The notes under the pieces are model-generated. The model was not told where the DNA came from and did no database searches. It worked only from the letters and a program-made list of their open reading frames with translations. From Thermococcus celericrescens (GTDB lineage Archaea > Methanobacteriota_B > Thermococci > Thermococcales > Thermococcaceae), in the NCBI RefSeq assembly GCF_001484195.1, contig NZ_LLYW01000035.1:1-64000 (forward strand): a stretch of 64,000 nt of DNA, given 5' to 3'. Made by a program: the position numbers and the translations under genes. How positions within the stretch are numbered: the first letter of the stretch is position 1; every line of letters begins with the position of its first letter. Shown in pieces: positions 1 to 64,000 of the stretch.

Positions 1-408
1 TCCAACAAGGGTAAAAAGCAGAATTATCTCCTCTCCCACGTCTGGCGGTTTAATTACGTTATCAAACGCTTGAAGGAAGTTGCTGGGGAGTATGATATTC
101 GGGTTTTGGTTGTGGACGAGGTTTTCACGTCTAAGCGTTGCCCCGTTTGCGGGAGGCCTCACGAGGGGGCTCGCTTCCTTCGTGGTTTGTTTAAGTGTCC
201 CGAGACGGGGCTTGTCTTCAATTCAGACTTGGTTGGGGCGTTTAATATTTTGAAGAGGGCTGTGGGAACGATAACCCTGAACTTGGGCGGTTTGTACGCT
301 CAAGGGAGGGGTAATTGGGGGAAGGCCGGGCCGGAGGGGTCTAAGACCCGCTTTTTAGTGGGTTTGAATGAGACCCCTCAAACCTCTCCGCCTTTAACGA
401 GGGGTTAA
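1..408 (+). CDS. tnpB: TnpB RNA-guided nuclease, IS1341-type element copy A (5' part outside window)
   Basis: The frame is open from the first base, so the gene starts before the window. About 135 C-terminal residues are visible. They hold the second RuvC acidic residue (VDEVFTS), a zinc-binding segment (CPVCGRPH, then LFKC) and the third RuvC motif (NSDLVGAFNI). TnpB proteins of the IS200/IS605 group are RuvC nucleases guided by an RNA made from the right end of their own element. The zinc segment lacks the usual second CxxC pair, as in the other two copies here, so this is a subfamily trait. No frameshift is seen in the visible part, unlike copies B and C, so this is the best candidate for a working copy. 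No tnpA (Y1 transposase) is visible. Confidence 0.88.
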   Translation, partial: SNKGKKQNYLLSHVWRFNYVIKRLKEVAGEYDIRVLVVDEVFTSKRCPVCGRPHEGARFLRGLFKCPETGLVFNSDLVGAFNILKRAVGTITLNLGGLYAQGRGNWGKAGPEGSKTRFLVGLNETPQTSPPLTRG

Positions 409-445
409 GCCGAACCCTCGCCCTTCACGGCAGGGAGGAGGTCAG
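391..445 (+). repeat. Right end of tnpB element copy A (predicted omega-RNA scaffold)
   Basis: Two stem-loops follow the tnpB stop: CGAGGGGTT (398-406) with AACCCTCG (413-420), then a CCCT/AGGG stem around TTCACGGC. The conserved stretch ends at GTCAG (441-445). The same structure ends copies B and C and the solo end near 52.8 kb, after which the flanks diverge, so 445 is taken as the element boundary. In IS200/IS605 elements this region supplies the omega-RNA and the flank supplies the guide. That role is inferred here. Confidence 0.75.
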
Positions 446-1004
446 CGTTCGTTGGACTTTCATTTATCGCATCCTGCTCCCTGAACCGCTCGTACATCAG
501 CACATCAACAAAGCCCTCCCCCGGGACGTACTGGTGCTTCCTCCAGCGGCCGGCAAGTTTGAAGCCGTTCTTCTCAAGAACCCTTATCGATGCGATGTTT
601 GTCTCGAAGACGTGGGCATAGACCTTCCGCAGGTTGAGCCATTCGAAGGCGTATTCGAGGGCGAGCTTTACAGCCTCGCTGGCGTAGCCGTGGCCCCAGT
701 GCCTTTTGGCCAGGAAGTATCCCAGCTCGGCGCGCCCGTTGTGGTGGTCTATCCTGTGCAGCCCCACAAGTCCAACGAGGGAGCGCGAGGAGTTCTCCAT
801 GATCGCAAATACCTTTTCGTGCTTCTTTTCCCGCCTCAGAGCCTCGTACCACTCCAGCTCGTCCTCGTAGAAGAATATCTCCTCCGGGAAAGAGAGGTAC
901 TTCCTGACATCGCGGTCGTTGTACCAGAGCCAGACCTGCCGCAGGTCGTCCTTCAGAAGCATGCCTATCGACACGAGACTTCCCCTTAGTATGATCGGCC
1001 TCAT
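405..1004 (-). CDS. GNAT-family N-acetyltransferase (RimJ/RimL-like), 3' end supplied by a tnpB element
   Basis: The 199-residue protein has the GNAT fold signature. An acetyl-CoA binding loop (KRHWGHGYASEA, about residues 101-112) follows ELGYFL, and a later ETNIASIRVLEKNGF segment is typical of RimJ/RimL N-terminal or small-molecule acetyltransferases. The start has a GGTGTTGCT leader before ATG. The substrate is not predictable. The last ~13 residues (from ADLLPAV) and the stop codon lie inside the conserved right end of tnpB copy A, which ends at 445. The natural C-terminus was therefore replaced by element sequence. The GNAT core is complete, so activity may survive. Confidence 0.85.
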   Translation of the reverse strand: MRPIILRGSLVSIGMLLKDDLRQVWLWYNDRDVRKYLSFPEEIFFYEDELEWYEALRREKKHEKVFAIMENSSRSLVGLVGLHRIDHHNGRAELGYFLAKRHWGHGYASEAVKLALEYAFEWLNLRKVYAHVFETNIASIRVLEKNGFKLAGRWRKHQYVPGEGFVDVLMYERFREQDAINESPTNADLLPAVKGEGSA

Positions 1005-1016
1005 AGCAACACCTTA

Positions 1017-1043
1017 ACTTTATATAAGCCGTTTGCGTATTTA
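1017..1043. promoter_or_regulatory. Divergent promoters for the acetyltransferase and the HTH regulator
   Basis: The plus-strand TATA box (CTTTATATAAGC, 1017-1028) lies about 25 bases before GTG 1047/ATG 1050, which suggests a leaderless regulator mRNA. A minus-strand TATA (TTAAATACG as read from 1043 down to about 1035) places the acetyltransferase start site near 1015, leaving room for its GGTG ribosome site. The two promoters overlap, so cross-regulation by the HTH protein is possible but unproven. Confidence 0.55.
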
Positions 1044-1049
1044 AGAGTG

Positions 1050-2005
1050 ATGGACAGGGGAAGGCTCATACGGACGGTTGAGGCGATACTCAGGGGCACG
1101 GGATATAAAACGGCGCGTATGGAGTTTAAGGGCTCGTGCTTTGACATAGTGGCGAGCAGGTTATTCCTCTTGCTCTTTATAAAGGTGGCCACCAACATAG
1201 ACGCCGTCACCGGGGAGCAGGCGGAGGATTTAAAGAGACTGGCCCGCTTCTTCAAGCTTCGCCCCTGATCGTCGGCCTAAAGACGAAAAACGCCGAGCTT
1301 GAGGAGGGTGTCGTTTACGAGAGGTTTGGAATCTATGCCCTCAGACCCGAGACCCTCTACGACGTTCTTGTCGAGAACGAGATGCCGGCAATATTCGCCG
1401 AGCGCGGCGGCTTTTACGTGAGGATAAACGGCGGCCTATTGAGGAAACTGAGGGAGAAGTACGGATACTCAATAAACGAGCTGGCGCAGCTCCTCGGCGT
1501 CTCCAGAAAGAGCCTCAACAACTACGAACGCGGTGAGCAGGCTGTCTCGCTAGAGGTTGCCATCCGCCTTGAGGAGCTCTTCGACGAGCCCCTGGCGGAG
1601 CCCATCGACGTTCTCCACTCAACAGTTGAGGCCAACCTCGACGTTACCCCGGAGACACCGCTTGAGAGGGAGATATTCGACCGCCTCAAGGAGCTGGGCC
1701 TCGGCGTTGTCAAGGTCAAGAAGGCCCCCTTCAACGCTGTGTCGAGGGAGGATGAGTTCAGGATCCTGACGGGCATAGACGAGCGCAAGACCCGCTCCAC
1801 AGTCAAGCGTGCCGAGATGGTGGCGGAGGTTGGCAGGATAATAAACAGCGACGGTATATTCATACTCGAGAAGACCAGAACCGAGGTCGTGGGGGAGGTT
1901 CCCCTTATCCCGAAGGACAGCCTCGATGAGGTGAGGGACGCCGACGAGCTCATAGACCTCATAGAGGAGCTGAAAAAGGAGATAAAGAAGCAGCTCTTCG
2001 GCTGA
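1050..2005 (+). pseudogene. Archaeal HTH (Xre-type) transcriptional regulator, interrupted by one frameshift
   Basis: Two overlapping frames together encode one ~318-residue protein of a conserved archaeal family of putative HTH-type regulators. The N-terminal frame (MDRGRLIRTVEAIL...) runs to 1268. The rest (LIVGLKTKNAEL..., then an HTH at YSINELAQLLGVSRKSLNNYERG) continues in another frame to 2005. Adding one base near 1254-1256 (AAG|CTTCGCC, expected AAGGCTTCGCC) joins them seamlessly in the order seen in relatives I recall. The single-base loss is either a real mutation or a sequence error. The HTH and the C-terminal domain are otherwise intact. Confidence 0.85.
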
Positions 2006-2026
2006 TCGCATTCCGGCGGTGCCCCT

Positions 2027-3277
2027 TCAGCTGAACAGCACCTTTCTCCAGGTCTCCCGCAGTTTGGGTACGTACTCCCCCGGTGACGCTATGAGGACGG
2101 CCCAGCGCGGCGTCTGGCGCCTCTTTAGGGCGTTGGCCAGGGGCGTAACCCGGGTCAGCGGCTGGATGCTTCCGTCGTCCAGAAGAACGTTTATCTCCGT
2201 TGCCTTAAGCCTCGGCTCGCTGAGCATGAGGTCCGCTATGCTGAACTCCAGGATCACCTCTCCCTCCCTCGCACCAACCGCATCGGCGAGTGCCCTTTCT
2301 ATCTCCTGCCTCCTCCTGACGTTCCTGTACGCTGTCAGCAGCTCCCTCTTTTCCTCGGTACTCAGTTCGTCGGCGTTTGCCAGAACCGCGGCCTTGTAAA
2401 GCTCCCTGTACTTCACGCGCCGCACCATCTCCGCGGGGAAGCCCTCGAGATCCTCCAGCTCCACAAGAACGCGGCAGTCGGTCATCTTCCAGAAGTCCCA
2501 GAGGTGGCCCTCCTCCAAGGCGAACTCCAGGGCCCGGGTGAGCATTCCCTCCGCTATCTTCACGGTGTGGTGGAAGTAAACGCGGGAGTACATGAGGGAG
2601 CGGGCGACCATCATGCCCTCAACGGCCTCGATGCCCTTCTCATCGACAACGAGCTCGCCGTCGTGAATCCGGAGAACCTTCATGAGCCTCTCCAGGTCGA
2701 TTATGCCGTGGGCGACGCCGGTGTAGTGGGCGTCCCGGACCAGGTAGTCGAGCTGATCAACGTCAACATCGCCGTGCAGCATCTGGCCGAGATAGCGCTT
2801 TTCGTGTTTGCCGAGGATGAGGTTCGCCACGTCCGCCGGTTCGAAATCATAGCCGTAATCCTCAATTATCTCTGGAATCTGGCCGCCGTTCCAGCTCTCG
2901 GTTATGTTGACCTTGCCGAGAACTATATCCTGTCCGAGCCGCATGTGGTCGTGCTCTTTAACGTAGTGCTTGTATATGCTCTCGAATGTGTGGCTGAAAG
3001 GCCCGTGCCCGATGTCATGGAGCAGGGCCCCGACCTGAAGGAGCATGCTTTCATCCTCGCTCAGTCCAACTTCTGCGGCGAGTCTTCGGGCTATGCTCCA
3101 CGCGCCGAGGGAGTGCTCGAACCTGCTGTGGTTGGCACCGGGATAAACGAGGTACGCGAGACCGAGCTGTCTTATATTCCTGAGACGCTGGAACTCGGGG
3201 GTTTTGACGAGGTCAAGAATGAGTCCTGTGAGCTTCATGCTGCCATGGATACCGTCGTGAATAATTTTCCCATTCAT
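2027..3277 (-). CDS. HD-superfamily phosphohydrolase (dGTPase/SAMHD1-like)
   Basis: The 416-residue protein has the HD metal-site motifs HSRFEHSLGAWSIARRL (about residues 47-63) and LLHDIGHGPFSHTFE (about residues 80-94), plus the downstream DVDQLDYLVRD segment. This arrangement is typical of dNTP triphosphohydrolase-like HD proteins. ATG 3277 is chosen because GGTGATAGCG precedes it. The frame stays open upstream to 3490, but that extension is Pro/Cys/His-rich and has no ribosome site. The gene is monocistronic and convergent with the regulator. A role in nucleotide pool control is inferred from the family. Confidence 0.87.
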   Translation of the reverse strand: MNGKIIHDGIHGSMKLTGLILDLVKTPEFQRLRNIRQLGLAYLVYPGANHSRFEHSLGAWSIARRLAAEVGLSEDESMLLQVGALLHDIGHGPFSHTFESIYKHYVKEHDHMRLGQDIVLGKVNITESWNGGQIPEIIEDYGYDFEPADVANLILGKHEKRYLGQMLHGDVDVDQLDYLVRDAHYTGVAHGIIDLERLMKVLRIHDGELVVDEKGIEAVEGMMVARSLMYSRVYFHHTVKIAEGMLTRALEFALEEGHLWDFWKMTDCRVLVELEDLEGFPAEMVRRVKYRELYKAAVLANADELSTEEKRELLTAYRNVRRRQEIERALADAVGAREGEVILEFSIADLMLSEPRLKATEINVLLDDGSIQPLTRVTPLANALKRRQTPRWAVLIASPGEYVPKLRETWRKVLFS

Positions 3278-3509
3278 CGCTATCACCGCTGAAAATTTGA
3301 GAACAGGCTTAAATAAATTTTCGGCATTGTGACAATGGCACGGTGAAATAGCGGAAAGGGAATGTCCAGGGCTTTTCGGGGTTATGACCTCCCATCCAGC
3401 GTGCCTGGTCCCTTCCCGCCCCCCAGGGCAAGTTTTCAACGGAAAAAATGCAACCCTGGCTGGGTTGTTATAGGGAAGGTTTTTATACATCGGCGCCTAT
3501 TATTATGCC
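3278..3509. other. Intergenic region upstream of the HD gene
   Basis: The stretch contains a minus-strand TATA (around 3308-3318) for the HD gene and a plus-strand TATA, TTTTTATACAT (3480-3490), about 25 bases before ATG 3510. Nothing else convincing was seen between them. Confidence 0.4.
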
Positions 3510-3827
3510 ATGGACTGTATGAGCCTGCTGGAGGGGGTTTATGCTGGCCCTTTGAACATTCCTGAGCCCACTACTGGACATCTTCTGAACATGCCCGGGC
3601 ATCAATTCGTCGGCACCCGGTACTGGAGAAAACTACCGGGTAGGGCGACCCAAAATCTTAAAGAAATCTCCGACAGGAGTTCAATCGAAGTCTTTGAAGG
3701 CCTTCTGAACCCGGAGGCGGCCTGCGCAATGGGCGGCCCTGGGTCGTGTCCAGATACTGCAGAAGTAGGGTTCGTTTTTACCGGAGATCGGGCATTGAAC
3801 AGAAACGCACCACAGCTCATCGGGTGA
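3510..3827 (+). CDS. Unrecognised 105-residue ORF, possibly decayed
   Basis: A good TATA box (3480-3490) puts the transcript start at about 3510, exactly at this ATG, as for a leaderless gene. The product (MDCMSLLEGVYAGPL...) has no family I recognise, no membrane segment and unusual composition. From about 3746 another frame is open to 3958 and ends in a more protein-like stretch (MCPMNKDIFKL...). The two may be pieces of one frameshifted gene. The region 3828-4024 holds nothing else convincing. Function unknown and coding status doubtful. Confidence 0.3.
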   Translation: MDCMSLLEGVYAGPLNIPEPTTGHLLNMPGHQFVGTRYWRKLPGRATQNLKEISDRSSIEVFEGLLNPEAACAMGGPGSCPDTAEVGFVFTGDRALNRNAPQLIG

Positions 3828-4024
3828 GTGATACTGCATTTCCTCCCAGGAATAGCGGCGATGGCTGCAGAATGTGTCCTATGAATAAGGACATCTTCAA
3901 ACTGTCGCGGCCCGTCCGGAGATCTGCCGCCGAGTTCGAGAAGGGGAGGCGCGGCTAGGGTGCTTCCTTTGAACCCCCTTCAAATGGGACTGCTTGAACG
4001 TTACACATGATATGGGGTGAACCA

Positions 4025-5119
4025 ATGGACGGTACCCAAACAATCCTCATGGTTGAGGCATTCATAGTTATGCTGGCGGATTTAACCGCCGCAACGGTGA
4101 TATTTAAAAAGTACCTCTCAATCCGCAGGAAATCGGTACTCGCCTTTTCCCTGGCGTGGGTATTTGATTTCATCTTTGTCCTTGCCAGTGCCTTCCAGGA
4201 TGTGGGCTGGCTTGAGGTTGTTGGATTGATCTCACTGCCCCTATTTGCGGGATTGATGTTCTACGGCTCGGTTCTGTTTATGGGGGAGGAAAGCCTTGGA
4301 ATACGCCACGGCAACTTGGGAAAAATGGGACTCATGCCGGTTATGTTCATGTTTTATATGTACGCCACATATTACTACACGAACAACGCCCTGTGGACCG
4401 CCACGGTAGCCGCCTCATTTGGTATAAGCGGGGTTTTCGTCGTTGGGGCGGGGACTCTGCTGTGGGACGTGAGGGAGATTTATCATAGTGCCGTGAAGTA
4501 CCTTTCCATAGGCATTATCTTCTTTGGACTTCACCTGATTCCCGCCGCAATTTTAGGCGCCCATACTTGGTACATGCCAGGGGGGTTCACACTCTCAACG
4601 GTTCTCATAGTTGAGATGGCATGGGCCATGCTTCGTCTAGTGCACATGGACACTTTTGAGAACATTTCAAAAAGCGTTCCATCGGAGATAGACATGAGCC
4701 CTGGAGTGATGGTGGTGGATCAGAAGAGCTACATTCAGCTCAAATCCGTCCTTGCGAACTCCCCAGTCCTTGCATTCATACGCAATGTCTCCGACATTCC
4801 GGAGACGTGGACATACTATTTCGTGACAACGGTTCCCTTTGAAAGGGCTGCCAAAACGCTTTATCCAACTGATTTGGCTAAGATGGTGGAAATCTCCTAC
4901 CGCTATATGGAGAAAGTCTCCGCCTCCGGCGGCAGGGGCGTTGTTGTTATTGACTGCCCGGAATACCTCGCGGTTTACAACTCCTGGGAGAGCCTTATGA
5001 AATTTCTCTCGAAACTGCGGGACATTGTCGTCATCAACAATGGCACCCTGATACTGGTCGTTGAGAAGACCAGCTTCGACCCCCAAAGGTGCTCCCAGCT
5101 AGTACGGCTTATGGAGTGA
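4025..5119 (+). CDS. Membrane protein with C-terminal DUF835-type domain
   Basis: Roughly the first 215 residues form about seven hydrophobic helices. The ~150-residue soluble C-terminus (VVVIDCPEYLAVYNSWESL, then LRDIVVINNGTLILVVE) matches the pattern of DUF835, a domain common and often duplicated in Thermococcales. ATG 4025 is chosen over 4007 because GGGTGAACC lies just before it. DUF835 has no established biochemical role; a membrane sensor or signalling role is a guess. The next gene downstream is a guide RNA with its own promoter. Confidence 0.75.
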   Translation: MDGTQTILMVEAFIVMLADLTAATVIFKKYLSIRRKSVLAFSLAWVFDFIFVLASAFQDVGWLEVVGLISLPLFAGLMFYGSVLFMGEESLGIRHGNLGKMGLMPVMFMFYMYATYYYTNNALWTATVAASFGISGVFVVGAGTLLWDVREIYHSAVKYLSIGIIFFGLHLIPAAILGAHTWYMPGGFTLSTVLIVEMAWAMLRLVHMDTFENISKSVPSEIDMSPGVMVVDQKSYIQLKSVLANSPVLAFIRNVSDIPETWTYYFVTTVPFERAAKTLYPTDLAKMVEISYRYMEKVSASGGRGVVVIDCPEYLAVYNSWESLMKFLSKLRDIVVINNGTLILVVEKTSFDPQRCSQLVRLME

Positions 5120-5125
5120 GGCAGC

Positions 5126-5133
5126 TTTATATA
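5126..5133 (+). promoter_or_regulatory. TATA box of the three-hairpin H/ACA RNA
   Basis: TTTATATA, centred about 26 bases before the first base-paired residue of the RNA (5156), fits archaeal TATA-to-start spacing. Confidence 0.65.
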
Positions 5134-5154
5134 CCCTCTTTTTCAACGTGTTAA

Positions 5155-5370
5155 TGCCCCCGCGCGAGGACTCTGGGGACGAATGAACCAGAGTGCGATG
5201 CGGGGGCTACAGCCCGGTCTTACAGCGAGGTCCCCGCGGGAGGGCCTTCCGCGTTACGGAGCACAATGGCCGCGGGAAACCCAGACCGGGCACAGACGGC
5301 CCGCCTGGGTTAGCCCGCCTGAGCCCGCCGTCTGGCATCGATGAGGGCGGGAGTTACGGGCGGGCCATAG
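5155..5370 (+). ncRNA. H/ACA box guide RNA with three stem-loops
   Basis: This GC-rich stretch holds three successive hairpins, each closed by a perfect lower stem followed by an ANA box. Hairpin 1 is GCCCCCGC (5156) with GCGGGGGC (5200-5207), then ACA 5209. Hairpin 2 is GCCCGGTCT (5212) with AGACCGGGC (5283-5291), then ACA 5292. Hairpin 3 is GGCCCGCC (5298) with GGCGGGCC, then ATA 5367. In each, an unpaired pocket lies about 14-16 bases upstream of the box, as needed for archaeal pseudouridylation guides. Hairpin 3 has K-turn strands CTGA (5319) and GATGA (5340). Hairpin 1 has a GGA...TGA K-loop for L7Ae. Targets, probably rRNA uridines, were not assigned. Confidence 0.78.
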
Positions 5371-5434
5371 CATAGTAACATTCCGTGGAGTAAGATTTAT
5401 TAGCCTCTTGTGATAGTTTTATCCGGGGATATGT

Positions 5435-5635
5435 GTGGCAGGTAGGAAGAACCCCAGGGACGACGAGGAAGAAAAAATCAGGGACGTTCTCCCGTGGGGA
5501 AAATCGAATTTTCTCAGTGATGTTATTGCGGAAAGGAAAAGGGAGCGCAGTGATGCCCTTGAGATAGTGGAGAATCTCGTTGATCCAAACGTCCTCCCAG
5601 ATGAGGTTAAGCCCATAATAAAAAAAGCCGGATAA
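5435..5635 (+). CDS. Small conserved-looking hypothetical protein
   Basis: GTG start with GGGGAT five bases upstream; 66 residues, very charged (RKNPRDDEEEKIRDVL...), with no signal peptide or membrane helix. A mainly helical acidic/basic protein is suggested. I do not recognise a family. It follows the H/ACA RNA and converges on moeA 29 bases away. Confidence 0.6.
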   Translation: MAGRKNPRDDEEEKIRDVLPWGKSNFLSDVIAERKRERSDALEIVENLVDPNVLPDEVKPIIKKAG

Positions 5636-5664
5636 AAAGGAGCTGATTGGGGAGTGATGGGCCT

Positions 5665-6855
5665 CTAGTACAGCACAACCTCGACGGTCTCTCCCTCGAG
5701 GTACCCCTCGCTGTCCTCTGGGATTTCTATGTACCCGTTGCTCTCCACCAGCGAGCTTATTATTCCGCTGCCCTTCTTCTTGATCGGCCTGGCTTCTCCG
5801 TTCTCGTACCAGACCTTCACGAACTCGTGCCTTCCGAGCTGGCTCGAAACGCGCTCGGTGAGCCTTGCCCGAACCTGGACCTCGTAGTCCCTAGCCCCTA
5901 CCAGCTTCGCAAGGGCGTGCTTGACGTAGAGGTGGAACTGGGCGAAGACAGCTACCGGATAGCCGCTCATTATGAAGACCCTCTCACCGTAGCCTACCGG
6001 CCTTCCGGGCTTTATCGTCGTACCGTGGAAGAGCAGTTTGACGAAGCGGTGGGCGAAATCCTTATCGCCGAAGGCGGAGCCGCCCGTGACGAGGACGAGG
6101 TCGCACTCTCCCCTTGCCCTCTCTATTGCAGACCTGATGGCACCTTCATCGTCTGGAACGACGCCATAGAAAACCGGCTCGCCGAAGTACTGTCGCACCA
6201 GTCCCATGAGCATAATCGAGTTGCTCTCCATAATCTTCCCGGCCTTCAGCGCGCCTTCATCGAATTCCTCGATGAGCTCGTCGCCCGTGATTATTATCCC
6301 GACGCGGGGCTTCCTCTTGACCTTCACGCTCCTGAAGCCGATGCTCTTGAGGAGCGCAAGGTCTTGAGGCCTTAAAACCTGCCCCTTTTGAAGGACAGCC
6401 TGCCCCTTCTTCACGTCCTCTCCCGCGAAGGCCACGTTCTGGCCCGGGGCAACCGGCCGGAGAACCCTTATGACCTCTCCCTCGCGCTCGACCATCTCCT
6501 GCATGATGACGGCATTCGCTCCCTCCGGCATCTTCGAGCCCGTCATTAGCTTCACCGCCGTGCCGGGTTCAACCCTCGCTCCGCTCTCCTCCCCGGCGAC
6601 TATCTCGTCCACGACCCTGAGTTCAACCGGACTGTACTCCCTCGCCGGGAATGTGTCCTCCGCCCGGAGGGCATAGCCGTCGACGGCCGAACGGTCGAAG
6701 GGCGGGCTGTCTATGGGGGAAACGACGTCCTCGGCCAGAACCCGTCCAAGGGCCTCGGAGACGGGAACCTCCTCGACGTCCTCAAGCTCGCTAACGTCTT
6801 CCAGCACCATTTCAAGGGCCTCTTTATACGGAGTCAGCCGTTTGAACTCTCTCAC
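5665..6855 (-). CDS. moeA: Molybdopterin molybdenumtransferase MoeA
   Basis: The 396-residue protein has the MoeA domains in order: an N-terminal region (EALGRVLAEDVVSPIDSPPF, DRSAVDGYAL), the MogA-like domain (TGSKMPEGANAVIMQE; GIIITGDEL; LVTGGSAFGDKDF) and the C-terminal beta domain (KKKGSGIISSL). MoeA inserts molybdate, or tungstate in Thermococcales, into adenylylated molybdopterin. It lies one base from moaB in the same direction, forming a two-gene cofactor operon that presumably serves tungsten aldehyde:ferredoxin oxidoreductases encoded elsewhere. Confidence 0.95.
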   Translation of the reverse strand: MREFKRLTPYKEALEMVLEDVSELEDVEEVPVSEALGRVLAEDVVSPIDSPPFDRSAVDGYALRAEDTFPAREYSPVELRVVDEIVAGEESGARVEPGTAVKLMTGSKMPEGANAVIMQEMVEREGEVIRVLRPVAPGQNVAFAGEDVKKGQAVLQKGQVLRPQDLALLKSIGFRSVKVKRKPRVGIIITGDELIEEFDEGALKAGKIMESNSIMLMGLVRQYFGEPVFYGVVPDDEGAIRSAIERARGECDLVLVTGGSAFGDKDFAHRFVKLLFHGTTIKPGRPVGYGERVFIMSGYPVAVFAQFHLYVKHALAKLVGARDYEVQVRARLTERVSSQLGRHEFVKVWYENGEARPIKKKGSGIISSLVESNGYIEIPEDSEGYLEGETVEVVLY

Positions 6856-6856
6856 G

Positions 6857-7372
6857 TCACTCCCTCCCGTGTTTGAGTACGTGGCCGGCCTCTTTGAGGA
6901 TAATTCTGATTCCAGTCCTTGCCGCGCCTAGACTGCCTGGCAGGCAGAAGACGGCCATAGTTCTGCCGGAGCTCCTGATTATCCCGGCGGTTGCCCTCGT
7001 CATGACCGCGGCGGTGCCTATCTCCTCATAGCTGAGAAGCCTGAAAACCTCGCCGAAGCCTGTCAGTTCTTTGTCGAGGAGAGGCCTGATGCTCTCTATC
7101 GTCACGTCCCTGCTGGCTATCCCCGTTCCACCCGAGGTTACCAGAACCTCTGCTCCCGCCCGGAAGGCCTCGACAACGGCACCGATTATTTCCATCTTCT
7201 CGTCGGGAACGACCGCGTAGTAAACCTTCTCATGTCCGGCCTTCTCCAACTCCTCGATGAGAAACTTCCCGCTCTTATCCTCCTTCTCGCCCCTGCTCGC
7301 GGTGTCGCTAACCGTTATGACCGCGAACTTAAATTTCTTTGGAGCCTTTCTCTTGTGTTCCTCCGCTCCCAT
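6857..7372 (-). CDS. moaB: Molybdenum cofactor biosynthesis protein MoaB (molybdopterin adenylyltransferase)
   Basis: The 171-residue protein carries the MogA/MoaB signature: VSDTASRGEKEDKSG near the N-terminus, VTSGGTGIASRDVTIES in the middle and FCLPGSLGAARTG near the C-terminus. In archaea and many bacteria MoaB adenylylates molybdopterin before metal insertion by MoeA. ATG 7372 follows GGTGGTAAT. It is the first gene of the moaB-moeA pair. Confidence 0.95.
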   Translation of the reverse strand: MGAEEHKRKAPKKFKFAVITVSDTASRGEKEDKSGKFLIEELEKAGHEKVYYAVVPDEKMEIIGAVVEAFRAGAEVLVTSGGTGIASRDVTIESIRPLLDKELTGFGEVFRLLSYEEIGTAAVMTRATAGIIRSSGRTMAVFCLPGSLGAARTGIRIILKEAGHVLKHGRE

Positions 7373-7473
7373 ATTACCACCCGATTAAGCTTGTTCCCGA
7401 ACTTAATAACCTTTCAGCAAACGGAAGCGTTTAACGGCGCAAGCGTTATATCCCCCGGAGCGGACGGTCGTTC

Positions 7474-8064
7474 ATGAGGTTCGATCACTTCATCAAGCGC
7501 TTCAACGAGCCGCTGCTCGCTCTGAGCAACGCACCCCACAGAGGTGGCCTGACGAAAGCAAACGGCTTCTTTTTCATGATGGTCTCCAAGAACTACGCCG
7601 GGAACTACCGGAAGGACTGTGCGGACTTTGAGAGGGAACACAGGCTCAAAAACTTCGTGGGCTTCATGACTGCCGCGGAGGTGGGTGAGGTTCTCTCGGT
7701 TGCAATGAGCGGGAGTGTTACGGCCTACGTCACGGCTGGGATAACGAACCCCGCCGTGGCCGGTGATGTGCCACCTCCCTGGACACCGGGGACGATAAAC
7801 ATCGCCCTCGTCATCGAGAACGGCCTGACCGTCGGAGCGATGGCCAACGCGATAATGACGGCAACCGAGGCGAAAACCTACACACTGCTGAGGCTTGGCT
7901 ACAACGCCACCGGGACGACGAGCGATGGAATCGGCGTTTTTGCCTTTGAAGGAGAAACGGAGTGGGCCGGAACCGCAACTGAGCTTGGAATAAGCATCGG
8001 AAAAGCCGTCAGGAAGGCACTTGAGGAGAGCATTGAAAAGTGGGAGAGAACAAGGAAAAAGTGA
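7474..8064 (+). CDS. cbiZ: Adenosylcobinamide amidohydrolase CbiZ
   Basis: The 196-residue protein matches archaeal CbiZ, with a conserved N-terminal LSNAPHRGGL motif and GTINIAL and ATGTTSDG segments. CbiZ cleaves the aminopropanol side chain of (adenosyl)cobinamide to give cobyric acid, allowing scavenging of incomplete corrinoids. A TATA box (GTTATATC, 7445-7452) sits 25 bases before ATG 7474, so the mRNA is probably leaderless. It marks the cluster as a salvage pathway and converges on the cobT-like gene five bases away. Confidence 0.93.
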   Translation: MRFDHFIKRFNEPLLALSNAPHRGGLTKANGFFFMMVSKNYAGNYRKDCADFEREHRLKNFVGFMTAAEVGEVLSVAMSGSVTAYVTAGITNPAVAGDVPPPWTPGTINIALVIENGLTVGAMANAIMTATEAKTYTLLRLGYNATGTTSDGIGVFAFEGETEWAGTATELGISIGKAVRKALEESIEKWERTRKK

Positions 8065-8068
8065 ACCT

Positions 8069-9073
8069 TCACCCCCTCATCTCCATGAGTCTTCTGTAAA
8101 GCTCCTCCACTTTTCCACTGACGTCTTCTGGAGAGAACCCAGCTTTCACGGCCAGCCACGTGGCCCCACCAGCCCCAACCCCTTCCTTCACGTAGCCCCT
8201 CTCGTAGTCCCTCAGCCCCCTGAACTCGCTCTTCGAGAAGTCTAGATCGGCGGCGTAGGTTATTACCCCTATCTCCTTCGCAGTTTCAAGGAACGTTGCA
8301 CTCCTGTCCTGAACTACCCACTTCGTGGTTGCTATCATGAACCTGTCCATGTTCTCACCGAGCCCCTTGAGTACCGCAGAGACCGCCAGCATCTGGGTTC
8401 CTCCCGCTAAAACGACATTCTTTCTGAATCCCATGGAAATTCCAACCACCGCGGCAATCATGGGGTCGCCGAACTGTCTGAGGGCTTCAAGAGGTCTCTC
8501 CGCTAGGTCTCCGGCCTCAATCCCGGCCCGCCGAAAGCCCTCCGTGATGATCCTCTCCTTGAGGTCGGTTGGATTATTGGGGGAGGCGGAGGAGGTTCGC
8601 GCGTCATAGCCAAGGGCCCGTAAGACCGCCTGGGCTGTAGTAGTTCCGCCGGGTGTGGATTCGCCGATAACAAGCTCTTCAAAGCCGGTTTTGTTGAGCT
8701 CCTCACCGAAGAGCTTGGCGAGGCGAACGATTTCCCCGAACTCCGGGAGGGCGGGTTCCTTCCTGAAATCCCTGCCAACGTGTCCGCTGATGTGCACGTG
8801 GGGAACGAGCGGCGCCAGATACGTGCCGGCGCGGACTATCATCAGGGGAAAGCCGGCAAGTTCCCTGGCTGCCTTGGTTATGATTGCCGGCGTTGGGTGC
8901 CCCTCGGGGGTAACGGGTATCACGTCAATAATCCTCGGCATCTCGTAGAAGAGGTACTCCGCATCTGCCGGCGGGGTGAGCTTTGTCAGCTCGGGCGTCG
9001 CTCCTGCAACGCTTATTCCCGGAACGGTGCTTATCTCTGTGTTTCCAAGAACTACAAGCATGAGGCTCTTCAT
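8069..9073 (-). CDS. cobT: Nicotinate-nucleotide:dimethylbenzimidazole phosphoribosyltransferase-like protein (archaeal CobT)
   Basis: The 334-residue protein belongs to the archaeal CobT-like family (formerly UPF0284). Markers are [16 protein letters not shown] at the N-terminus, [13 protein letters not shown] in the middle and [10 protein letters not shown] near residue 230. It supplies the alpha-ribazole phosphate moiety used in the lower nucleotide loop. ATG 9073 is chosen because GGTGGTGTC precedes it; the frame is open upstream to 9130 without a ribosome site. It is divergent from cobQ, with both TATA boxes in 9085-9117. Confidence 0.88.
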
Positions 9074-9141
9074 GACACCACCGCTGGAGTTTTTATCCAG
9101 TAGGTTTATATGTCCTTCGGCCAACTCCAACCGGTGGGAGG

Positions 9142-9749
9142 ATGGGAAAGGCCCTAATGGTCCTTGGAACTTCCTCCGGGGCGGGAAAATCGCTCCTCGT
9201 TACTGCACTATGCCGGATTTTCTCGAACCTCGGCTACGACGTCGTCCCCTTCAAGAGCCAGAACATGAGCCTCAACTCGGCTCCGAGCATCGAGGGCGGT
9301 GAAATCAGCAGGGCACAGTATCTGCAGGCGATAGCCTGCAGGAAGAAGCCGAGCGTGAAGTTTAATCCCATTCTGCTCAAGCCCGAAGGAAGAATGCGGA
9401 GCCAGGTCGTCTTCATGGGGAAGCCAGTAGGGAGCGTCTCAGCGAGGGATTACATGATCTCAAGGAAAGAGGAGCTCTTCAGGAATGCGATGGCCGTTCT
9501 CGACGAGCTCAAGGAGGAACACGACCTTGTAATCATCGAGGGGGCTGGCAGTCCCGTTGAGATTAACCTCAAGGACTACGACATAGCCAACACGCGCGTA
9601 ATGCTCCGCGCGAACGCGAAGGGAATTCTCGTGACGGACATAGACCGGGGTGGAAGCTTCGCAAGCATAGTCGGCACGATGGAGCTTTTGAGGTCGAAGG
9701 AGAGGGAGAGGATAATCGGCTTCGTCTTCAACAAGTTCCGCGGAGATAA
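9142..9749 (+). pseudogene. cobQ: Cobyric acid synthase CobQ/CbiP, N-terminal fragment
   Basis: About 202 residues of the ATP-binding (dethiobiotin-synthetase-like) domain are intact: the P-loop GTSSGAGKS near the N-terminus, [21 protein letters not shown] and [12 protein letters not shown]. The frame stops at FNKFRGDN because the tnpB copy B element begins at 9750. GGTGGGAG precedes ATG 9142. CobQ uses glutamine and ATP to amidate four carboxyl groups of adenosylcobyrinic acid a,c-diamide. Without the glutaminase half this fragment cannot do so. Confidence 0.93.
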
Positions 9750-11214
9750 CTGACCTCCTTCCCGTCGTGAAGGGCGAGGGTTCGGCTTAACCCCTCGCCA
9801 GGCTCGGGGAGGTTTGAGGGGTCTCATTCAAACCCACTAAAAAGCGGGTCTTCAACCCCTCTGGCCGGGCCTTCGGCCAATTACCCCTCCCTTGAGCATA
9901 CAAACCGCCCAAGTTCGGGGTTATCGTTCCCATAACCTTCTTCAAAATGTTGAAAGCCCCCACGAGGTCAGCGTTCATAACAACACCCTCCCTATGGCAC
10001 TTAAACAAACCTCTAACAAAGCGGGCATTCTTATGGCGTTGGCCACAGAGAGGGCAGGATTGAGAAGTAAAAGCCTCATTCACGACTTCAACCCCGATAC
10101 CATACTCCTCAGCGACCTCTTTTAGACGTTTGATAACATAATTGAACCTCCAAACGTGGGAGAGAATGAAATTCTGCCTCCTACATTTCTCCGAGTTCCG
10201 AGATATGCCTTTCGGATAACCAATGACAATCCTCGAAACTCCCAAATCATAAAGTCTTCGAACCGTTTGTCTAACTGCTGTATTAATGTAATGCCTTGCT
10301 TGGAGTTTGGCCTTCACGTGCAGTCTTTTGAGTTTTCTACTGTTCTTTGCTCCACTCTTGTTGAGTTTAGACTGATAGTCAGCAACAACCTTCCTAAAGT
10401 AGAAGTCAATGGCTTTTAAAGGTCTTCCATTCACAAGAAAGCTTTCGCCGTTCTCAACATAGATGGCCATTAGATTGTTCACTCCCAAGTCAATGCCGGC
10501 GGAAAGGTTCCCTTTGGGCATTCTTGGGACGCTTACCCATTGGTTATTGATTAGCTTTTCTTCCGCTTTGTATGAGATGTGAGCATACCACTTTTGTTTA
10601 ACGTCATCGTAAACGATTTCTAAGCGTCCTTGCTTGCCTTTGAAGTGTATTCTGCCCTTAAATTGAAGTTTTAATCTCCCAAACTTTCCGAGGCGTCTGA
10701 TCTCGATAACGTTATTATAAATCCGATACTGGTCGTTTCTGATTGGGATTATGAAGATTTTCTTCCCGTTATTTTCCTTAACAAAACCGGGCGGTTTTGG
10801 TTTGAACCATTCTGGGAGTCCTCCACTCTTTTTTCTTGTTTAGGCGGAAGAATGAACGCCAGCTTTCAGCGTTCTTTCTCGCTAAGGTTTGAACTGTTGA
10901 GCCTCCAATCCAGCCCTTAAACTGGTAATAGGCTTCTTGTTGTGTTCCCAAGAAGTTTATATTGCCAAATTCTTTGAACTGTTTTAGTCTTTGGTAATTG
11001 AGTTTGTTCCAGATTACTGCTGAAGCGTGGGCTAACTCGAAAAGAATTTCTTCTTGTTCCTTGCTTGGTTGGAGTTTAACTGTTACTGTTCGCTTCATTT
11101 CAAGGTATGGTGTGATTTTAAAGCTTTAAAAGGATATTGCTTTCTTGGTTAATTGCTTAAGGTTGGTTGTTTGTCCCCGCCCTAAAGGGCGAGGTTTGGG
11201 TCAAGAAGAAAAAA
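9750..11214 (-). mobile_element. IS1341-type element copy B (stand-alone tnpB) inserted in cobQ
   Basis: Read on the minus strand, the element starts near 11204-11214 (a TTTTTTCTTCT tract also found at copy C, then CCTCGCCCTTTAGGGCGGGG) and ends at GTCAG (9754-9750) after the conserved double-hairpin right end. It contains one frameshifted tnpB and no tnpA. The right boundary is firm by comparison with copies A and C. The left boundary is good to about ten bases. No clear target duplication is seen, as usual for IS200/IS605 elements. Confidence 0.85.
9787..11098 (-). pseudogene. tnpB: tnpB of copy B, one frameshift
   Basis: The first ~90 residues (MKRTVTVKLQPSKEQEEIL...) match the TnpB N-terminus. 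The frame is lost at an A6 run near 10830; one surplus A, or two missing, shifts it. In the other frame the protein continues as SGGLPEWFKPKPPG... with RuvC-I GIDLGVNNL, RuvC-II NEAFTS, zinc segment CPLCGQRH...FKC and RuvC-III NADLVGAFNI, to the stop at 9787. Corrected length is ~436 residues. Without frame correction the nuclease is not made, unless polymerase slips on the A tract. Confidence 0.85.
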
Positions 11215-11215
11215 T

Positions 11216-11572
11216 CACCTTAAGGCCGAGGTTCTCTGGGGTCCAGCTGAGGGCATGGCAGTCGAGGGCTACGAGATACGCTTCGGCAGGAGCACCTCGG
11301 AGAGGCCCTTCTCGGTCATAACGTCGGTGAACGGGGCCAGAACATTCGAGCCTGAGGGTGCAATCGGGAAGAGTGCCTTTGGAACGTACCTGCACGGAAT
11401 ATTCCACAACTTCGCCTTCACCGAGCGCTTTTTGAACCTCCTGAGGGGGGAGAAAGGCCTTGAGCCGGTCTCAGTTGCCGGCTGGATCATAGAGGAGGAA
11501 ATCGAGAGGTTCGCAAGGCTCGTTGAGGAGAACCTCGACGTGGGGAGGATTCTAGCGGAGCTGGGACTTTAA
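11216..11572 (+). pseudogene. cobQ: Cobyric acid synthase CobQ/CbiP, C-terminal fragment
   Basis: About 118 residues of the C-terminal glutaminase-like domain remain: [32 protein letters not shown] with a conserved His, then [12 protein letters not shown]. The N-terminal fragment ends around family residue 202 and this one starts around residue 370-390, so roughly 160-190 residues, including the catalytic Cys (GxCGG), are absent rather than merely separated. The insertion was therefore accompanied or followed by a deletion. Confidence 0.88.
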
Positions 11573-11781
11573 AAATAATCTTCTGGGCTTTCAAGCTCCT
11601 TCGGCGGATGTCTCTTAGTCCACCAGAGCTTCAGGTGGATGTAGATGTAGAAGCCGAGGAAGACGAGCAGGCCCACCGCTATCAGAACCACCGCGAAGAG
11701 CAGAAAACCGAAGAGGGACAGGACTGCAAGGAGCAGGAAGAGGACAAATGCGACGGCCCCTTTAATCTCATTCCCTTTCAT
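11569..11781 (-). CDS. Small two-helix membrane protein
   Basis: 70 residues: a short charged N-terminus, two adjacent hydrophobic helices (about residues 8-50, VAFVLFLLL... and [16 protein letters not shown]) and a charged tail ([15 protein letters not shown]). It overlaps the end of cobY by one codon and so belongs to the cobS-cobY transcript. No family recognised; a role in corrinoid handling is only suggested by position. Confidence 0.65.
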
Positions 11782-12317
11782 TTCCCCACCAGCCTCGCTA
11801 TCCTCTCGGCGAGATTTAACTCTTCCGGTGTGTTCACGTTCAAAGCTAAGAGCGGGTTGCTCAGCTCGAAGAACTCCTCGCCTTCGGTTCCAACGGCGTT
11901 GAGGCCGACTATCGCGTAGCCCCCGTAAGTTACAGGCTTGAGATCCCTCGGAACCAGCCTCAAGGGAAGAACGCCCGTCAGGCTCGTTTTCCAGTCAAAG
12001 GCCCGTTCTATGGCCTGAAAATCTCCGGCCCTGACGAAGGGTAAATCCGCGGAAACGCCCACGAACGGCCCAAACTCGCGGAGGAGATATATTATATCCT
12101 CAACGTAGCCCTTTCCGGGCGTCTCCATGAATGGAACTCCCTCGCGGAGGCACAGCTCCCTTGTCCTTGGGGTGTTCCTTGAGAGGGCGACGATAATCTC
12201 GTCCACCTTTTCGGCCTCCCCGTAAACCCTCAGGAGCATCGGCACCCCGGCGACCCTCAGAACGGGCTTTTCCCTGCCCATTCTGCTCGACCGCCCGCCG
12301 GCCATGATGACTATCAT
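11778..12317 (-). CDS. cobY: GTP:adenosylcobinamide-phosphate guanylyltransferase CobY
   Basis: The 179-residue nucleotidyltransferase has the motif MAGGRSSRMGREKPVL at its N-terminus and an SADLPFV metal-binding segment near the middle. CobY is the archaeal enzyme that replaces bacterial CobU and makes adenosylcobinamide-GDP. ATG 12317 follows GGAGGT at good spacing; the upstream extension to 12335 has no ribosome site. It lies downstream of cobS in the same direction. Confidence 0.93.
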   Translation of the reverse strand: MIVIMAGGRSSRMGREKPVLRVAGVPMLLRVYGEAEKVDEIIVALSRNTPRTRELCLREGVPFMETPGKGYVEDIIYLLREFGPFVGVSADLPFVRAGDFQAIERAFDWKTSLTGVLPLRLVPRDLKPVTYGGYAIVGLNAVGTEGEEFFELSNPLLALNVNTPEELNLAERIARLVGK

Positions 12318-12362
12318 GTTCCTACCTCCGAACAACCGTTAAGACAGTTAAGAGACGTCCTC

Positions 12363-13058
12363 TTAGAGCCCCTGCCAAACCAGCGCCATTCCTAGAAGCG
12401 CCCCAGCCCGGGTTATCTCCGCCACCGCCCCGATGCAGTCGCCGTTAAGCCCGCCGAAGTTCCGCAGGGAAACGTGAATGGTGTAAAGCCCTGCCAGCAG
12501 GCCTAGAAGGAATGAGATGGAGCGTGGCTCAAGGAAAACCACTGGGAGGAGCGAGATAACGTAGAGGGCAGTTCCAAGAATGAGTTGTCTCCCGCTCATT
12601 CCCTCCATGAAGAACCTTCCAAGACCCCGGCCGAGGGCCTTTTTTGTCGCCAGAGCGAGGAGCATGGCGAACTTGGAGTTCAGCTCCGCCAAAAAGAGCG
12701 CGTAGACCGGAACGAGTGGGAGCGAGTAAACCTGCAGGAGGAGAACCATCACGACAGCGAAAACTCCCGCTATGCCCGTGTTTAAATCTTTCATCGCCTT
12801 TACCTTCCTCTCCCTATCGCCCTTGACCATTATCCCGTCCGCCCAGTCCGCCAAGCCGTCGAGGTGGAGGAGGCCTATCGTGAAGTAGAGCGCAAGAACC
12901 GCTAAAACGTTCCCAAGCGGAGGATTGAGGTAGAGGACTGCAGTTGGAAGGGCCGAACTGAGGAAGGCAACCAGCGGGAGCGCCCAGAGCTCTCCTCGGG
13001 CCTTCTCGAAGTCTCCCCTAACCGGCAGTCGAGTGAAAAAGGGAAGGAGGTTTCTCAC
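12363..13058 (-). CDS. cobS: Adenosylcobinamide-GDP ribazoletransferase CobS
   Basis: The 231-residue polytopic membrane protein has the CobS motif [11 protein letters not shown] (about residues 65-75), a conserved [10 protein letters not shown] stretch and a C-terminal [11 protein letters not shown] segment. It joins adenosylcobinamide-GDP with alpha-ribazole (phosphate) at the membrane. The start overlaps the stop of the upstream zinc-ribbon gene by four bases, indicating translational coupling. Confidence 0.95.
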
Positions 13059-13315
13059 AGGCTCACCTCACGATTTTCCTCGAACTCCTGCCTCAGAGCG
13101 GACAGCTCGTTTTCATCAACGAACGCTATCACCGCTCCGCAGTCAAGGCAGAGCCAGGGTGTCGCTTCAATAACGGGCTTTAGTATCCCAGTTAACCTGC
13201 TCTTCCAGGGGGGCGCCCAGAAGAAGCGGGCGTAACCTGCCCTTCTAGTTTTGCTTTTTACCATGGTTCCACCGCAGAGGGGACACTTCCGGGCCTCAAT
13301 CTCTCTGGCCACCAT
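13055..13315 (-). CDS. Zinc-ribbon protein in the cobalamin operon
   Basis: 86 residues with two CxxC pairs (CPLCGG near residue 11 and CLDCGA near residue 60), consistent with one zinc ribbon. The middle carries [18 protein letters not shown] 13315 with GAGGGTG upstream is preferred to a TTG at 13327. It overlaps cobZ upstream and cobS downstream. No enzymatic function can be read; zinc or nucleic-acid binding is inferred from the fold only. Confidence 0.7.
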
Positions 13316-13724
13316 AATCACCCTCAAAGAGTCTTGTCATACAGCCCGCTATAAATCCTCCGATTGCGTCGTCTAAGAATGGAGGTAGCTCCGCGAGGAT
13401 TCCGGGCTTTCTCGTGTCGTAGTAGAAGAAGTTGAAGAGCGCCATCTTGCCGCCGATGTATTCGGCGATGCTTATTCCAATCAGCTCATCGGCGACGAGG
13501 TTGACCGGGTCGCCTTCAATTTCAAAGTTCTCTTCCAGAAGTAAAGCGGCCGTGAGCAAAGCCTGAACGTTGATGTCCCCAAGGTAGTGAAGCATCAGCT
13601 CCCTGAGTTTTCGTTCGACTTTCCCCCGCTCCTCCCCTATGTAGAGTTCCATGGCAGTTTCAAGCATGGAGCCGAGGGTTACACCTTTTGATTCAAGCCG
13701 GCCAAGAAGGTTTTCAATGTCCAT
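13296..13724 (-). CDS. cobZ: Alpha-ribazole-5'-phosphate phosphatase CobZ (PgpA-related)
   Basis: The 142-residue protein resembles the phosphatidylglycerophosphatase-A-like family, which in Methanosarcina includes CobZ. Markers are an N-terminal LLGRLESKGVTLGSMLETAMELY, LVADELIGISIAEYIGG and the C-terminal PPFLDDAIGGFIAGC segment. CobZ removes the phosphate from alpha-ribazole phosphate, or from cobalamin phosphate. The neighbouring cobS supports this role over lipid phosphate hydrolysis. It is first in the cobZ-ribbon-cobS-cobY transcript. Confidence 0.82.
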   Translation of the reverse strand: MDIENLLGRLESKGVTLGSMLETAMELYIGEERGKVERKLRELMLHYLGDINVQALLTAALLLEENFEIEGDPVNLVADELIGISIAEYIGGKMALFNFFYYDTRKPGILAELPPFLDDAIGGFIAGCMTRLFEGDYGGQRD

Positions 13725-13766
13725 GCGACCACCAGAATTATAAAGCAGTTGGATGTTTTATCCTTT

Positions 13767-14513
13767 ATGCTGCTGAGGTTTAAAGAGCTCAGAAAAGTTG
13801 GTGGTGTTTACATAAACCCCCGGAACTTCAAGGTCGCACCCCTCTTTATCCGGGACTGGAGAGACCTTGTCAGTCTCGATGAGGGAACGTATGGGGTATA
13901 TGCCCGGACGATTTACAATCCGAAACAGCGTTTTCTTATTATGGACGAAAAAGATGAAAAAATCGCTAAGGAGCTTGAGGGCCTCTACCGCGAGCTTCTC
14001 AAAGATCCCCTGAGGTTCTGCCGCGAGGAGTACCACCGCTATCAGCTCCAGGTCGGCGAGTTTAAAGGACTGCCCTTCGCCAACGGCTGGGCTGGCTCAG
14101 GAATTGTCCTCGTTGGCGAGGCCCCAGGGAGGCAGGGTTGCGGAAAGACGGGAATATGCTTCTATCGCGACGCCTCAGGCATGCTCCTCCGAAAGACTCT
14201 CTTCACCCTGGGCCTCAATCCAGACTTCGTCTACATAACCAACGTCGTGAAGTGCAACCCGCCTAAGAACAGGCTGAGGGGCTTCGGTGAGGGCGAGCTT
14301 GAGCTACTCGAGAGGGAGCTTGAGGTGGTAAAGCCAAAAGCCATCTTCGCCATCGGCAGGACGGCTGAGAAGGCTCTAAAACGGCTCGGCTTTGAGTTCA
14401 CCCACCTCAGGCACCCGACCTGGTATGTGCGCAGAGGCCTAAGGGAACCAAACGAGGAAATACTGGAAGAGTACTCGACCATAAAGGAGGCCTTTGGGGA
14501 ATGGACGTTCTGA
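13767..14513 (+). CDS. Uracil-DNA glycosylase superfamily protein
   Basis: The 248-residue protein has UDG-superfamily motifs: [16 protein letters not shown] (motif 1 region, about residue 118), [12 protein letters not shown], and [11 protein letters not shown] near the C-terminus in the place of the HPS/HPA loop. TATA-like TTATAAA at 13738-13744 lies 25 bases before ATG 13767, suggesting a leaderless start; TTG 13749 is an alternative. It overlaps cbiB by 13 bases. Repair of deaminated bases is the family role; substrate is uncertain. Confidence 0.82.
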
Positions 14514-15385
14514 TGGTCTTTCTCCTCGCCCTGCTCTGGGACCTGCTCCTCGGAGAGTCGCCGGCGTTAGTCCACCCCGTCGTGTGGTTCGGAAAGCTGG
14601 CCGGATTTCTTGATAGCGGATGGAAGCGAAGGGGTCATTCCCCGGATTTTCTTGCAGGGGCTTTGGTGGCCATAATCGTCATAATCTTTGCATTGGCTCT
14701 CTCATTCCTCCCGTTTTGCCTCCCATTGCCGCTGAACTACGCTTTAGCGGTTTACCTCCTCAAAAGCTCCTTCGCGATTAGGAGCCTCCACGAACACGTG
14801 GCAAGAACGGTAACTGAAGACATCGAGGAGAAGAGAAAAGCGGTCTCAATGATAGTCAGCAGAAACACTGAGAACCTCGATGAAGGACACCTCAACTCGG
14901 CCTCGATAGAGAGCCTCGCCGAGAACCTCAACGACTCTGTCATAGCTCCGCTCTTCTACTTTCTCCTCTTCGGCCTTCCGGGTGCGCTGGTCTACCGCGC
15001 GGTGAACACGCTCGATGCGATGCTCGGTTATCGGAACGAACGCTACGAGTTCTTCGGCAAGTTTTCCGCCAGGTTAGATGACATACTCAACTTCATTCCG
15101 GCTCGCTTGACGGTTCTCCTCTATCTCCCGCTCGGAGGGAGGAAGGTTCTCCAGCACTACCGCCTCGCCCGCTTCAAGCTCAACTCCGACAAGCCGATCG
15201 CTGCGATGAGCGCGGTCATTGGAGTCTGGCTGGAGAAGCCCGGCGTTTACCGCTTTCCGGGCAGAGAGCCAACTAATGAAGACATAATGCGCGCTTTGAA
15301 AGTTTACTGGCTGGTCGTTGCCGAATGGGTGATTATCGTTGCTCTACTCCTCGCAAAGGAGGTGTTCCCATGCTTGAGCCCGTGA
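14501..15385 (+). CDS. cbiB: Adenosylcobinamide-phosphate synthase CbiB
   Basis: The 294-residue membrane protein has the CbiB/CobD landmarks: [17 protein letters not shown] (residues ~16-32), [13 protein letters not shown] and [19 protein letters not shown] around residues 125-155, and [16 protein letters not shown]. It attaches aminopropanol phosphate, made by the next gene, to adenosylcobyric acid. Overlaps on both sides (13 and 16 bases) show a tightly packed UDG-cbiB-cobD transcript. Confidence 0.95.
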
Positions 15386-16338
15386 AGTTTTCAACCTACC
15401 ATGGTGGAGCGAGGAAAGATGGTTTAATCGACTTTTCGGCATCGCTCAACCCGTATCCTCCGGAATGGCTTGACGAAATGTTTGAACGCGCGAAAGAGCT
15501 TAGCAACCGCTACCCCTACTACGAGAGGCTTGAGGAGGAACTCGCCGAGCTGGTGGGGGAACATCTCACAGTGACGGCAGGCATCACGGAGGCCCTCTAT
15601 CTCCTCGGAATCCTCGCGCTGAGGGGAAGAAAAGTCCTGGTCCCTCGCCACACCTACGGCGAGTATGAAAGAGCTGCCAGAATCTTTGGGGCTGAGGTTG
15701 CCAAAGGCCCGAACGAGCCGGAAAAGCTGGCCGAACGCGTCGAGAGGAACTCCGTAGTCTTCTTCTGCAACCCTAACAACCCCGACGGCAGGTTCTACCG
15801 CGTTAAGGAGCTTAAGCCCCTCCTCGACGTCGTGGAGGATAAGGGAGCGCTTCTCGTCCTCGATGAGGCCTTCATAGACTTCGTTAAGAACCCAGAAAGC
15901 CCCGAAGGGGAGAACATCGTAAAGCTCAGAACCTTCACGAAGAGCTACGGCCTGCCGGGGATAAGAGTTGGCTACGTCCTCGGCTTTGAAGAGGCCTTCA
16001 GAAGCGTCAGAATGCCCTGGAGCATAGGCTCAACGGGATTGGCATTTCTTGAGTTCGTAATCGAAGATCGCTTTGAGCACTTCAAAAAGACGATGCCTCT
16101 CATCTGGCGCGAGAAGGGGAGGCTTGAGAGGGCTTTGGGCGTCAAGAGCGACGCCAACTTCTTCATAAAGCGCGTAGAGGATGCAGGGAAGTTCGTTAAA
16201 GCAATGAGAGAGCACGGAATCCTCGTGAGGGACTGCACGAGCTTCGGTCTGCCGGAATACGTCCGCTTTTCGGTTAGGAAGCCGGAGGAGAATGATATTC
16301 TAATTGCGGAGTTCAGGTGTGTTTTAAACGGCCTTTAA
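15370..16338 (+). CDS. cobD: Threonine-phosphate decarboxylase CobD (PLP-dependent, HisC-like)
   Basis: The 322-residue fold-type I PLP enzyme has [19 protein letters not shown] and the Schiff-base lysine in [15 protein letters not shown]. The N-terminal [22 protein letters not shown] is typical of CobD rather than of histidinol-phosphate aminotransferase. It produces (R)-1-amino-2-propanol phosphate for CbiB. ATG 15370 with GGAGGTG upstream is chosen over the in-frame start at 15325, which would lie deep in cbiB. Confidence 0.9.
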
Positions 16339-16413
16339 CAATACGTGTTGTGGAAACACGACAGCAATAGTTAAATAACCCGGATACCAACAGCGTTTAG
16401 TAAAGATCGAGCG

Positions 16414-19400
16414 GTGTTTCCCTTGAGGGGGTATGTTTCCGCACTGTTAGCCATGTTGATCACCCTGCTCCTGATAGCATCGATAAACCAGATACCTACA
16501 AGGCTCTACGGCACCCCCGAAGGGGCCTCTGCAGGCAATGGTTCAAGAATCGCCAGCATTGAAAACCTTTTGGGGGTTAAAAGTCCCGAGCAGTCAGAGG
16601 AGAACTCGGAGATAAGAAACGCCACTTCAGACCTCTCCCGGTTCTACCCCTGGCTAAACAGCAGTTCCCGTGAGGCATCCCTAAGAAACGTCTCTTTCAA
16701 TCTCAGTCAGGAGTACAGCAACATGAGCTACCCGTCCCAGCCCCCTGGAAGCAACTCAAGCGGCACGGGTATCCTCACAGAGCCCGAGTCCATAGACCTC
16801 CGCAGGAACGGCTTCCGCAGGGAGGACACCGAGAGAATCGTCATGACCGTGAGCGGGGCAGCCCACACCGCGTACCTCAGGGGTGGCGTCTATGCCACGT
16901 ACCTGAACGGAACGTGGTACCACCTGAACGAGACCCCCGTGACTGAAAACCGGGGCGTGCTGCCGCTCCCCACGGTGGAACATGCGACCGTGTCTGACGA
17001 GGTCACGGTGGTTCTGGCGTCCCCGATAATCGGGGGCAACCTCCTGACAGCCCTTTATACCGAAGAGGTGAGCGCGCCGGGTGATCTGAGATACTACGAT
17101 GAGAGCCACCTGTTCGGGACCTCCGGAATCGTCTGGAACTACTCCTTCAAAACCGTACACTATATATTCCCGGATACTGCCCTGGAGGGAGCGAAGACCC
17201 CTCTTTCTACCCGGTACCTCCAGACTCCGAACGTGAGTGGGAGGGTCCTGGAGCTCGCCCGCAACATAACCGCGGGGATTGAAGGGGACTATCCGAAGGC
17301 GAGGGCGATAGAGGGCTATCTTCGCACACACTACGAGTTTGACATGAATGCACCCCCCGCCCCCGAAGGTATCGACCCCCTCGAATGGTTCCTGTTCCAC
17401 TCCAGAAGGGGGGTTTGCATCGACTTCAACACGGCCTTTGTGGTTCTGGCCAGACTGAACGGAATCCCCGCGAGGCTGGTTACTGGATATCTGATAAAGG
17501 AAACTCCCGCCGAGCAGGCCGTGCACCCGATACAGGCCCACGCGTGGGCGGAGGTGCCCTTTGAGGGCATCGGGTGGGTTACGTTTGATGCCACGGCCCC
17601 CGCTGGGGGACAGGGCAACGGGACCGTTGGGGTGAGCGAATCGCAGAAACCGAAGAACCAGAGCCTCACCGGCCCGGATTTCGACATCTTGATCGAACCG
17701 AATCCCGTTGTCACCGAGGTCAACAAGTCTTTTCAGGTTTACGTTACAGTGATTCCCCACGGCCTCAGAGAGGTAAACGGCTGCGAACCGGAACTCAGCG
17801 TTAAAATCAGCATGGGTGGATTGTATTCGGTCAGCTCCACGATTGCACCAAACATCACGAAACCCTTCCGCATGAGGGGAATTCCGGAGCCGGGCACGTA
17901 TCATCCAACGGTCAAAGTCGCTCTCTCATACTGCGGTACCGTGAGCGGGACGAAATCCGAGACGTTCACCGTCATAGTTAGGGGAGGGAAGTTCTCGCTG
18001 AAGGCAAAACCCGAAAACCTCACCCTCGCAACGGGGGAGCTAGGAGGGGTAAGGATCTACGTCACGGGAGAGGGGTACTCAGGGAGGGTTAACCTGGACG
18101 TGGAGTACCCCGGCAGGTACAGGCTCCTGAAGGAGTCGGGAATCCCCGACTTTGAATCCGACCTCCTCTTAACGGCGCCCTCAAGGCCCGGGGACTACAC
18201 CATCAAAATAACCGGAACCTCCGACGACACAGCGGTCGTCCTTCAGGTTCCCCTGCGCGTTCTCGGGCGCACCCGGACGAGGATAACGGATTACCCTGCT
18301 GAGATACTAAAGAACCAGCCTTTCTGGGTGAACGGAACCGTAACCGACGAGAACGGAGGGCCCGTTGACGGCCCTGTGTACGTGACCCTCAACGAGAGCA
18401 AGGAATCCCCTGGTGTGGTGGTCGGCAGGGGCACCTCTGTAAACGGACGCTTCAGCGTTGAGTGCTCCGTTCCTCCAGACCTCCCCTTGGGGAACTATCA
18501 GATCGTGGCTCACTTCGAGGGAAACGATTACTACCTCCCGTCCAACAGCGACCCTGAGGTAATCGTCAGGGACAGGACAGCCATTCGGATCGAGGGGAGG
18601 GTGGTGACGAAGACCGGGAAGTTCGAACTCGGGGGAAAGCTCGTTGACTCCGCTGGAAACGGCGTTCCCAACGCCACGATTGAGGTCAGTCTGGATGGAA
18701 GCTCTCACATCAACGTTACCACCGATTCCGCCGGCGTCTTCACGGCTCCCCTGCTTCTGGAAATGCCCGGGAAACACCACGTTCTGATATCGTACGGGGG
18801 AGGCATGTACTATCTGGGTGCGGAGGCGGCGGTAAACATCACCGCGGTCGAGCTCAATGTAACCGTTCCGGATAGGTGGATAATAGGCCGGAACATCACG
18901 ATCAACGGCTCGATTCTGGGCGTCCACTCCGGTAGCGTGTCCCTTTCGACCCCCATGGGCCGCTTCACCAGCGTCCTAGAGGAGGGGCGCTTTAACTTCA
19001 CCGTTCCCGTAAACGTTTCCCCGGGGATTTACAACGTTTTCTTTACCTACGAAGACGTTCTTCTGGAGAGCATCCCTGTGACCCTGGCCTCTCCCACCAA
19101 CATAACCGTGGAATTCGGCGAGATGCGGGAGGGGGAGAACGCCACGATCGCGGTCAGGCTCGTGGATGCGTTCGGCAATCCGGTCCCGGGAAGGGTCCTC
19201 ATCCTCAACCTCTTCGGCAACCACAGCGCCAGGACAGACATGAACGGCACGGCCCTTTTCACGGTTCGGCCGAGTGAAAGCGGGAGGCAGGGGGCCAGTG
19301 CGGTCTTTGAAGGGGACGAGTTTTACCTTCCCTCCACCGCGGAGTTCGAGGTTTCCGTGGCCAGGCGGCCGCCTTACGCCCTTATCCTCGCGGGACTCAT

Positions 19401-19974
19401 CATACTGCCCGCAGGGGTGCTCGTCTACCGGAGGAGGGAGGATATCGCGGCGCTTAAGATTGGGATTACCTCCGCCCTCAGGGGGCTGGAGAAAAGGCGC
19501 TACGCGCCAATCCTTCATCCCGACAGAAGGCCGCCGGTTTACGGCGAGGGCGAGAAAATCACCGTCACGAGCGACGTTCCCGTTGAGCTCTTCGTCGACG
19601 GTAAGCCAGCCGGAACGGGGAATAGATTTGAACTGGTGCTGCCCAGGGGGGTTCACGAACTTCTCGCAAAGGGGGAGAAAGTTAGGGGATGGGCCAGAGT
19701 GTGGGTTGTGGACTACAGGGAGGAGATAATGAGGCTCTACGACAGATGCTTCCTCGAACTCGCCAGGAGAAAGGGGCTGGGGGGTAAGGACCTCGCCCCG
19801 GAGGAACTTGCCCACAGGTTGCGGGGTGAATACGACTGGAGGGACCTGAAGACCGTCACGTACCTTTTCGAGGTCGCCAGGTACAGCCTCTATCCCGTTG
19901 GAAGGCGGGAGTTCATGGAGTTCTATCGGTCCCTGTCCCGACTGGTGGGAGGTGACTGCTATGAGGAAGATTGA
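16414..19974 (+). CDS. Large membrane-anchored transglutaminase-like protein with Ig-like repeats
   Basis: The 1186-residue protein starts with a signal/anchor helix (~residues 8-25), then an Asn-rich segment, then a transglutaminase core whose triad is visible: Cys335 (RRGVCIDF), His376 (AHAWAEV) and Asp392 (TFDATA). Residues ~420-980 hold several beta-rich repeats (e.g. TVTDENGGPVDG, KLVDSAGNGVPNA, RLVDAFGNPVPGR) typical of extracellular Ig-like modules. A transmembrane helix lies at ~988-1006, and the cytoplasmic tail ends in a DUF4129-like region. GTG 16414 and TTG 16423 are both possible starts. It heads an operon with MoxR and DUF58. Cell-surface or envelope peptide processing is inferred. 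Confidence 0.85.
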   Translation: MFPLRGYVSALLAMLITLLLIASINQIPTRLYGTPEGASAGNGSRIASIENLLGVKSPEQSEENSEIRNATSDLSRFYPWLNSSSREASLRNVSFNLSQEYSNMSYPSQPPGSNSSGTGILTEPESIDLRRNGFRREDTERIVMTVSGAAHTAYLRGGVYATYLNGTWYHLNETPVTENRGVLPLPTVEHATVSDEVTVVLASPIIGGNLLTALYTEEVSAPGDLRYYDESHLFGTSGIVWNYSFKTVHYIFPDTALEGAKTPLSTRYLQTPNVSGRVLELARNITAGIEGDYPKARAIEGYLRTHYEFDMNAPPAPEGIDPLEWFLFHSRRGVCIDFNTAFVVLARLNGIPARLVTGYLIKETPAEQAVHPIQAHAWAEVPFEGIGWVTFDATAPAGGQGNGTVGVSESQKPKNQSLTGPDFDILIEPNPVVTEVNKSFQVYVTVIPHGLREVNGCEPELSVKISMGGLYSVSSTIAPNITKPFRMRGIPEPGTYHPTVKVALSYCGTVSGTKSETFTVIVRGGKFSLKAKPENLTLATGELGGVRIYVTGEGYSGRVNLDVEYPGRYRLLKESGIPDFESDLLLTAPSRPGDYTIKITGTSDDTAVVLQVPLRVLGRTRTRITDYPAEILKNQPFWVNGTVTDENGGPVDGPVYVTLNESKESPGVVVGRGTSVNGRFSVECSVPPDLPLGNYQIVAHFEGNDYYLPSNSDPEVIVRDRTAIRIEGRVVTKTGKFELGGKLVDSAGNGVPNATIEVSLDGSSHINVTTDSAGVFTAPLLLEMPGKHHVLISYGGGMYYLGAEAAVNITAVELNVTVPDRWIIGRNITINGSILGVHSGSVSLSTPMGRFTSVLEEGRFNFTVPVNVSPGIYNVFFTYEDVLLESIPVTLASPTNITVEFGEMREGENATIAVRLVDAFGNPVPGRVLILNLFGNHSARTDMNGTALFTVRPSESGRQGASAVFEGDEFYLPSTAEFEVSVARRPPYALILAGLIILPAGVLVYRRREDIAALKIGITSALRGLEKRRYAPILHPDRRPPVYGEGEKITVTSDVPVELFVDGKPAGTGNRFELVLPRGVHELLAKGEKVRGWARVWVVDYREEIMRLYDRCFLELARRKGLGGKDLAPEELAHRLRGEYDWRDLKTVTYLFEVARYSLYPVGRREFMEFYRSLSRLVGGDCYEED

Positions 19975-20992
19975 TACCTCTCTGATTCTCTATCCCGTCC
20001 TCATGGTGCTCGTCTATGCCCTTTCGGGATACCCCCTCCTGAGCGGATACCTGGGGGATTTCGTGGCAAGCATCGAGGTGCTCCTGCTGTTTTTCCTCCT
20101 CTCCCGGCTCTTGCTCTTGCTCCCCAATTACGGGGAAGTTGCCTCCAAACTCGTTAAGGGGGCAGGCTTTGCACTCGCGTTCTATCTCCTGCCCTCCGAA
20201 CCGTACACCAGCTTGGAATTCCAGCTTCCCCTCACCCTTCTCGCCGCAGGGATTACCGCGGCCAGCGTCGCGCCGGAGCTCCCGGAGGTTCCAGGGCTTC
20301 TAACTAGGGGTCTTGGGGTGGCCCTCGTCTTCTACGCCCTCTACCTCTTCAGCGGCCAGCTGGTCAGGGGATACATTATAGCCCCCGCGTTCCTCTACGC
20401 CGCGGCGGCATCGGTGGTCGTGTACGCGCTCGTTGCCGCCGAACGCTCCGGCCTGATAGGAAGCCGTTTCGTGGAGAGAAACGCCGCCGGAATAATACTG
20501 CTCTTTGTACTCCTGGGGCTGTACGCCGGGCTCAGGCCCTACATGCTTGAGAACTATCCACGGTACGTGTTTTACCTGGAGTGGGGGACGATAGGCTTCG
20601 CAACCCTGCTGGCGGCGATGGCCGTGCAGAACCACCTCTCGGCGGCGAACCTTGAGAACTATCTGGTGGGAGAGTGGAAAAAGCACAGTATGGAGATATC
20701 CATAACCGGGGACGAGGAGTTCGAACGTGTGAAGGGAGCGGTGGAAGACTTCGTTCTCCGTAAAAAGAAGGGCCCGCTCGTGACGTTCCTGACTTACTAC
20801 GGCATAAAAGCCCTAGGAAACATTGAAGCCGTTAGAGAGCTCACCGAGCCCATCGTGGAGTACGAGGAGGAGTGCTATTCGGTGTTCACCCCGAGCTGGC
20901 TGGTTAGGAAGAGGGAGAGAGAACGCCTCCAAAGACGCCTTCAGCTTGTTAAATCTGCCATCGAAAAGATTGAAGAGTATATGGGGGGGTAA
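19961..20992 (+). CDS. Polytopic membrane protein of the MoxR/DUF58/transglutaminase operon
   Basis: 343 residues: about eight hydrophobic helices to residue ~240, then a charged cytoplasmic domain (KKHSMEISITGDEEFERVKGA...) ending in a coiled segment. GGAGGTGACTGCT precedes ATG 19961, which overlaps the transglutaminase gene by 14 bases. No family recognised. Its place between transglutaminase and MoxR suggests a shared membrane complex. Confidence 0.75.
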   Translation: MRKIDTSLILYPVLMVLVYALSGYPLLSGYLGDFVASIEVLLLFFLLSRLLLLLPNYGEVASKLVKGAGFALAFYLLPSEPYTSLEFQLPLTLLAAGITAASVAPELPEVPGLLTRGLGVALVFYALYLFSGQLVRGYIIAPAFLYAAAASVVVYALVAAERSGLIGSRFVERNAAGIILLFVLLGLYAGLRPYMLENYPRYVFYLEWGTIGFATLLAAMAVQNHLSAANLENYLVGEWKKHSMEISITGDEEFERVKGAVEDFVLRKKKGPLVTFLTYYGIKALGNIEAVRELTEPIVEYEEECYSVFTPSWLVRKRERERLQRRLQLVKSAIEKIEEYMGG

Positions 20993-20995
20993 AAG

Positions 20996-21970
20996 ATGAA
21001 CGCGGAGTCCTACGCAACCCTCTGCGATGAAGTCGTTTCGGCGGTTTCCAAGGTTTACATCGGCAACGAGGAAGTTGTAAGGAAAACGCTGGCGGCGGCT
21101 CTCGTAAATGGAAACGTCCTCTTTGAGGACCATCCGGGTCTGGGGAAAACCCTGCTCGCTAAGGCCTTCGGCCGCGCCCTCGGCCTGGAGTACCGCAGGG
21201 TTCAGTTCACGCCCGACCTGCTGCCGAGCGACATCATAGGGACCAAAGTCTGGAGGCAAAACCTCGGAACGTTTGAGCTTCTGAAGGGGCCGGTTTTCAC
21301 GAACGTCCTTCTGGCGGACGAGATCAACCGCGCTCCCCCCAAGACCCAGTCCGCGCTGCTTGAGGCAATGGAGGAGCGCCAGGTCACGATAGAGGGCGAC
21401 ACCCTGAAGCTTGAGAGGCCCTTCTTCGTGATAGCCACCCAGAACCCCATCGAGTACGAGGGAACCTACCCCCTCCCCGAGGCCCAGCTCGACAGGTTCC
21501 TCCTCAGAATGAGCGTGGGATATCCGAAGAGCTTGGATGACGAAGTCGGAATCCTCAAGGCCAGGATATCGTGGGGCAAAGACGACCCAACGGCGGACAT
21601 GGAGCCGGTCATGGACAGGGGCACGTTCCTGGAGATGCAGGCGTTCGTTGAGCACGAGGTGTTTATACACGACGAGGTTCTCAAATACATCGCGGGAATC
21701 GTCAGGGAGGTCAGGAAGGACGAAAGGGTCGAGGCGGGCCCGAGCCCCAGAGGCGCTCTGGCGCTGCTGAAGGTTTCCAAGGCGAACGCCATGATGAACG
21801 GCAGGGATTTCGTTGTTCCCGATGACGTTAAGAGATACGTCATAGATGCGCTAGCCCACAGAATCGTCCTCGGAGCGGAGTACGCCTTTGAGGGGGTGAG
21901 CGGTCGGGAGATCGTCGAGGCGGCGGTTAAGAGGGTCCCAGTTCCCAAAGAGTTCGAGCGTGAGGAGTGA
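20996..21970 (+). CDS. MoxR-family AAA+ ATPase
   Basis: The 324-residue protein has Walker A (EDHPGLGKTLLAKAF, ~residues 43-57), Walker B (VLLADEINRAPPKTQSALLEAMEE), sensor 1 (IATQNPIEYEGTYPLPEAQLDRF) and sensor 2 (GPSPRGALALL). MoxR ATPases act as chaperones or metal-insertion and remodelling factors and almost always neighbour DUF58/VWA proteins, as here. The start lies three bases after the previous stop. Confidence 0.95.
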   Translation: MNAESYATLCDEVVSAVSKVYIGNEEVVRKTLAAALVNGNVLFEDHPGLGKTLLAKAFGRALGLEYRRVQFTPDLLPSDIIGTKVWRQNLGTFELLKGPVFTNVLLADEINRAPPKTQSALLEAMEERQVTIEGDTLKLERPFFVIATQNPIEYEGTYPLPEAQLDRFLLRMSVGYPKSLDDEVGILKARISWGKDDPTADMEPVMDRGTFLEMQAFVEHEVFIHDEVLKYIAGIVREVRKDERVEAGPSPRGALALLKVSKANAMMNGRDFVVPDDVKRYVIDALAHRIVLGAEYAFEGVSGREIVEAAVKRVPVPKEFEREE

Positions 21971-23232
21971 TGACCGCGGCCCGCTCCTTCATCTCCACCG
22001 CCCTCTGGTTCATCGCAGCTGGAATAATCTTCTCCATGCCGGGACTGGCGTACCTGGCGGTAATTCCCATGACGGTGCTGGCGGTGGGGCTTTTGGCCGA
22101 TCCCCCGGAGGGAATATCGGTTGAGCGGGAGCTCGTCAAAACGAACCTTCGGGTGGGGGAAGAACTGAGGGTCAGCGTGCGCCTCAAGGTCGGGCGCGGC
22201 CTCGGCTTCGTGGTGATAAGGGACGCCCTCCCGGAGGAGTTTGCGCTGGTGGATGGGAGCAACGTCCGGGCGTTTTTCAAGGGGCCCCGGGAACTGGTGG
22301 TGGAGTACGAGTACATCATCAAACCCGCGAAGAGGGGCAGGTACCGCATCGGCCGCAGTGAGGTGATGGGCTACCACGTCTTTGGGCTCAAACCGAGCAG
22401 GTGGGGTGTTTTTGGTGAAGAAACCTACCTATCGGTGCTGCCGCGCGTAAGCCTTCCGAAGAGGACCAGAACGCCTGTTACAAAGTCCCAGATTCCCATC
22501 CCCGTGACGAGCGTCTCCATCAGGGGCGTGGCCTCCACGGACTTCAGGGAGATAAGGGAGTACCGCGCGGGCGACCCCGTCCGCTTCATAAACTGGAAGG
22601 CGTCCGCCAGGAAGGGTGAGGTTCTGGTAAACGAGTTCGAGAAGGAGGGCAAAAAGACGGTGCTTTTCATCATAGACGCAACGGGCTCCAAAGTCGGCTC
22701 CTCCGTGGAAAACCCCCTGGAATACAGCATCCAGCTCGTATCTTCCCTGGCGTACTACTTCACAAAGAGAAACTACAACGTTGGCCTCTACGTAGTGGGC
22801 CACGGAAAGCTCATCCTTCCCGCCACCGGGTCAAAGCAGCTGTATATCCTGGTTAAAACGCTCCTGGAGCTTGAAGAGGTTGAAGTTGAAAAGGAGGACT
22901 TCGTTCGCGCCGTGGAGGGCCTCAAGCACGTGCTTATCCGCTACACACCCCTGGTGATTTACGTCTCAAACCTGCTCCCCGAAAGACTGGCGGAGGTCAT
23001 GGAGGGCATAAGAAGGCTTCGTCCGATATACCGGGATAAACGGCTTCCAATGCTCGTGTTCGATGTGTCCACGTACTCGCTTCTGGAGAGGGAGGTCAGC
23101 TCGCTGATACTGCTGGAGAAGCGGGCCCTCCGGCATGACCTTCTAAGGGCGGGTGTTTACTCAATCCTCTGGGATCCGACCAGGGAAGACGTGACCTCCG
23201 TCGTCACAAAAACTGTGAGGCTGATAAGATGA
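21970..23232 (+). CDS. DUF58 protein (VWA-like domain)
   Basis: 420 residues: an N-terminal pair of hydrophobic helices, a beta-rich domain (RVGEELRVSVRLKVG...), the DUF58 signature (FREIREYRAGDPVRFINWKASARKGE) and a VWA-like domain whose metal-site motif is degenerate (IIDATGSKVG in place of DxSxS). It is the usual partner of MoxR ATPases. The ATG overlaps the moxR stop in TGATG; GTG 21967 is an alternative. Confidence 0.9.
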   Translation: MTAARSFISTALWFIAAGIIFSMPGLAYLAVIPMTVLAVGLLADPPEGISVERELVKTNLRVGEELRVSVRLKVGRGLGFVVIRDALPEEFALVDGSNVRAFFKGPRELVVEYEYIIKPAKRGRYRIGRSEVMGYHVFGLKPSRWGVFGEETYLSVLPRVSLPKRTRTPVTKSQIPIPVTSVSIRGVASTDFREIREYRAGDPVRFINWKASARKGEVLVNEFEKEGKKTVLFIIDATGSKVGSSVENPLEYSIQLVSSLAYYFTKRNYNVGLYVVGHGKLILPATGSKQLYILVKTLLELEEVEVEKEDFVRAVEGLKHVLIRYTPLVIYVSNLLPERLAEVMEGIRRLRPIYRDKRLPMLVFDVSTYSLLEREVSSLILLEKRALRHDLLRAGVYSILWDPTREDVTSVVTKTVRLIR

Positions 23233-24185
23233 GAACGGATCACGTCCTGACGGCACTGAGGCTGGCAGTTTTGGTACCAATGGTACTCATAGTTTCGGAC
23301 ATGCTGACCTCGATAGCCCCCCTGACGGCGTTTCTTGGTGGACTCGGGATCGCCGCTCCAGAAACGCTGATCCGCCTCGGCGTGGCCGCGTTGGTGGGGT
23401 TTATAGTTCTCAACGGTGAATCCCCCGGGTGGTTGATTTCCCTCGCTTACTTCGCGAACATGCTGTACCTGATAATGAGGGCCTCCCCCCTGGTCGAAAC
23501 AGCGTTCCCGACCCTGTACCCACCTCTGATGGATGCACTGAGGGAAAACGTGCTACTCCCAACTTCACGGGCGTTCTTCTACATCCCCGTGCTCGTCGTT
23601 GTCTCGATAGTTGACGACTACATCGGGGAGCTGCTTGAGAAGGAGAGGATTATGAGTGAGTGGGAAATTCCCGCGGGGGACGTTGCGGGCGTCGTTTACC
23701 CCTCCCTCTTAGTGATGGCCGTGGCAACGGTAACGTCCGCCCTGGTGTTCCTGTGGGCGATTGATTACCTCACCGGGAGAAAGGTGGATTTCGGGGAGCT
23801 ATACTACCTCGCCCCTCCGCTTCTCCTCCTCGCGCTTGGGGTGTCGTTCAGCATGGGCATCTTCGGGCGTGGGAAGGTTGGACGCAACGTGCTGGTAATC
23901 AAAGCCAGAATGCCGCTGGGCAGGAGCTATTCATGGAAAATCGAGGGAGGGGACGACCTCGTCGTAACCGTGCTGACCCGGGGCGGTGAAATAATGGAAC
24001 GGGAGATAAGGATAGAAACGGAAGTCAAAGAACCGCCAAAGAGGGTGATCCTTTACGTCAAGAATCTGGGGGTGGGAGAAGGGGAGGATTCCACCAAGAG
24101 GGTGCCGCTTAGAAAGGTTAAGGAGAGCACCGACGGGGATACGCGGTTTCTGCTGTACACCAACATGTGGCCCGTTGAGTTCTGA
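23229..24185 (+). CDS. Membrane protein, last gene of the MoxR/DUF58 operon
   Basis: 318 residues with about six or seven hydrophobic helices up to residue ~215 and a beta-rich soluble tail (NVLVIKARMPLGRSYSWKIEGGDD...). It overlaps the DUF58 gene by ATGA. No family recognised. Translational coupling to moxR/DUF58 indicates a common function. Confidence 0.7.
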   Translation: MRTDHVLTALRLAVLVPMVLIVSDMLTSIAPLTAFLGGLGIAAPETLIRLGVAALVGFIVLNGESPGWLISLAYFANMLYLIMRASPLVETAFPTLYPPLMDALRENVLLPTSRAFFYIPVLVVVSIVDDYIGELLEKERIMSEWEIPAGDVAGVVYPSLLVMAVATVTSALVFLWAIDYLTGRKVDFGELYYLAPPLLLLALGVSFSMGIFGRGKVGRNVLVIKARMPLGRSYSWKIEGGDDLVVTVLTRGGEIMEREIRIETEVKEPPKRVILYVKNLGVGEGEDSTKRVPLRKVKESTDGDTRFLLYTNMWPVEF

Positions 24186-24234
24186 GCGCCGAAAATCTTT
24201 TGTTTGAAAATATGTCCATATTTCTGGTGGTACC

Positions 24235-24981
24235 ATGCACGAACTCTACACGGCCCTTGCCGAGTACTACGACGCGATTTACAGACGGAGGGTCGAGCGG
24301 GTTTCTCAGGAGATAGACTTCGTGGAGGGACTCTTTAGAGAGGATGCGGAAAGGGAAGTACGGCGAATCCTAGACCTTGCCTGTGGAACCGGAATTCCAA
24401 CGCTCGAACTCGCGAGGAGGGGATACCATGTTACAGGCCTCGACCTCCACGAAGAGATGCTGACCGTCGCGAGAAGAAAGGCCGAAAGGGAAGGGCTTAG
24501 CGTCGAGTTCATTCGGGGAAACGCGCTTGAGATTGATTTTGAGGAAGAGTTCGACGCGATAACGATGTTTTTCTCTTCAATCATGTATTTCGATGATTCT
24601 ACAATTCAGGAATTATTTAATTCTGTAAAATGGGCTCTCAGGCCGGGCGGGATTTTCATCGCTGACTTCCCGTGCTGGTACTACGGCGGAAGGGACGGCC
24701 CGATAGTATGGGACGAGCGGAAGGGCGATGAGCGGTTAATCATAACCGACTGGCGCGAAATCGAGCCGGCCTTCCAGAAACTCCACTTCAAGAGGCTCGT
24801 GCAGATAGTGAAGCCCGACGGGAGCGTTAGGGCCTTCATGGTGGACGACGAGCTCAACATCTACACCCCGAGGGAGATGAGACTCTTAGCTGAGAAGCAC
24901 TTCAGGAAGGTCAAAATCTACGGAGACCTCCACGAGCTGAGGCCCAGCGACAGGAGGTACTGGCTGGTGGCGGTGAAGTAG
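24235..24981 (+). CDS. SAM-dependent class I methyltransferase
   Basis: The 248-residue protein has SAM motif I LDLACGTGIPTLELARRG (~residues 43-60), the acidic loop GLDLHEEM and motif II DAITMFFSSIMYF. GGTGGT precedes ATG 24235. Small-molecule or protein substrate unknown; the sequence resembles generic UbiE/glycine-N-methyltransferase-like enzymes. It is monocistronic, between the MoxR operon and the MFS gene. Confidence 0.88.
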   Translation: MHELYTALAEYYDAIYRRRVERVSQEIDFVEGLFREDAEREVRRILDLACGTGIPTLELARRGYHVTGLDLHEEMLTVARRKAEREGLSVEFIRGNALEIDFEEEFDAITMFFSSIMYFDDSTIQELFNSVKWALRPGGIFIADFPCWYYGGRDGPIVWDERKGDERLIITDWREIEPAFQKLHFKRLVQIVKPDGSVRAFMVDDELNIYTPREMRLLAEKHFRKVKIYGDLHELRPSDRRYWLVAVK

Positions 24982-24984
24982 CCC

Positions 24985-25029
24985 AAAATTTTTAAACCCC
25001 CATCCACTTCTGTACAGGGGTGATGCCTA
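24985..25029 (+). repeat. Promoter and leader of the MFS gene, repeat unit 1
   Basis: AAAATTTTTAAACCCC (TATA region) is followed by a leader ending GGGGTGATGCCTATCGT. A closely similar block lies at 26216-26261 just after the MFS gene. The shared promoter, spacer (CCA-TTCT-TAC) and GCCTATCGT end indicate a duplication. Confidence 0.6.
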
Positions 25030-25035
25030 TCGTTC

Positions 25036-26193
25036 ATGGAAGGAGGAAAGCGCGGTCTGGAATGGCGCTACACAGTGGCGGCACTGCTGAGTTCGCTGGG
25101 CTCGGCGGTACTGGGCCCTTACCTGAGCCTGTGGCTTAAAACGGTGGGCCTCAGTTTTTCGGAGATTGGCCTGGTTCAGGGCGTTTCTGAGATCGTCCAG
25201 CTCCTAACGGACTTTCCAACGGGTGGTTTTGCGGATCGGTACGGCCGGGTGAAAACGTGCGCAGCGGGGAGTGCTCTCTTCGGCACCGGACTCCTGATGA
25301 TAGCGCTCTCCAGCGGCCTTCCTATGGTTCTCCTGGGTTCGGCAATGACCGGATTCGGGGCGGCGCTGGTCAGCGGGACGATGATACCCTGGCTGTACGA
25401 TTCCCTTGGCGACGGCAACAGGGTCAAAGACGTCCTCAGCAGGGTCAAGGCGCTCTCAGGGCCGGTTCGATTTGCTGGTGGTCTTTCCGCGGGCTATCTG
25501 GCGTCACTCGCACCGAATCTGCCCGTGTTAGCCGCGGGACTGCTCTCGATCGCATCGGCCCTCACGGCGTACCTCCTGCTGCCGGACAACTACGGGACAC
25601 TGAAAAAGAGCTACGTTGAGGTGCTCAAGGAGGGTCTGCACGAGCTCAGGCACAACCGGGCAGTTCACTTCCTTCTGGCTGCTTCATTCCTCCTCAGCTT
25701 CTCCGTCAGGGCGTTTTTCACTTTCTGGATGATACTGCTTTCGGGCAGGGGACTTCCAGAGACGTACATGGGTCTGCTCTTTGCACTGATGGTGCTGTCC
25801 ACCTCCGGGGGAGCGCTGATTGCAAAGAAAATCAGTCCCACACCAAGGGCACTCGCCGCATTAACGGCACTGTGGGGACTTGAGATACTCCTCCTCGGCC
25901 TTGTGGAGGGCCTTGCACCCAGTATTCTGCTGCTTTTTGCCATTGAAATCACGCTGGGAGCCAGATTTCCGGTGATGGCCGTTGTCAGGAACAGATTCAT
26001 CCCATCCGAAGCCCGTTCGACCGTTAACTCCGCGATGAGCACGATGGCGAGTGGCTTCATGGCCGCCGCAAACATCTTCGTTGGAGCACTGGCTTCTTCC
26101 TTCGGCCTGGAAGTGGCGTACAAAACGGCAGGAATCCTCGCCCTTGCCTCTGCCCTTCCACTGCTGTTGCTCTCGGAATTCGATCAAGAATGA
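25036..26193 (+). CDS. Major facilitator superfamily transporter
   Basis: 385 residues with twelve predicted hydrophobic helices and MFS motif A (FPTGGFADRYGRVKT, ~residues 56-70) in the loop after helix 2. It resembles drug/solute exporters of the MFS_1 type; the substrate is unknown. ATG 25036 follows GGGGTGAT at about ten bases. Both flanks carry copies of the same promoter/leader block. Confidence 0.88.
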   Translation: MEGGKRGLEWRYTVAALLSSLGSAVLGPYLSLWLKTVGLSFSEIGLVQGVSEIVQLLTDFPTGGFADRYGRVKTCAAGSALFGTGLLMIALSSGLPMVLLGSAMTGFGAALVSGTMIPWLYDSLGDGNRVKDVLSRVKALSGPVRFAGGLSAGYLASLAPNLPVLAAGLLSIASALTAYLLLPDNYGTLKKSYVEVLKEGLHELRHNRAVHFLLAASFLLSFSVRAFFTFWMILLSGRGLPETYMGLLFALMVLSTSGGALIAKKISPTPRALAALTALWGLEILLLGLVEGLAPSILLLFAIEITLGARFPVMAVVRNRFIPSEARSTVNSAMSTMASGFMAAANIFVGALASSFGLEVAYKTAGILALASALPLLLLSEFDQE

Positions 26194-26215
26194 GGGTTCT
26201 TTCATTTTTTAACCC

Positions 26216-26261
26216 TAAAATTTTTAAACCCCTGCCCATTTCTATACCCCGGTGGTGCCTA
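26216..26261 (+). repeat. Promoter and leader repeat unit 2, downstream of the MFS gene
   Basis: AAAATTTTTAAACCCC, then CCCATTTCTATACCCCGGTGGTGCCTA and TCGT, match unit 1 at most positions. Here no MFS reading frame follows. The transcript expected from this promoter would start near 26245 and enter the structured element below. Confidence 0.6.
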
Positions 26262-26345
26262 TCGTCCACCGTAACGCTGATTTCAACCTTTGAATCCCAT
26301 GCGTTCCGCGCTTCTTGGTTAGCCTTTACTCCGGCACCACCGGCG
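26247..26345 (+). ncRNA. Candidate structured RNA with its own promoter, upstream of valS
   Basis: A perfect 11-bp stem, CCGGTGGTGCC (26249-26259) with GGCACCACCGG (26333-26343), encloses ~73 bases. Within it are nested AACGC (26273) with GCGTT (26301) and TTCAA (26282) with TTGAA (26290). A TATA box at 26221 places transcription start near the first stem base, and valS has a separate TATA (ATTTTTAAG, ~26353). There is no ACA or C/D box, so it is not a standard guide RNA. It could be a novel sRNA, a valS-region regulator or a relic. Confidence 0.4.
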
Positions 26346-26412
26346 TTGCTAAGATTTTTAAGCCGCCCTTCTGAGGGTAACCCATCTTCAAAAAACCGAA
26401 AAGGTGATGCCC

Positions 26413-29084
26413 ATGCTTCCTAAGACCTACGACCCGAACGAGATTGAACCGAAGTGGCAGAAGTTCTGGCTGGATGAGAAAATCTACAAGTACGAGCTCG
26501 ACGAGAAGAGACCGAGCTACGCGATAGACACCCCGCCCCCGTTCACGAGCGGAACGCTCCACCTCGGTCACGTGCTCAGCCACACCTGGATCGATATCAT
26601 AGCGCGCTATAAGAGAATGACCGGCTACAACGTGCTCTTCCCGCAGGGCTTCGACAACCACGGCTTGCCGACCGAGCTTAAGGTGGAGAAGGAGTTCGGA
26701 ATCAGCAAAGACCAGCCAGAGAAGTTCCTCCAGAAGTGCATTGAGTGGACCTGGCAGGCCATCGAGGCGATGCGCAACCAGTTTATCAGGATAGGCTACT
26801 CCGCAGACTGGGACCTGGAGTACCACACGATGGACGACTGGTACAGGGCTGCCGTGCAGAAGTCCCTCCTTGAGTTCTACGAGAAGGGCATGCTCTACCG
26901 CGACAAGCACCCGGTCTACTGGTGCCCGCGCTGCAGGACGAGCCTCGCTAAAGCTGAGGTTGGCTACGTTGAGGAGGATGGTTACCTCTACTACATCAAG
27001 CTCCCACTCGCCGATGGAAGCGGCTACGTCCCGATAGCCACGACCAGGCCCGAGCTGATGCCCGCCTGTGTTGCCGTCTTCGTCCACCCGGAGGACGAGC
27101 GCTACAAGGACGTTGTCGGCAAGAAGGTTAAGCTCCCGATATTCGAGAGGGAAGTACCGGTTATAGCAGATGAGGACGTTGACCCTGAATTCGGAACCGG
27201 TGCGGTCTACAACTGTACCTACGGTGACGAGCAGGACGTCGTCTGGCAGAAGCGCTACAACCTCCCGGTTATCATCGCCATCAATGAGGACGGCACGATG
27301 AACGAAAACGCCGGCCCCTACGCCGGCCTTAAGGCGGAAGAGGTGCGCGAGAAGATCGCTGAAGACCTCGAAAAGATGGGCCTGCTCTACGACAGGAAGA
27401 AGGTCCACCACCGCGTGCTGAGGCACACCGAGAGGAGCTCATGTATGGCACCCATCGAGCTGCTCCCCAAGACCCAGTGGTTCATCAAGGTGAGGGATTT
27501 CACGGACGAGATAGTGAAGGTTGCGGAGGAGATCAACTGGTACCCGAGCGACATGTTCCTCCGTCTGAAGGACTGGGCGGACTCAATGGACTGGGACTGG
27601 GTTATAAGCAGGCAGCGCGTGTTTGGAACGACGCTCCCGTTCTGGGTCTGCAAGAACGGCCACGTAGTTCCGGCGAGGGAGGAAGACCTTCCGGTTGACC
27701 CGCGCTTCGACAAGCCGCCCGTGGAGAAGTGCCCGGTCTGCGGTGCCGAACTTGAGCCCGTAACGGACGTCCTCGACTGCTGGATAGACTCCAGTATAAC
27801 CCCGCTCATCATAACCCGGTGGCACGAGGCGATTAAGGGCGACGAAGAAGCCAAGCGCTGGTTCGAGCACAACTTCCCGACCGCACTCAGGCCGCAGGGA
27901 ACGGACATCATAAGGACGTGGGCCTTCTACACGATATTCAGAACCCACGTCCTCACCGGCGAGAAGCCTGGGACGACGTCCTCATCAACGGAATGGTGGC
28001 CGGCCCGGACGGCAGGAAGATGAGCAAGAGCTACGGCAACGTCGTCGCCCCGGATGAGGTGATCCCGAAGTACGGCGCCGACGCTCTGAGGCTCTGGACC
28101 GCCCTCGCTCCGCCCGGAGAGGACCACCCGTTCAAGTGGGAGACCGTCGACTACAACTACCGCTTCCTCCAGAAGGTCTGGAACATCTACCGCTTCGCCG
28201 AGAGGCACCTGAGCGATTTCGACCCGAAGGAAGCTCCAGAGGAGCTTGAGCCAATCGACAGGTGGATACTCTCAAGGCTGCACCGTGTCATCAAGTTCGC
28301 CACCGAGGAGATGGAGCGCTACCGCTTCAACCTGCTCACCAGAGAGCTGATGACCTTCGTCTGGCATGAGGTGGCCGACGATTACATCGAGATGATCAAG
28401 CACCGCCTCTACGGCGACGATGAGGAGAGCAAGCTGAAGGCGAAAGCGGCGCTTTACGAGCTGCTCTACAACATCATGCTCCTCCTCGCGCCGCTCGCCC
28501 CGCACATAACTGAGGAGCTCTACCAGGAGATGTTCAAGGGCCACGTCGGTGCCAAGAGCGTGCACCTCCTCGAGTGGCCGAAGTACGATGAGGGCAGGAT
28601 AAGCGAGGAGGCTGAGAAGCTCGGCGAGCTGGCGAGAGAGATAGTCGGTGCCATGAGGCGCTACAAGAACGGCCACGGCCTGGCTTTGAACGCCAAGCTC
28701 AAACACGTGGCAATCTACGCCACCGACAGCTATGAGGCCCTGAAGGCCATCGAGAAGGACATCGCAGGAACCATGAACATCGAGAGGCTGGAGATAATCC
28801 AGGGTGAGCCGGCCCTGGAGGAGCGCATCACCGAGATAAAGCCCAACTTCAGAACGGTGGGACCGCGCTATGGCAAGCTCGTGCCGAAGATTACTGCCTA
28901 CCTCAAGGAGAACGCCAGGGAAGTCGCCAAGGCACTCAAAGAGGCAGGAAAGGTCGAGTTTGAGGTGGAAGGCCAGAAGGTCGAGCTGAGCAAGGATGAC
29001 ATCGTGCTCAGGAAGGCGGTGTTCAGCGAGGGCGAAGAGGTTGAAACGGCCGTAGTGGGAGACGCCGTTGTGGTGTTCTTCTAA
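26413..29084 (+). pseudogene. valS: Valyl-tRNA synthetase, one-base frameshift
   Basis: Two frames together give an ~890-residue class Ia synthetase, the usual archaeal ValS length. The first frame carries the HIGH motif (HLGHVLSH), the editing domain and a zinc ribbon (CPVCGAEL) and would end in nonsense at 28023. The frame with WDDVLINGMVAGPDGRKMSKSYGN (KMSKS) and the anticodon-binding region runs to 29084. Inserting one base after 27968 (AAGCC|TGGGAC) restores the protein. Since ValS is essential, a sequence error is more likely than a real mutation. ATG 26413 follows GGTGAT. Confidence 0.93.
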
Positions 29085-29170
29085 ATTTTTAATTTCTCTT
29101 TTGGTTCCATCCCCGGTATCTGGGCTACCTTTTTATATCATGGTTTCTTGTATTTACCACGGTGGGGGAC

Positions 29171-29749
29171 ATGAGCCGGGCGCTTGAGCTGTTCATGGAA
29201 AAGGCCAGCGTTCGAGAGGAAGTCAGAGAGGCCGTCAGAGAACTTGCAGAGAGACCCCTTAAGGAGATACTCGCATACATGATCAGAGGGGAAGTTGATT
29301 CCACTGGACTCTACAAGTTCCTCCATGAGAAACTGCCGGATGGGTATCCAAAAGAGAGATTTAAAAAGTTCCTTGAAATGGAGCGGGGCCATGACTTAGA
29401 GGTTTCGAGACTGTTCCGGACACTCTTCCCCGGTGAGGGAGTTCCTGATGTCCGCCTGAAGAGCTGGGCTCGAGTATTCTGGGAGAGGGATTATCGTCTC
29501 AGGACTGTCGGGGATTACCTGAAGGTCCTCGAAATTGGCATGGACGCGGAGCAGCTTTCTGAGATGGTATACAAAATGCTCGCGGAACTTCTCGAAAACC
29601 CTGAGCACAAGAAGCTTATGGAAAGTCTAGCGGAGGATGAGCGTGAACATTATGAGTTCCTGAGGGCTGAATATGACTTCTACTCAAAGATCGAACGCCA
29701 AAAGGCGTTGAAGGAACTCATAAATAAGATCAAAAAAGAGGATGGATGA
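29171..29749 (+). CDS. Ferritin-like (rubrerythrin-type) di-iron protein
   Basis: 192 residues, all-helical. Two ExxH-type motifs, MERGHD (~residue 75) and EDEREHYEFL (~residue 158), fit a four-helix di-iron site of rubrerythrin/ferritin-like proteins. No rubredoxin domain is attached. GGTGGGGG precedes ATG 29171, and a TATA (TTTTTATATC) lies at ~29131. A role in peroxide or iron handling is inferred from the family; metal ligation is not certain. Confidence 0.65.
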   Translation: MSRALELFMEKASVREEVREAVRELAERPLKEILAYMIRGEVDSTGLYKFLHEKLPDGYPKERFKKFLEMERGHDLEVSRLFRTLFPGEGVPDVRLKSWARVFWERDYRLRTVGDYLKVLEIGMDAEQLSEMVYKMLAELLENPEHKKLMESLAEDEREHYEFLRAEYDFYSKIERQKALKELINKIKKEDG

Positions 29750-29778
29750 TAAAACTTTTGATCCTGTTTAAATCATCT

Positions 29779-30897
29779 TCAGCAGTTATAGCACAGCATC
29801 GCGGCCTTCTTGAGGAGAATCACCCGGTATGTCTTTCCGTTTATTATCCTGGGGTTGGAGATCTTGTTGAGGTGGTGTATCCTCTTCCGCTCGAGCGCTA
29901 TCAGGTCGAGCTCCCTCAGCACCTTCACGAAGTCCTCCCAGCGGATTTTGAGCCATCTGGAGTACTCATCGAACAGCTCCTTCTCGACCACCCGGTAGGT
30001 CTTGCCGTTCACTTTGTATCTGATCGCACGCTTGGGGAGCTCCTTCCTCAGGCGCCAGCGGGCGTGAAGTGGCTCCTGGAACTCGTAGACGGCTTCATCC
30101 ATTGATTTCCCTTCCACCATCATCTTGAGGATTATGCCGAGGATGCGGTTTATCCTGTCGGGGACGCCCACAACATCGCCCTTGAGAACGATCTTCCTCC
30201 GGCGGACCTTTATCCCAGCCTTCTCAAGCTCCTCACCAATTTTTGGCGTGGTCTTCTTCTTGTTCCCGCCGGTGTCGACGATGCCGCCGATTATAAAGGC
30301 CCCAACGTCAAAATCCTTCTCGCTCAAAACCTCCTCCGCCCAGGGGTCGAGGAGGACCACCTCGTCGATGTCGTTCTCCCTCAAAAACTCCGCCGTCGGC
30401 CCGGCGTAGAGTGTTATTCTATCGATGGGGCCCTTAAACATTCTCTCGAACTCATCGTTCGCCCACGTTACGGCGAGCTCCCTCCCCGTGAAGTAGTCCC
30501 TCAGCAGGCCGTAGCTCTGGCTCACCTGCAGGCAGACCTTGCCCTTCTCCTTCTGCGTATGTTTGTTCCAGTGATAGAGGTCGATTATGAAGTAGGGCCA
30601 CTCTAGGAGCTTTGAGCGGAGCTCTTCGGGCATCAGAACCGGCTCGAACTTCTCCATCATGCACAGCGGGGCGTAGGCGTAATGCGAGCCCTCGACACGG
30701 TTGCCGTTCAGGTCCCAGGCCACTGCGGTTTTCTCCGGGACGCGGAATATTGCTCCCTTTCCGTTGATTATCTCCACTGCCACGTCCTGGAGCTTGCTCT
30801 TTGACTTCCTGAACCTCTTTGAGAGCACTCCGAAGCTCTCGATCCCCTTCTCTTTCAATGCTTCCCTGAAAACATCGGCGAGCGTCTTCATGGCCAT
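29779..30897 (-). CDS. trm10: tRNA (adenine/guanine-9-N1)-methyltransferase Trm10
   Basis: The 372-residue protein corresponds to the T. kodakarensis dual-specificity Trm10 (TK0422p), which makes m1A9 and m1G9. The SPOUT domain shows FIIDLYHWNKHTQKEK, DEVVLLDPWAEEVL and AFIIGGIVDTGGNKKK. The C-terminal region is basic. A minus-strand TATA (30918-30927) lies 25 bases from ATG 30897, implying a leaderless mRNA. It is divergent from tRNA-Glu. Confidence 0.88.
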   Translation of the reverse strand: MAMKTLADVFREALKEKGIESFGVLSKRFRKSKSKLQDVAVEIINGKGAIFRVPEKTAVAWDLNGNRVEGSHYAYAPLCMMEKFEPVLMPEELRSKLLEWPYFIIDLYHWNKHTQKEKGKVCLQVSQSYGLLRDYFTGRELAVTWANDEFERMFKGPIDRITLYAGPTAEFLRENDIDEVVLLDPWAEEVLSEKDFDVGAFIIGGIVDTGGNKKKTTPKIGEELEKAGIKVRRRKIVLKGDVVGVPDRINRILGIILKMMVEGKSMDEAVYEFQEPLHARWRLRKELPKRAIRYKVNGKTYRVVEKELFDEYSRWLKIRWEDFVKVLRELDLIALERKRIHHLNKISNPRIINGKTYRVILLKKAAMLCYNC

Positions 30898-30956
30898 CGG
30901 TTGAGGGTCGGGCGGAGGTTTAAAAAGTTTGCCGGCGGCTTTCCCTCAGACGAAAG

Positions 30957-30966
30957 ATTTTTAAAC
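30957..30966 (+). promoter_or_regulatory. TATA box of tRNA-Glu
   Basis: ATTTTTAAAC centred ~27 bases before the first tRNA base, so the transcript has almost no 5' leader. Confidence 0.6.
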
Positions 30967-30988
30967 GCTCTCCCTTCCCTAATATCGA

Positions 30989-31066
30989 GCCCCGGTGGTG
31001 TAGCCCGGTCAAACATGCGGGCCTTTCGAGCCCGCGCCCCGGGTTCAAATCCCGGCCGGGGCACCA
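30989..31066 (+). tRNA. tRNA-Glu (UUC)
   Basis: 78 bases including encoded CCA. The acceptor stem GCCCCGG/CCGGGGC is perfect. The anticodon stem CGGGC/GCCCG holds the loop CTTTCGA, so the anticodon is TTC. The T arm is CCGGG-TTCAAAT-CCCGG and the discriminator is A. No intron. It is followed at five bases by a strong AT-type hairpin. Confidence 0.95.
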
Positions 31067-31070
31067 TAAG

Positions 31071-31093
31071 AAACTTTTGCCAAGCAAAAGTTT
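31071..31093 (+). terminator. Hairpin after tRNA-Glu
   Basis: A perfect 10-bp inverted repeat, AAACTTTTGC-CAA-GCAAAAGTTT, starts five bases after the tRNA. It may end or process the transcript. Archaeal termination normally uses T-runs rather than hairpins, so a repeat-element origin is also possible. Confidence 0.4.
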
Positions 31094-31386
31094 CATCAAA
31101 GTTCATGGCTCTTTTCTAGAGGACTATTGAGTAAATGGTTTTCATGTTCAACTTGCTGTCTCGTGTGGAGAATCTGGCTTAAAAAGATCTTTAGTAGAGG
31201 TTCCTTGTTCTTCGACGCCCTTCGGGCGTCTTCCGAATCAAACCCTTTTAAAAAGGCATTTGATTTGGATTCTCCGATTAAAATGATTCTGAGATTTTGA
31301 AAATGCAACATATCAAGTTTTTCTAAGAGCCACAAACCTTTTATGAGCCGCCTCAAAGGCTTAGCGCTGGCGGCAAGTTTTTTGAA
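31094..31386. other. AT-rich intergenic region between tRNA-Glu and trm5
   Basis: About 290 bases of lower GC content than the surroundings. It contains a 7-bp hairpin GACGCCC-TTC-GGGCGTC (31214-31230), a CCTTTT/AAAAGG palindrome (~31244) and a TATA-like CCTTTTATGAG (~31336) that could serve trm5. A minus-strand frame is open, but its product resembles nothing and its base composition is non-coding. Looks like remnant or transferred sequence. Confidence 0.35.
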
Positions 31387-31428
31387 GTGAACATTGTGTT
31401 TGTAATGGATTGCTTCACGGTGAACAGC

Positions 31429-32424
31429 ATGCTCGCAGTCAAAGTCCCCAAGCGGGAAGCTGAGAAAGTCAGGAGAAAACTAATCGACCTCGGCGTCCTG
31501 GCGAAAGGATACGCCGTCAAACGGGAGGGCGAGTTTATACTCTTCCCGGTCACGGGGCCCGTAGAGGGCTTCGAGCTTGTCGAGGCTGAGTTCGAGAGGC
31601 TTGAGAGAAAACCCCACAGCTACCGCGAGGTCGTTGAGGTTCCGGACGAGGTTAGAGGGCTCCTTCCGAGCTCCCTCGACATAATCGGCGAGGTTGCGAT
31701 AATCGAGCTTCCGGAGGAGCTGATGCCCTATGGAAAAGCAATCGGCGAGGCGATTCTCAAGGTTCACCGCCACATAAAGGCCGTCTTCGCCAAGGGGAGC
31801 AAGATTTCTGGGGAATACCGTGTGAGGGAGCTTATTTACCTCGCCGGCGAGAGGAGAACGGAAACTCTCCATCGCGAGAACGGGATAAGGTTAAAGCTCG
31901 ACGTTGCCAAAGTTTACTTCTCCCCCCGCCTGGCCACGGAGCGGATGAGGATTTTCGAGAAGACGCACCCTTGGGAGGTCGTCTTCGACATGTTCGCCGG
32001 CGTCGGGCCGTACGCGGTGCTTCTAGCTAAGAAAGCAAAGCTCGTCTTCGCCTGCGACATCAACCCATGGGCGATTCGCTACCTTGAGGAGAACATCAGA
32101 CTGAACCAGGCCGACAACGTCGTGCCGATCCTCGGAGACGTGAGGAAGGTGGCCGGCAAATTTGAGGCCGACCGGGTGATAATGAATCTCCCCAAGTTCG
32201 CCGACCGCTTCCTGAGGGAGGCCATGCTGAGCGTTAGGGACGGTGGCGTGATCCACTACTACGGCTTTGGCCCGGAAGAAGACCTGTTCTCAGAGCACGA
32301 GGCGAAGATTAAAGCCGTTGCCCGGGAGCTGGGCTTTGGGGTTGAGTTCCGGGGGGAAAGGAAAGTCCGCCCCTACGCGCCAAGGCAGTTCAACATCGCG
32401 ATCGACTTTCAAGTACTGAAGTAA
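31429..32424 (+). CDS. trm5: tRNA (guanine-37-N1)-methyltransferase Trm5
   Basis: The 331-residue protein has the archaeal Trm5 architecture: an N-terminal D1 domain (LAVKVPKREAEKVRRKL), a linker (SSLDIIGEVAIIELPEEL) and a Rossmann SAM domain with FDMFAGVGPYAVLLAKKA and the NLP motif (MNLPKF). It makes m1G37, which prevents +1 frameshifting and feeds wyosine synthesis. ATG 31429 follows GGTGAA; the frame is open upstream to 31387, without a ribosome site. Confidence 0.9.
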   Translation: MLAVKVPKREAEKVRRKLIDLGVLAKGYAVKREGEFILFPVTGPVEGFELVEAEFERLERKPHSYREVVEVPDEVRGLLPSSLDIIGEVAIIELPEELMPYGKAIGEAILKVHRHIKAVFAKGSKISGEYRVRELIYLAGERRTETLHRENGIRLKLDVAKVYFSPRLATERMRIFEKTHPWEVVFDMFAGVGPYAVLLAKKAKLVFACDINPWAIRYLEENIRLNQADNVVPILGDVRKVAGKFEADRVIMNLPKFADRFLREAMLSVRDGGVIHYYGFGPEEDLFSEHEAKIKAVARELGFGVEFRGERKVRPYAPRQFNIAIDFQVLK

Positions 32425-32437
32425 AGAGAAAAAGGGA

Positions 32438-33955
32438 TTAAATATTGCCTATCCTCTGAAGGACCATCCCCTCTATTCTTATGGGCTCGGTTCTCCTTGC
32501 AAAGACTGTCGCCTGGTCGAGCCTGGCCTCGCTCTCCGCGTGGATTGTGAAGAGCGGATCGCCCTCCTTGACCTTCTCCCCAACCTTGACGTACAGCTCG
32601 ATTCCCGCGCCTTTGTCCTCCGGCGCCCCTGCGGCCCTGGCTATTCCCGTGATGGCCTTGTTGTCTATGGCGGTGATGTAGCCGCTGGTCGGTGCGGTGA
32701 ACGTGTAGGTCTTGTCGCCAACCGGGATATCTTCTGGCTTGATGTCCGGGTTGCCTCCCTGCTCCTCTATTATCTCGCGCATCTTCTGGTAGGCCTTTCC
32801 GCTCTCGAGTATCTCGCGCGCCATCTTCTTTCCCATTCCAGCCGGTGCAACACCGCCCATCTCCAGGAGGACTCCGGCGAGCCCGGTGGCCTTCTCTATA
32901 AGGCTGCCAGGACCGGTGCCTGCCATAAGGGCCTGGAGTGCCTCCCTCGCCTCGAGGGCCGGGCCAACGGTGTGTCCAATCGGCTGTCCGCCGTAGGTTA
33001 TGGCCACCTCGACGTACTGACCGAGCCTCTTGCCCAGCTCAATGAAGTCCCTCGCCAGGGCCCTGGCCTGGTCCACACTCTCGACCTTGACGCCCTTGCC
33101 GGTTGGAATGTCAATGAGAACGTACTGGCTGCCCATGGCGTACTTCTTTGACATTATGCTGGCCAGCATCAGACCGGTCGGGTCAATGCTGAGAGCGCGC
33201 TCCGATTTGATGGTTATGTCGTCGGCCGGGGCGAGGTTGAGGGCACCGCCCCAGACCATACATGCGCCTATCTTCTCCACGATGCGCTTTATCTCGTCGA
33301 GGGAGAAGCTGACGTCCGCGAAGACCTCCACGACGTCCGCCGTTCCGGCCGCGCTGGTTATTGCGCGGGAACTGGTCTTAGGGATGGTGAGGCCGGCGGC
33401 GGCAACGATAGGCACGACGAGGATGTTGGTCTTGTTGCCGGGGACGCCTCCAATGCTGTGGACATCCATTATTGGCTTTCTGTCTATGTCGAGCATATCG
33501 CCTGTCTCGGCCATGGCTATCGTCAGGGCGGCTATCTCGTCCATATCGAGGCCGTTTATCTCAAGCGAGGTGACGAATGAGCTTATCTCAATGTCGCGGA
33601 GCTTCCTGTCAACGATGTCCTTGATTATCGTCTCTATCTCCACCTTCCGGAGCTTTCCTCCGTTCATTTTCTTCTTTATGTAGCGGACGCTCTCGGGCGT
33701 GCCGCTCGGAATGACCGTGACCACCTCACCCTCAGAGAAGCTGTGAAGTTGAAGAACGTCCCTGCTTATTCCTATCTCTCCCTCCTTAACAAGACTGCTT
33801 ATGACTACGCTACCATAAACCGTTTTCTTGCCGGCCTCAAGCTTTACGAGATCATCCGGGTGAAGCTTGGCCTTCATGGCCTCTTTCTCATTTATAAAAA
33901 CCGAGTATCTCCCGCTGTACACATCCAGTATCCTGACCTTCACCTTCACTTCCAT
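32438..33955 (-). CDS. deoA: AMP phosphorylase (archaeal DeoA-like)
   Basis: The 505-residue protein is the long archaeal thymidine-phosphorylase relative, shown in T. kodakarensis (TK0352) to convert nucleoside 5'-monophosphates and phosphate to ribose-1,5-bisphosphate plus base. An ~85-residue N-terminal extension precedes the phosphorylase core ([34 protein letters not shown]). The product feeds the isomerase/type III Rubisco AMP-salvage route. It converges on trm5. Confidence 0.95.
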
Positions 33956-34071
33956 TCCCTCCTGCGAGTTTAGTTCCTAGTATTGTGCGGAAGAATACTT
34001 AAACTTTTTCAACTGATGTACGGGAAAAACATTTTAAAAAAGGGATGGGGTCTTGCAGGATAATGTAGAAA

Positions 34072-34320
34072 TCATCTGCTGAGGCCATGAACCTGCTCTG
34101 TAATCCCCTGGTACTCGCCCTTGAGCTCACCCGTTCTGAGGAGAACTCCAACGATGTCGCGGGCGATTTCCCTGACCGCGGGCGGCAGAAGTCCATCGCC
34201 CCTCAGGTAGTAGCTCACGACCTCACTCAGGGGGGCGCTCACGAGTCTGCCCCTGAAGACGCGGACGGTCCTATCATCGACCTCGACTATCCTGTCTGGA
34301 TAGCCGAGCCGGACCTTCAT
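34072..34320 (-). CDS. Hypothetical protein, 82 residues
   Basis: ATG 34320 follows GGTGG; the frame is open further upstream without a ribosome site. The product (MKVRLGYPDRIVEVDDRTVRV...) looks like a small alpha/beta protein with a helical C-terminus (AVREIARDIVGVLLRTGEL). No family recognised. It lies between the AMP phosphorylase and minD transcripts with its own AT-rich upstream region. Confidence 0.65.
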   Translation of the reverse strand: MKVRLGYPDRIVEVDDRTVRVFRGRLVSAPLSEVVSYYLRGDGLLPPAVREIARDIVGVLLRTGELKGEYQGITEQVHGLSR

Positions 34321-34409
34321 AACAGCCCACCCCCATTTTAGAGTTAATAGAACAGACCTTTTAAAATTTAACGCCCCAAAAATGTTTAATAACAAAATGG
34401 TTAAAAAGC

Positions 34410-34658
34410 TCAGAGGTTCCTGACTTCCTCGTCAATGGACTCTTCGAGGGTCTTTTCCCACTCCTCAACATCAAAGTCTATGAGCTCGCTTTCGAGATCC
34501 TCCTTGAGGCTTGAGACGCGCCTCTTGAGAGCGCTCTTGGTCTCCTCGTCGTAGACGACGTAGTAGGGGTTGCTTTTGGCGGAGTAGTAGAGCATCAGAA
34601 GGATTATGTTGAGGATTATGAGGATGACCACGATTCCATACACGAGGGCGTCGGCCAT
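34410..34658 (-). CDS. Small single-pass membrane protein coupled to the MinD-type ATPase
   Basis: 82 residues: one N-terminal transmembrane helix (~residues 5-27, VYGIVVILIILNIILLML) and an acidic coiled-coil cytoplasmic tail. Its ATG overlaps the stop of the upstream ATPase gene (ATGA), so the two are translationally coupled. It could be a membrane partner of the ATPase; that is inference from context. Confidence 0.7.
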   Translation of the reverse strand: MADALVYGIVVILIILNIILLMLYYSAKSNPYYVVYDEETKSALKRRVSSLKEDLESELIDFDVEEWEKTLEESIDEEVRNL

Positions 34659-35437
34659 CACTTCTTCCCTCCGAAGAGTGCCTTGAAGACCCTCTTTATG
34701 GGGCTCTCTGGCTCGGGTGGTTGCCACTTGATTCCCGCAAGTTTGGCCGCAAGCTGTTTGATGGCTATCGCCGACGGGCTGGTGGGGTTCTTGATTACCA
34801 GCGGGACACCGTAGGCGCTTGCACGCTTGACTTCGGGATCCTCGGGTATCACCGCCAGAACCGGGACCTCAAGAATGGCCTCTATCTCCTCCTGGGTGAG
34901 TTCGGTCTTCTCGTTGGTTACCCTGTTGAGTATCGCTCCGAGGGGGAGTGTTCCGAGCTTCTCGGCGATGAGCTTGGTTTTAAGGGAGTCCGTGATCGCG
35001 GATATCTCGGGGTTGGTAACGATTATGAGCTCTTTACCTATGAGAAGGGCAGTGACGGATGTCATTTCGAGGCCGGCGGGGGCATCGATGAGGACGAAAT
35101 CCGCCATCTGGCCTATCTCCCTGATGAGCTGCCTGAGCTTCTCCGGCTTGGCCTTCTTTATCTTCTCCAGGCTCAGTCCTCCAGGTATGACCTTGACTCC
35201 CGCCGGGCCTTCGTAGATGGCGTCCTTGAGGTCCGCTTCGCCCGCCAGAACGTCGTGGAGGGTTATTGGAATGTCCTCCATTCCAAGGACGAGGCTCAGG
35301 TTCGCCATCGTGATGTCCGCGTCCAGCAGAATGACCTCCTTTCCGAACTGGGCCAGAGCAACACCCAGGTTTGCAACCGTCGTTGTTTTACCAGTTCCAC
35401 CTTTTCCAGATGCAAAAACAATTGAACGGCCTTCCAA
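34658..35437 (-). CDS. minD: MinD/ParA-family ATPase
   Basis: 259 residues with the deviant Walker A motif ASGKGGTGKTTT at the N-terminus, switch I LLDADITMANLSLVLG, switch II LIDAPAGLE and a C-terminal helix of the sort used for membrane contact. TTG 35437 is preferred because GGAGGTG sits six bases upstream; GTG 35446 overlaps that site. Archaeal MinD paralogues act in positioning or chemotaxis/pilus placement; the specific role here is unknown. Confidence 0.9.
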   Translation of the reverse strand: MEGRSIVFASGKGGTGKTTTVANLGVALAQFGKEVILLDADITMANLSLVLGMEDIPITLHDVLAGEADLKDAIYEGPAGVKVIPGGLSLEKIKKAKPEKLRQLIREIGQMADFVLIDAPAGLEMTSVTALLIGKELIIVTNPEISAITDSLKTKLIAEKLGTLPLGAILNRVTNEKTELTQEEIEAILEVPVLAVIPEDPEVKRASAYGVPLVIKNPTSPSAIAIKQLAAKLAGIKWQPPEPESPIKRVFKALFGGKK

Positions 35438-35610
35438 AGTTAACACCTCCGGTGTAAAGCGCTAACGACGCTTTCCCGCGATAATCACTGTGACCTTCGA
35501 TTTTATACGGAGTATTCAGTTTGCGTGTATGAACTATGCTGGCAATGCTTTTATTTTTTGCGGTTCATCTAAAGACATGGGAAAAAGATAGAAGAAAAAC
35601 TATTCGTAGT

Positions 35611-36456
35611 TCACTCCTCTCCCGCCTTTGCCCTGGCCTCGGCCTCCAGCTTCTCCTGGACTTCCTTTTCAAGCTTTACCTTGGCCATCTCCGCGGTGTC
35701 CGCCAGGCTCCTGAAGAGCTTGAGCATCTCCATCGGGAGCGGCAGGATGATCACGTTGCTCTTGTCGCTGGCAACATCGCTTATGGTCTGGAGCGTCCTG
35801 AGCTGAAGGGCCATCGGGTGCTGGGACACTATCTCAGCGGCGTCGCGGAGCTTCTCGGCCGCCTGGCGCTCCGCCTCTGCAAGGGTTATCCTGGCCCTCC
35901 TCTCACGCTCTGCCTCGGCCTGCCTGGCCATGGCCCTCTGCATGCCGCTCGGCAGCTCAACGTCCTTGATCTCAACCGTGCTGACCTTTATTCCCCACGG
36001 ATCCGTGGCCTCGTCGATGATCTTCTGGAGCTGGAGGTTAAGCTTCTCCCTCTCGCTCAGCAGCTCGTCGAGGTGTGCCTGGCCGATGACGCTCCTCAGG
36101 GTCGTTTGGGCGATCTGGCTGGTGGCCATTATGTAGTTCGCCACCTGGGTAACCGCCTTAACGGGATCAACCACGCGGAAGTAAACGACGGCGTTGACCC
36201 GGACGGGAACGTTGTCCTTGGTTATGGTCTCCTGCACCGGCACGTCGAGGACGCGCGTACGGAGGTCCACTATGACCGCCTTCTCAAATATTGGAATGAT
36301 GAAGAACAGTCCGGGACCCCTTGCTCCCACGACCCTACCGAGGCGGAATATAACCGCCCTCTCGTACTCCTTGACTATCTTTATGGCCGTTGCCAGTATA
36401 ATCAAAACAAACAACAAAACAATCGAAATAACCACAGTACTTGCCGTTATGGCCAT
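35611..36456 (-). CDS. Stomatin/slipin-like SPFH-domain membrane protein
   Basis: 281 residues: an N-terminal membrane helix (~residues 8-27), an SPFH domain ([22 protein letters not shown] and [21 protein letters not shown]) and a long charged coiled coil ([14 protein letters not shown]...). Equivalent to the P. horikoshii stomatin PH1511, which is cleaved by its partner protease PH1510. It directly follows that protease gene, as in Pyrococcus. Confidence 0.95.
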
Positions 36457-37803
36457 TCATTCTCCCTCCTTTACTCCCCCAACTTTTTCGACGATGAGGG
36501 TTAATCCCCTGACTTCAACAACTTTGGCCTTCTCCCCGACCGGGATTCTGCTCCCATCCTGGCTCTCCGCCTTCCAGAGCTCCCCACGAAGCTTGACGAC
36601 GCCCTCAGGGTCGACGTCTTCCACGACCTTCCCGACTTTCCCGATGAGCTCCTCTTTCCCAGCCTCGGGCTTTTTCCGGTGGGCCCTGACCACAGTGGCC
36701 GCACCGAAGAGGAAGAACAGCCCGAGCAGTATTGCCATGACCAGTATCGCTATACGCAGTACTGAGTACGTCTCACTCGTCACCAAGTACTCACCTCCAG
36801 CTCCGGTTCCGCTGAAGAGCAGAATGCCCCCTATGACGAAGGTCACAACCCCCGCAACTGTGAACAGGCCGAAGGTCGGCGTCAGCGCCTCGGCTATGAA
36901 GAATATTATCGCTAGGACTATGAGGATCAGGCCCGCGCTGTGGTATCCGAAGTAACCCAGTCCGATGAGGCCGAGCACTAGGAGTATGGCCCCTATGGTT
37001 TCCGGCACGTGCCAGCCGGGGGTTAAAAAGCCGAATATCAGCCCTATGAAGCCTATGTTCAGAAGGAGGTACGCTATGGTTGGGTCGGTTATGTACTTTA
37101 CAACTGTGTCCCTGAAGGATGGCTCCAGGTAAACCACGTTTGCGTTTTTGATGTGCAGTACGACCTTCCCCTTTCCCTTGACAGGCATCTTTGTCTCCAT
37201 GCCGTCGGCTTTCTGGAGGAGGTCGTCAAGGTCGGTCGCTATGACCTCAATGACCCCGTACTTCATGGCCTCCTCGGGGGTTACGCTCCTGTCCTCGGTT
37301 ATAAACTCTGCCGTGAGCGTCTCGTTCCTGCCGCTCATCCGGGCCAGCTCGCGGAGGTAGGCCACGTAGAAGTTGGTTATCTTCGGCGGGGCTTCGACGA
37401 TGCTTCCGTTCTGGCCGTAGCCGAGTATCGGCCTGCAGGCCCCTATCACCGTCCCAGGGGCCATGGCAATGAGATGGGAGCTCAGGGCGATGTACGTTCC
37501 CGCGGATGCGGCCATTCCGCCCGAGGGGTAGACGTAGATGATAACCGGGACCCTGGCGCTCTCAATCCGCGTTACTATCTCCTGCATGGCGTCGGCCCTG
37601 CCGCCGGGGGTGTTCAGCTCGATAATTATAGCGGAGGCATTCGCATCCTCTGCCCTGCTTATGTATCTGTCGAACTGATCGACTGTATAGCCGGTTATCA
37701 TTCCATCGACCTTTGCAACGTAAACTGTGCCGCCCTGGGCACTCACGCTGGGGAGGAACACCATGAACAAAACCAGGATTACCAGGGCAACGTTCAGCCT
37801 CAT
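36457..37803 (-). CDS. nfeD: NfeD-family membrane serine protease (stomatin-cleaving)
   Basis: 448 residues: signal peptide (~1-22), ClpP-like protease domain with the nucleophile Ser100 in GGMAASAGTY and catalytic Lys141 in EAPPKITNF (PH1510 uses Ser97/Lys138), then about five transmembrane helices and a C-terminal OB-fold NfeD domain (GKVGKVVEDVDPEGVVKLRGE). It abuts the stomatin gene with no gap. It cleaves the stomatin C-terminus in Pyrococcus. Confidence 0.95.
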   Translation of the reverse strand: MRLNVALVILVLFMVFLPSVSAQGGTVYVAKVDGMITGYTVDQFDRYISRAEDANASAIIIELNTPGGRADAMQEIVTRIESARVPVIIYVYPSGGMAASAGTYIALSSHLIAMAPGTVIGACRPILGYGQNGSIVEAPPKITNFYVAYLRELARMSGRNETLTAEFITEDRSVTPEEAMKYGVIEVIATDLDDLLQKADGMETKMPVKGKGKVVLHIKNANVVYLEPSFRDTVVKYITDPTIAYLLLNIGFIGLIFGFLTPGWHVPETIGAILLVLGLIGLGYFGYHSAGLILIVLAIIFFIAEALTPTFGLFTVAGVVTFVIGGILLFSGTGAGGEYLVTSETYSVLRIAILVMAILLGLFFLFGAATVVRAHRKKPEAGKEELIGKVGKVVEDVDPEGVVKLRGELWKAESQDGSRIPVGEKAKVVEVRGLTLIVEKVGGVKEGE

Positions 37804-37894
37804 CCATACCGCCTGATATCAGTACTACTCAAGGGTTTAAATCTTTTGCCTGCCTTCCAAAAGTGATTTATATGTTGGGTGGGAATTCAGCAAC

Positions 37895-38194
37895 ATGGAG
37901 CTGAAAACTCTGGCCAAGCTCTACCGCGTCGCCAGGGGTGATGAAAAGGTCGCGAGGGCCTGGGAGCTCGTCCGTGCGGCCGCAGGATACAGCCTGCACG
38001 AGCCGTACTGGGACTTCCTGAGGGAGAACTTCGAGGTTCGTGCGGAAGAGGTTAAAGAGGCCATGCGCTTCCTAGAGGAAAGGGGCGAGCTTCAAATCAA
38101 GCGTTCCGTTGACGGTAGGAGGCTCTACGTCTCGACCCTAAAGGATATAAGGGAGAACCCCGTTAGGCTCGACCGATGGCTGGGATTGACCTGA
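37895..38194 (+). CDS. Small winged-helix-like hypothetical protein
   Basis: 99 residues, mostly helical with a C-terminal beta-turn (QIKRSVDGRRLYVSTL) suggesting a winged helix. ATG 37895 lies ~25-30 bases after a TATA (TTTATATG). It overlaps the glycosylase gene by 19 bases, so the two are co-transcribed. A DNA-linked role is suggested by context only. Confidence 0.65.
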   Translation: MELKTLAKLYRVARGDEKVARAWELVRAAAGYSLHEPYWDFLRENFEVRAEEVKEAMRFLEERGELQIKRSVDGRRLYVSTLKDIRENPVRLDRWLGLT

Positions 38195-39006
38195 GGAAGA
38201 CCGCGGGCGAGATGATACGCAACGGAACGTGGAAGTTCGAAGACGGTGTTTTCTACCAGGCGTTTGGGAGCGGTATCGCCGGCTACGATGGAGAGAACTT
38301 CATTCTTCCGGATTCGTGGGGCAGAAGGGAACGAAAATCCGCGAAGGAAAAGTTGTCCTTTATCCTCGGCCTCGATACGGACCTGGATTCCTTCTACGCC
38401 GAGATAAGCGACTCCCCCTTCGCCTTCTTGATTGACGAGTTCCACGGCCTCACCGTTCCCGCCTCACCGGACACTTACCAGGCGTTAGTTGAGACGATAG
38501 CCCAGCAGCAGGTCAGCTTCGAGTTCGCCCAGAGAACTATCGCGAACCTCGTAAAGCTCGCGGGCAGGCCGGTGGGGGATTTACACGCATTCCCCACCCC
38601 CGAAAGGATAGCGTCTCTGAGCGAAGAGGAGCTGAAGAAGGCCAAGCTCGGCTATAGGGCTGGTTACATAAAGTCCCTGACGGAGCTTTATTTGGCCAAA
38701 AAGCTCGACCTTGAACTCTGGGACTGGGGCGTTGAGGATGCCATCAGATACCTCACGAGGTTCCGAGGAATAGGGAAATGGAGTGCGGAGCTTTTCCTGG
38801 CCTACGGTCTGAGAAAGAACGTCTACCCCGCAGGAGACCTTGGGCTCAGAAGGGGGATAGCAAAGATTTTTGGGAAGCGGGTTAAGGAAGTACGGGAGAA
38901 AGACGTGAGGGAGCTTATAGAACCCTACGGAAGGTGGAAGGGGCTTTTGGCGTTTTATGTTCTCTGCTACGACAGGAAGACCGAGATGGAGAGGAAGAGA
39001 AAATGA
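38176..39006 (+). CDS. AlkA-type DNA glycosylase (HhH-GPD)
   Basis: The 276-residue protein has the HhH-GPD core: SPDTYQALVETIAQQQVS, the helix-hairpin-helix FRGIGKWSAELFL (~residues 198-210) and the catalytic Asp in PAGDLGLRRG (~residue 221). There is no lysine at the lyase position and no C-terminal FeS cluster. This favours monofunctional removal of alkylated bases (3-methyladenine glycosylase type) over Nth/Ogg activity. Confidence 0.87.
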   Translation: MAGIDLRKTAGEMIRNGTWKFEDGVFYQAFGSGIAGYDGENFILPDSWGRRERKSAKEKLSFILGLDTDLDSFYAEISDSPFAFLIDEFHGLTVPASPDTYQALVETIAQQQVSFEFAQRTIANLVKLAGRPVGDLHAFPTPERIASLSEEELKKAKLGYRAGYIKSLTELYLAKKLDLELWDWGVEDAIRYLTRFRGIGKWSAELFLAYGLRKNVYPAGDLGLRRGIAKIFGKRVKEVREKDVRELIEPYGRWKGLLAFYVLCYDRKTEMERKRK

Positions 39007-39335
39007 GAGAGGTTAGGATTATCCTGGAAAAAGAGAGATTCAAGGCCCTGAAGGGGCGCGATATCAGTGCCCTCCTCCGTGAAAACCTTCCTCGGGTGGA
39101 GGATACCCTGAAGGCCGAGCGCGAGGGGGTCCTTCTTGAGAAGATCGCAAAACTCGAGGAAAAACTTCGGAAGATGGAAGGGGAGATAGAGGAGCTCAGG
39201 GAATTCTATGAGAGGGCTTTGAGGGACAAGGAGCTCATGACAGCCGAGCGTGAGAGGCTGAGAAGGGAAAACGAGGAGCTCAGGAAGAAGGTTGAGGAGA
39301 AGAGGAGAGAGCTTGAGAAAGTTCACGGATCGTGA
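39003..39335 (+). CDS. Coiled-coil hypothetical protein
   Basis: 110 residues; the N-terminal ~35 (REVRIILEKERFKALKGRDI) are followed by an uninterrupted charged coiled coil (~residues 42-107). ATG 39003 overlaps the glycosylase stop. No family recognised. Confidence 0.7.
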   Translation: MREVRIILEKERFKALKGRDISALLRENLPRVEDTLKAEREGVLLEKIAKLEEKLRKMEGEIEELREFYERALRDKELMTAERERLRRENEELRKKVEEKRRELEKVHGS

Positions 39336-39359
39336 ACGAGTCGTTCATGGAGTGTGAAC
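39333..39359 (+). promoter_or_regulatory. Inverted/direct repeat between two coiled-coil genes
   Basis: TGAACGA-G-TCGTTCA (39333-39347) is a near-perfect palindrome that begins at the stop codon of the upstream gene; a further GTGAACGG follows at 39352. Such spacing resembles an operator or an mRNA cleavage/attenuation hairpin before the next gene. No binding protein can be named. Confidence 0.3.
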
Positions 39360-39362
39360 GGG

Positions 39363-39761
39363 ATGAAGCTCATCATCAAGCCGAACAAGGGCTTCGGGAA
39401 AATTGGGGCCGAGATAAACGAAGAACTGTGGGGGGAGATAGAGCGTCTCGGCGAGAGATACGGCGTTTCTCCTGAGATGGTCATCGAGATAGCCTTCAAA
39501 GGGGAGTTCAAAAAGCCCAAGGGAAACCTTGAGGAACTTGAGGAGAAGGTGAAGGAGCTTGAGGAAAGGACGTGGGAGCTTGAGAAGGAGTACGCCCCGC
39601 TCCGCTTCAAGGCCTACGGCCTGAGCGAGGACAACAGGATACTCGCCACCGAGCTCTCGGGCCTAATAGCCGAGAACAGCCAGCTTAAGCGGTTCCTGAG
39701 AATGAAGCCCGAGCGCAACCTTGAGCTGAGAAAGCTTATATCCTACTACCTCCAAGGTTGA
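39363..39761 (+). CDS. Coiled-coil hypothetical protein (MetJ/Arc-like N-terminus possible)
   Basis: 132 residues: a basic N-terminus (KLIIKPNKGFGKIG), a short helix pair (GVSPEMVIEIAFKGEF) that could be a ribbon-helix-helix-like segment, then a coiled coil. ATG 39363 is preferred over GTG 39354. It shares layout with the preceding gene. Function unknown. Confidence 0.65.
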   Translation: MKLIIKPNKGFGKIGAEINEELWGEIERLGERYGVSPEMVIEIAFKGEFKKPKGNLEELEEKVKELEERTWELEKEYAPLRFKAYGLSEDNRILATELSGLIAENSQLKRFLRMKPERNLELRKLISYYLQG

Positions 39762-39764
39762 ACC

Positions 39765-39819
39765 GCGGATGATGACAGCGAATTGCGCGGATCGGTGAAG
39801 AGCAACGCTATCTGACGCC
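39765..39819 (+). ncRNA. C/D box sRNA candidate 1
   Basis: Box C ATGATGA (39769-39775), 12-base guide, D' CGGA (39788-39791), three-base linker, C' GTGAAGA (39795-39801), ten-base guide, box D CTGA (39812-39815), closed by GCG/CGC. Spacing is exactly that of archaeal dual-guide C/D sRNAs; only D' deviates from CTGA. I could not assign the two targets. It starts just after the upstream stop codon. Confidence 0.62.
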
Positions 39820-39827
39820 GTCCCGGG

Positions 39828-39898
39828 CGGGCCGTGACGATTCCAAGACGGGCTGAACCGCTTTGCGGTTGTGACGTACCCTATGAGCGCCGAGCCCG
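39828..39898 (+). ncRNA. C/D box sRNA 2, predicted guide for Cm34 of tRNA-Met and for 23S rRNA
   Basis: Terminal stem CGGGC (39828-39832) with GCCCG (39894-39898); box C GTGACGA (39834-39840); guide TTCCAAGACGGG; D' CTGA (39853-39856); a small hairpin linker; C' GTGACGT (39871-39877); guide; box D CCGA (39890-39893). The D guide (39879-39888) pairs over ten bases with GCTCATAGGG of the tRNA-Met precursor at 46740, and the fifth base from D faces C34. The D' guide pairs over nine bases with the conserved 23S rRNA sequence CCCGTCTTG. Archaeal sRNAs guiding Cm34 of elongator tRNA-Met are known. It overlaps the 3' end of nob1 on the opposite strand. Confidence 0.82.
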
Positions 39899-40387
39899 TC
39901 CGGGGCGTTTTCTCCGGCGCTTCTTCTTCGGTATCAACCTCACCGGGCTGCCGCAATCCGGGCAGATTCCCTCCGGCGGCATCTCTGAGAAACGCTTTCC
40001 ACAGCCGATGCAGACGTAGTTCCAGCGGATGACTCGCTTTATCCCGCGCTTCAGGGTTCTGAACTCTATTCCGAGGATTTTCGCTATGTTCTGCAGGTTG
40101 TAGTCGTCGGTGAACAAGGTAGCATTGAGCTCGTACGCGAGGGCTAAAACCTCAACGTCCGCCTCGCTCAGCTCCCCCAGCTCGCCCGTCTTTCTGGCCG
40201 CTTCCCTTACCGCCTCAAGGCTCTCCTTTGAGGGGACGAGGACCTTGACCTTTCCGGCGCTTATCAACCCCTCCAAAAAGAGCCTCGACTCCGGGTCTTT
40301 AACCTCATCAACGACCTTCGGCGTCGTGAAGCCCTCGACGTCTATCCCCTGAATGAAGACCGCCGCATCTATGACCTGAACCTTCAT
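39881..40387 (-). CDS. nob1: Nob1-like rRNA maturation endonuclease (PIN domain plus zinc ribbon)
   Basis: 168 residues: a PIN domain with acidic residues in [11 protein letters not shown] (N-terminus), [11 protein letters not shown] and LFTDDYN, then a zinc ribbon (CIGC ... CPDC, ~residues 130-150) and a strongly basic tail ([14 protein letters not shown]). This order is that of archaeal Nob1, which cuts the 3' end of pre-16S rRNA. Confidence 0.92.
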
Positions 40388-40447
40388 GGCCTAAACTCGG
40401 AGAAACCCTTTTTTTAGATTTCCGTCGAAATGAGGCCGGTGGTGCGG

Positions 40448-41215
40448 ATGAAGGTTGACCTGAACTCGGACCTCGGCGAGAGCTTCGGCCGTTACAAGCT
40501 CGGCCTCGACGAGGAGGTCATGAACTACATCACGAGCGCCAACGTTGCAACGGGCTGGCACGCCGGCGACCCGATAGTCATACGGAGAACTGTAAGACTT
40601 GCGAAGGAGAATGGAGTGGCCGTCGGGGCGCACCCTGGCTACCCGGATTTGCTCGGCTTCGGGAGGAGGTATATGAAACTCTCGCCCGAGGAGGCGAGGA
40701 ACTACATCCTCTACCAGATTGGCGCCCTCTACGCCTTCACGAGGGCTGAAGGAATCGAGCTCCAGCACGTTAAGCCCCACGGGGCACTCTACAACGCCCT
40801 CGTTAAGGAGGAAGAGCTCGCGAGGGCGGTCATCGAGGGGATAGCGGACTTCGATAGGAACCTGATATTCGTGGCCCTCTCCGGCTCAAGGCCGGCAGAA
40901 ATAGCCGAAGAGATGGGGGTTAAGGTTGCCCGCGAGGTTTTCGCAGACAGGGCTTACAACCCTGACGGAACCCTCGTTCCCCGTTCGAAGCCGGGAGCGG
41001 TCATACACGAGGAGGAAGCGATAGCCGAGCGCGTGGTCTCGATGGTCAAGGACGGTGGAGTCAGGGCGATAAACGGGGAGTGGGTCGAGCTGAAGGCTGA
41101 CTCCATCTGCGTCCACGGGGACAACCCGAAGGCAGTCCAAATTGCAGCGAGGATAAGGAGAGTCCTTGAGGAGGAAGGGGTTAGGGTAGTGCCGATGAGG
41201 GAGATCGTGCGGTGA
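40448..41215 (+). CDS. pxpA: 5-oxoprolinase subunit A (LamB/YcsF family)
   Basis: 255 residues with [14 protein letters not shown] at the N-terminus, [15 protein letters not shown] (~residue 60) and VKPHGALYN (~residue 115), all hallmarks of PxpA. With PxpB and PxpC it hydrolyses 5-oxoproline to glutamate with ATP, which detoxifies pyroglutamate formed quickly at high temperature. ATG 40448 follows GGTGGTG. Confidence 0.95.
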
Positions 41216-41219
41216 GACC

Positions 41220-41915
41220 ATGCAACCGACGATAAAACCCGCCGGCGACTCGGCGCTGCTCGTATCCTTTGGTGAGGTCATTGACGAAGAGGTAAACGCG
41301 AAAATACACGCTATTGCCGACGCGGTGGAGAAGGCTAACTTTGAATGGCTCGTTGAGGTGGTGCCGGCTTATTCGACGGTCTACGTCTTCTACGATCCCC
41401 TCAAGGTGAGCTTCAGCGAAGTAAGGGAGGCCATTGAGCCCTTCCTCCAGGTTTCACCGGAATCCTTTGAGGGGAGACTCGTCGAGGTTCCAGTCGTTTA
41501 CGGCGGCCGGTACGGTCCGGATATCGGCTTTGTGGCGGAACACAACGGCCTGAGCGTCGATGACGTGATCGAGATACATTCCAGACCGACCTACCGCGTC
41601 TACTTCCTCGGCTTCCTGCCGGGCTTCGCATATCTCGGCGGCATGGACGAGAGGATAGCGGCTCCAAGGCTCGAAAAACCCCGCCTGAAGGTTCCCGCTG
41701 GCTCGGTAGGGATAGCCGGAAGGCAGACTGGCATCTATCCCCTCGAGAGCCCCGGCGGCTGGAGGCTCATCGGAAGGACTCCGCTCAGGCTCTTCAACCC
41801 CGAGAGAGAACCTCCGACCCTTCTAAGACCAGGTGACATTGTGAGGTTCGTTCCCATCGATGAGTCGGAGTTCAGAGAGCCCTACGAGGCCGAATGGGGG
41901 GAGGGAGATGATTGA
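41220..41915 (+). CDS. pxpB: 5-oxoprolinase subunit B (KipI family)
   Basis: 231 residues with the C-terminal cyclophilin-like KipI domain: [35 protein letters not shown] and [16 protein letters not shown]. It starts four bases after pxpA and overlaps pxpC by eight bases, consistent with a fixed PxpABC complex. Confidence 0.95.
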
Positions 41916-42912
41916 GCTCCTCAACGTCCCTTCACTCCTCACCGTCCAGGACTCCGGTAGAAGGGGCTACCGAAAGCTCGGCGTTCCGGTTTCGGGCTTC
42001 ATGGACGATTACTCCGCGAGAACAGCGAACTACCTCGTCGGAAATCCCGGTGATGCGCCCCTCCTTGAGTTCCTCCTCGCCGGCCCAACCATTCGGTTCA
42101 GGGCTTCCGGCGTCTTTGCAGTTGCCGGTGACGTTGACCTCAGGCTCAACGGTGCTCCCATAGAACCCTGGATGAGCCACTGGGCGAAGAGGGGCGACGT
42201 CCTTGAGGTTGGCGCTTTGAAGGGCAGGCTCTACGGCTACATAGCCTTCGCTGGCGGGATAAAGTGTGAACCGCTCCTCGGGAGCTGCTCGGCCTATCCC
42301 AAGGCCGGCCTTGGAAGGCCGCTGAAGGCCGGGGATGTGTTAAACCTCGGCTACGCGATACTAACCGGGAAGGATGGGAGATACCTTCCTCCGGAGCTGA
42401 GGCCAGACTATTCGGCTAAGGAAAAGACCGTCCGCGTCGTTCTCGGCCCCAACCTCGACCACTTCACCGAAGAGGGAATAGAGACCTTCCTGAGCGAGGT
42501 CTACACGGTAACACCGGAGAGCGACAGGATGGGCTACCGCCTCGATGGAAAGGCCATAGAGCACTCGGAAAAGGGTGCAGGGATAGTGACCGACGCCATA
42601 CCGACCGGTGCGGTTCAGGTTCCGGCCAACGGAAAGCCGATAGTGATGCTCCGCGATGCCCAGACGACCGGCGGCTACGCGAAGATATCCGTCGTTGCAG
42701 CGGCTGACCTCCCCTTGGTCGCCCAGAGCCGGCCGGGAGAGAGGCTGAGGTTTGAGGCGATAAGCGTCGATGAAGCCCGGGAACTGCTGATTAGGCGCGA
42801 GAAAACCCTGATGGCCATCAGGGATTTCCTTGATGGGAAGATGCGTGCCTACAGGATCATGGCGGGGGGAGAAGAGCTGATTGCGTTCACAAAAGTGGAA
42901 AGAAGGGGTTAA
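41908..42912 (+). CDS. pxpC: 5-oxoprolinase subunit C (KipA family)
   Basis: 334 residues with [20 protein letters not shown] at the N-terminus and [11 protein letters not shown] near residue 255, the KipA/PxpC signature. ATG 41908 follows a GGGGGAGGG ribosome site inside pxpB. It overlaps the convergent UPF0179 gene by four bases. Confidence 0.95.
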
Positions 42913-43343
42913 TCCTTCTTGCGCATGACCTTGACGTGCTTGTAGGTCTTGCCGTTGCACTCGACGTCGCCGAGGATTTCTATTATCTTTACGTGGTCGC
43001 CCTCGAAGAGGCCCTCGGGGCTGAAAAGCTCTGCCTTCTCTGGGTCGCTGCACTCCTCGAACTTGAGCTGTATCACCGAGCCTGCTATCGCCAGCCTAGG
43101 CTCTATCGCTACTTCGATGCTGGGCTCGACGACCTCGACGACGCGAACCTTGCCCTCGTGAAGCGGGCAGGAGTGTGAGGGCATGCTCCTCACGCGGAGG
43201 ATTTTGTATCTCCTGCCGGGTTCGAGGTTTCCGACGCAGACTCCTGCGAGCTTGCACGTCTTGCACGGTTCTGCCGGGCCGTAATATATGAATTCAACCC
43301 CTGGTCTTGCCAGCTTTTCCCCAACTAACGTGATTATTGCCAT
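42909..43343 (-). CDS. UPF0179 family protein
   Basis: 144 residues with four conserved cysteines in a [10 protein letters not shown] cluster, a later C, and C in EECSDPEKA, typical of the archaeal UPF0179 family. Metal binding is likely. ATG 43343 follows GGAGGTG at six bases. Function unknown. Confidence 0.85.
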
Positions 43344-43376
43344 TCCAAACACCTCCGTTTTGTGAAGCGGTGATCT

Positions 43377-44417
43377 TCAGATAACTCCGGTGATTTTAGC
43401 GGCCTTCTCCGCTGCCTCCCGCGTTAGACCGTCCTTTCCGAGGATCGTGTATCTCTCGGGCCGTATCGTGTGGGCAATCGTGAGGGCCTCGATTATGTAC
43501 TCCGGGTCGATCCCAAGCTCGTATGCGTTAGTTGGCGCCCCCATCCTCTTTAAGGTTTCCCTAACACGTTCCCACTTCATGCCGTGGAGGTAGGCCATTA
43601 TTATCGTGCCCACCCCGACCTGCTCGCCGTGCAGGGCCGGTTTCGGCGCTATGGCATCGAGCGCATGGCTGAAGAGGTGCTCTGCACCACTGGCCGGCCT
43701 CGAAGAGCCCGCTATGCTCATGGCCACGCCGCACGAGATGAGGCCTTTCACCACCTTTCTCACGCTCTCCTCGTTGCCCAGCCTTATTATGTCCGCGTTC
43801 TTTATCACCATCTTGGCGCTCATCAGGCTCAGCGAGGCCGCGTATTCGCTGTAGTACTCACCCTTAATGCGGTGGGCCAGCTGCCAGTCCTTCACCGCCG
43901 TCAGGTTGCTTATCATGTCGCCCACGCCTGCCGCGAGGTAGCGGTAGGGGGCGGTTTTTATGACCTCGACGTCCGCCACGACGGCTATGGGAGGCACTGC
44001 CTTGACCGAAGTCTTTGCTCCGATGTCCTTTATCGAAGCGTTGGCGCTCGCTATACCGTCGTGCGAGGCGGTGGTTGGAAAGCTGATGAAGGGAACTCCC
44101 GCTTTGAAAGAGGCGAGCTTGGCGACGTCGATTATACTTCCGCCGCCGACTGCTATGAGCCAGTCAAATTCACCGCCCCTGATTTCATCGAGGGTCCGGT
44201 TCACCTCCTCCATCGTCGCACCCTTAACGGTGAGGCCATCTACCTCGTACTCCCCTGAGAGGTTCTCCTCGACCTCCCTGCCCGCTATCTTTTTTGTGTG
44301 TTTCCCGTAGAGTACGAGCGCTTTTCTTCCCAGGCCGATCCTCTTCGCGACGTTCACGACCTCTCCCTTGAGATTCTCGCCGAGCAAAACCTCTCGCGGG
44401 AGCTGCATCAGGTGCAC
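43377..44417 (-). CDS. egsA: sn-glycerol-1-phosphate dehydrogenase
   Basis: 346 residues with the NAD site GGGSIIDVAKLASF, substrate segment FPTTASHDGIASANASI and zinc ligands in SGAEHLFSHALD and LHGEQVGVG. It makes the sn-glycerol-1-phosphate backbone of archaeal lipids. GTG 44417 with GGTGGTG six bases upstream is chosen. The frame happens to stay open far upstream across the next, oppositely oriented gene, but that part is not coding. Confidence 0.93.
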   Translation of the reverse strand: MHLMQLPREVLLGENLKGEVVNVAKRIGLGRKALVLYGKHTKKIAGREVEENLSGEYEVDGLTVKGATMEEVNRTLDEIRGGEFDWLIAVGGGSIIDVAKLASFKAGVPFISFPTTASHDGIASANASIKDIGAKTSVKAVPPIAVVADVEVIKTAPYRYLAAGVGDMISNLTAVKDWQLAHRIKGEYYSEYAASLSLMSAKMVIKNADIIRLGNEESVRKVVKGLISCGVAMSIAGSSRPASGAEHLFSHALDAIAPKPALHGEQVGVGTIIMAYLHGMKWERVRETLKRMGAPTNAYELGIDPEYIIEALTIAHTIRPERYTILGKDGLTREAAEKAAKITGVI

Positions 44418-44489
44418 TTTTCTCACCACCCCTAACCCTAAGGTGGGAAAAGCTTTAAGGCTATCGGAACAACCGTCTATGGTGGTCAA

Positions 44490-45299
44490 ATGGGGCTCTA
44501 CGAGTTCTTTTACGAGTACTTCATCAGGCCCATACAGGAGAACCAGGGTTACAACCCCGTGAATACGGTTGTCTACGCTATAATCCTGGGCATAGCGGTC
44601 CTGCTGCTGTACAAGATGCTCAAGCGAATGGAAATCAGGGTTGATGGCCGCTTCTTCAAGGCCCTCGTCCCGTACATAGTACTCGGCCCGCTGATGAGGA
44701 GCATGACGGACGTCGGAGTCCTCCCCAGAACGTACCTCACCGTGAGCCCCGGCGGCTACTTCGTCATAGCGGCCTTTGCGATAGCCTCCCTGTACATCGT
44801 CTGGAGGCATTGCCCGGGTGAGAAGCTCTACCCGCTCTACCAGGACTTTGGCTGGGTGCTGGTGGGGGGACTGCTCTTCCTGCTCGTCATAAACCTCGAC
44901 AAGGTCAGCTTTAACTGGGAGGTTTTCAAGTACTTCATTCCCGCCCTGGTTATAGCGGAGGGGGCGGTATGGATGCTCGCGAAGAAGGTCCCCGTTATCG
45001 CCGACAACAGCGTCCTTTTCTACACCCACTTCTACGACGCGACCACCACGTTCATTGGAATTCAGTTCTTTGGCTACTGGGAGCAGCACGTTCTCGCGAG
45101 GTGGCTCATAGACACCTTCGGAACGGCGGCGATCATGTACCTCGAAAAGTTCCTCATCCTCCTTCCAGTGGTCTGGATACTCGACAGGTGGATGGCCGAT
45201 GAGGATCCCGATCTGATAAACTTCGTGAAGCTGACGGTGTTCATCCTCGGCTTCGGGCCGGGAACGAGGAACCTGCTGATAATGCTGATGGGTGGTTGA
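44490..45299 (+). CDS. DUF63 family membrane protein
   Basis: 269 residues with about seven transmembrane helices and the DUF63 motifs LMRSMTDVGVLPRTYL and FYTHFYDATTTFIGI. The family is widespread in archaea and its function is unknown. It begins a DUF63-impA-rhomboid transcript with 1-11-base junctions. Confidence 0.85.
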   Translation: MGLYEFFYEYFIRPIQENQGYNPVNTVVYAIILGIAVLLLYKMLKRMEIRVDGRFFKALVPYIVLGPLMRSMTDVGVLPRTYLTVSPGGYFVIAAFAIASLYIVWRHCPGEKLYPLYQDFGWVLVGGLLFLLVINLDKVSFNWEVFKYFIPALVIAEGAVWMLAKKVPVIADNSVLFYTHFYDATTTFIGIQFFGYWEQHVLARWLIDTFGTAAIMYLEKFLILLPVVWILDRWMADEDPDLINFVKLTVFILGFGPGTRNLLIMLMGG

Positions 45300-45300
45300 G

Positions 45301-46071
45301 ATGGAGATAGCGTGGAACGAAGTGGCCCTTGAGATGGCCCGAGAGGTTGAGAAGGTTGTGATGCCCCTCTTCGGAACCCCCGAGGCAGGGAAGACCGTGG
45401 GGACGAACGTGAGCGGGGACGTGACGAAATACGTTGACAAGGTCGCAGAGGACGTGGTCATCGGCCGTCTCGAGCCCCTGGGCGTCAACCTGGTGAGCGA
45501 GGAGATAGGCTTCATAGACAACGGGAGCGACTATACGGTTGTGGTTGATCCCATAGACGGTTCCTACAACTTCGCCGCCGGAATACCGATATTCGCCTTC
45601 AGCTTTGCGGTCTTCAGGGGGAAGGAACCCGTTTACGGCGCCATCTACGAATTCGTGCCGAAGCACTTCTACGAAGCGGTGCCGGGAAGGGGTGCGTTCA
45701 TGAACGGCAGGCGGATAACGGTCAGGAAGCCGGAGCGTGGGAAAGAGGCCCTGAGCTTCTACACGCGCGGAAGGTGTACCGGACTGATAAAGAGGGTCAA
45801 ACGCGTTCGCGTCCTCGGGGCGATAGCCGTTGAGCTTACCTACCTGGCAAAGGGGGCCCTCGATGGCGTTATGGATATCCGGAACTACGTCCGCCCGACG
45901 GATATAGCCGCCGGCGTGCTGATAGCGAAGGAGGCGGGGGCTATCGTGACCGACGGGACGGGAAGGGAGCTGGAGATACACCTGAGCGCGACCGAGCAGA
46001 CGAACATAATAGCCGTGAACGACCGCTACCTGCTCGATATGATAATGGAGGAGCTGGAAAATGGGCGTTGA
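45301..46071 (+). CDS. Inositol-1-monophosphatase / fructose-1,6-bisphosphatase
   Basis: 256 residues with the metal site SEEIGF, DPIDGSYNFAAGIP and the C-terminal PTDIAAGVLIAKEAGAIV. Archaeal members have both inositol-monophosphatase and FBPase activity and can supply inositol for the heat solute di-myo-inositol phosphate. ATG 45301 follows GGGTGGT; it overlaps the rhomboid gene by 11 bases. Confidence 0.92.
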   Translation: MEIAWNEVALEMAREVEKVVMPLFGTPEAGKTVGTNVSGDVTKYVDKVAEDVVIGRLEPLGVNLVSEEIGFIDNGSDYTVVVDPIDGSYNFAAGIPIFAFSFAVFRGKEPVYGAIYEFVPKHFYEAVPGRGAFMNGRRITVRKPERGKEALSFYTRGRCTGLIKRVKRVRVLGAIAVELTYLAKGALDGVMDIRNYVRPTDIAAGVLIAKEAGAIVTDGTGRELEIHLSATEQTNIIAVNDRYLLDMIMEELENGR

Positions 46072-46678
46072 AAGGTATTTCTACCGCTACGGAAAGGCGA
46101 CGTTCACGCTATTCCTGATAAACGTGGCTGTTTACGTGGTCGAGTCTATCCTCAGCGGAAACCCGCTCAGCATAAACATCCGCGTTCTGCAACTCCTCGG
46201 CCAGTGGAACTACGCCGTCCTCAACTACGGCTGGTGGTGGCAGCTCATCACCGCGATGTTCGTGCACGTCGGCATACTCCACATAGGCTTCAACATGTAC
46301 TTCCTCCTGATGATGGGCAGGCAGCTAGAGGGCATACTCGGGCCGAAGAGGCTCGTCATGGTTTACCTCGTCTCGGGCCTTGCCGGGAACCTGCTGACGC
46401 TTCTCCTGTTGCCCCCTAACTCGGTCAGTGCGGGGGCGAGCGGGGCGCTCTTCGGCATAGTCGGAACGCTGATAGTCATCATGGGTGTCGTCGGGGGCAA
46501 CATGCAGGGGGCGTTAATAAACGCCTTCGTGCTCTTCCTGATAAACAGCCTCCTGCCGAGCGTCAACGTCTACGCCCACCTCGGCGGTCTCGTCGTCGGG
46601 ATGGCCGTGGGCTACTACTACGGCAAACGGATTAAGAGGCACCTGATGGCGAGGATGTATGGGTACGGGTATTATTAG
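46061..46678 (+). CDS. Rhomboid-family intramembrane serine protease
   Basis: 205 residues, six helices. The catalytic Ser is in SAGASGALFG (~residue 127) and His in YAHLGGLVVG (~residue 172); WWQLITAMFVHVGILHIGFNM forms the L1 region. All residues of an active rhomboid are present. Substrate unknown. Confidence 0.93.
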   Translation: MGVERYFYRYGKATFTLFLINVAVYVVESILSGNPLSINIRVLQLLGQWNYAVLNYGWWWQLITAMFVHVGILHIGFNMYFLLMMGRQLEGILGPKRLVMVYLVSGLAGNLLTLLLLPPNSVSAGASGALFGIVGTLIVIMGVVGGNMQGALINAFVLFLINSLLPSVNVYAHLGGLVVGMAVGYYYGKRIKRHLMARMYGYGYY

Positions 46679-46693
46679 GACCATCGCCGAAAG

Positions 46694-46702
46694 ATTTAAA
46701 AA
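46694..46702 (+). promoter_or_regulatory. TATA box of tRNA-Met
   Basis: ATTTAAAAA, ~42 bases before the tRNA, would give a 5' leader of about 14 bases. Confidence 0.5.
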
Positions 46703-46739
46703 TGCCCCCCTGGAGGTATAGGTCGAGCGCTCGGGTTGT

Positions 46740-46847
46740 GCCGGGGTAGCTTAGCCTGGTCAGAGCGCTCGGCTCATAGGGCCGCTCCCCTTCGGGGGAG
46801 CCTGAGAAACCGAGAGGTCCGGGGTTCAAAGCCCCGCCCCGGCACCA
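46740..46847 (+). tRNA. tRNA-Met (CAU, elongator type) with intron
   Basis: Acceptor GCCGGGG/CCCCGGC with encoded CCA. Anticodon stem CTCGG (46768-46772) with CCGAG (46810-46814). The loop starts CTCATA and is interrupted after A37 by a ~30-base intron (46779-46808) that contains its own hairpin CTCCCC-TTC-GGGGGAG, fitting a bulge-helix-bulge splice site. The absence of the initiator-type GGG/CCC anticodon stem points to the elongator. tRNA-Ile2 (CAU) is the alternative. Confidence 0.92.
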
Positions 46848-46942
46848 CATTCACACCCGAAGCTGAGTACACCCAACGTGTTTTTAACTGATGGTCAGGG
46901 GGAGCAATTCCAGATTCTGGTGGACGATTCTCGAACCGGTTA
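46848..46942 (+). other. Flank between tRNA-Met and tnpB copy C
   Basis: A short frame from ATG 46891 (MVRGSNSRFWWTILEPVTFFF, stop at ~46954) runs into the element's left end. It could be the N-terminus of the membrane protein whose C-terminus is found at 48268, but it is too short to prove. Confidence 0.25.
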
Positions 46943-48267
46943 CTTTTTTCTTCTGAAGGCCTTGTCCTTTAGGGTGGGGATGCAGTGATTGGGAGACCAG
47001 CCTGAAGGCAGGAAAGCAAAACTATTTTAAAGCCTAAGAACAATACCATACCTTAGAATGAAGCGGTCAATAACGGTAAAACTCCAGCCCTCAAAAACCC
47101 AAGAGAAACATTCAAATCCGAAATAGGCTCGGCAACGGTTCAACAAATCTGCAGGAAGAACGCCGAAAGCTGGAGAAGCTTCTTCTCCCTCCTAAGGAAC
47201 AAACGGAACGGAGAATTACCAGAGTGGTTCAAGCCAAAACCACCAAACTACATCAAGGGAGAAGGCTTAATAGTCCTCAGAAACGACCAATACAAAATTG
47301 AAGGAAACAAACTAATCCTCAAAGGCCTCGGAAAGTTCAAACGCCTCGAAATTCAATTCAAGGGGAGAATACACTTAAAGGGCAAGCAAGGGCGATTAGA
47401 AATAACTTACGACACCGTTAAGCGGAAATGGTATGCTCACGTGAGCTACACGGTGGAGGAGAAGCTAATCAATGGTGAGTGGGTCAAGCTTCCAAGACAA
47501 CCCTTAGGCAACCTTTCAGCGGGAATTGACCTTGGAGTAAACAATTTGATAGCCGTTTACGTTGAGAACGGGGAAAGCTTCTTAGTGAACGGGAGACCGC
47601 TCAAGAGCATTGATTTTTACTGGCGGAAGAGGATTGCAGAGTATCAATCCAAAATCAACAAAAGCGGGGCAAAGAAGAGCAGGAAACTCTCAGGAATGCA
47701 CTTGAAGGCTAAACTCCAGGCGAGGCACTACATTAACACGAGGGTGAGGCAAACAGTTGAAAAGCTCTATCGTCTCGGTGTTTCGAGGATTGTTGTTGGC
47801 TATCCGAAGGGCATTAGTAGGAACTCCAGCAAGGGTAAAAAGCAGAATTTTCTCCTCTCCCACGTCTGGCGGTTTAATTACGTTATCAAACGCTTGAAGG
47901 AAGTTGCTGGGGAGTATGATATTCAGGTTTTGGTTGTGGACGAGGTTTTCACGTCTAAGCGTTGCCCCGTTTGCGGGAGGCCCCACGAGGGGGCTCGTTT
48001 TGTCCGGGGTTTGTTTAAGTGTCCCATGATGGGGCTTATCTTCAATTCAGACTTGTTGGGGCGTTTAATATTTTGAAAAAGATTGTCAAAACCATAAACC
48101 CGAGTCTGGGTGGGCTTTACGCTCAGAGGAGGGGTAATTGGGGGAAGACCGTCCCGGAGGGGCTGAAGGCCCACTTTGAGGTAGGCTTTAGTGAAGCCCC
48201 TCAAACCTCTCCGCCATTAGCGAGGGGTTAGGCAAACCCCCGCCCCTCACGGCGGGAAGGAAGTCAG
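46943..48267 (+). mobile_element. IS1341-type element copy C, degenerate
   Basis: The left side shares the TTTTTTCTTCT tract and a CCTTTAGGG-GGGGA hairpin region with copy B. The right end repeats the two stem-loops (GGGGTT/AACCCC, with compensating changes relative to copies A and B) and finishes at GTCAG (48263-48267). It holds a deleted, frameshifted tnpB and no tnpA. Confidence 0.82.
47058..48231 (+). pseudogene. tnpB: tnpB of copy C, internally deleted and frameshifted
   Basis: MKRSITVKLQPSKTQEK is followed directly by TFKSEIGSATVQQICRKNAES in another frame, so ~45-55 residues present in copy B are deleted and the frame is shifted. The central part is intact (GIDLGVNNL; VDEVFTS; CPVCGRPH). 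A second one-base loss at ~48047 (GACTTG|TTGGGG versus GACTTGGTTGGGG in copy A) breaks the RuvC-III motif, after which the original frame resumes to 48231. This copy cannot make active TnpB. Confidence 0.85.
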
Positions 48268-48452
48268 CATACATCCCGACGGGAGAGCTCTACTATCCCT
48301 ACGACCGGCCGCTGGTGATCGCGTGGCTGGCCATGATAGCTGCGACGCTCCTCCTTGAAGCGGCTTATCTGAAGGAAAGAAGGAGAGAAAAGCTCACGGA
48401 ACCGGAAGGCCAAGACCCTTCAGGATCATCCTCAGAGCCAAGAGGGCCATGA
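48268..48452 (+). pseudogene. C-terminal remnant of a membrane protein cut by tnpB copy C
   Basis: An open frame of 60 codons begins at the element boundary without any start codon (YIPTGELYYPYDRPLVIAW...) and includes one hydrophobic helix (IAWLAMIAATLLLEAAY) and a charged tail. It is the 3' end of a gene whose 5' part is missing or reduced to the short frame at 46891. Family not recognised. Its 3' end overlaps the convergent tauE-like gene by 59 bases. Confidence 0.6.
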
Positions 48453-49158
48453 CGACCGCGAAGGCCCTCTTAAGACTGCTCGCCCTCGTCCTCTTCGCTA
48501 TTCTCGCACCGAGCTGGGCGCCGATTATAAGGCCCGGGACGAGGAGAACCAGCCACTGGGTCTCCACGTTGCCCATGGCGTAGTGCTTGAGCGCCCCGGC
48601 CGTTGCGGTGAAAACTATCGCAAAGCTTGAAGTCGCCACCGCGTAGTGTATGGGGAGGCCGAGGTACGTCAGGAAGGGCACGTTGATTATTCCCCCGCCG
48701 ACGCCGAGGAGACCGCTGGCGATTCCCGCGAAGAAACCTCCAATCGGCACCAGCCTGTAGTTGACCTCCACTTCCTCAAGTTTGACCTCACTCGGCTCGG
48801 CCGTCTTCTTCCTGTATATCCTGACAGCGACTATTACAAGGGCGAGACCGAAGATGACCTTCAGCTGGGCGGCACTTATAAAGGAAGTCAGCCACGCACC
48901 GATGTAGGCACCGATTACGGCCGTCGATGCCAGCAGGAGGCTGACCTTGTAGTGTATCCTCTTCTGCCTTGAGTACGCTATCGCCGAGCTGAGGGATGTA
49001 AAGACCACAGCGGCGCTCGACGTTCCGACGGCGTGGTGTATCTCGACGCCGAGGAAGTTGAGCGTCGGGACTATCAGGAATCCACCTCCAAGACCAAAGA
49101 GCGCCGCAAGGATGCCGATGAATACTCCGACCGCGAAGTAGCCGACGTATTTGAGCAA
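48394..49158 (-). CDS. TauE/SafE-family anion exporter (DUF81)
   Basis: 254 residues, about eight helices in two repeated halves, each with a glycine-rich motif (LFGLGGGFLIVPTL at ~20 and LLGVGGGIINVPFL at ~145). TauE/SafE proteins export sulfite, sulfoacetate or related anions. Substrate here unknown. Confidence 0.9.
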   Translation of the reverse strand: MLKYVGYFAVGVFIGILAALFGLGGGFLIVPTLNFLGVEIHHAVGTSSAAVVFTSLSSAIAYSRQKRIHYKVSLLLASTAVIGAYIGAWLTSFISAAQLKVIFGLALVIVAVRIYRKKTAEPSEVKLEEVEVNYRLVPIGGFFAGIASGLLGVGGGIINVPFLTYLGLPIHYAVATSSFAIVFTATAGALKHYAMGNVETQWLVLLVPGLIIGAQLGARIAKRTRASSLKRAFAVVMALLALRMILKGLGLPVP

Positions 49159-49186
49159 GGAATCACCTCCGTCATTGATTGAACAC

Positions 49187-50182
49187 TCACAGTTCGAAGG
49201 CTATCGCCTCTATAAGCTTTATCAGTGCCTCCAGATCAGCCAGATGGAGGGTCTCGACCTCGCTGTGGAGGTACCTCATCGGAACGCTCAAAGCGAGAAC
49301 CTCACTCTTGCCCTGGAAGACTGACGCGTCCGTTCCGCCGCCGGTGACGCCTATCTGGAGAGGGATGTCATTCCTCGACGCTATCTCGGCAACCTTTCTG
49401 GCGAGCTTCCTCGTGTAAATCGCGGAGTTATCAACGGCCCTTATCACCGCTCCCCCGCCGAGGCGGACGTCACCGGTCAGGTCGCCGCAGCAGGCAAAGG
49501 AATCGACGGCGAAGGCGTACTTCGGGGGGTAGTGCTCCGCCAAAAAGCGGGCGCCCTTGAGGCCTATCTCCTCCTGCACGGTGAAGGCGAAAATCCACTT
49601 CCCATCCAAGTCGTGGTCAACCAGATCCTTTATCGCCTCTACGAGGGCGACAACTCCAAACCGGTCGTCCAGCGAACGGGTCGAGACGTAGCGGTTGTTG
49701 AGAACCGCGAAGTGCTTCTTGAAGACTGCATAGTCAAGCACCTTGACCCCAAGCGCTTCCGCCTCCTCCCTGCTCTCAGCACCGATGTCTATGACCAGCC
49801 TGCTCCATGGAACCGTGTCGAACTTCCTTTCGAGGTTTAGGTGCACCGGAAGCGCTCCGATGACCCCGTCGAGCTTCCCGTTCTCAGTTATAACATCAAG
49901 GTGTCTCCCGTAGAGGAGCCTGTCATCTATTCCGCCGATTTTCCTGAAGGTGAGCCTTCCGTCCGGCCTTACGCCTGTTATCAGAAGGCCTATCTCGTCC
50001 ATGTGGGCCATGAAGATGCCCTTAAGCTCGCCCTCGCCGAGCTCGACGACGAGGTTTCCAATCGTGTCAACCGTGTAGTCGGCGTAGGGCTCAAGCCACT
50101 CCTCTATCTTTTCCCGTATCCTTTCCTCATAGCCCGAAATACCGGGGATCCGGGTTATTTCCTTCAGTTCCTCAACAAGCAT
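49187..50182 (-). CDS. M42-family metallo-aminopeptidase (TET type)
   Basis: 331 residues with the di-zinc ligands in FMAHMDEIGL, RSLDDRFGVVA, the catalytic TVQEEIGLKGA and FAVDSFA, and a C-terminal GGGTDASVFQ. Archaeal members form large tetrahedral assemblies that trim peptides. ATG 50182 follows GGTGGTTG; the upstream open frame lacks a ribosome site. Confidence 0.93.
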   Translation of the reverse strand: MLVEELKEITRIPGISGYEERIREKIEEWLEPYADYTVDTIGNLVVELGEGELKGIFMAHMDEIGLLITGVRPDGRLTFRKIGGIDDRLLYGRHLDVITENGKLDGVIGALPVHLNLERKFDTVPWSRLVIDIGAESREEAEALGVKVLDYAVFKKHFAVLNNRYVSTRSLDDRFGVVALVEAIKDLVDHDLDGKWIFAFTVQEEIGLKGARFLAEHYPPKYAFAVDSFACCGDLTGDVRLGGGAVIRAVDNSAIYTRKLARKVAEIASRNDIPLQIGVTGGGTDASVFQGKSEVLALSVPMRYLHSEVETLHLADLEALIKLIEAIAFEL

Positions 50183-50192
50183 CACAACCACC

Positions 50193-51194
50193 TCAAAGCA
50201 TCTTAACCCCCTCTGGGGAACGTATCTCAACCACTTCACGGTTCACGAGCGTCTCAGGGACTTCCCCGCGGAGAACCGCGAGGAGATTCCTAACGGCCTG
50301 GAAGCCCATGTCCTCCATGGCCTCCCTCGAAAGGCCAGCGTGGTGAGGAGTTAGAACGGTTTCCCACTCGTGTTCAAAGAGTTCGTGCTCCTGAATGGGT
50401 TCGTTCTCGAAAACGTCCGTTGCATAGCCCTTCAGCTTTCCTTCCTCGATGGCCTTCACGAGGGCCTTCTCATCAACGAGCGTTCCGCGGCCAATATTGA
50501 CGAGGTATTTGCCTTCGAGGAGCCCCAGCCTCTCCTCGTTTATGATGTGGTATGTCTCCGGTGTGGATGGCAGGGCCAAAATCACGATATCGCTCTCCCT
50601 CAGGACGTCCTCAAGGGGCATGTAAATGGCTTCAACCTCTTCCTCCACCTCGGGCTTCCGCGAGCGGGACCAGTAGAGTATCTCCGTCCCCATGACCTTC
50701 ATTCTCCTCGCTATGGCCTTTCCAATGGCACCCATGCCGAGAATTCCAACTTTTTTCCCATAGACCGTTTCTATGTCCCTGAATTCGCTCCAGACGGTTC
50801 TGTGGGAGTCCCACTTCCCGGCACGGATGAACTTGTCGGAGTAGGCTATCTTCCTGAGGAGTGCTATGATCAGGCCAACGGCGAACTCCGCAACGGCCTC
50901 GCTCAGGACACCGGAAACCTTGGTGACGTATATTCCCCTTTCGGTTGCAGCTTTAACGTCAACGTGGTCGTAGCCGGCGGAATGACAGCTGATGACCTTT
51001 AACCGCTCGGCACTCTCGATGACTTCGCGCGGAAACCTGTTCAGCGGGGAGATTATGACGCCATCAAACTCGCCTATCCTTTCTTTGAGTTCATCGACGC
51101 TTGGATACAGGATAAATTCGACGTCCGCGTATTTCCTGAGCTCCTCAACGGGCTTGCTCTTCATCTTAAAGAGAACGGCCACCCTAGGCCTCAT
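50193..51194 (-). CDS. D-isomer specific 2-hydroxyacid dehydrogenase
   Basis: 333 residues with the NAD(P) motif GILGMGAIGKAIARRM (~residues 148-163) and the catalytic Arg, Glu and His in NIGRGTLVDEKAL, ENEP and TPHHAGLS. It resembles archaeal glyoxylate/hydroxypyruvate reductases, but the substrate cannot be fixed from sequence. It lies ten bases upstream of the M42 gene on the same strand. Confidence 0.9.
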   Translation of the reverse strand: MRPRVAVLFKMKSKPVEELRKYADVEFILYPSVDELKERIGEFDGVIISPLNRFPREVIESAERLKVISCHSAGYDHVDVKAATERGIYVTKVSGVLSEAVAEFAVGLIIALLRKIAYSDKFIRAGKWDSHRTVWSEFRDIETVYGKKVGILGMGAIGKAIARRMKVMGTEILYWSRSRKPEVEEEVEAIYMPLEDVLRESDIVILALPSTPETYHIINEERLGLLEGKYLVNIGRGTLVDEKALVKAIEEGKLKGYATDVFENEPIQEHELFEHEWETVLTPHHAGLSREAMEDMGFQAVRNLLAVLRGEVPETLVNREVVEIRSPEGVKML

Positions 51195-51319
51195 GGTATC
51201 ACCTTAAGATGCTTATCGAAACGACCCTAATAAGGTTTTTGCATGGGATTTGTCAAAAAGCCGAGCCGCCACCGGGAAAACTTAAAAACTTTTTCGGTTT
51301 CTCCCTCTAGGTGGTGCAG

Positions 51320-52768
51320 ATGAGTAAGGTTGAGCGGAAGAAATGGAGCGAGAATTTCAGCGAGTGGTACAACGAACTTATCGAGACCGCTGGAATCCAG
51401 GACAAGCGTTATCCTGTCAAGGGAATGAACATCTGGCTCCCCTACGGCCTCAAGATAATGAGAAACATCGAACGCTTCGTCCATTCCGAGATGGAGAGAA
51501 CGGGCCACGATGAGGTTCTGTTCCCGGCGCTCATCCCTGAAACCGAGTTCCAGAAGGAGGCTGATCACATAGCGGGCTTCGAGGGCGAGGTCTTCTGGGT
51601 CACCCACGCGGGCCACGACCCGCTCGATATCAGGCTGATCCTCAGACCGACGAGCGAGACCGCTATGTACTCGATGTTTTCCCTCTGGGTGCGCTCACAC
51701 GCCGACCTGCCCTTCAAGGTTTACCAGATAGTCAACACGTACCGCTACGAGACCAAGCACACAAGGCCCCTCATCCGCGTCCGTGAGATAAGCAGGTTCT
51801 TTGAGGCCCACACGGCCCACGACAGCTATGAGGACGCCGAGAGACAGATAAAGGAGGACCTCGAGATATTTGACAACCTCGCGAGGTTCCTTGCGATACC
51901 GTACATAATCTCCAAGAGACCCGACTGGGACAAGTTCCCCGGCGCTTACTACTCCCTCGGCGCCGAGGTCATGATGCCCGACGGCAGGACGCTGCAGATT
52001 GGAACCATGCACAATTACCGCCAGAACTTCGCGAAGGCATACAACATCCAGTACGAGACCGAAACCGGCGACCACAAGTACGCTCACCAGACGACGTTCG
52101 GAATGAGCGAGCGCCTTTTGGCAGCGGTCATAGCCATACACGGCGACGACAGGGGAATGGTTCTGCCCCCCACTATAGCCCCGATACAGGTCGTAATCGT
52201 GCCGATTCCCAAGAAGGATGCCGAGGCCGACGTCTTCGCCTACGCCCGTGAGATAGCGGAGGGGCTGAGGGCAGCGGGAATAAGGGTTCACATTGACGAG
52301 CGCGACATAAGGCCCGGCAGGAAGTTCTACGACTGGGAGCTCAAGGGGGTTCCCCTCCGCATAGAGGTTGGCCCGAGGGACGTTGCCGGCAGGAAGGCAG
52401 TCCTTGCGAGGCGCGATACCCTTGAGAAGCTCGTGGTGGAGCGCGAGGGGATCGTTGAGGAGGTCAGGAAGACCCTGGACGCGATCCACGAGAACCTTCA
52501 CAAACGTGCCGAGGAGTTCCTCGAAAGCCACATAAAGCGCGTCGAGACCATAGAGGAGGCCAAGGCCGTCTTCGAAGACAGACGTGGCATTGTTGAGATC
52601 CCCTGGTGCGGCGAGGAGAGCTGCGGTCTCGAGATGGAGGAAGCCCTCGACGCCAAGATGCTTGGAACGCCCTACCCCGAGGAGAAGGCCAAAGCTCCCG
52701 AAGGCAAGAAGTGTCCCGTCTGCGGCAGGGAGGCCAAGTTCATAGCGAGGTTCGCGAGAACCTACTGA
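51320..52768 (+). CDS. proS: Prolyl-tRNA synthetase (archaeal/eukaryotic type)
   Basis: 482 residues with class II motifs ([47 protein letters not shown]) and the C-terminal zinc domain ([19 protein letters not shown]). Length and zinc domain fit the archaeal type. ATG 51320 follows GGTGGTG, and a TATA (CTTAAAAAC) lies ~30 bases before the leader. Confidence 0.96.
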
Positions 52769-52806
52769 ACTTGACTCTCTTTTTTCATCTTGATTCTATG
52801 ATAATG

Positions 52807-52850
52807 CTGACCTTCTCCCTGCCGTGAAAGGCAAGGCTTCCGAGAGAAAA
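52807..52850 (-). repeat. Solo right end of a tnpB element
   Basis: Read on the minus strand, the block GCCTTTCACGGCAGGGAGAA then GGTCAG matches the terminal ~25 bases of copy A at all but about three positions. No tnpB or left end is near. It is either a relic of a lost element or a free-standing omega-RNA-like unit. It lies just after proS. Confidence 0.65.
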
Positions 52851-52871
52851 ATGTAATGAAAAGAGAAAAGA

Positions 52872-53273
52872 TCAGGCATTCTGGGCCTCGAGCCCCTTGA
52901 GGGCATCTTCAAGGAGCGAAATGGCATCCTTGAGGGTAATGTATGCCTTTCTCATGTGAACGATGAACGGGAGCCAGGCCATGTTCTTGGATTCGAGAGG
53001 GTTGCCGTAGGACAGGGCAACCTTGTATTCGGCACTGGCGTTCTCGTAGAGCTGCATTACGGTCTGAAGGGTGGTGTTGTCGATGCCGGCGCTGACGCTC
53101 TCATTGTAGAGCCTGTGGAACTTGGACTCCCCTCCGATGTAGAGGTAGTACCACAGCTTCGTCTGCGTTATTATACTGCCCCTCGAATCCTGGGACTTCG
53201 CCGCGGTTGCAGCCCCCGCAAAGGGGACCATCATAACCACCAAAATGGCAAAGATTGCAGCAACTCTCTTCAT
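52872..53273 (-). CDS. Small secreted protein
   Basis: 133 residues: a clear signal peptide (MKRVAAIFAILVVMMVPFAG, cleavage near AATA-A) and a mature helical domain (RLYNESVSAGIDNTTLQTV; DAISLLEDALKGL) of about 105 residues without cysteines. ATG 53273 follows GGAGGTGGAACC. No family recognised. Divergent from the carbamoyltransferase gene, 91 bases away. Confidence 0.75.
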   Translation of the reverse strand: MKRVAAIFAILVVMMVPFAGAATAAKSQDSRGSIITQTKLWYYLYIGGESKFHRLYNESVSAGIDNTTLQTVMQLYENASAEYKVALSYGNPLESKNMAWLPFIVHMRKAYITLKDAISLLEDALKGLEAQNA

Positions 53274-53364
53274 GGTTCCACCTCCGTCAAATGTATTCAT
53301 CGAGCGGCATTTTTAAATTCTTCCCTCCCCCAACGTTTAAAAAACGAGCATCGAACGAACCACC

Positions 53365-54978
53365 ATGATACTTGGAATCCACGACGGTCACGACGCTGGT
53401 GCGGTGCTGGTAGACGGCGGAAGGATATTCGCGGTAAACGAGGAGAGACTGAACAGGATCAAGAAGTACCGCGGCTTTCCAAGGATGAGCGTGGCGAAAG
53501 TCCTCGAAATGGCTGGGGCATCGCCGGAGGATGTTGAGGCCATAGCGGTCGCTGGCATATTCAGGAAGCAAAAACGCCTGCTTGAGCTGGAGGAGAACCT
53601 CAGGGGAATATTCGGAGCAGACTTCAAGAAGAAAGTCATCTTCGTCGAGCATCACCTGGCCCACTCCGCGGGTGCATACCACACCGCAGGCTGGCGTGAG
53701 GCGATAGCGCTGAGCATAGACGCCGCGGGAGACGGGCTAAGCTCTTCGATATACGTGGCGAGAGAGGGGGAAATGATCCGGATCGCACAGAGCACCTACA
53801 TTGACTCCCTCGGGGATTTCTACGCCTCCGTTACCGAGCTTTTAGGATTCAAGCCCATGCGGCACGAGGGCAAGGTCATGAGCCTGGCGGCATACGGGAA
53901 ACCAGCTTACGACCTGAGCTCAATAATAGAGCTCAACGGGCTGAGCTTCGACAACCATCTCGGAGTAATCGGGGTCGAAGCGACGAGGAAGCTCGCAGAG
54001 CTCTTTGATTACCCCCTCAGACACGCCAGGGAGATCGCCCTTCAGATGAAGCGCGGAAAGCTTGAGGGTAAGCTTCAGAAAAAGGCCATAGAGATAGCCG
54101 CCAGCGCCCAGGCACACCTGGAAAGGCTGATTGAGGAGCTCGGCCTCGGACTCAGGGGGCAGGGACTTCCCGTTGCCTACGCAGGTGGAGTTGCCCAAAA
54201 CGTCAAGGCCAATGCGGTGTTGAGGCACATTGTCGGGGACGATAACCTGTGGGTCTTTCCGGCGATGGACGACGGCGGTCTGGCCTTCGGCGCCGCGGTT
54301 TTTGTGAAAGCCCAGTTCGAGAGGCTCGACGGAAAGTGGAGGCCCTCTAGACTGGAGCACGTTTATCTTGGCCCATCCTACGGAAGGGAAGAAGTTGAAG
54401 AGTTCCTGAAGATGGAGGGCGTTGAGTTTGAGGAGGTGGATGACGTCCCGGGCCTCGTCGCGGACGCCCTCGTTGAGGGCAAGCTGGCCGGATTCTTCCA
54501 GGGAGCGATGGAGTTCGGACCGAGGGCCCTGGGTAACCGCTCAATTTTGGCGGACCCGAGGAACGAGGAGGTCAAGGAGAGGCTCAACGTTGCCCTGAAG
54601 CGCGACGTCTTCCAGCCCTTCGCACCCTCAATGCTCTGGGAGAACGCAGAGGAATACCTCGAAAACCTCAATGGAAGGCCAAACGAGTTTATGACGATGA
54701 GCTACACGGCGAGTGAGGAGTTCAGAGAAGCCGCTCCCGCCGTTGTTCACGTGGACGGGACGACTAGGCCCCAGGCCGTGAGGAAGGAAACCAATCCCGC
54801 TTATTACGACGTAATCAAAGCCTTCGAGCGGAAGACAGGCCTGGGCGCGGTGCTGAACACGAGCTTCAACATGCACGGGGAACCGATAGTCTGCTCACCC
54901 GAAGACGCCCTGAGAACGTTCCGAACGGCTGGACTGGATGTCCTGGTGGTTGAAGGGTTTGCGGTTTGGAGGGGTTAG
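53365..54978 (+). CDS. Carbamoyltransferase (NodU/CmcH family)
   Basis: 537 residues: an N-terminal Kae1-like ATPase domain (GIHDGHDAGAVLVDGG; EHHLAHSAGAYHTAGW; LSIDAAGDGLSS) and the C-terminal carbamoyl-transfer domain (MEFGPRALGNRSILADPRN; NTSFNMHGEPIVCSPEDAL). These enzymes O-carbamoylate sugars or antibiotics with carbamoyl phosphate. The substrate in Thermococcales is unknown. TTTAAAAAACG ~26 bases before ATG 53365 suggests a leaderless mRNA. Confidence 0.93.
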   Translation: MILGIHDGHDAGAVLVDGGRIFAVNEERLNRIKKYRGFPRMSVAKVLEMAGASPEDVEAIAVAGIFRKQKRLLELEENLRGIFGADFKKKVIFVEHHLAHSAGAYHTAGWREAIALSIDAAGDGLSSSIYVAREGEMIRIAQSTYIDSLGDFYASVTELLGFKPMRHEGKVMSLAAYGKPAYDLSSIIELNGLSFDNHLGVIGVEATRKLAELFDYPLRHAREIALQMKRGKLEGKLQKKAIEIAASAQAHLERLIEELGLGLRGQGLPVAYAGGVAQNVKANAVLRHIVGDDNLWVFPAMDDGGLAFGAAVFVKAQFERLDGKWRPSRLEHVYLGPSYGREEVEEFLKMEGVEFEEVDDVPGLVADALVEGKLAGFFQGAMEFGPRALGNRSILADPRNEEVKERLNVALKRDVFQPFAPSMLWENAEEYLENLNGRPNEFMTMSYTASEEFREAAPAVVHVDGTTRPQAVRKETNPAYYDVIKAFERKTGLGAVLNTSFNMHGEPIVCSPEDALRTFRTAGLDVLVVEGFAVWRG

Positions 54979-55017
54979 GGTTCCCCCTCTCAGCCCATCT
55001 TTCAGTTTGAGGTGTTC

Positions 55018-55055
55018 CCCGAAGGAGACTCCGCCTGGATGGAGAGGCTTTCGGG
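55018..55055. other. Hairpin in the carbamoyltransferase-aminotransferase gap
   Basis: CCCGAA (55018-55023) pairs with TTCGGG (55050-55055), with an inner CTCC/GGAG stem. It lies ~40 bases after the carbamoyltransferase stop and is followed by an A-rich run. It could be a 3'-UTR structure or, on the minus strand, a terminator with a T-run. Otherwise nothing is seen between 54979 and 55191 except the aminotransferase TATA (AAGTTATAAAC, ~55153). Confidence 0.3.
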
Positions 55056-55191
55056 AGAAAAAAAGCGGCTCCCAACTTCTGTACTCCCATGGCCTATAAG
55101 GTCCTTTGTAGGTTTTATCTGCACTTCGATGAACATCTTTTCGTTGAGGTAAAGTTATAAACATTGCCTCTAAGGAAGAGCGGTGATGCTC

Positions 55192-56361
55192 ATGGCGCTG
55201 AGCGACAGGTTGGAACTCGTCAACCCTTCTGAGATCAGGAAGCTCTTCGACCTCGCCCAGGGTGTTGAAGGTCTGATATCACTTGGAATAGGTGAGCCGG
55301 ACTTTGATACTCCAGAGCATATAAAAGAGTATGCCAAGGAGGCCCTTGACAAGGGAATGACGCACTACAGCCCGAACGCGGGAATCATGATGCTCCGCGA
55401 GGCCATATCCGAGAAGCTCAGGGAGCAGAACGGCATCGAGGCTGACCCGAGGAGCGAGATAATGATCCTCGTGGGCGCCAACCAGGCTTTTATTCTGGGT
55501 CTCGCCGCGTTTCTCAAAGAGGGCGAGGAAGTCCTCATTCCGAGCCCGATGTTCGTTAGCTATGCCCCGGCCGTCATCCTGGCGGGCGGAAGGCCCGTCG
55601 AGGTGCCGACCTACGAGGAGAACGAATTCAGGCTGAGCGTGGACGACCTTGAGAAGCATGTGAGCGAGAAGACCCGCGCGCTCATCATCAACAGCCCCAA
55701 CAACCCGACTGGAGCAGTTCTCACCAAGAAGGACCTCGAGGAGATAGCCGACTTCGCCGTTGAGCACGACCTCATCGTCTTCAGCGACGAGGTTTACGAG
55801 CACTTCGTCTACGACGGCGTCAAGAACCACAGCATAGCCTCCCTCGACGGCATGTTCGAGCGCACGATAACAATAAACGGATTCTCCAAGACCTTCGCCA
55901 TGACCGGCTGGCGCCTCGGCTTTGTCGCGGCCCCCTCCTGGGTAATCGAGAAGATGGCGCGCTTTCAGATGTACAACGCCACCTGCCCCGTTACGTTCGT
56001 CCAGTACGCCGCCGCCAAGGCCATCCACGACCCGCGCAGCTGGGAAGCCGTCGAGGAGATGAGGCAGGAGTACGACCGCAGGAGGAACCTCGTCTGGAAG
56101 CGCCTGAACGAGATAGGACTTCCAACGGTCAAGCCCAAGGGTGCCTTCTACATCTTCCCGCGCATTAGGGACACCGGTCTGAGCAGCAATGAGTTCAGCG
56201 AGCTGATGCTCAAGGAGGCAAGGGTCGCGGTCGTCCCGGGAAGCGCATTCGGAAACGCCGGCGAGGGCTACATCAGGATAAGCTACGCGACGGCCTACGA
56301 GCAGCTTGAAGAGGCCATGGACAGGATGGAAAAAGTTCTGAAGGAGAAGGGACTGGTCTGA
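55192..56361 (+). CDS. Aromatic aminotransferase (PH1371-type, fold type I PLP)
   Basis: 389 residues, closely matching the structurally known P. horikoshii aromatic aminotransferase PH1371 as I recall it. The PLP-site segments are INSPNNPTGAV, FSDEVYEHFVYD and the lysine motif NGFSKTFAMTGWRLGF. It transfers amino groups of Phe, Tyr and Trp to 2-oxoglutarate, the first step of aromatic amino acid fermentation. ATG 55192 follows GGTGATG. Confidence 0.92.
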   Translation: MALSDRLELVNPSEIRKLFDLAQGVEGLISLGIGEPDFDTPEHIKEYAKEALDKGMTHYSPNAGIMMLREAISEKLREQNGIEADPRSEIMILVGANQAFILGLAAFLKEGEEVLIPSPMFVSYAPAVILAGGRPVEVPTYEENEFRLSVDDLEKHVSEKTRALIINSPNNPTGAVLTKKDLEEIADFAVEHDLIVFSDEVYEHFVYDGVKNHSIASLDGMFERTITINGFSKTFAMTGWRLGFVAAPSWVIEKMARFQMYNATCPVTFVQYAAAKAIHDPRSWEAVEEMRQEYDRRRNLVWKRLNEIGLPTVKPKGAFYIFPRIRDTGLSSNEFSELMLKEARVAVVPGSAFGNAGEGYIRISYATAYEQLEEAMDRMEKVLKEKGLV

Positions 56362-56364
56362 GGC

Positions 56365-57021
56365 CTAAAGCCTCTCCAGCTCCACACCATCCACCCTCTT
56401 CTTTTCCGCATCATAGTCCACAACGGCGTAGTATCCCCTGAAGAGGGGACCGGGATTCACGATCACTGTTCCGCCGATTCTATCGACGCTCCTCGCCTCG
56501 TGGATGTGGCCGGTGAGAACGAGCGGGGGTTCTCTCCTCTCTATAAACTCCCTCAGCGCGGGACTTCCCACGTGGAGGCCCGAATGAACGCGGTCTGCAT
56601 TCGTATCTTTTGGGGGCACGTGGGAGAGTATCACGTCCCCGTCGCGGTAGTTCCGCTCCAGAATCCCCTCAATTTCGTCCTCCGTGAGCTCCCAGAACGT
56701 GCGGAACGGTGTTATGTTTGAGCCGCCGATGCCGACGATTCCAACTCCCCCAATTTCAACGTGCCTGTCGTGGGCCCATACCCCCACACCCTCCAGAAAA
56801 GGAGGAACGTCCGGTCCATCGCAGTTGCCGTGAACCGCAACCACAGGCCTCTTCAGCTCCAGCAGGGGGTTTAGGACCTCGCGGGCCCTTTCAGCACCTC
56901 CAAAGTGGGTTAAATCTCCCGCCACCGCCAGGATGTCAAAGTCCATCCCGCGAAGGACCTCTACGAGCTTTCCAACCTTGCTCCTGTTTCCGTGGATGTC
57001 CGTGACGGCCACGATCCTCAC
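56365..57021 (-). CDS. Metallophosphoesterase (MPP family)
   Basis: 218 residues with the calcineurin-like motifs in order: VTDIHGN, AGDLTHFGG, VHGNCDGP, LSHVPPKD and LTGHIHEAR. All metal ligands are present. It resembles archaeal YfcE-like phosphodiesterases; substrate unknown. Confidence 0.92.
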   Translation of the reverse strand: MRIVAVTDIHGNRSKVGKLVEVLRGMDFDILAVAGDLTHFGGAERAREVLNPLLELKRPVVAVHGNCDGPDVPPFLEGVGVWAHDRHVEIGGVGIVGIGGSNITPFRTFWELTEDEIEGILERNYRDGDVILSHVPPKDTNADRVHSGLHVGSPALREFIERREPPLVLTGHIHEARSVDRIGGTVIVNPGPLFRGYYAVVDYDAEKKRVDGVELERL

Positions 57022-57070
57022 GTTACCACCTCCTCACTGGTACGCCCCCGTTTCTCCGTGGGGAAAGCGC

Positions 57071-57619
57071 TCACATCCGACCACTCCCCAGCCGCAGGTA
57101 TGGTAGCACCTCGTCATACACGCCGCTCCAGTCAACGATTCCAAACCGCCTTTTAATTCCCCTTTCAAGGAGTTCGGATATCTCCTCCACAACCTCGCCG
57201 GGAGTCTTTCCCGTCGTGTCAATCTCCAGAACGTTCTCATTTTCCTCAAGGGCCTCGACCAGGATGACGTCCACCAGCTCCGCCTCAACGTTCTCGGCGA
57301 GCTTCTCCTTTGAGTAGCCCCGTTCCATCAGTCTCTCAGCAACAAGCTTGGGATTGGCGCGGAGGACTATTACGACGTCCGCCGGTACAAAGTGGCTGAG
57401 GTGGCCGTCTATCACAACATCCCTCCCGTGAAACTCCCGCGACATGGCTTCGGCCAGCTCATCAACATCTATCTCCAGCTCCTCGCCCACCATCTCACCG
57501 ATACCCTTTTCTCTGGCGAATTCTTTAACGCCCACGTATTCGTAGCCAAGCTTCTCGCTGAGGAGCCTCGATACAGTGGTCTTTCCGACCCCCGGCGTTC
57601 CGGTTACCGCTATTATCAT
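57071..57619 (-). CDS. Archaeal adenylate kinase, Fap7/AK6-like
   Basis: 182 residues with the P-loop [16 protein letters not shown] at the very N-terminus, [13 protein letters not shown] and VLRANPK. Length and motifs fit the archaeal Fap7/AK6 homologue, an NMP kinase-like ATPase that aids small-subunit assembly with uS11. ATG 57619 follows GGTGAAGAGTGG; the upstream open frame has no ribosome site. Confidence 0.88.
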
Positions 57620-57750
57620 CCACTCTTCACCGGGTGCGAGATACGCGCCGGGGCTTATATCCTTGTCTTCCGTCGATTGCCGAATGTACATGTAGCATTT
57701 ATCGAAAACCTTATAAAGACCGAGAGCACCTAAGAGTTTAGGTGATATCT

Positions 57751-57972
57751 ATGGAGAAGTTGAAATCCACCCTACTTCAGAAGAGGCTTGAGGTTGTTAA
57801 GAAGAGGAAGGAGCTCCTCGCCCTTGAGGAGGCCCGCCTCGTGAGGATGGCCCGCCAGAAGAAGGCCACCGCTTCTGAGCTCGCGAAAGTCAAGAAAGAG
57901 AAGGTCTCTATAGCGCTCGAAGAGGCAAAGCTCATAAGGGTCCTCAAGCAGAACGGCTACCCTGCCGTCTGA
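57751..57972 (+). CDS. Small basic coiled-coil protein
   Basis: 73 residues, highly charged and helical throughout, with an internal near-repeat (ALEEARLVRMARQKK and ALEEAKLIRVLKQNG). GGTGAT lies at good distance from ATG 57751. Family not recognised; nucleic-acid binding is conceivable from the basic helix. Confidence 0.65.
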   Translation: MEKLKSTLLQKRLEVVKKRKELLALEEARLVRMARQKKATASELAKVKKEKVSIALEEAKLIRVLKQNGYPAV

Positions 57973-58042
57973 GGCTTCTTCCAAAACTTTTAAACTCCCA
58001 ACCGAATCTCGGGCTTAGAAAAACCTGGAAAGAGAAAGGGGA

Positions 58043-59260
58043 TCAGAAGACGTTGAGCTTGTCCTCGAGTATCATCTTCTGTATCTTGGTTATGTCGGCG
58101 AGCCATGCATCCGCTATCTCGTAGGCCGGCTTCTGGATGGTCTCGAGGTGGTAGCCCTTCTTCGGGATTATCTGGACGCTCGCCACGAGCGGCTCGTCGA
58201 TGGGCTTGCCTATCTGGCTGAGTATCCTGACGTAGACCTCCTCGACACCCTCAACCTGCTCGGCTATGTCGTTGGCGATGAGCATTGAGAGGAGGTTGTA
58301 AATCTTTCCGACGTGGCTGACCGGGTTCTTTCCGGCCGCGGCCTCCATGCTCATATGCCTGTTCGGGGTGATGAGGCCGTTAACGCGGTTGCCCCTGCCG
58401 ACGCTTCCGTCATCGCCAGCCTCGGCGCTGGTTCCGGTGACGGTGATGTAGTAGATGCCCTTCTCCGGGTCGTCGGCGGTGTTAACGTAGATGTTGACCT
58501 TCCTCTCGGTGTGCTCTTCGGCGACGCTGAGGGCGGCCTCGTAGATGGCCTCCTTGACAGCCATGTACTCGTCCGGGTTGGCAACCTCGCTGTCCACTAT
58601 GGCGGCGGCGATGGTTATGTCTATCTCGTCGCCCTTCCTGAGGCCCATGACCTTGATGTCCTCACCAACCGCCGGGTACTTCCTCTTAAACTCGTCGCTG
58701 TTGAGGAGCCTCTCGGTCTCGTAAACTATCCTCTCGGTCTCGCTGAGCGGGGCGTAGCCAACGCCGAAGCTGGTATCGTTGGCGAGCGGGATCGGGGTTT
58801 CCTTGGCCTTGTTGAAGACACCGACGAGGTCAACGCTTCCCTGGCCGATGCGGGAGTCGATGATGACGTGGTTCTCAAGGTCGAGGTGCCTGACGGCCTT
58901 CCTGAGGTACTCGCGGGCGGCTTTAATGGCAACCTCGTGAACCGGGAAGAGCTCGCGGTCAACGATCTCAACGGCCCTTCCTGAGAGAAGGATGTATATC
59001 GGCTTGATGACCTCACCGCCGCCGAAGCGCGGGTAGGCCTTTCCACCAACGACCTCCACCTGGTCCGTGTTGTGGTGGAGGATGATGCCGTACCTCTTCA
59101 CGTACTCCCTGCTGAGCGCCCTGCTGACCGCCTCGGCTATGCCGTCGGCAATGCTGTCCGGGTGTCCTATACCCTTCCTCTCAACGAGCTCGACCCTCTG
59201 CATCTCAACGGGGGTCCTCATAAGCTCCTCAACAACTATGTTCCTGACCTTCTCAGCCAT
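58043..59260 (-). CDS. mat: S-adenosylmethionine synthetase (archaeal type)
   Basis: 405 residues of the archaeal MAT family, distinct from bacterial Met[21 protein letters not shown] at the N-terminus, [26 protein letters not shown] and [19 protein letters not shown]. It makes SAM from methionine and ATP for the many methyltransferases in the window. ATG 59260 follows GAGAGGTGACGCTC. Confidence 0.96.
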
Positions 59261-59368
59261 GAGCGTCACCTCTCAGGGTTTGTATGGTCGGGTCTGTGCA
59301 TCCGTTTATATACTTTTCGGCATGAATTCGGGAGTCGAATATTCCTGTCAGTTATTTATTCCGAAACC

Positions 59369-59376
59369 CTTAAAAT
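59369..59376 (+). promoter_or_regulatory. TATA box of the two-hairpin H/ACA RNA
   Basis: CTTAAAAT, ~25 bases before the expected RNA start near 59398. Confidence 0.5.
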
Positions 59377-59397
59377 TTCCCCTGAAAATCATTCGCA

Positions 59398-59558
59398 TGA
59401 GCATCCGACGACGCCCGGCGGCCCGGTCCCGGGAGCCGGTGCGGTGCCAGCGATGAGCGGGTGCGACGATACCGGGCGGACAGGGCTCGCCCTCCGGGCC
59501 ACCGGAGGACGCCGTCCGGCCGCCGATGAGGGATGGAGATGGGTCGAGCCCACATTTT
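59398..59558 (+). ncRNA. H/ACA box guide RNA with two stem-loops
   Basis: Hairpin A: CGCCCGG (59412-59418) with CCGGGCG (59472-59478), then ACA at 59480. Hairpin B: GGGCTCG (59483-59489) with CGAGCCC (59545-59551), then ACA at 59552 and a T5 run. Both upper stems carry the K-turn strand GATGAG (59452 and 59525), and both have an unpaired pocket ~15 bases upstream of ACA. This is the complete archaeal H/ACA layout. The GC content is far above the AT-rich flanks. Targets not assigned. Confidence 0.78.
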
Positions 59559-59591
59559 TAACCTCTTTGTCGAACTTCTTCCGGTGAGATC

Positions 59592-60239
59592 ATGGAGCTG
59601 AAGGAAATAATAGCCGAGATTAGGGAGGTTCTCGATGAGAAGGATTCGCTCAGGGAGGAGGCGCTGAGGCTAACGAGGGAGATAGTCCGGATGAGCGGGG
59701 ATACGATAAAGGCCCTGCACAGGGGGGAGGTTGAGGAGGCGGAGAAACGGCTGAGACTCGTCCGCGAGAAGGTTGAGGAGCTGAGGAGGAAGCTGAAGGA
59801 CCATCCCGACCTTTACCACACCGGCTACGTCCAGAGCGCCCACCAGGAGTTCGTTGAGGCCAGCCTGTTCTTCGCGTACATGACCGGGGAGGACTATCCC
59901 TCGCCCGGAAGGCTGGGCGTGCCCCACGCCGACTACGCCCTCGGTATCGGTGACTTCATCGGTGAGCTCAGGAGACACTTCCTGCTGCTCCTCCTCGACG
60001 GTAACCTCGAAGAGGCGGAGAGAACCTACCGCACCATGGAGAAGACCTACGAGGAGCTGATGACGCTGGAGTATCCAAAGGGGCTCGTGAACGTAAGGGG
60101 AAAGCAGGACCAGGCACGGAACATCCTTGAAAGGACCCTCGAAGACCTCATGAGGGCAAAGCTGAGCAGGAGTCTGGAGACAAAGCTCGACCTTGCGGCC
60201 GGGGCGCTGGAAAAACGAAAAGACGGAACAAACCAATGA
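59592..60239 (+). CDS. Translin-family protein
   Basis: 215 residues, all-helical, with the translin signature: YHTGYVQSAHQEFVEASLFF (~residues 75-94) and LGIGDFIGELRRHFLLLLLDG (~residues 117-137). Archaeal translins are octameric RNA/DNA-binding proteins related to the eukaryotic C3PO nuclease. The acidic residues (E88, D120) needed in Trax-type nucleases appear present. ATG 59592 follows CCGGTGAGATC. Confidence 0.87.
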   Translation: MELKEIIAEIREVLDEKDSLREEALRLTREIVRMSGDTIKALHRGEVEEAEKRLRLVREKVEELRRKLKDHPDLYHTGYVQSAHQEFVEASLFFAYMTGEDYPSPGRLGVPHADYALGIGDFIGELRRHFLLLLLDGNLEEAERTYRTMEKTYEELMTLEYPKGLVNVRGKQDQARNILERTLEDLMRAKLSRSLETKLDLAAGALEKRKDGTNQ

Positions 60240-60272
60240 AACAATTACATAAAAACATAATTCGGTGATTAT

Positions 60273-60848
60273 GTGATTGTCGAATTACAGAAAAAACTTG
60301 AGCAGGTCGCCGCGGTCCAGGCAAAACTCGCCGGAAGGGTCGTGGAGATACCCGTTGATTCCGGCAGTGTACGGGTTGTCGCCGCCGTGGACGTGTCGTA
60401 TAGGAAAAACATGGCGAGGGCGGCCCTAGTTCTCTGCACCTTTCCGGACTGCAAGGTTCTGGGATCAAAAACGGCCGTGGTTGATGTCACGTTCCCGTAC
60501 ATTCCCACATATTTTTTCCTGAGAGAAACCAGGCCGGTTCTCATGGTGCTCCGTGGTGAGGAATTCGATGTTCTCCTCGTCGAAGGACACGGAAGGGCGC
60601 ACCCGCGCGGCTACGGACTGGCCTCCCACATCGGTCTGCTGATCGGACGGCCAACCATAGGCGTTGCCAAGGGGCCCCTGAGGGGTGCGCCGGAGGGCTC
60701 GTTCAGACGGGTGGGAAAAGCTTATGTAAGCGTCGGCCATTTAATCGACTTGGAATCCGCGGTGAGAATCGTCGAGCCGCTGCTCGAGGGGGGTTATCCC
60801 AAACCGCTCAGGCTCGCTGACAGACTGTCGAAGAGGGAAACGCTATGA
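60273..60848 (+). CDS. nfi: Endonuclease V (deoxyinosine endonuclease)
   Basis: 191 residues with the EndoV motifs: catalytic Asp in AAVDVSYRK (~residue 42), [11 protein letters not shown] wedge, the second Asp position is Glu in [19 protein letters not shown], and GVAKGPL. The D-to-E change (usual DGHG reads EGHG) is notable. It nicks DNA near inosine. GTG start after GGTGAT. It overlaps ribK by ATGA. Confidence 0.85.
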
Positions 60849-61483
60849 AGAGGATAAAACTGCTCATCCTGCTGGCCAGAAGGGGAGCTATTGGAGAGAA
60901 GGTCAAGGTGACACTGAGGGATCTGGGCGATGAGCTCGGGGTTTCCCCACAGTCCGTTCTGAGGCTCCTCGAGGACATGGAGGGGGAGGGATTCATAGAA
61001 AAGTCCGTCGAGGGGAAGAAAACCTACGTCGAGATAAGCCCCAACGGCCTGGCCTTTCTGGAGGAACTCTGCGATGCCATATCGGGCGTCCTTTACAACG
61101 GCGTTATAATCGGCGAGGTCATCTCAGGAATAGGGGAGGGGGCGTATTACGTAAGGCAGTACTCCCAGCTGATCGAGGAGTACCTGGGCTTCAAGCCGTA
61201 CCCTGGAACGCTGAATATCCGCGTTATCTTCCCAAGGACTGTATTCGATGCCCTCTGCGGCGTCAGGCCGGTCATCCTTCCGGGATTCGTAAAGGATGGG
61301 AGGACCTTCGGGGACGTCAAAGCATACCGGGTTAGGATAGGGGACGCCGAGGGTGCAATAGTTATCCCCTCGCGGACGGTCCATCCACCGAAGATAGCGG
61401 AAATAGTGGCCCCTATCTACCTCAGGGAGAAGCTGAACCTTCAGGACGGCTCAAAGATAACGATAAAGGTCGTGAAATCATGA
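60845..61483 (+). CDS. ribK: CTP-dependent riboflavin kinase with HTH domain
   Basis: 212 residues: a winged-helix domain (~1-85, [20 protein letters not shown]) fused to the archaeal RibK domain ([46 protein letters not shown]). The enzyme makes FMN from riboflavin using CTP; the HTH suggests it may also regulate flavin genes. Co-transcribed with endonuclease V and the next membrane gene through 4-base overlaps. Confidence 0.92.
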
Positions 61484-62016
61484 ACCCGCGGGATGTAAAT
61501 TGGAGGTCGCTCCTTGCCTGGGCGGGGGTGGGTTCGTTCATAGGCTTTGCGGTAGCAGTGGCCATGTACTCGCCCAGGGCCGGAAACGAGGGGTTCGTGT
61601 ATCTGATATACATCGGCCTGCTCGCGGGAGCCCTGCTGAGCCTCAGATACCCCGTTAACGTCAGGGCCTCCGCCTACGCGTTCCCCATGGGTTTCCTAGC
61701 CACTTCCCTGCTGGCGGGTCTGTGGACGGTAAGGGACGTCGGCCCCTCGGGGGCGTACGCATTCATAGCCGTTGTCATGGCGGCCATGATGATTGTGGGT
61801 CCCTCCAGCTACCTGGACATGTTCCTCGTCCCGCTCGGCTACTTCGGCGGCTTCGCCGTGGCAATGCTGGCCTTCAAAGGGTACGAACCCCTCCAGGGCA
61901 CCGAGGGGGCCGTTGCGAGCCTGTTTGTTGTCGGGGTCATGGGGGCAGTGCTGGCCTTCTTCGCGGTATTTGCGAGGTGGGCCTTTGAGGTGGCCAGGAG
62001 CATTCCGAGGAGGTAA
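61480..62016 (+). CDS. Membrane protein after ribK
   Basis: 178 residues with about five or six transmembrane helices and little soluble sequence. It overlaps ribK by ATGA. No family recognised. A flavin-related transporter role is only a context guess. Confidence 0.7.
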
Positions 62017-62057
62017 CGTTTAAATACGTCCACCGACAACCTATTCCGGTGATTAAA

Positions 62058-62267
62058 ATGGTGATGCGCCTCTCAAAGCTCTACGGGAAGCAGATATACA
62101 ACACCAAGGGCTACTACGTCGGCTACGTCGACGAGATTCTGATCGATGTTGACAGGGGCCAGGGAAAGGTGCTAGCCCTTGGACTGCCGGGTGAAAAGGT
62201 CGGCGTGCCCTACAACAGGGTTACCGCGATAGGTGATATAATACTCGTAAAGGCAAAAGAAGAGTGA
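62058..62267 (+). CDS. PRC-barrel domain protein
   Basis: 69 residues forming one PRC barrel: LSKLYGKQIYNTKGYYVGYV, IDVDRGQGKVLALGL, VPYNRVTAIGDIILV. Archaeal single-domain PRC proteins include ribosome-linked and division-linked (CdpB-like) members; which group applies is unclear. GGTGAT precedes ATG 62058; TATA TTTAAATAC at ~62019. Convergent with the DHH gene with no gap. Confidence 0.82.
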   Translation: MVMRLSKLYGKQIYNTKGYYVGYVDEILIDVDRGQGKVLALGLPGEKVGVPYNRVTAIGDIILVKAKEE

Positions 62268-63731
62268 TCAGCCTTCTTTAACTTTTAGCGCATCGAGGAA
62301 CTTCTCCGTTATGGCTTCCTCCGCCAGCCTGAGGAGCGAGCCCTTGTCCTTGGCGAGCTTGAAGATTCCAAGCGGGATTCTCGCCCCGCCCGACTGGGAG
62401 TGGCCGCCACCACTGCCGATGTCGCCGAAGGCCTCCCTGAGGACCGCCCCGATGTTCACCCTGACGTCGCGGGTCCTGGCGGAAATCTCTATTCTGTCGT
62501 CCACTATGCCGAAGACGAGGACCGTGGTTATGCCCTCCAGGCGGAGGAGGAAGTCGGCTGACTCCGCTATGGCGTCGCGGTTGGTGATGAAGCCCACGTT
62601 GCTGACGACAACGTTCTTGTAGATGCGCCTGTTCATTATTGCCTTCGCCAGTATCTCGGCTGTCTCGGTGCTTATGTCCGGGTGCTCTATCTTGTCAAGG
62701 AGCTCGTAGTCCACCTTGCCCGCCAGGAACTCGATGGCCTTGAGGTCGATGTGGCTCAGCTTGGAGAACTTCTTGGTGTCGATGTAAATGCCGTAGAAGA
62801 GGGCAGTGGCCATGAGGGGGGACAGGGAGATGTTGAGCATTCTGAGGTACTCGGCGAGGATCGCGGCGGAGGAGTAAACATCGGGCCGTATGTCGAGGAA
62901 AGCGTCCTCCGGGATGAGCTCCTGAAGGTGCTGGAGTATCTGGTGGTGGTCGATGAGTATCTTTATCTTCTTGTAATCGGACTGATCAAGCGTCGTGAGG
63001 TTGCCGTTGGGCTGGCAGTCCACGAGGGCTATGAAGGGGTAGCGCTTCAGCTCGTAGGAACCCCTGGAGACCTTCCTGAGATCGATGCCGAGAAGGTTCA
63101 CGAAAGCCCTGTTCTCGTGGTGGGCTATCTCGCCGCCGTAGACTATCTGGGTCTTGAAGCCGAGGGTCTGGGCTATGACGCTCAGGGCGGTCGCACTGGC
63201 TATTGCGTCCGGGTCGGGGTTGTCGTGCATGACTATCAGAAGGGAGTCTGTCTGATTCCTGAGCTCCTTGAGCTTCCTGACGAGGAGGTTAGCGTTTTTC
63301 CGCTCGCCGATCCTCTCGACCGTTCTGATGAGGGCATCCTTCAAGGCGTTCCTGGGCGAGACGGCGTAGTCAACCTTAACCTCCGCCTCGTACTCCTCGT
63401 TTATCTGGGAGACGAGGTCATCGAGGCCAACATCGTCGGGAAGAACCGTAACGATAGGCACGTCTTTGTTGTTGGTCCTTATCACGTAGACGGTTTTTCT
63501 GAGTACATCAACGTTCATGGTGGTGATTATGACGAGTTCGGCTTTGTCAACGCCGGCCTTCAGGAGGGTGGCGGTGTATGAAAAGTCCCCGTTGATGACA
63601 TGGAAACCGCTCTCCTCAAGGGCCTTGGCGCGGATTTCATCCTTCTCTATCACCGCCACCTCAAACTCTCCCCTAAGTGATTCTGCTATCGCGCGGCCGA
63701 TTGCCCCGCCTCCTAGTACCAGCACCCGCAT
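62268..63731 (-). CDS. DHH-family phosphoesterase with N-terminal TrkA-N (RCK-type) domain
   Basis: 487 residues: a Rossmann NAD-binding domain (RVLVLGGGAIGRAIAESL, residues 2-19), then a DHH phosphoesterase (HDNPDPDAIASATAL; LVDCQPNG; LIDHHQIL) and a DHHA1 domain ending GSGGGHSQSGGARIP. Such proteins hydrolyse short nucleotides (c-di-AMP/pApA-like or nanoRNA) or phosphodiesters, with NAD or another nucleotide sensed by the first domain. ATG 63731 follows GGTGGGGAAC. Confidence 0.9.
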   Translation of the reverse strand: MRVLVLGGGAIGRAIAESLRGEFEVAVIEKDEIRAKALEESGFHVINGDFSYTATLLKAGVDKAELVIITTMNVDVLRKTVYVIRTNNKDVPIVTVLPDDVGLDDLVSQINEEYEAEVKVDYAVSPRNALKDALIRTVERIGERKNANLLVRKLKELRNQTDSLLIVMHDNPDPDAIASATALSVIAQTLGFKTQIVYGGEIAHHENRAFVNLLGIDLRKVSRGSYELKRYPFIALVDCQPNGNLTTLDQSDYKKIKILIDHHQILQHLQELIPEDAFLDIRPDVYSSAAILAEYLRMLNISLSPLMATALFYGIYIDTKKFSKLSHIDLKAIEFLAGKVDYELLDKIEHPDISTETAEILAKAIMNRRIYKNVVVSNVGFITNRDAIAESADFLLRLEGITTVLVFGIVDDRIEISARTRDVRVNIGAVLREAFGDIGSGGGHSQSGGARIPLGIFKLAKDKGSLLRLAEEAITEKFLDALKVKEG

Positions 63732-63846
63732 GTTCCCCACCTTTTTGCACAATAATGTTTAAATACAAGCGCCAATATACTAGGACGGTGAATTCCTCTT
63801 GGGATTTTTTTTGGCTGAAGGATATATATAGCTAATGGTGATGAAT

Positions 63847-64000
63847 ATGCAGCTGCCAGACAAGGGGCCACTCATGGAAAACGTGGTAGCAACCTCTGCG
63901 GGGGAACTGGGAGCGCTCGTTCAGAAGGCGCTTTCCCAGGGCAACGGAGCTTTTCTGAAGATATTCGCCAGGGGTACCGAGGGTAAATACTACATAACCG
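63847..64000 (+). CDS. Start of a hypothetical gene, cut by the window end
   Basis: About 51 residues visible (MQLPDKGPLMENVVATSAGEL...), frame open to the last base. A TATA (GATATATATA, ~63821-63830) lies about 22-25 bases upstream, and GGTGAT at 63837. ATG 63841 is an alternative start. It resembles proteins annotated as DUF2226 in Thermococcales, from memory and uncertain. Confidence 0.55.
   Translation, partial: MQLPDKGPLMENVVATSAGELGALVQKALSQGNGAFLKIFARGTEGKYYIT

Follow-up and report, generated by a model that had tools for sequence, protein, structure and literature searches.

In Pyrococcus, part of the intron of pre-tRNA-Met pairs with the guide of the C/D RNA sR49, and methylation must come before splicing (PMC2584109). 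In Haloferax, sR-tMet is described in PMC4033218 (citing Joardar 2011) as the guide for C34 of elongator pre-tRNA-Met. Two human C/D RNAs, SNORD97 and SCARNA97, guide Cm34 of the elongator tRNA-Met (PMC6601510); these are eukaryotic, intron-encoded and pair with the anticodon stem-loop, whereas the RNA considered here pairs with the intron junction. The archaeal C/D RNA in the intron of pre-tRNA-Trp (sR50) also directs Cm34 on an unspliced precursor, but it resides in the tRNA intron, whereas the Met guide has a gene of its own. We note that the numbering of the Pyrococcus Met guide differs between sources, being sR41 in Rfam (RF01126) and sR49 in PMC2584109; since the Met guide CCUAUGAGcgCUGA forms part of the sR41 consensus, sR41 represents a Pyrococcus-type Met guide.

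The window analysed here, a stretch of 64,000 nucleotides from Thermococcus celericrescens, carries a relative of these RNAs, hereafter called the Met-guide RNA (Table 1). On sequence grounds, 39819-39907 is a genuine, conserved double-guide archaeal box C/D sRNA gene, whose transcription, RNP assembly and both methylations we infer. We have high confidence in an overall explanation in which a double guide addresses C34 and 23S rRNA, is co-transcribed with an upstream RNA from a TATA box, and is closed by a 14-bp stem under selection. The C34 target and the pairing with the intron are already published biology and not new. The long-stem tandem architecture and the second target are lineage-specific, and a limited literature search found no description of them.

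Table 1. Positions of the Met-guide RNA, its neighbours and its tRNA target in the window
Feature	Position	Strand	Basis or remark
TATA-box-like CTTATATC	39735-39742	+	inside 3' end of upstream coiled-coil gene
Tandem C/D sRNA (sR41-like)	39765-39818	+	Rfam sR41, 33.1 bits (gathering threshold 54 bits), E=7e-6 on 700 bases
Tandem RNA boxes	C ATGATGA 39769-39775; D' CGGA 39788-39791; C' GTGAAGA 39795-39801; D CTGA 39812-39815		
Tandem RNA D' guide AGCGAATTGCG	39777-39787	+	predicted target 23S GUGCAAUUCGCU
Terminal stem, 5' arm	39819-39832	+	98.9% of cells paired (51 distinct sequences)
Box C GTGACGA	39834-39840	+	sequence, Rfam alignment
D' guide TCCAAGACGGG	39842-39852	+	11 contiguous pairs with T. 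kodakarensis 23S
Box D' CTGA	39853-39856	+	sequence
D'-C' hairpin (ACCGC/GCGGT)	39857-39869	+	all four scored pairs changed on both sides
Box C' GTGACGT	39871-39877	+	sequence
D guide CCCTATGAGC	39879-39888	+	exact complement of 46772-46781
Box D CCGA	39890-39893	+	sequence; identical box in Rfam sR-tMet consensus
Terminal stem, 3' arm	39894-39907	+	antisense to 3' end of nob1-like gene
Convergent PIN-domain endonuclease gene	39881-40387	-	Pfam PIN_6, 6e-20
Intron-containing elongator tRNA-Met(CAU) gene	46740-46847	+	sequence; intron from 46779, C34 = 46775

Identity of the Met-guide RNA and its predicted pre-tRNA target

The first-pass annotation had recognised a C/D sRNA here, and all four of its boxes lie where it placed them. 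The sequence features of an archaeal box C/D sRNA are present: boxes in the order C, D', C', D over 39834-39893 with spacers of about 12 nt (12 nt for each guide spacer of this RNA), a terminal stem beside C and D (14 bp, covarying), and guides of 10-12 nt whose targets face the fifth base upstream of D or D'. L7Ae, Nop5 and fibrillarin would assemble on its two kink-turn-type motifs. The covariance search that the annotation had proposed matched Rfam sR-tMet (RF02163) at 39829-39897 with 31.4 bits (E=9e-4, local search at permissive thresholds), below the gathering threshold of 50 bits, and a search of the whole T. celericrescens genome with Rfam returned the Met-guide RNA as its single sR-tMet match (E=7.5e-4). 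That threshold was reached by no genome of our phylum sample and, among the controls, by Haloferax only. Against sR41 (RF01126) the Met-guide RNA scores 10.9 bits, short of the 54 bits set for that family. Based on the boxes, the Rfam match and the family-wide conservation of the guide, the identity claimed at first pass is well supported.

RF02163, the best Rfam match, is characterised by a guide to C34 of elongator pre-tRNA-Met, and the Met-guide RNA carries such a guide. Haloferax volcanii sR-tMet shares with it the D guide core CCCUAUGAG, the predicted C34 target and the box D CCGA, and also has a GC-rich terminal stem; the two differ in the D' guide and in the 23S target, and the Rfam model has a 4-bp outer stem as compared to the 14-bp terminal stem and the tandem partner found here. 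The Pyrococcus Met-guide sRNA has the D guide and its target in common with the Thermococcus RNA.

The tRNA gene in question is a complete elongator (CAU) gene including CCA; ARAGORN and Rfam return only tRNA-Glu, because the tRNA-Met gene carries an intron. The ten-base complementarity claimed at first pass is exact and, the guide's own complement aside, the 10-mer GCTCATAGGG has this one site in the window. Counting upstream from box D, the fifth base is G39885, which lies opposite C34, and three of the ten paired target bases (GGG, 46779-46781) are intron bases, so that full pairing is possible only on the unspliced pre-tRNA-Met; in the spliced tRNA seven bases (G31-A37) are left to pair. 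The D guide would pair with the anticodon/intron junction of the elongator precursor, and C34, the first anticodon base, would then receive its 2'-O-methyl group before splicing. Both the Cm34 prediction, for which Pyrococcus sR49 and Haloferax sR-tMet provide the precedent, and the predicted need for an unspliced precursor are well supported, and the Met-guide RNA almost certainly directs methylation of tRNA-Met C34.

This assignment is borne out among relatives, as the first-pass annotation had suggested should be checked. The guide with its box D (CCCTATGAGCGCYGA) occurs exactly in 85 of 94 Thermococcaceae genomes, whereas the reversed control pattern has no match in the same 94. Four more genomes hold a one-mismatch Met guide inside a clear C/D RNA, bringing the total to 89 of 94 with at most one mismatch, and the five genomes lacking a match are assemblies 53-91% complete. 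The exon-intron junction of tRNA-Met, CTCATAGGG, was found in nearly all family genomes searched and is the same wherever the gene was matched. Conservation of the intron GGG may also reflect a splicing motif as an additional constraint. Throughout the family Thermococcaceae, then, the guide that addresses the wobble position of tRNA-Met is conserved.

Alternatively, the guide might act on mature or initiator tRNA-Met, or the RNA might mainly be an antisense regulator, for instance of the convergent mRNA. That convergent gene encodes a PIN domain and a zinc ribbon, is presumably Nob1-like (a name taken from the PIN domain and CxxC motifs), and overlaps the structured unit by 27 bp at its 3' end; in T. 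kodakarensis, 16 antisense snoRNAs cover the 3' end of a sense gene (PMC4247193). For P. furiosus, moreover, Cm34 is listed under an initiator tRNA-Met label, in a text that does not give position 34 of the elongator (PMC7668247). We note that the known guide fits the intron-containing elongator. Against these alternatives, the seven pairs of the spliced tRNA are all that a mature target could offer, the bases CCC that pair with the intron are invariant along with the rest of the D guide in 51 aligned sequences, and the guide stays constant where the sequence downstream of the RNA varies from genome to genome. We consider such a role very improbable and retain the unspliced elongator precursor as the target.

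The D' guide and its predicted 23S rRNA target

The D' guide can form a duplex with T. kodakarensis 23S rRNA that extends over 11 nt from the box-proximal end, with one G-U beside the box, and over 12 nt in species with A as the preceding 23S base; of 400 shuffled guides, 0 formed as many as 11 pairs with 23S. A search of the T. celericrescens assembly detected no 23S gene, and the D' target therefore rests on congeners. The segment reads UCCGUCUUGGAU in Thermococcus, with TCCGTCTTGGAT in T. kodakarensis as compared to TCCGTCTTGAAA in Pyrococcus. A39848, the fifth base upstream of D', lies opposite the U in 23S UCCGU(m)CUUGGA, which is near E. coli U566, an equivalence that is approximate because it comes from a MAFFT alignment. 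The D' guide would pair with the Thermococcus segment UCCGUCUUGGA, and this U, which is position 2,025,238 of the 2,088,737-bp T. kodakarensis genome, would receive a 2'-O-methyl group.

The first-pass annotation had proposed nine bases of complementarity to a 23S segment quoted as CCCGTCTTG. It had the region right, but not the sequence, which is the Thermococcus one given above, nor the extent, which is 11-12 nt. Its motif, as CCCGTCTTGAAACACGG, had no match in any Thermococcus genome tested when up to two mismatches were allowed; four genomes from other genera contain it in the form TCCGTCTTGAAACACGG.

The distribution of this guide follows that of its target. Where the 23S site could be read, it is present in 38 of 38 genomes with GGA(T/G) and in 0 of 23 with GAAA. 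Because the 38 are members of a single genus, they probably reflect one concerted change, which counts once. Conservation of the D' guide among relatives holds for the Thermococcus version of 23S but not for the Pyrococcus version. A guide fitted to the latter (TTCAAGACGG plus box) gave three scattered single matches in 30 genomes, none of them conserved.

It could be argued that only the Met guide is functional, that the 23S match is incidental, and that D' is an orphan guide as in Pyrobaculum, where tRNA-targeting guides are paired with orphan guides (PMC7994747). The D' guides of Met RNAs in other genera would be in keeping with this, since they vary and their pairing with P. abyssi rRNA extends over 5-9 nt, much like that of shuffled guides. 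In Thermococcus, however, 11 nt of the D' guide are unchanged among the 51 distinct sequences, the guide pairs over 11-12 nt and it is restricted to genomes whose 23S has the matching segment, and we regard an orphan guide as unlikely. The D' guide very probably methylates 23S, and the Thermococcus Met-guide RNA departs from the Pyrobaculum pattern. Given the variable, chance-level D' guides that accompany the Met guide elsewhere, the combination of Met and 23S guides is lineage-specific, and the evidence does not extend to the suggestion that one RNA would couple the modification of tRNA with that of rRNA. What we have is a concrete case in which a tRNA guide appears to have gained a second, rRNA target.

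Closing stem, tandem partner and putative promoter

The stem that closes the Met-guide RNA pairs 39819-39832 with 39894-39907, and the structured unit thus extends over 39819-39907. The pairing noted at first pass was correct, but its length was not, the 5 bp reported being the inner part of 14 bp; the Met RNAs of other genera have a median of 4 bp. In an alignment of 51 distinct Thermococcus sequences of the long-stem type, which align easily, double-sided changes occur at nine of the 14 stem pairs, and over the whole structure 13 of 18 tested pairs are doubly changed as compared to 5.0 in shuffles (0 of 500 as high). Shifting the partner by 1-3 columns lowers pairing to half or less, and RNAalifold recovers the same 14-bp stem unprompted. 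The outer two pairs of the D'-C' hairpin are nearly always kept. Folded as a single sequence the tandem does no better than shuffles (z=-1.14), so the structure rests on covariation, not energy. The covariation indicates that the 14-bp stem is kept by selection, and we hypothesise that it probably serves the processing of two abutting RNAs.

The second of these, which the first-pass annotation had not reported, directly precedes the Met-guide RNA and resembles sR41 at a score below the gathering threshold. Its stem (GCG/CGC) is 3 bp long in 55 of 55 loci, and in all 55 the tandem lies behind the same coiled-coil gene. In tandem loci this upstream RNA has no Met guide; its D' guide, nearly constant as AGCGAATTGC and with GCGAATTGC constant among the variants listed, is complementary to 23S and can form a 12-nt duplex with that of T. 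kodakarensis at about E. coli A753. Its D guide has drifted, with GAGGACTGGCC and AGAGCAACGCTAT among the forms seen in different species, and is apparently an orphan in many of them.

The element CTTATATC is the putative promoter of the tandem: TTATAT begins 28-29 nt ahead of the upstream RNA's box-C block in 54 of 54 tandem loci scored, and no TATA-like element was found in the GC-rich spacer before the Met-guide RNA. With a TATA box ahead of the first RNA and none ahead of the second, one transcript containing two abutting C/D RNAs can be envisaged, and the Met-guide RNA is probably co-transcribed with the sR41-like RNA from the TATA box in the preceding gene. The two RNAs might instead have separate starts, the 14-bp stem then being the plain terminal stem of an independent gene. 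Co-transcription is itself an inferred step, and many archaeal sRNAs reportedly mature from varied precursors. The fixed distance of the TATA element to the first RNA and the lack of such an element in the spacer before the second speak against separate starts, which we consider rather unlikely, and co-transcription remains our preferred reading.

In T. kodakarensis, 69 snoRNAs were verified (PMC4247193), and the Met-guide locus maps at about 287.6 kb in that genome. According to PMC9014305, sR13 lies at 279,797 and sR15 at 316,130; sR14, placed by order between 279,863 and 316,130, decreases at least twofold when the RNA ligase is knocked out. Since sR13 and sR15 bracket the locus, sR14 may by this order be one of the two tandem RNAs. 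The locus is absent from the circular RNA list of the same source (PMC9014305).

Two further observations concern the surroundings. In one assembly, two contigs carry different versions of the tandem Met RNA, which could reflect a second strain in the assembly. The window also contains strong Rfam matches to two Pyrococcus non-coding RNAs, HgcG (203 bits, 5099-5374) and HgcE (67 bits, 59445-59570).

Other genera and the possible origin of the tandem

In Pyrococcus and several other genera, an RNA with the Met guide follows the coiled-coil gene that also precedes the Thermococcus tandem, and for the short type this position was found at 21 of 35 loci. The Pyrococcus form is about 54 nt long, with a median stem of 4 bp and a variable D' guide that has no evident rRNA target. 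Three Thermococcus genomes likewise have the short Met RNA. Two loci in the genus Pyrococcus contain, just upstream of the Met RNA, an additional C/D half-unit whose guide is GGACTGGCC, a guide that the upstream tandem RNA of Thermococcus carries on its D side; a three-guide array or guide shuffling is possible. In a sister genus, the single Met RNA of genome G001 resembles the Thermococcus type in its 6-bp stem (GGGCC..GCCC) and box D CCGA; the tandem partner is absent and the D' guide is different. The short sR41-type form occurs in the congeners G002 and G003.

These comparisons lead us to speculate that in Thermococcus the Met guide moved from a Pyrococcus-type, single-target RNA to an adjacent long-stemmed, rRNA-targeting RNA, that the original RNA stayed adjacent with a new rRNA guide, that the 14-bp stem insulates or processes the pair, and that the rRNA target so gained matches a lineage-specific 23S change. 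Taken as a whole, this is a tentative reading to which we would give somewhat less than even chances. If true, the tandem would be a traceable case of guide relocation. The predicted sites are few and precise, namely C34, one U and one A of 23S. The match between guide and 23S, the two architectures and the tandem could together show how guides are rewired without the loss of a conserved modification.
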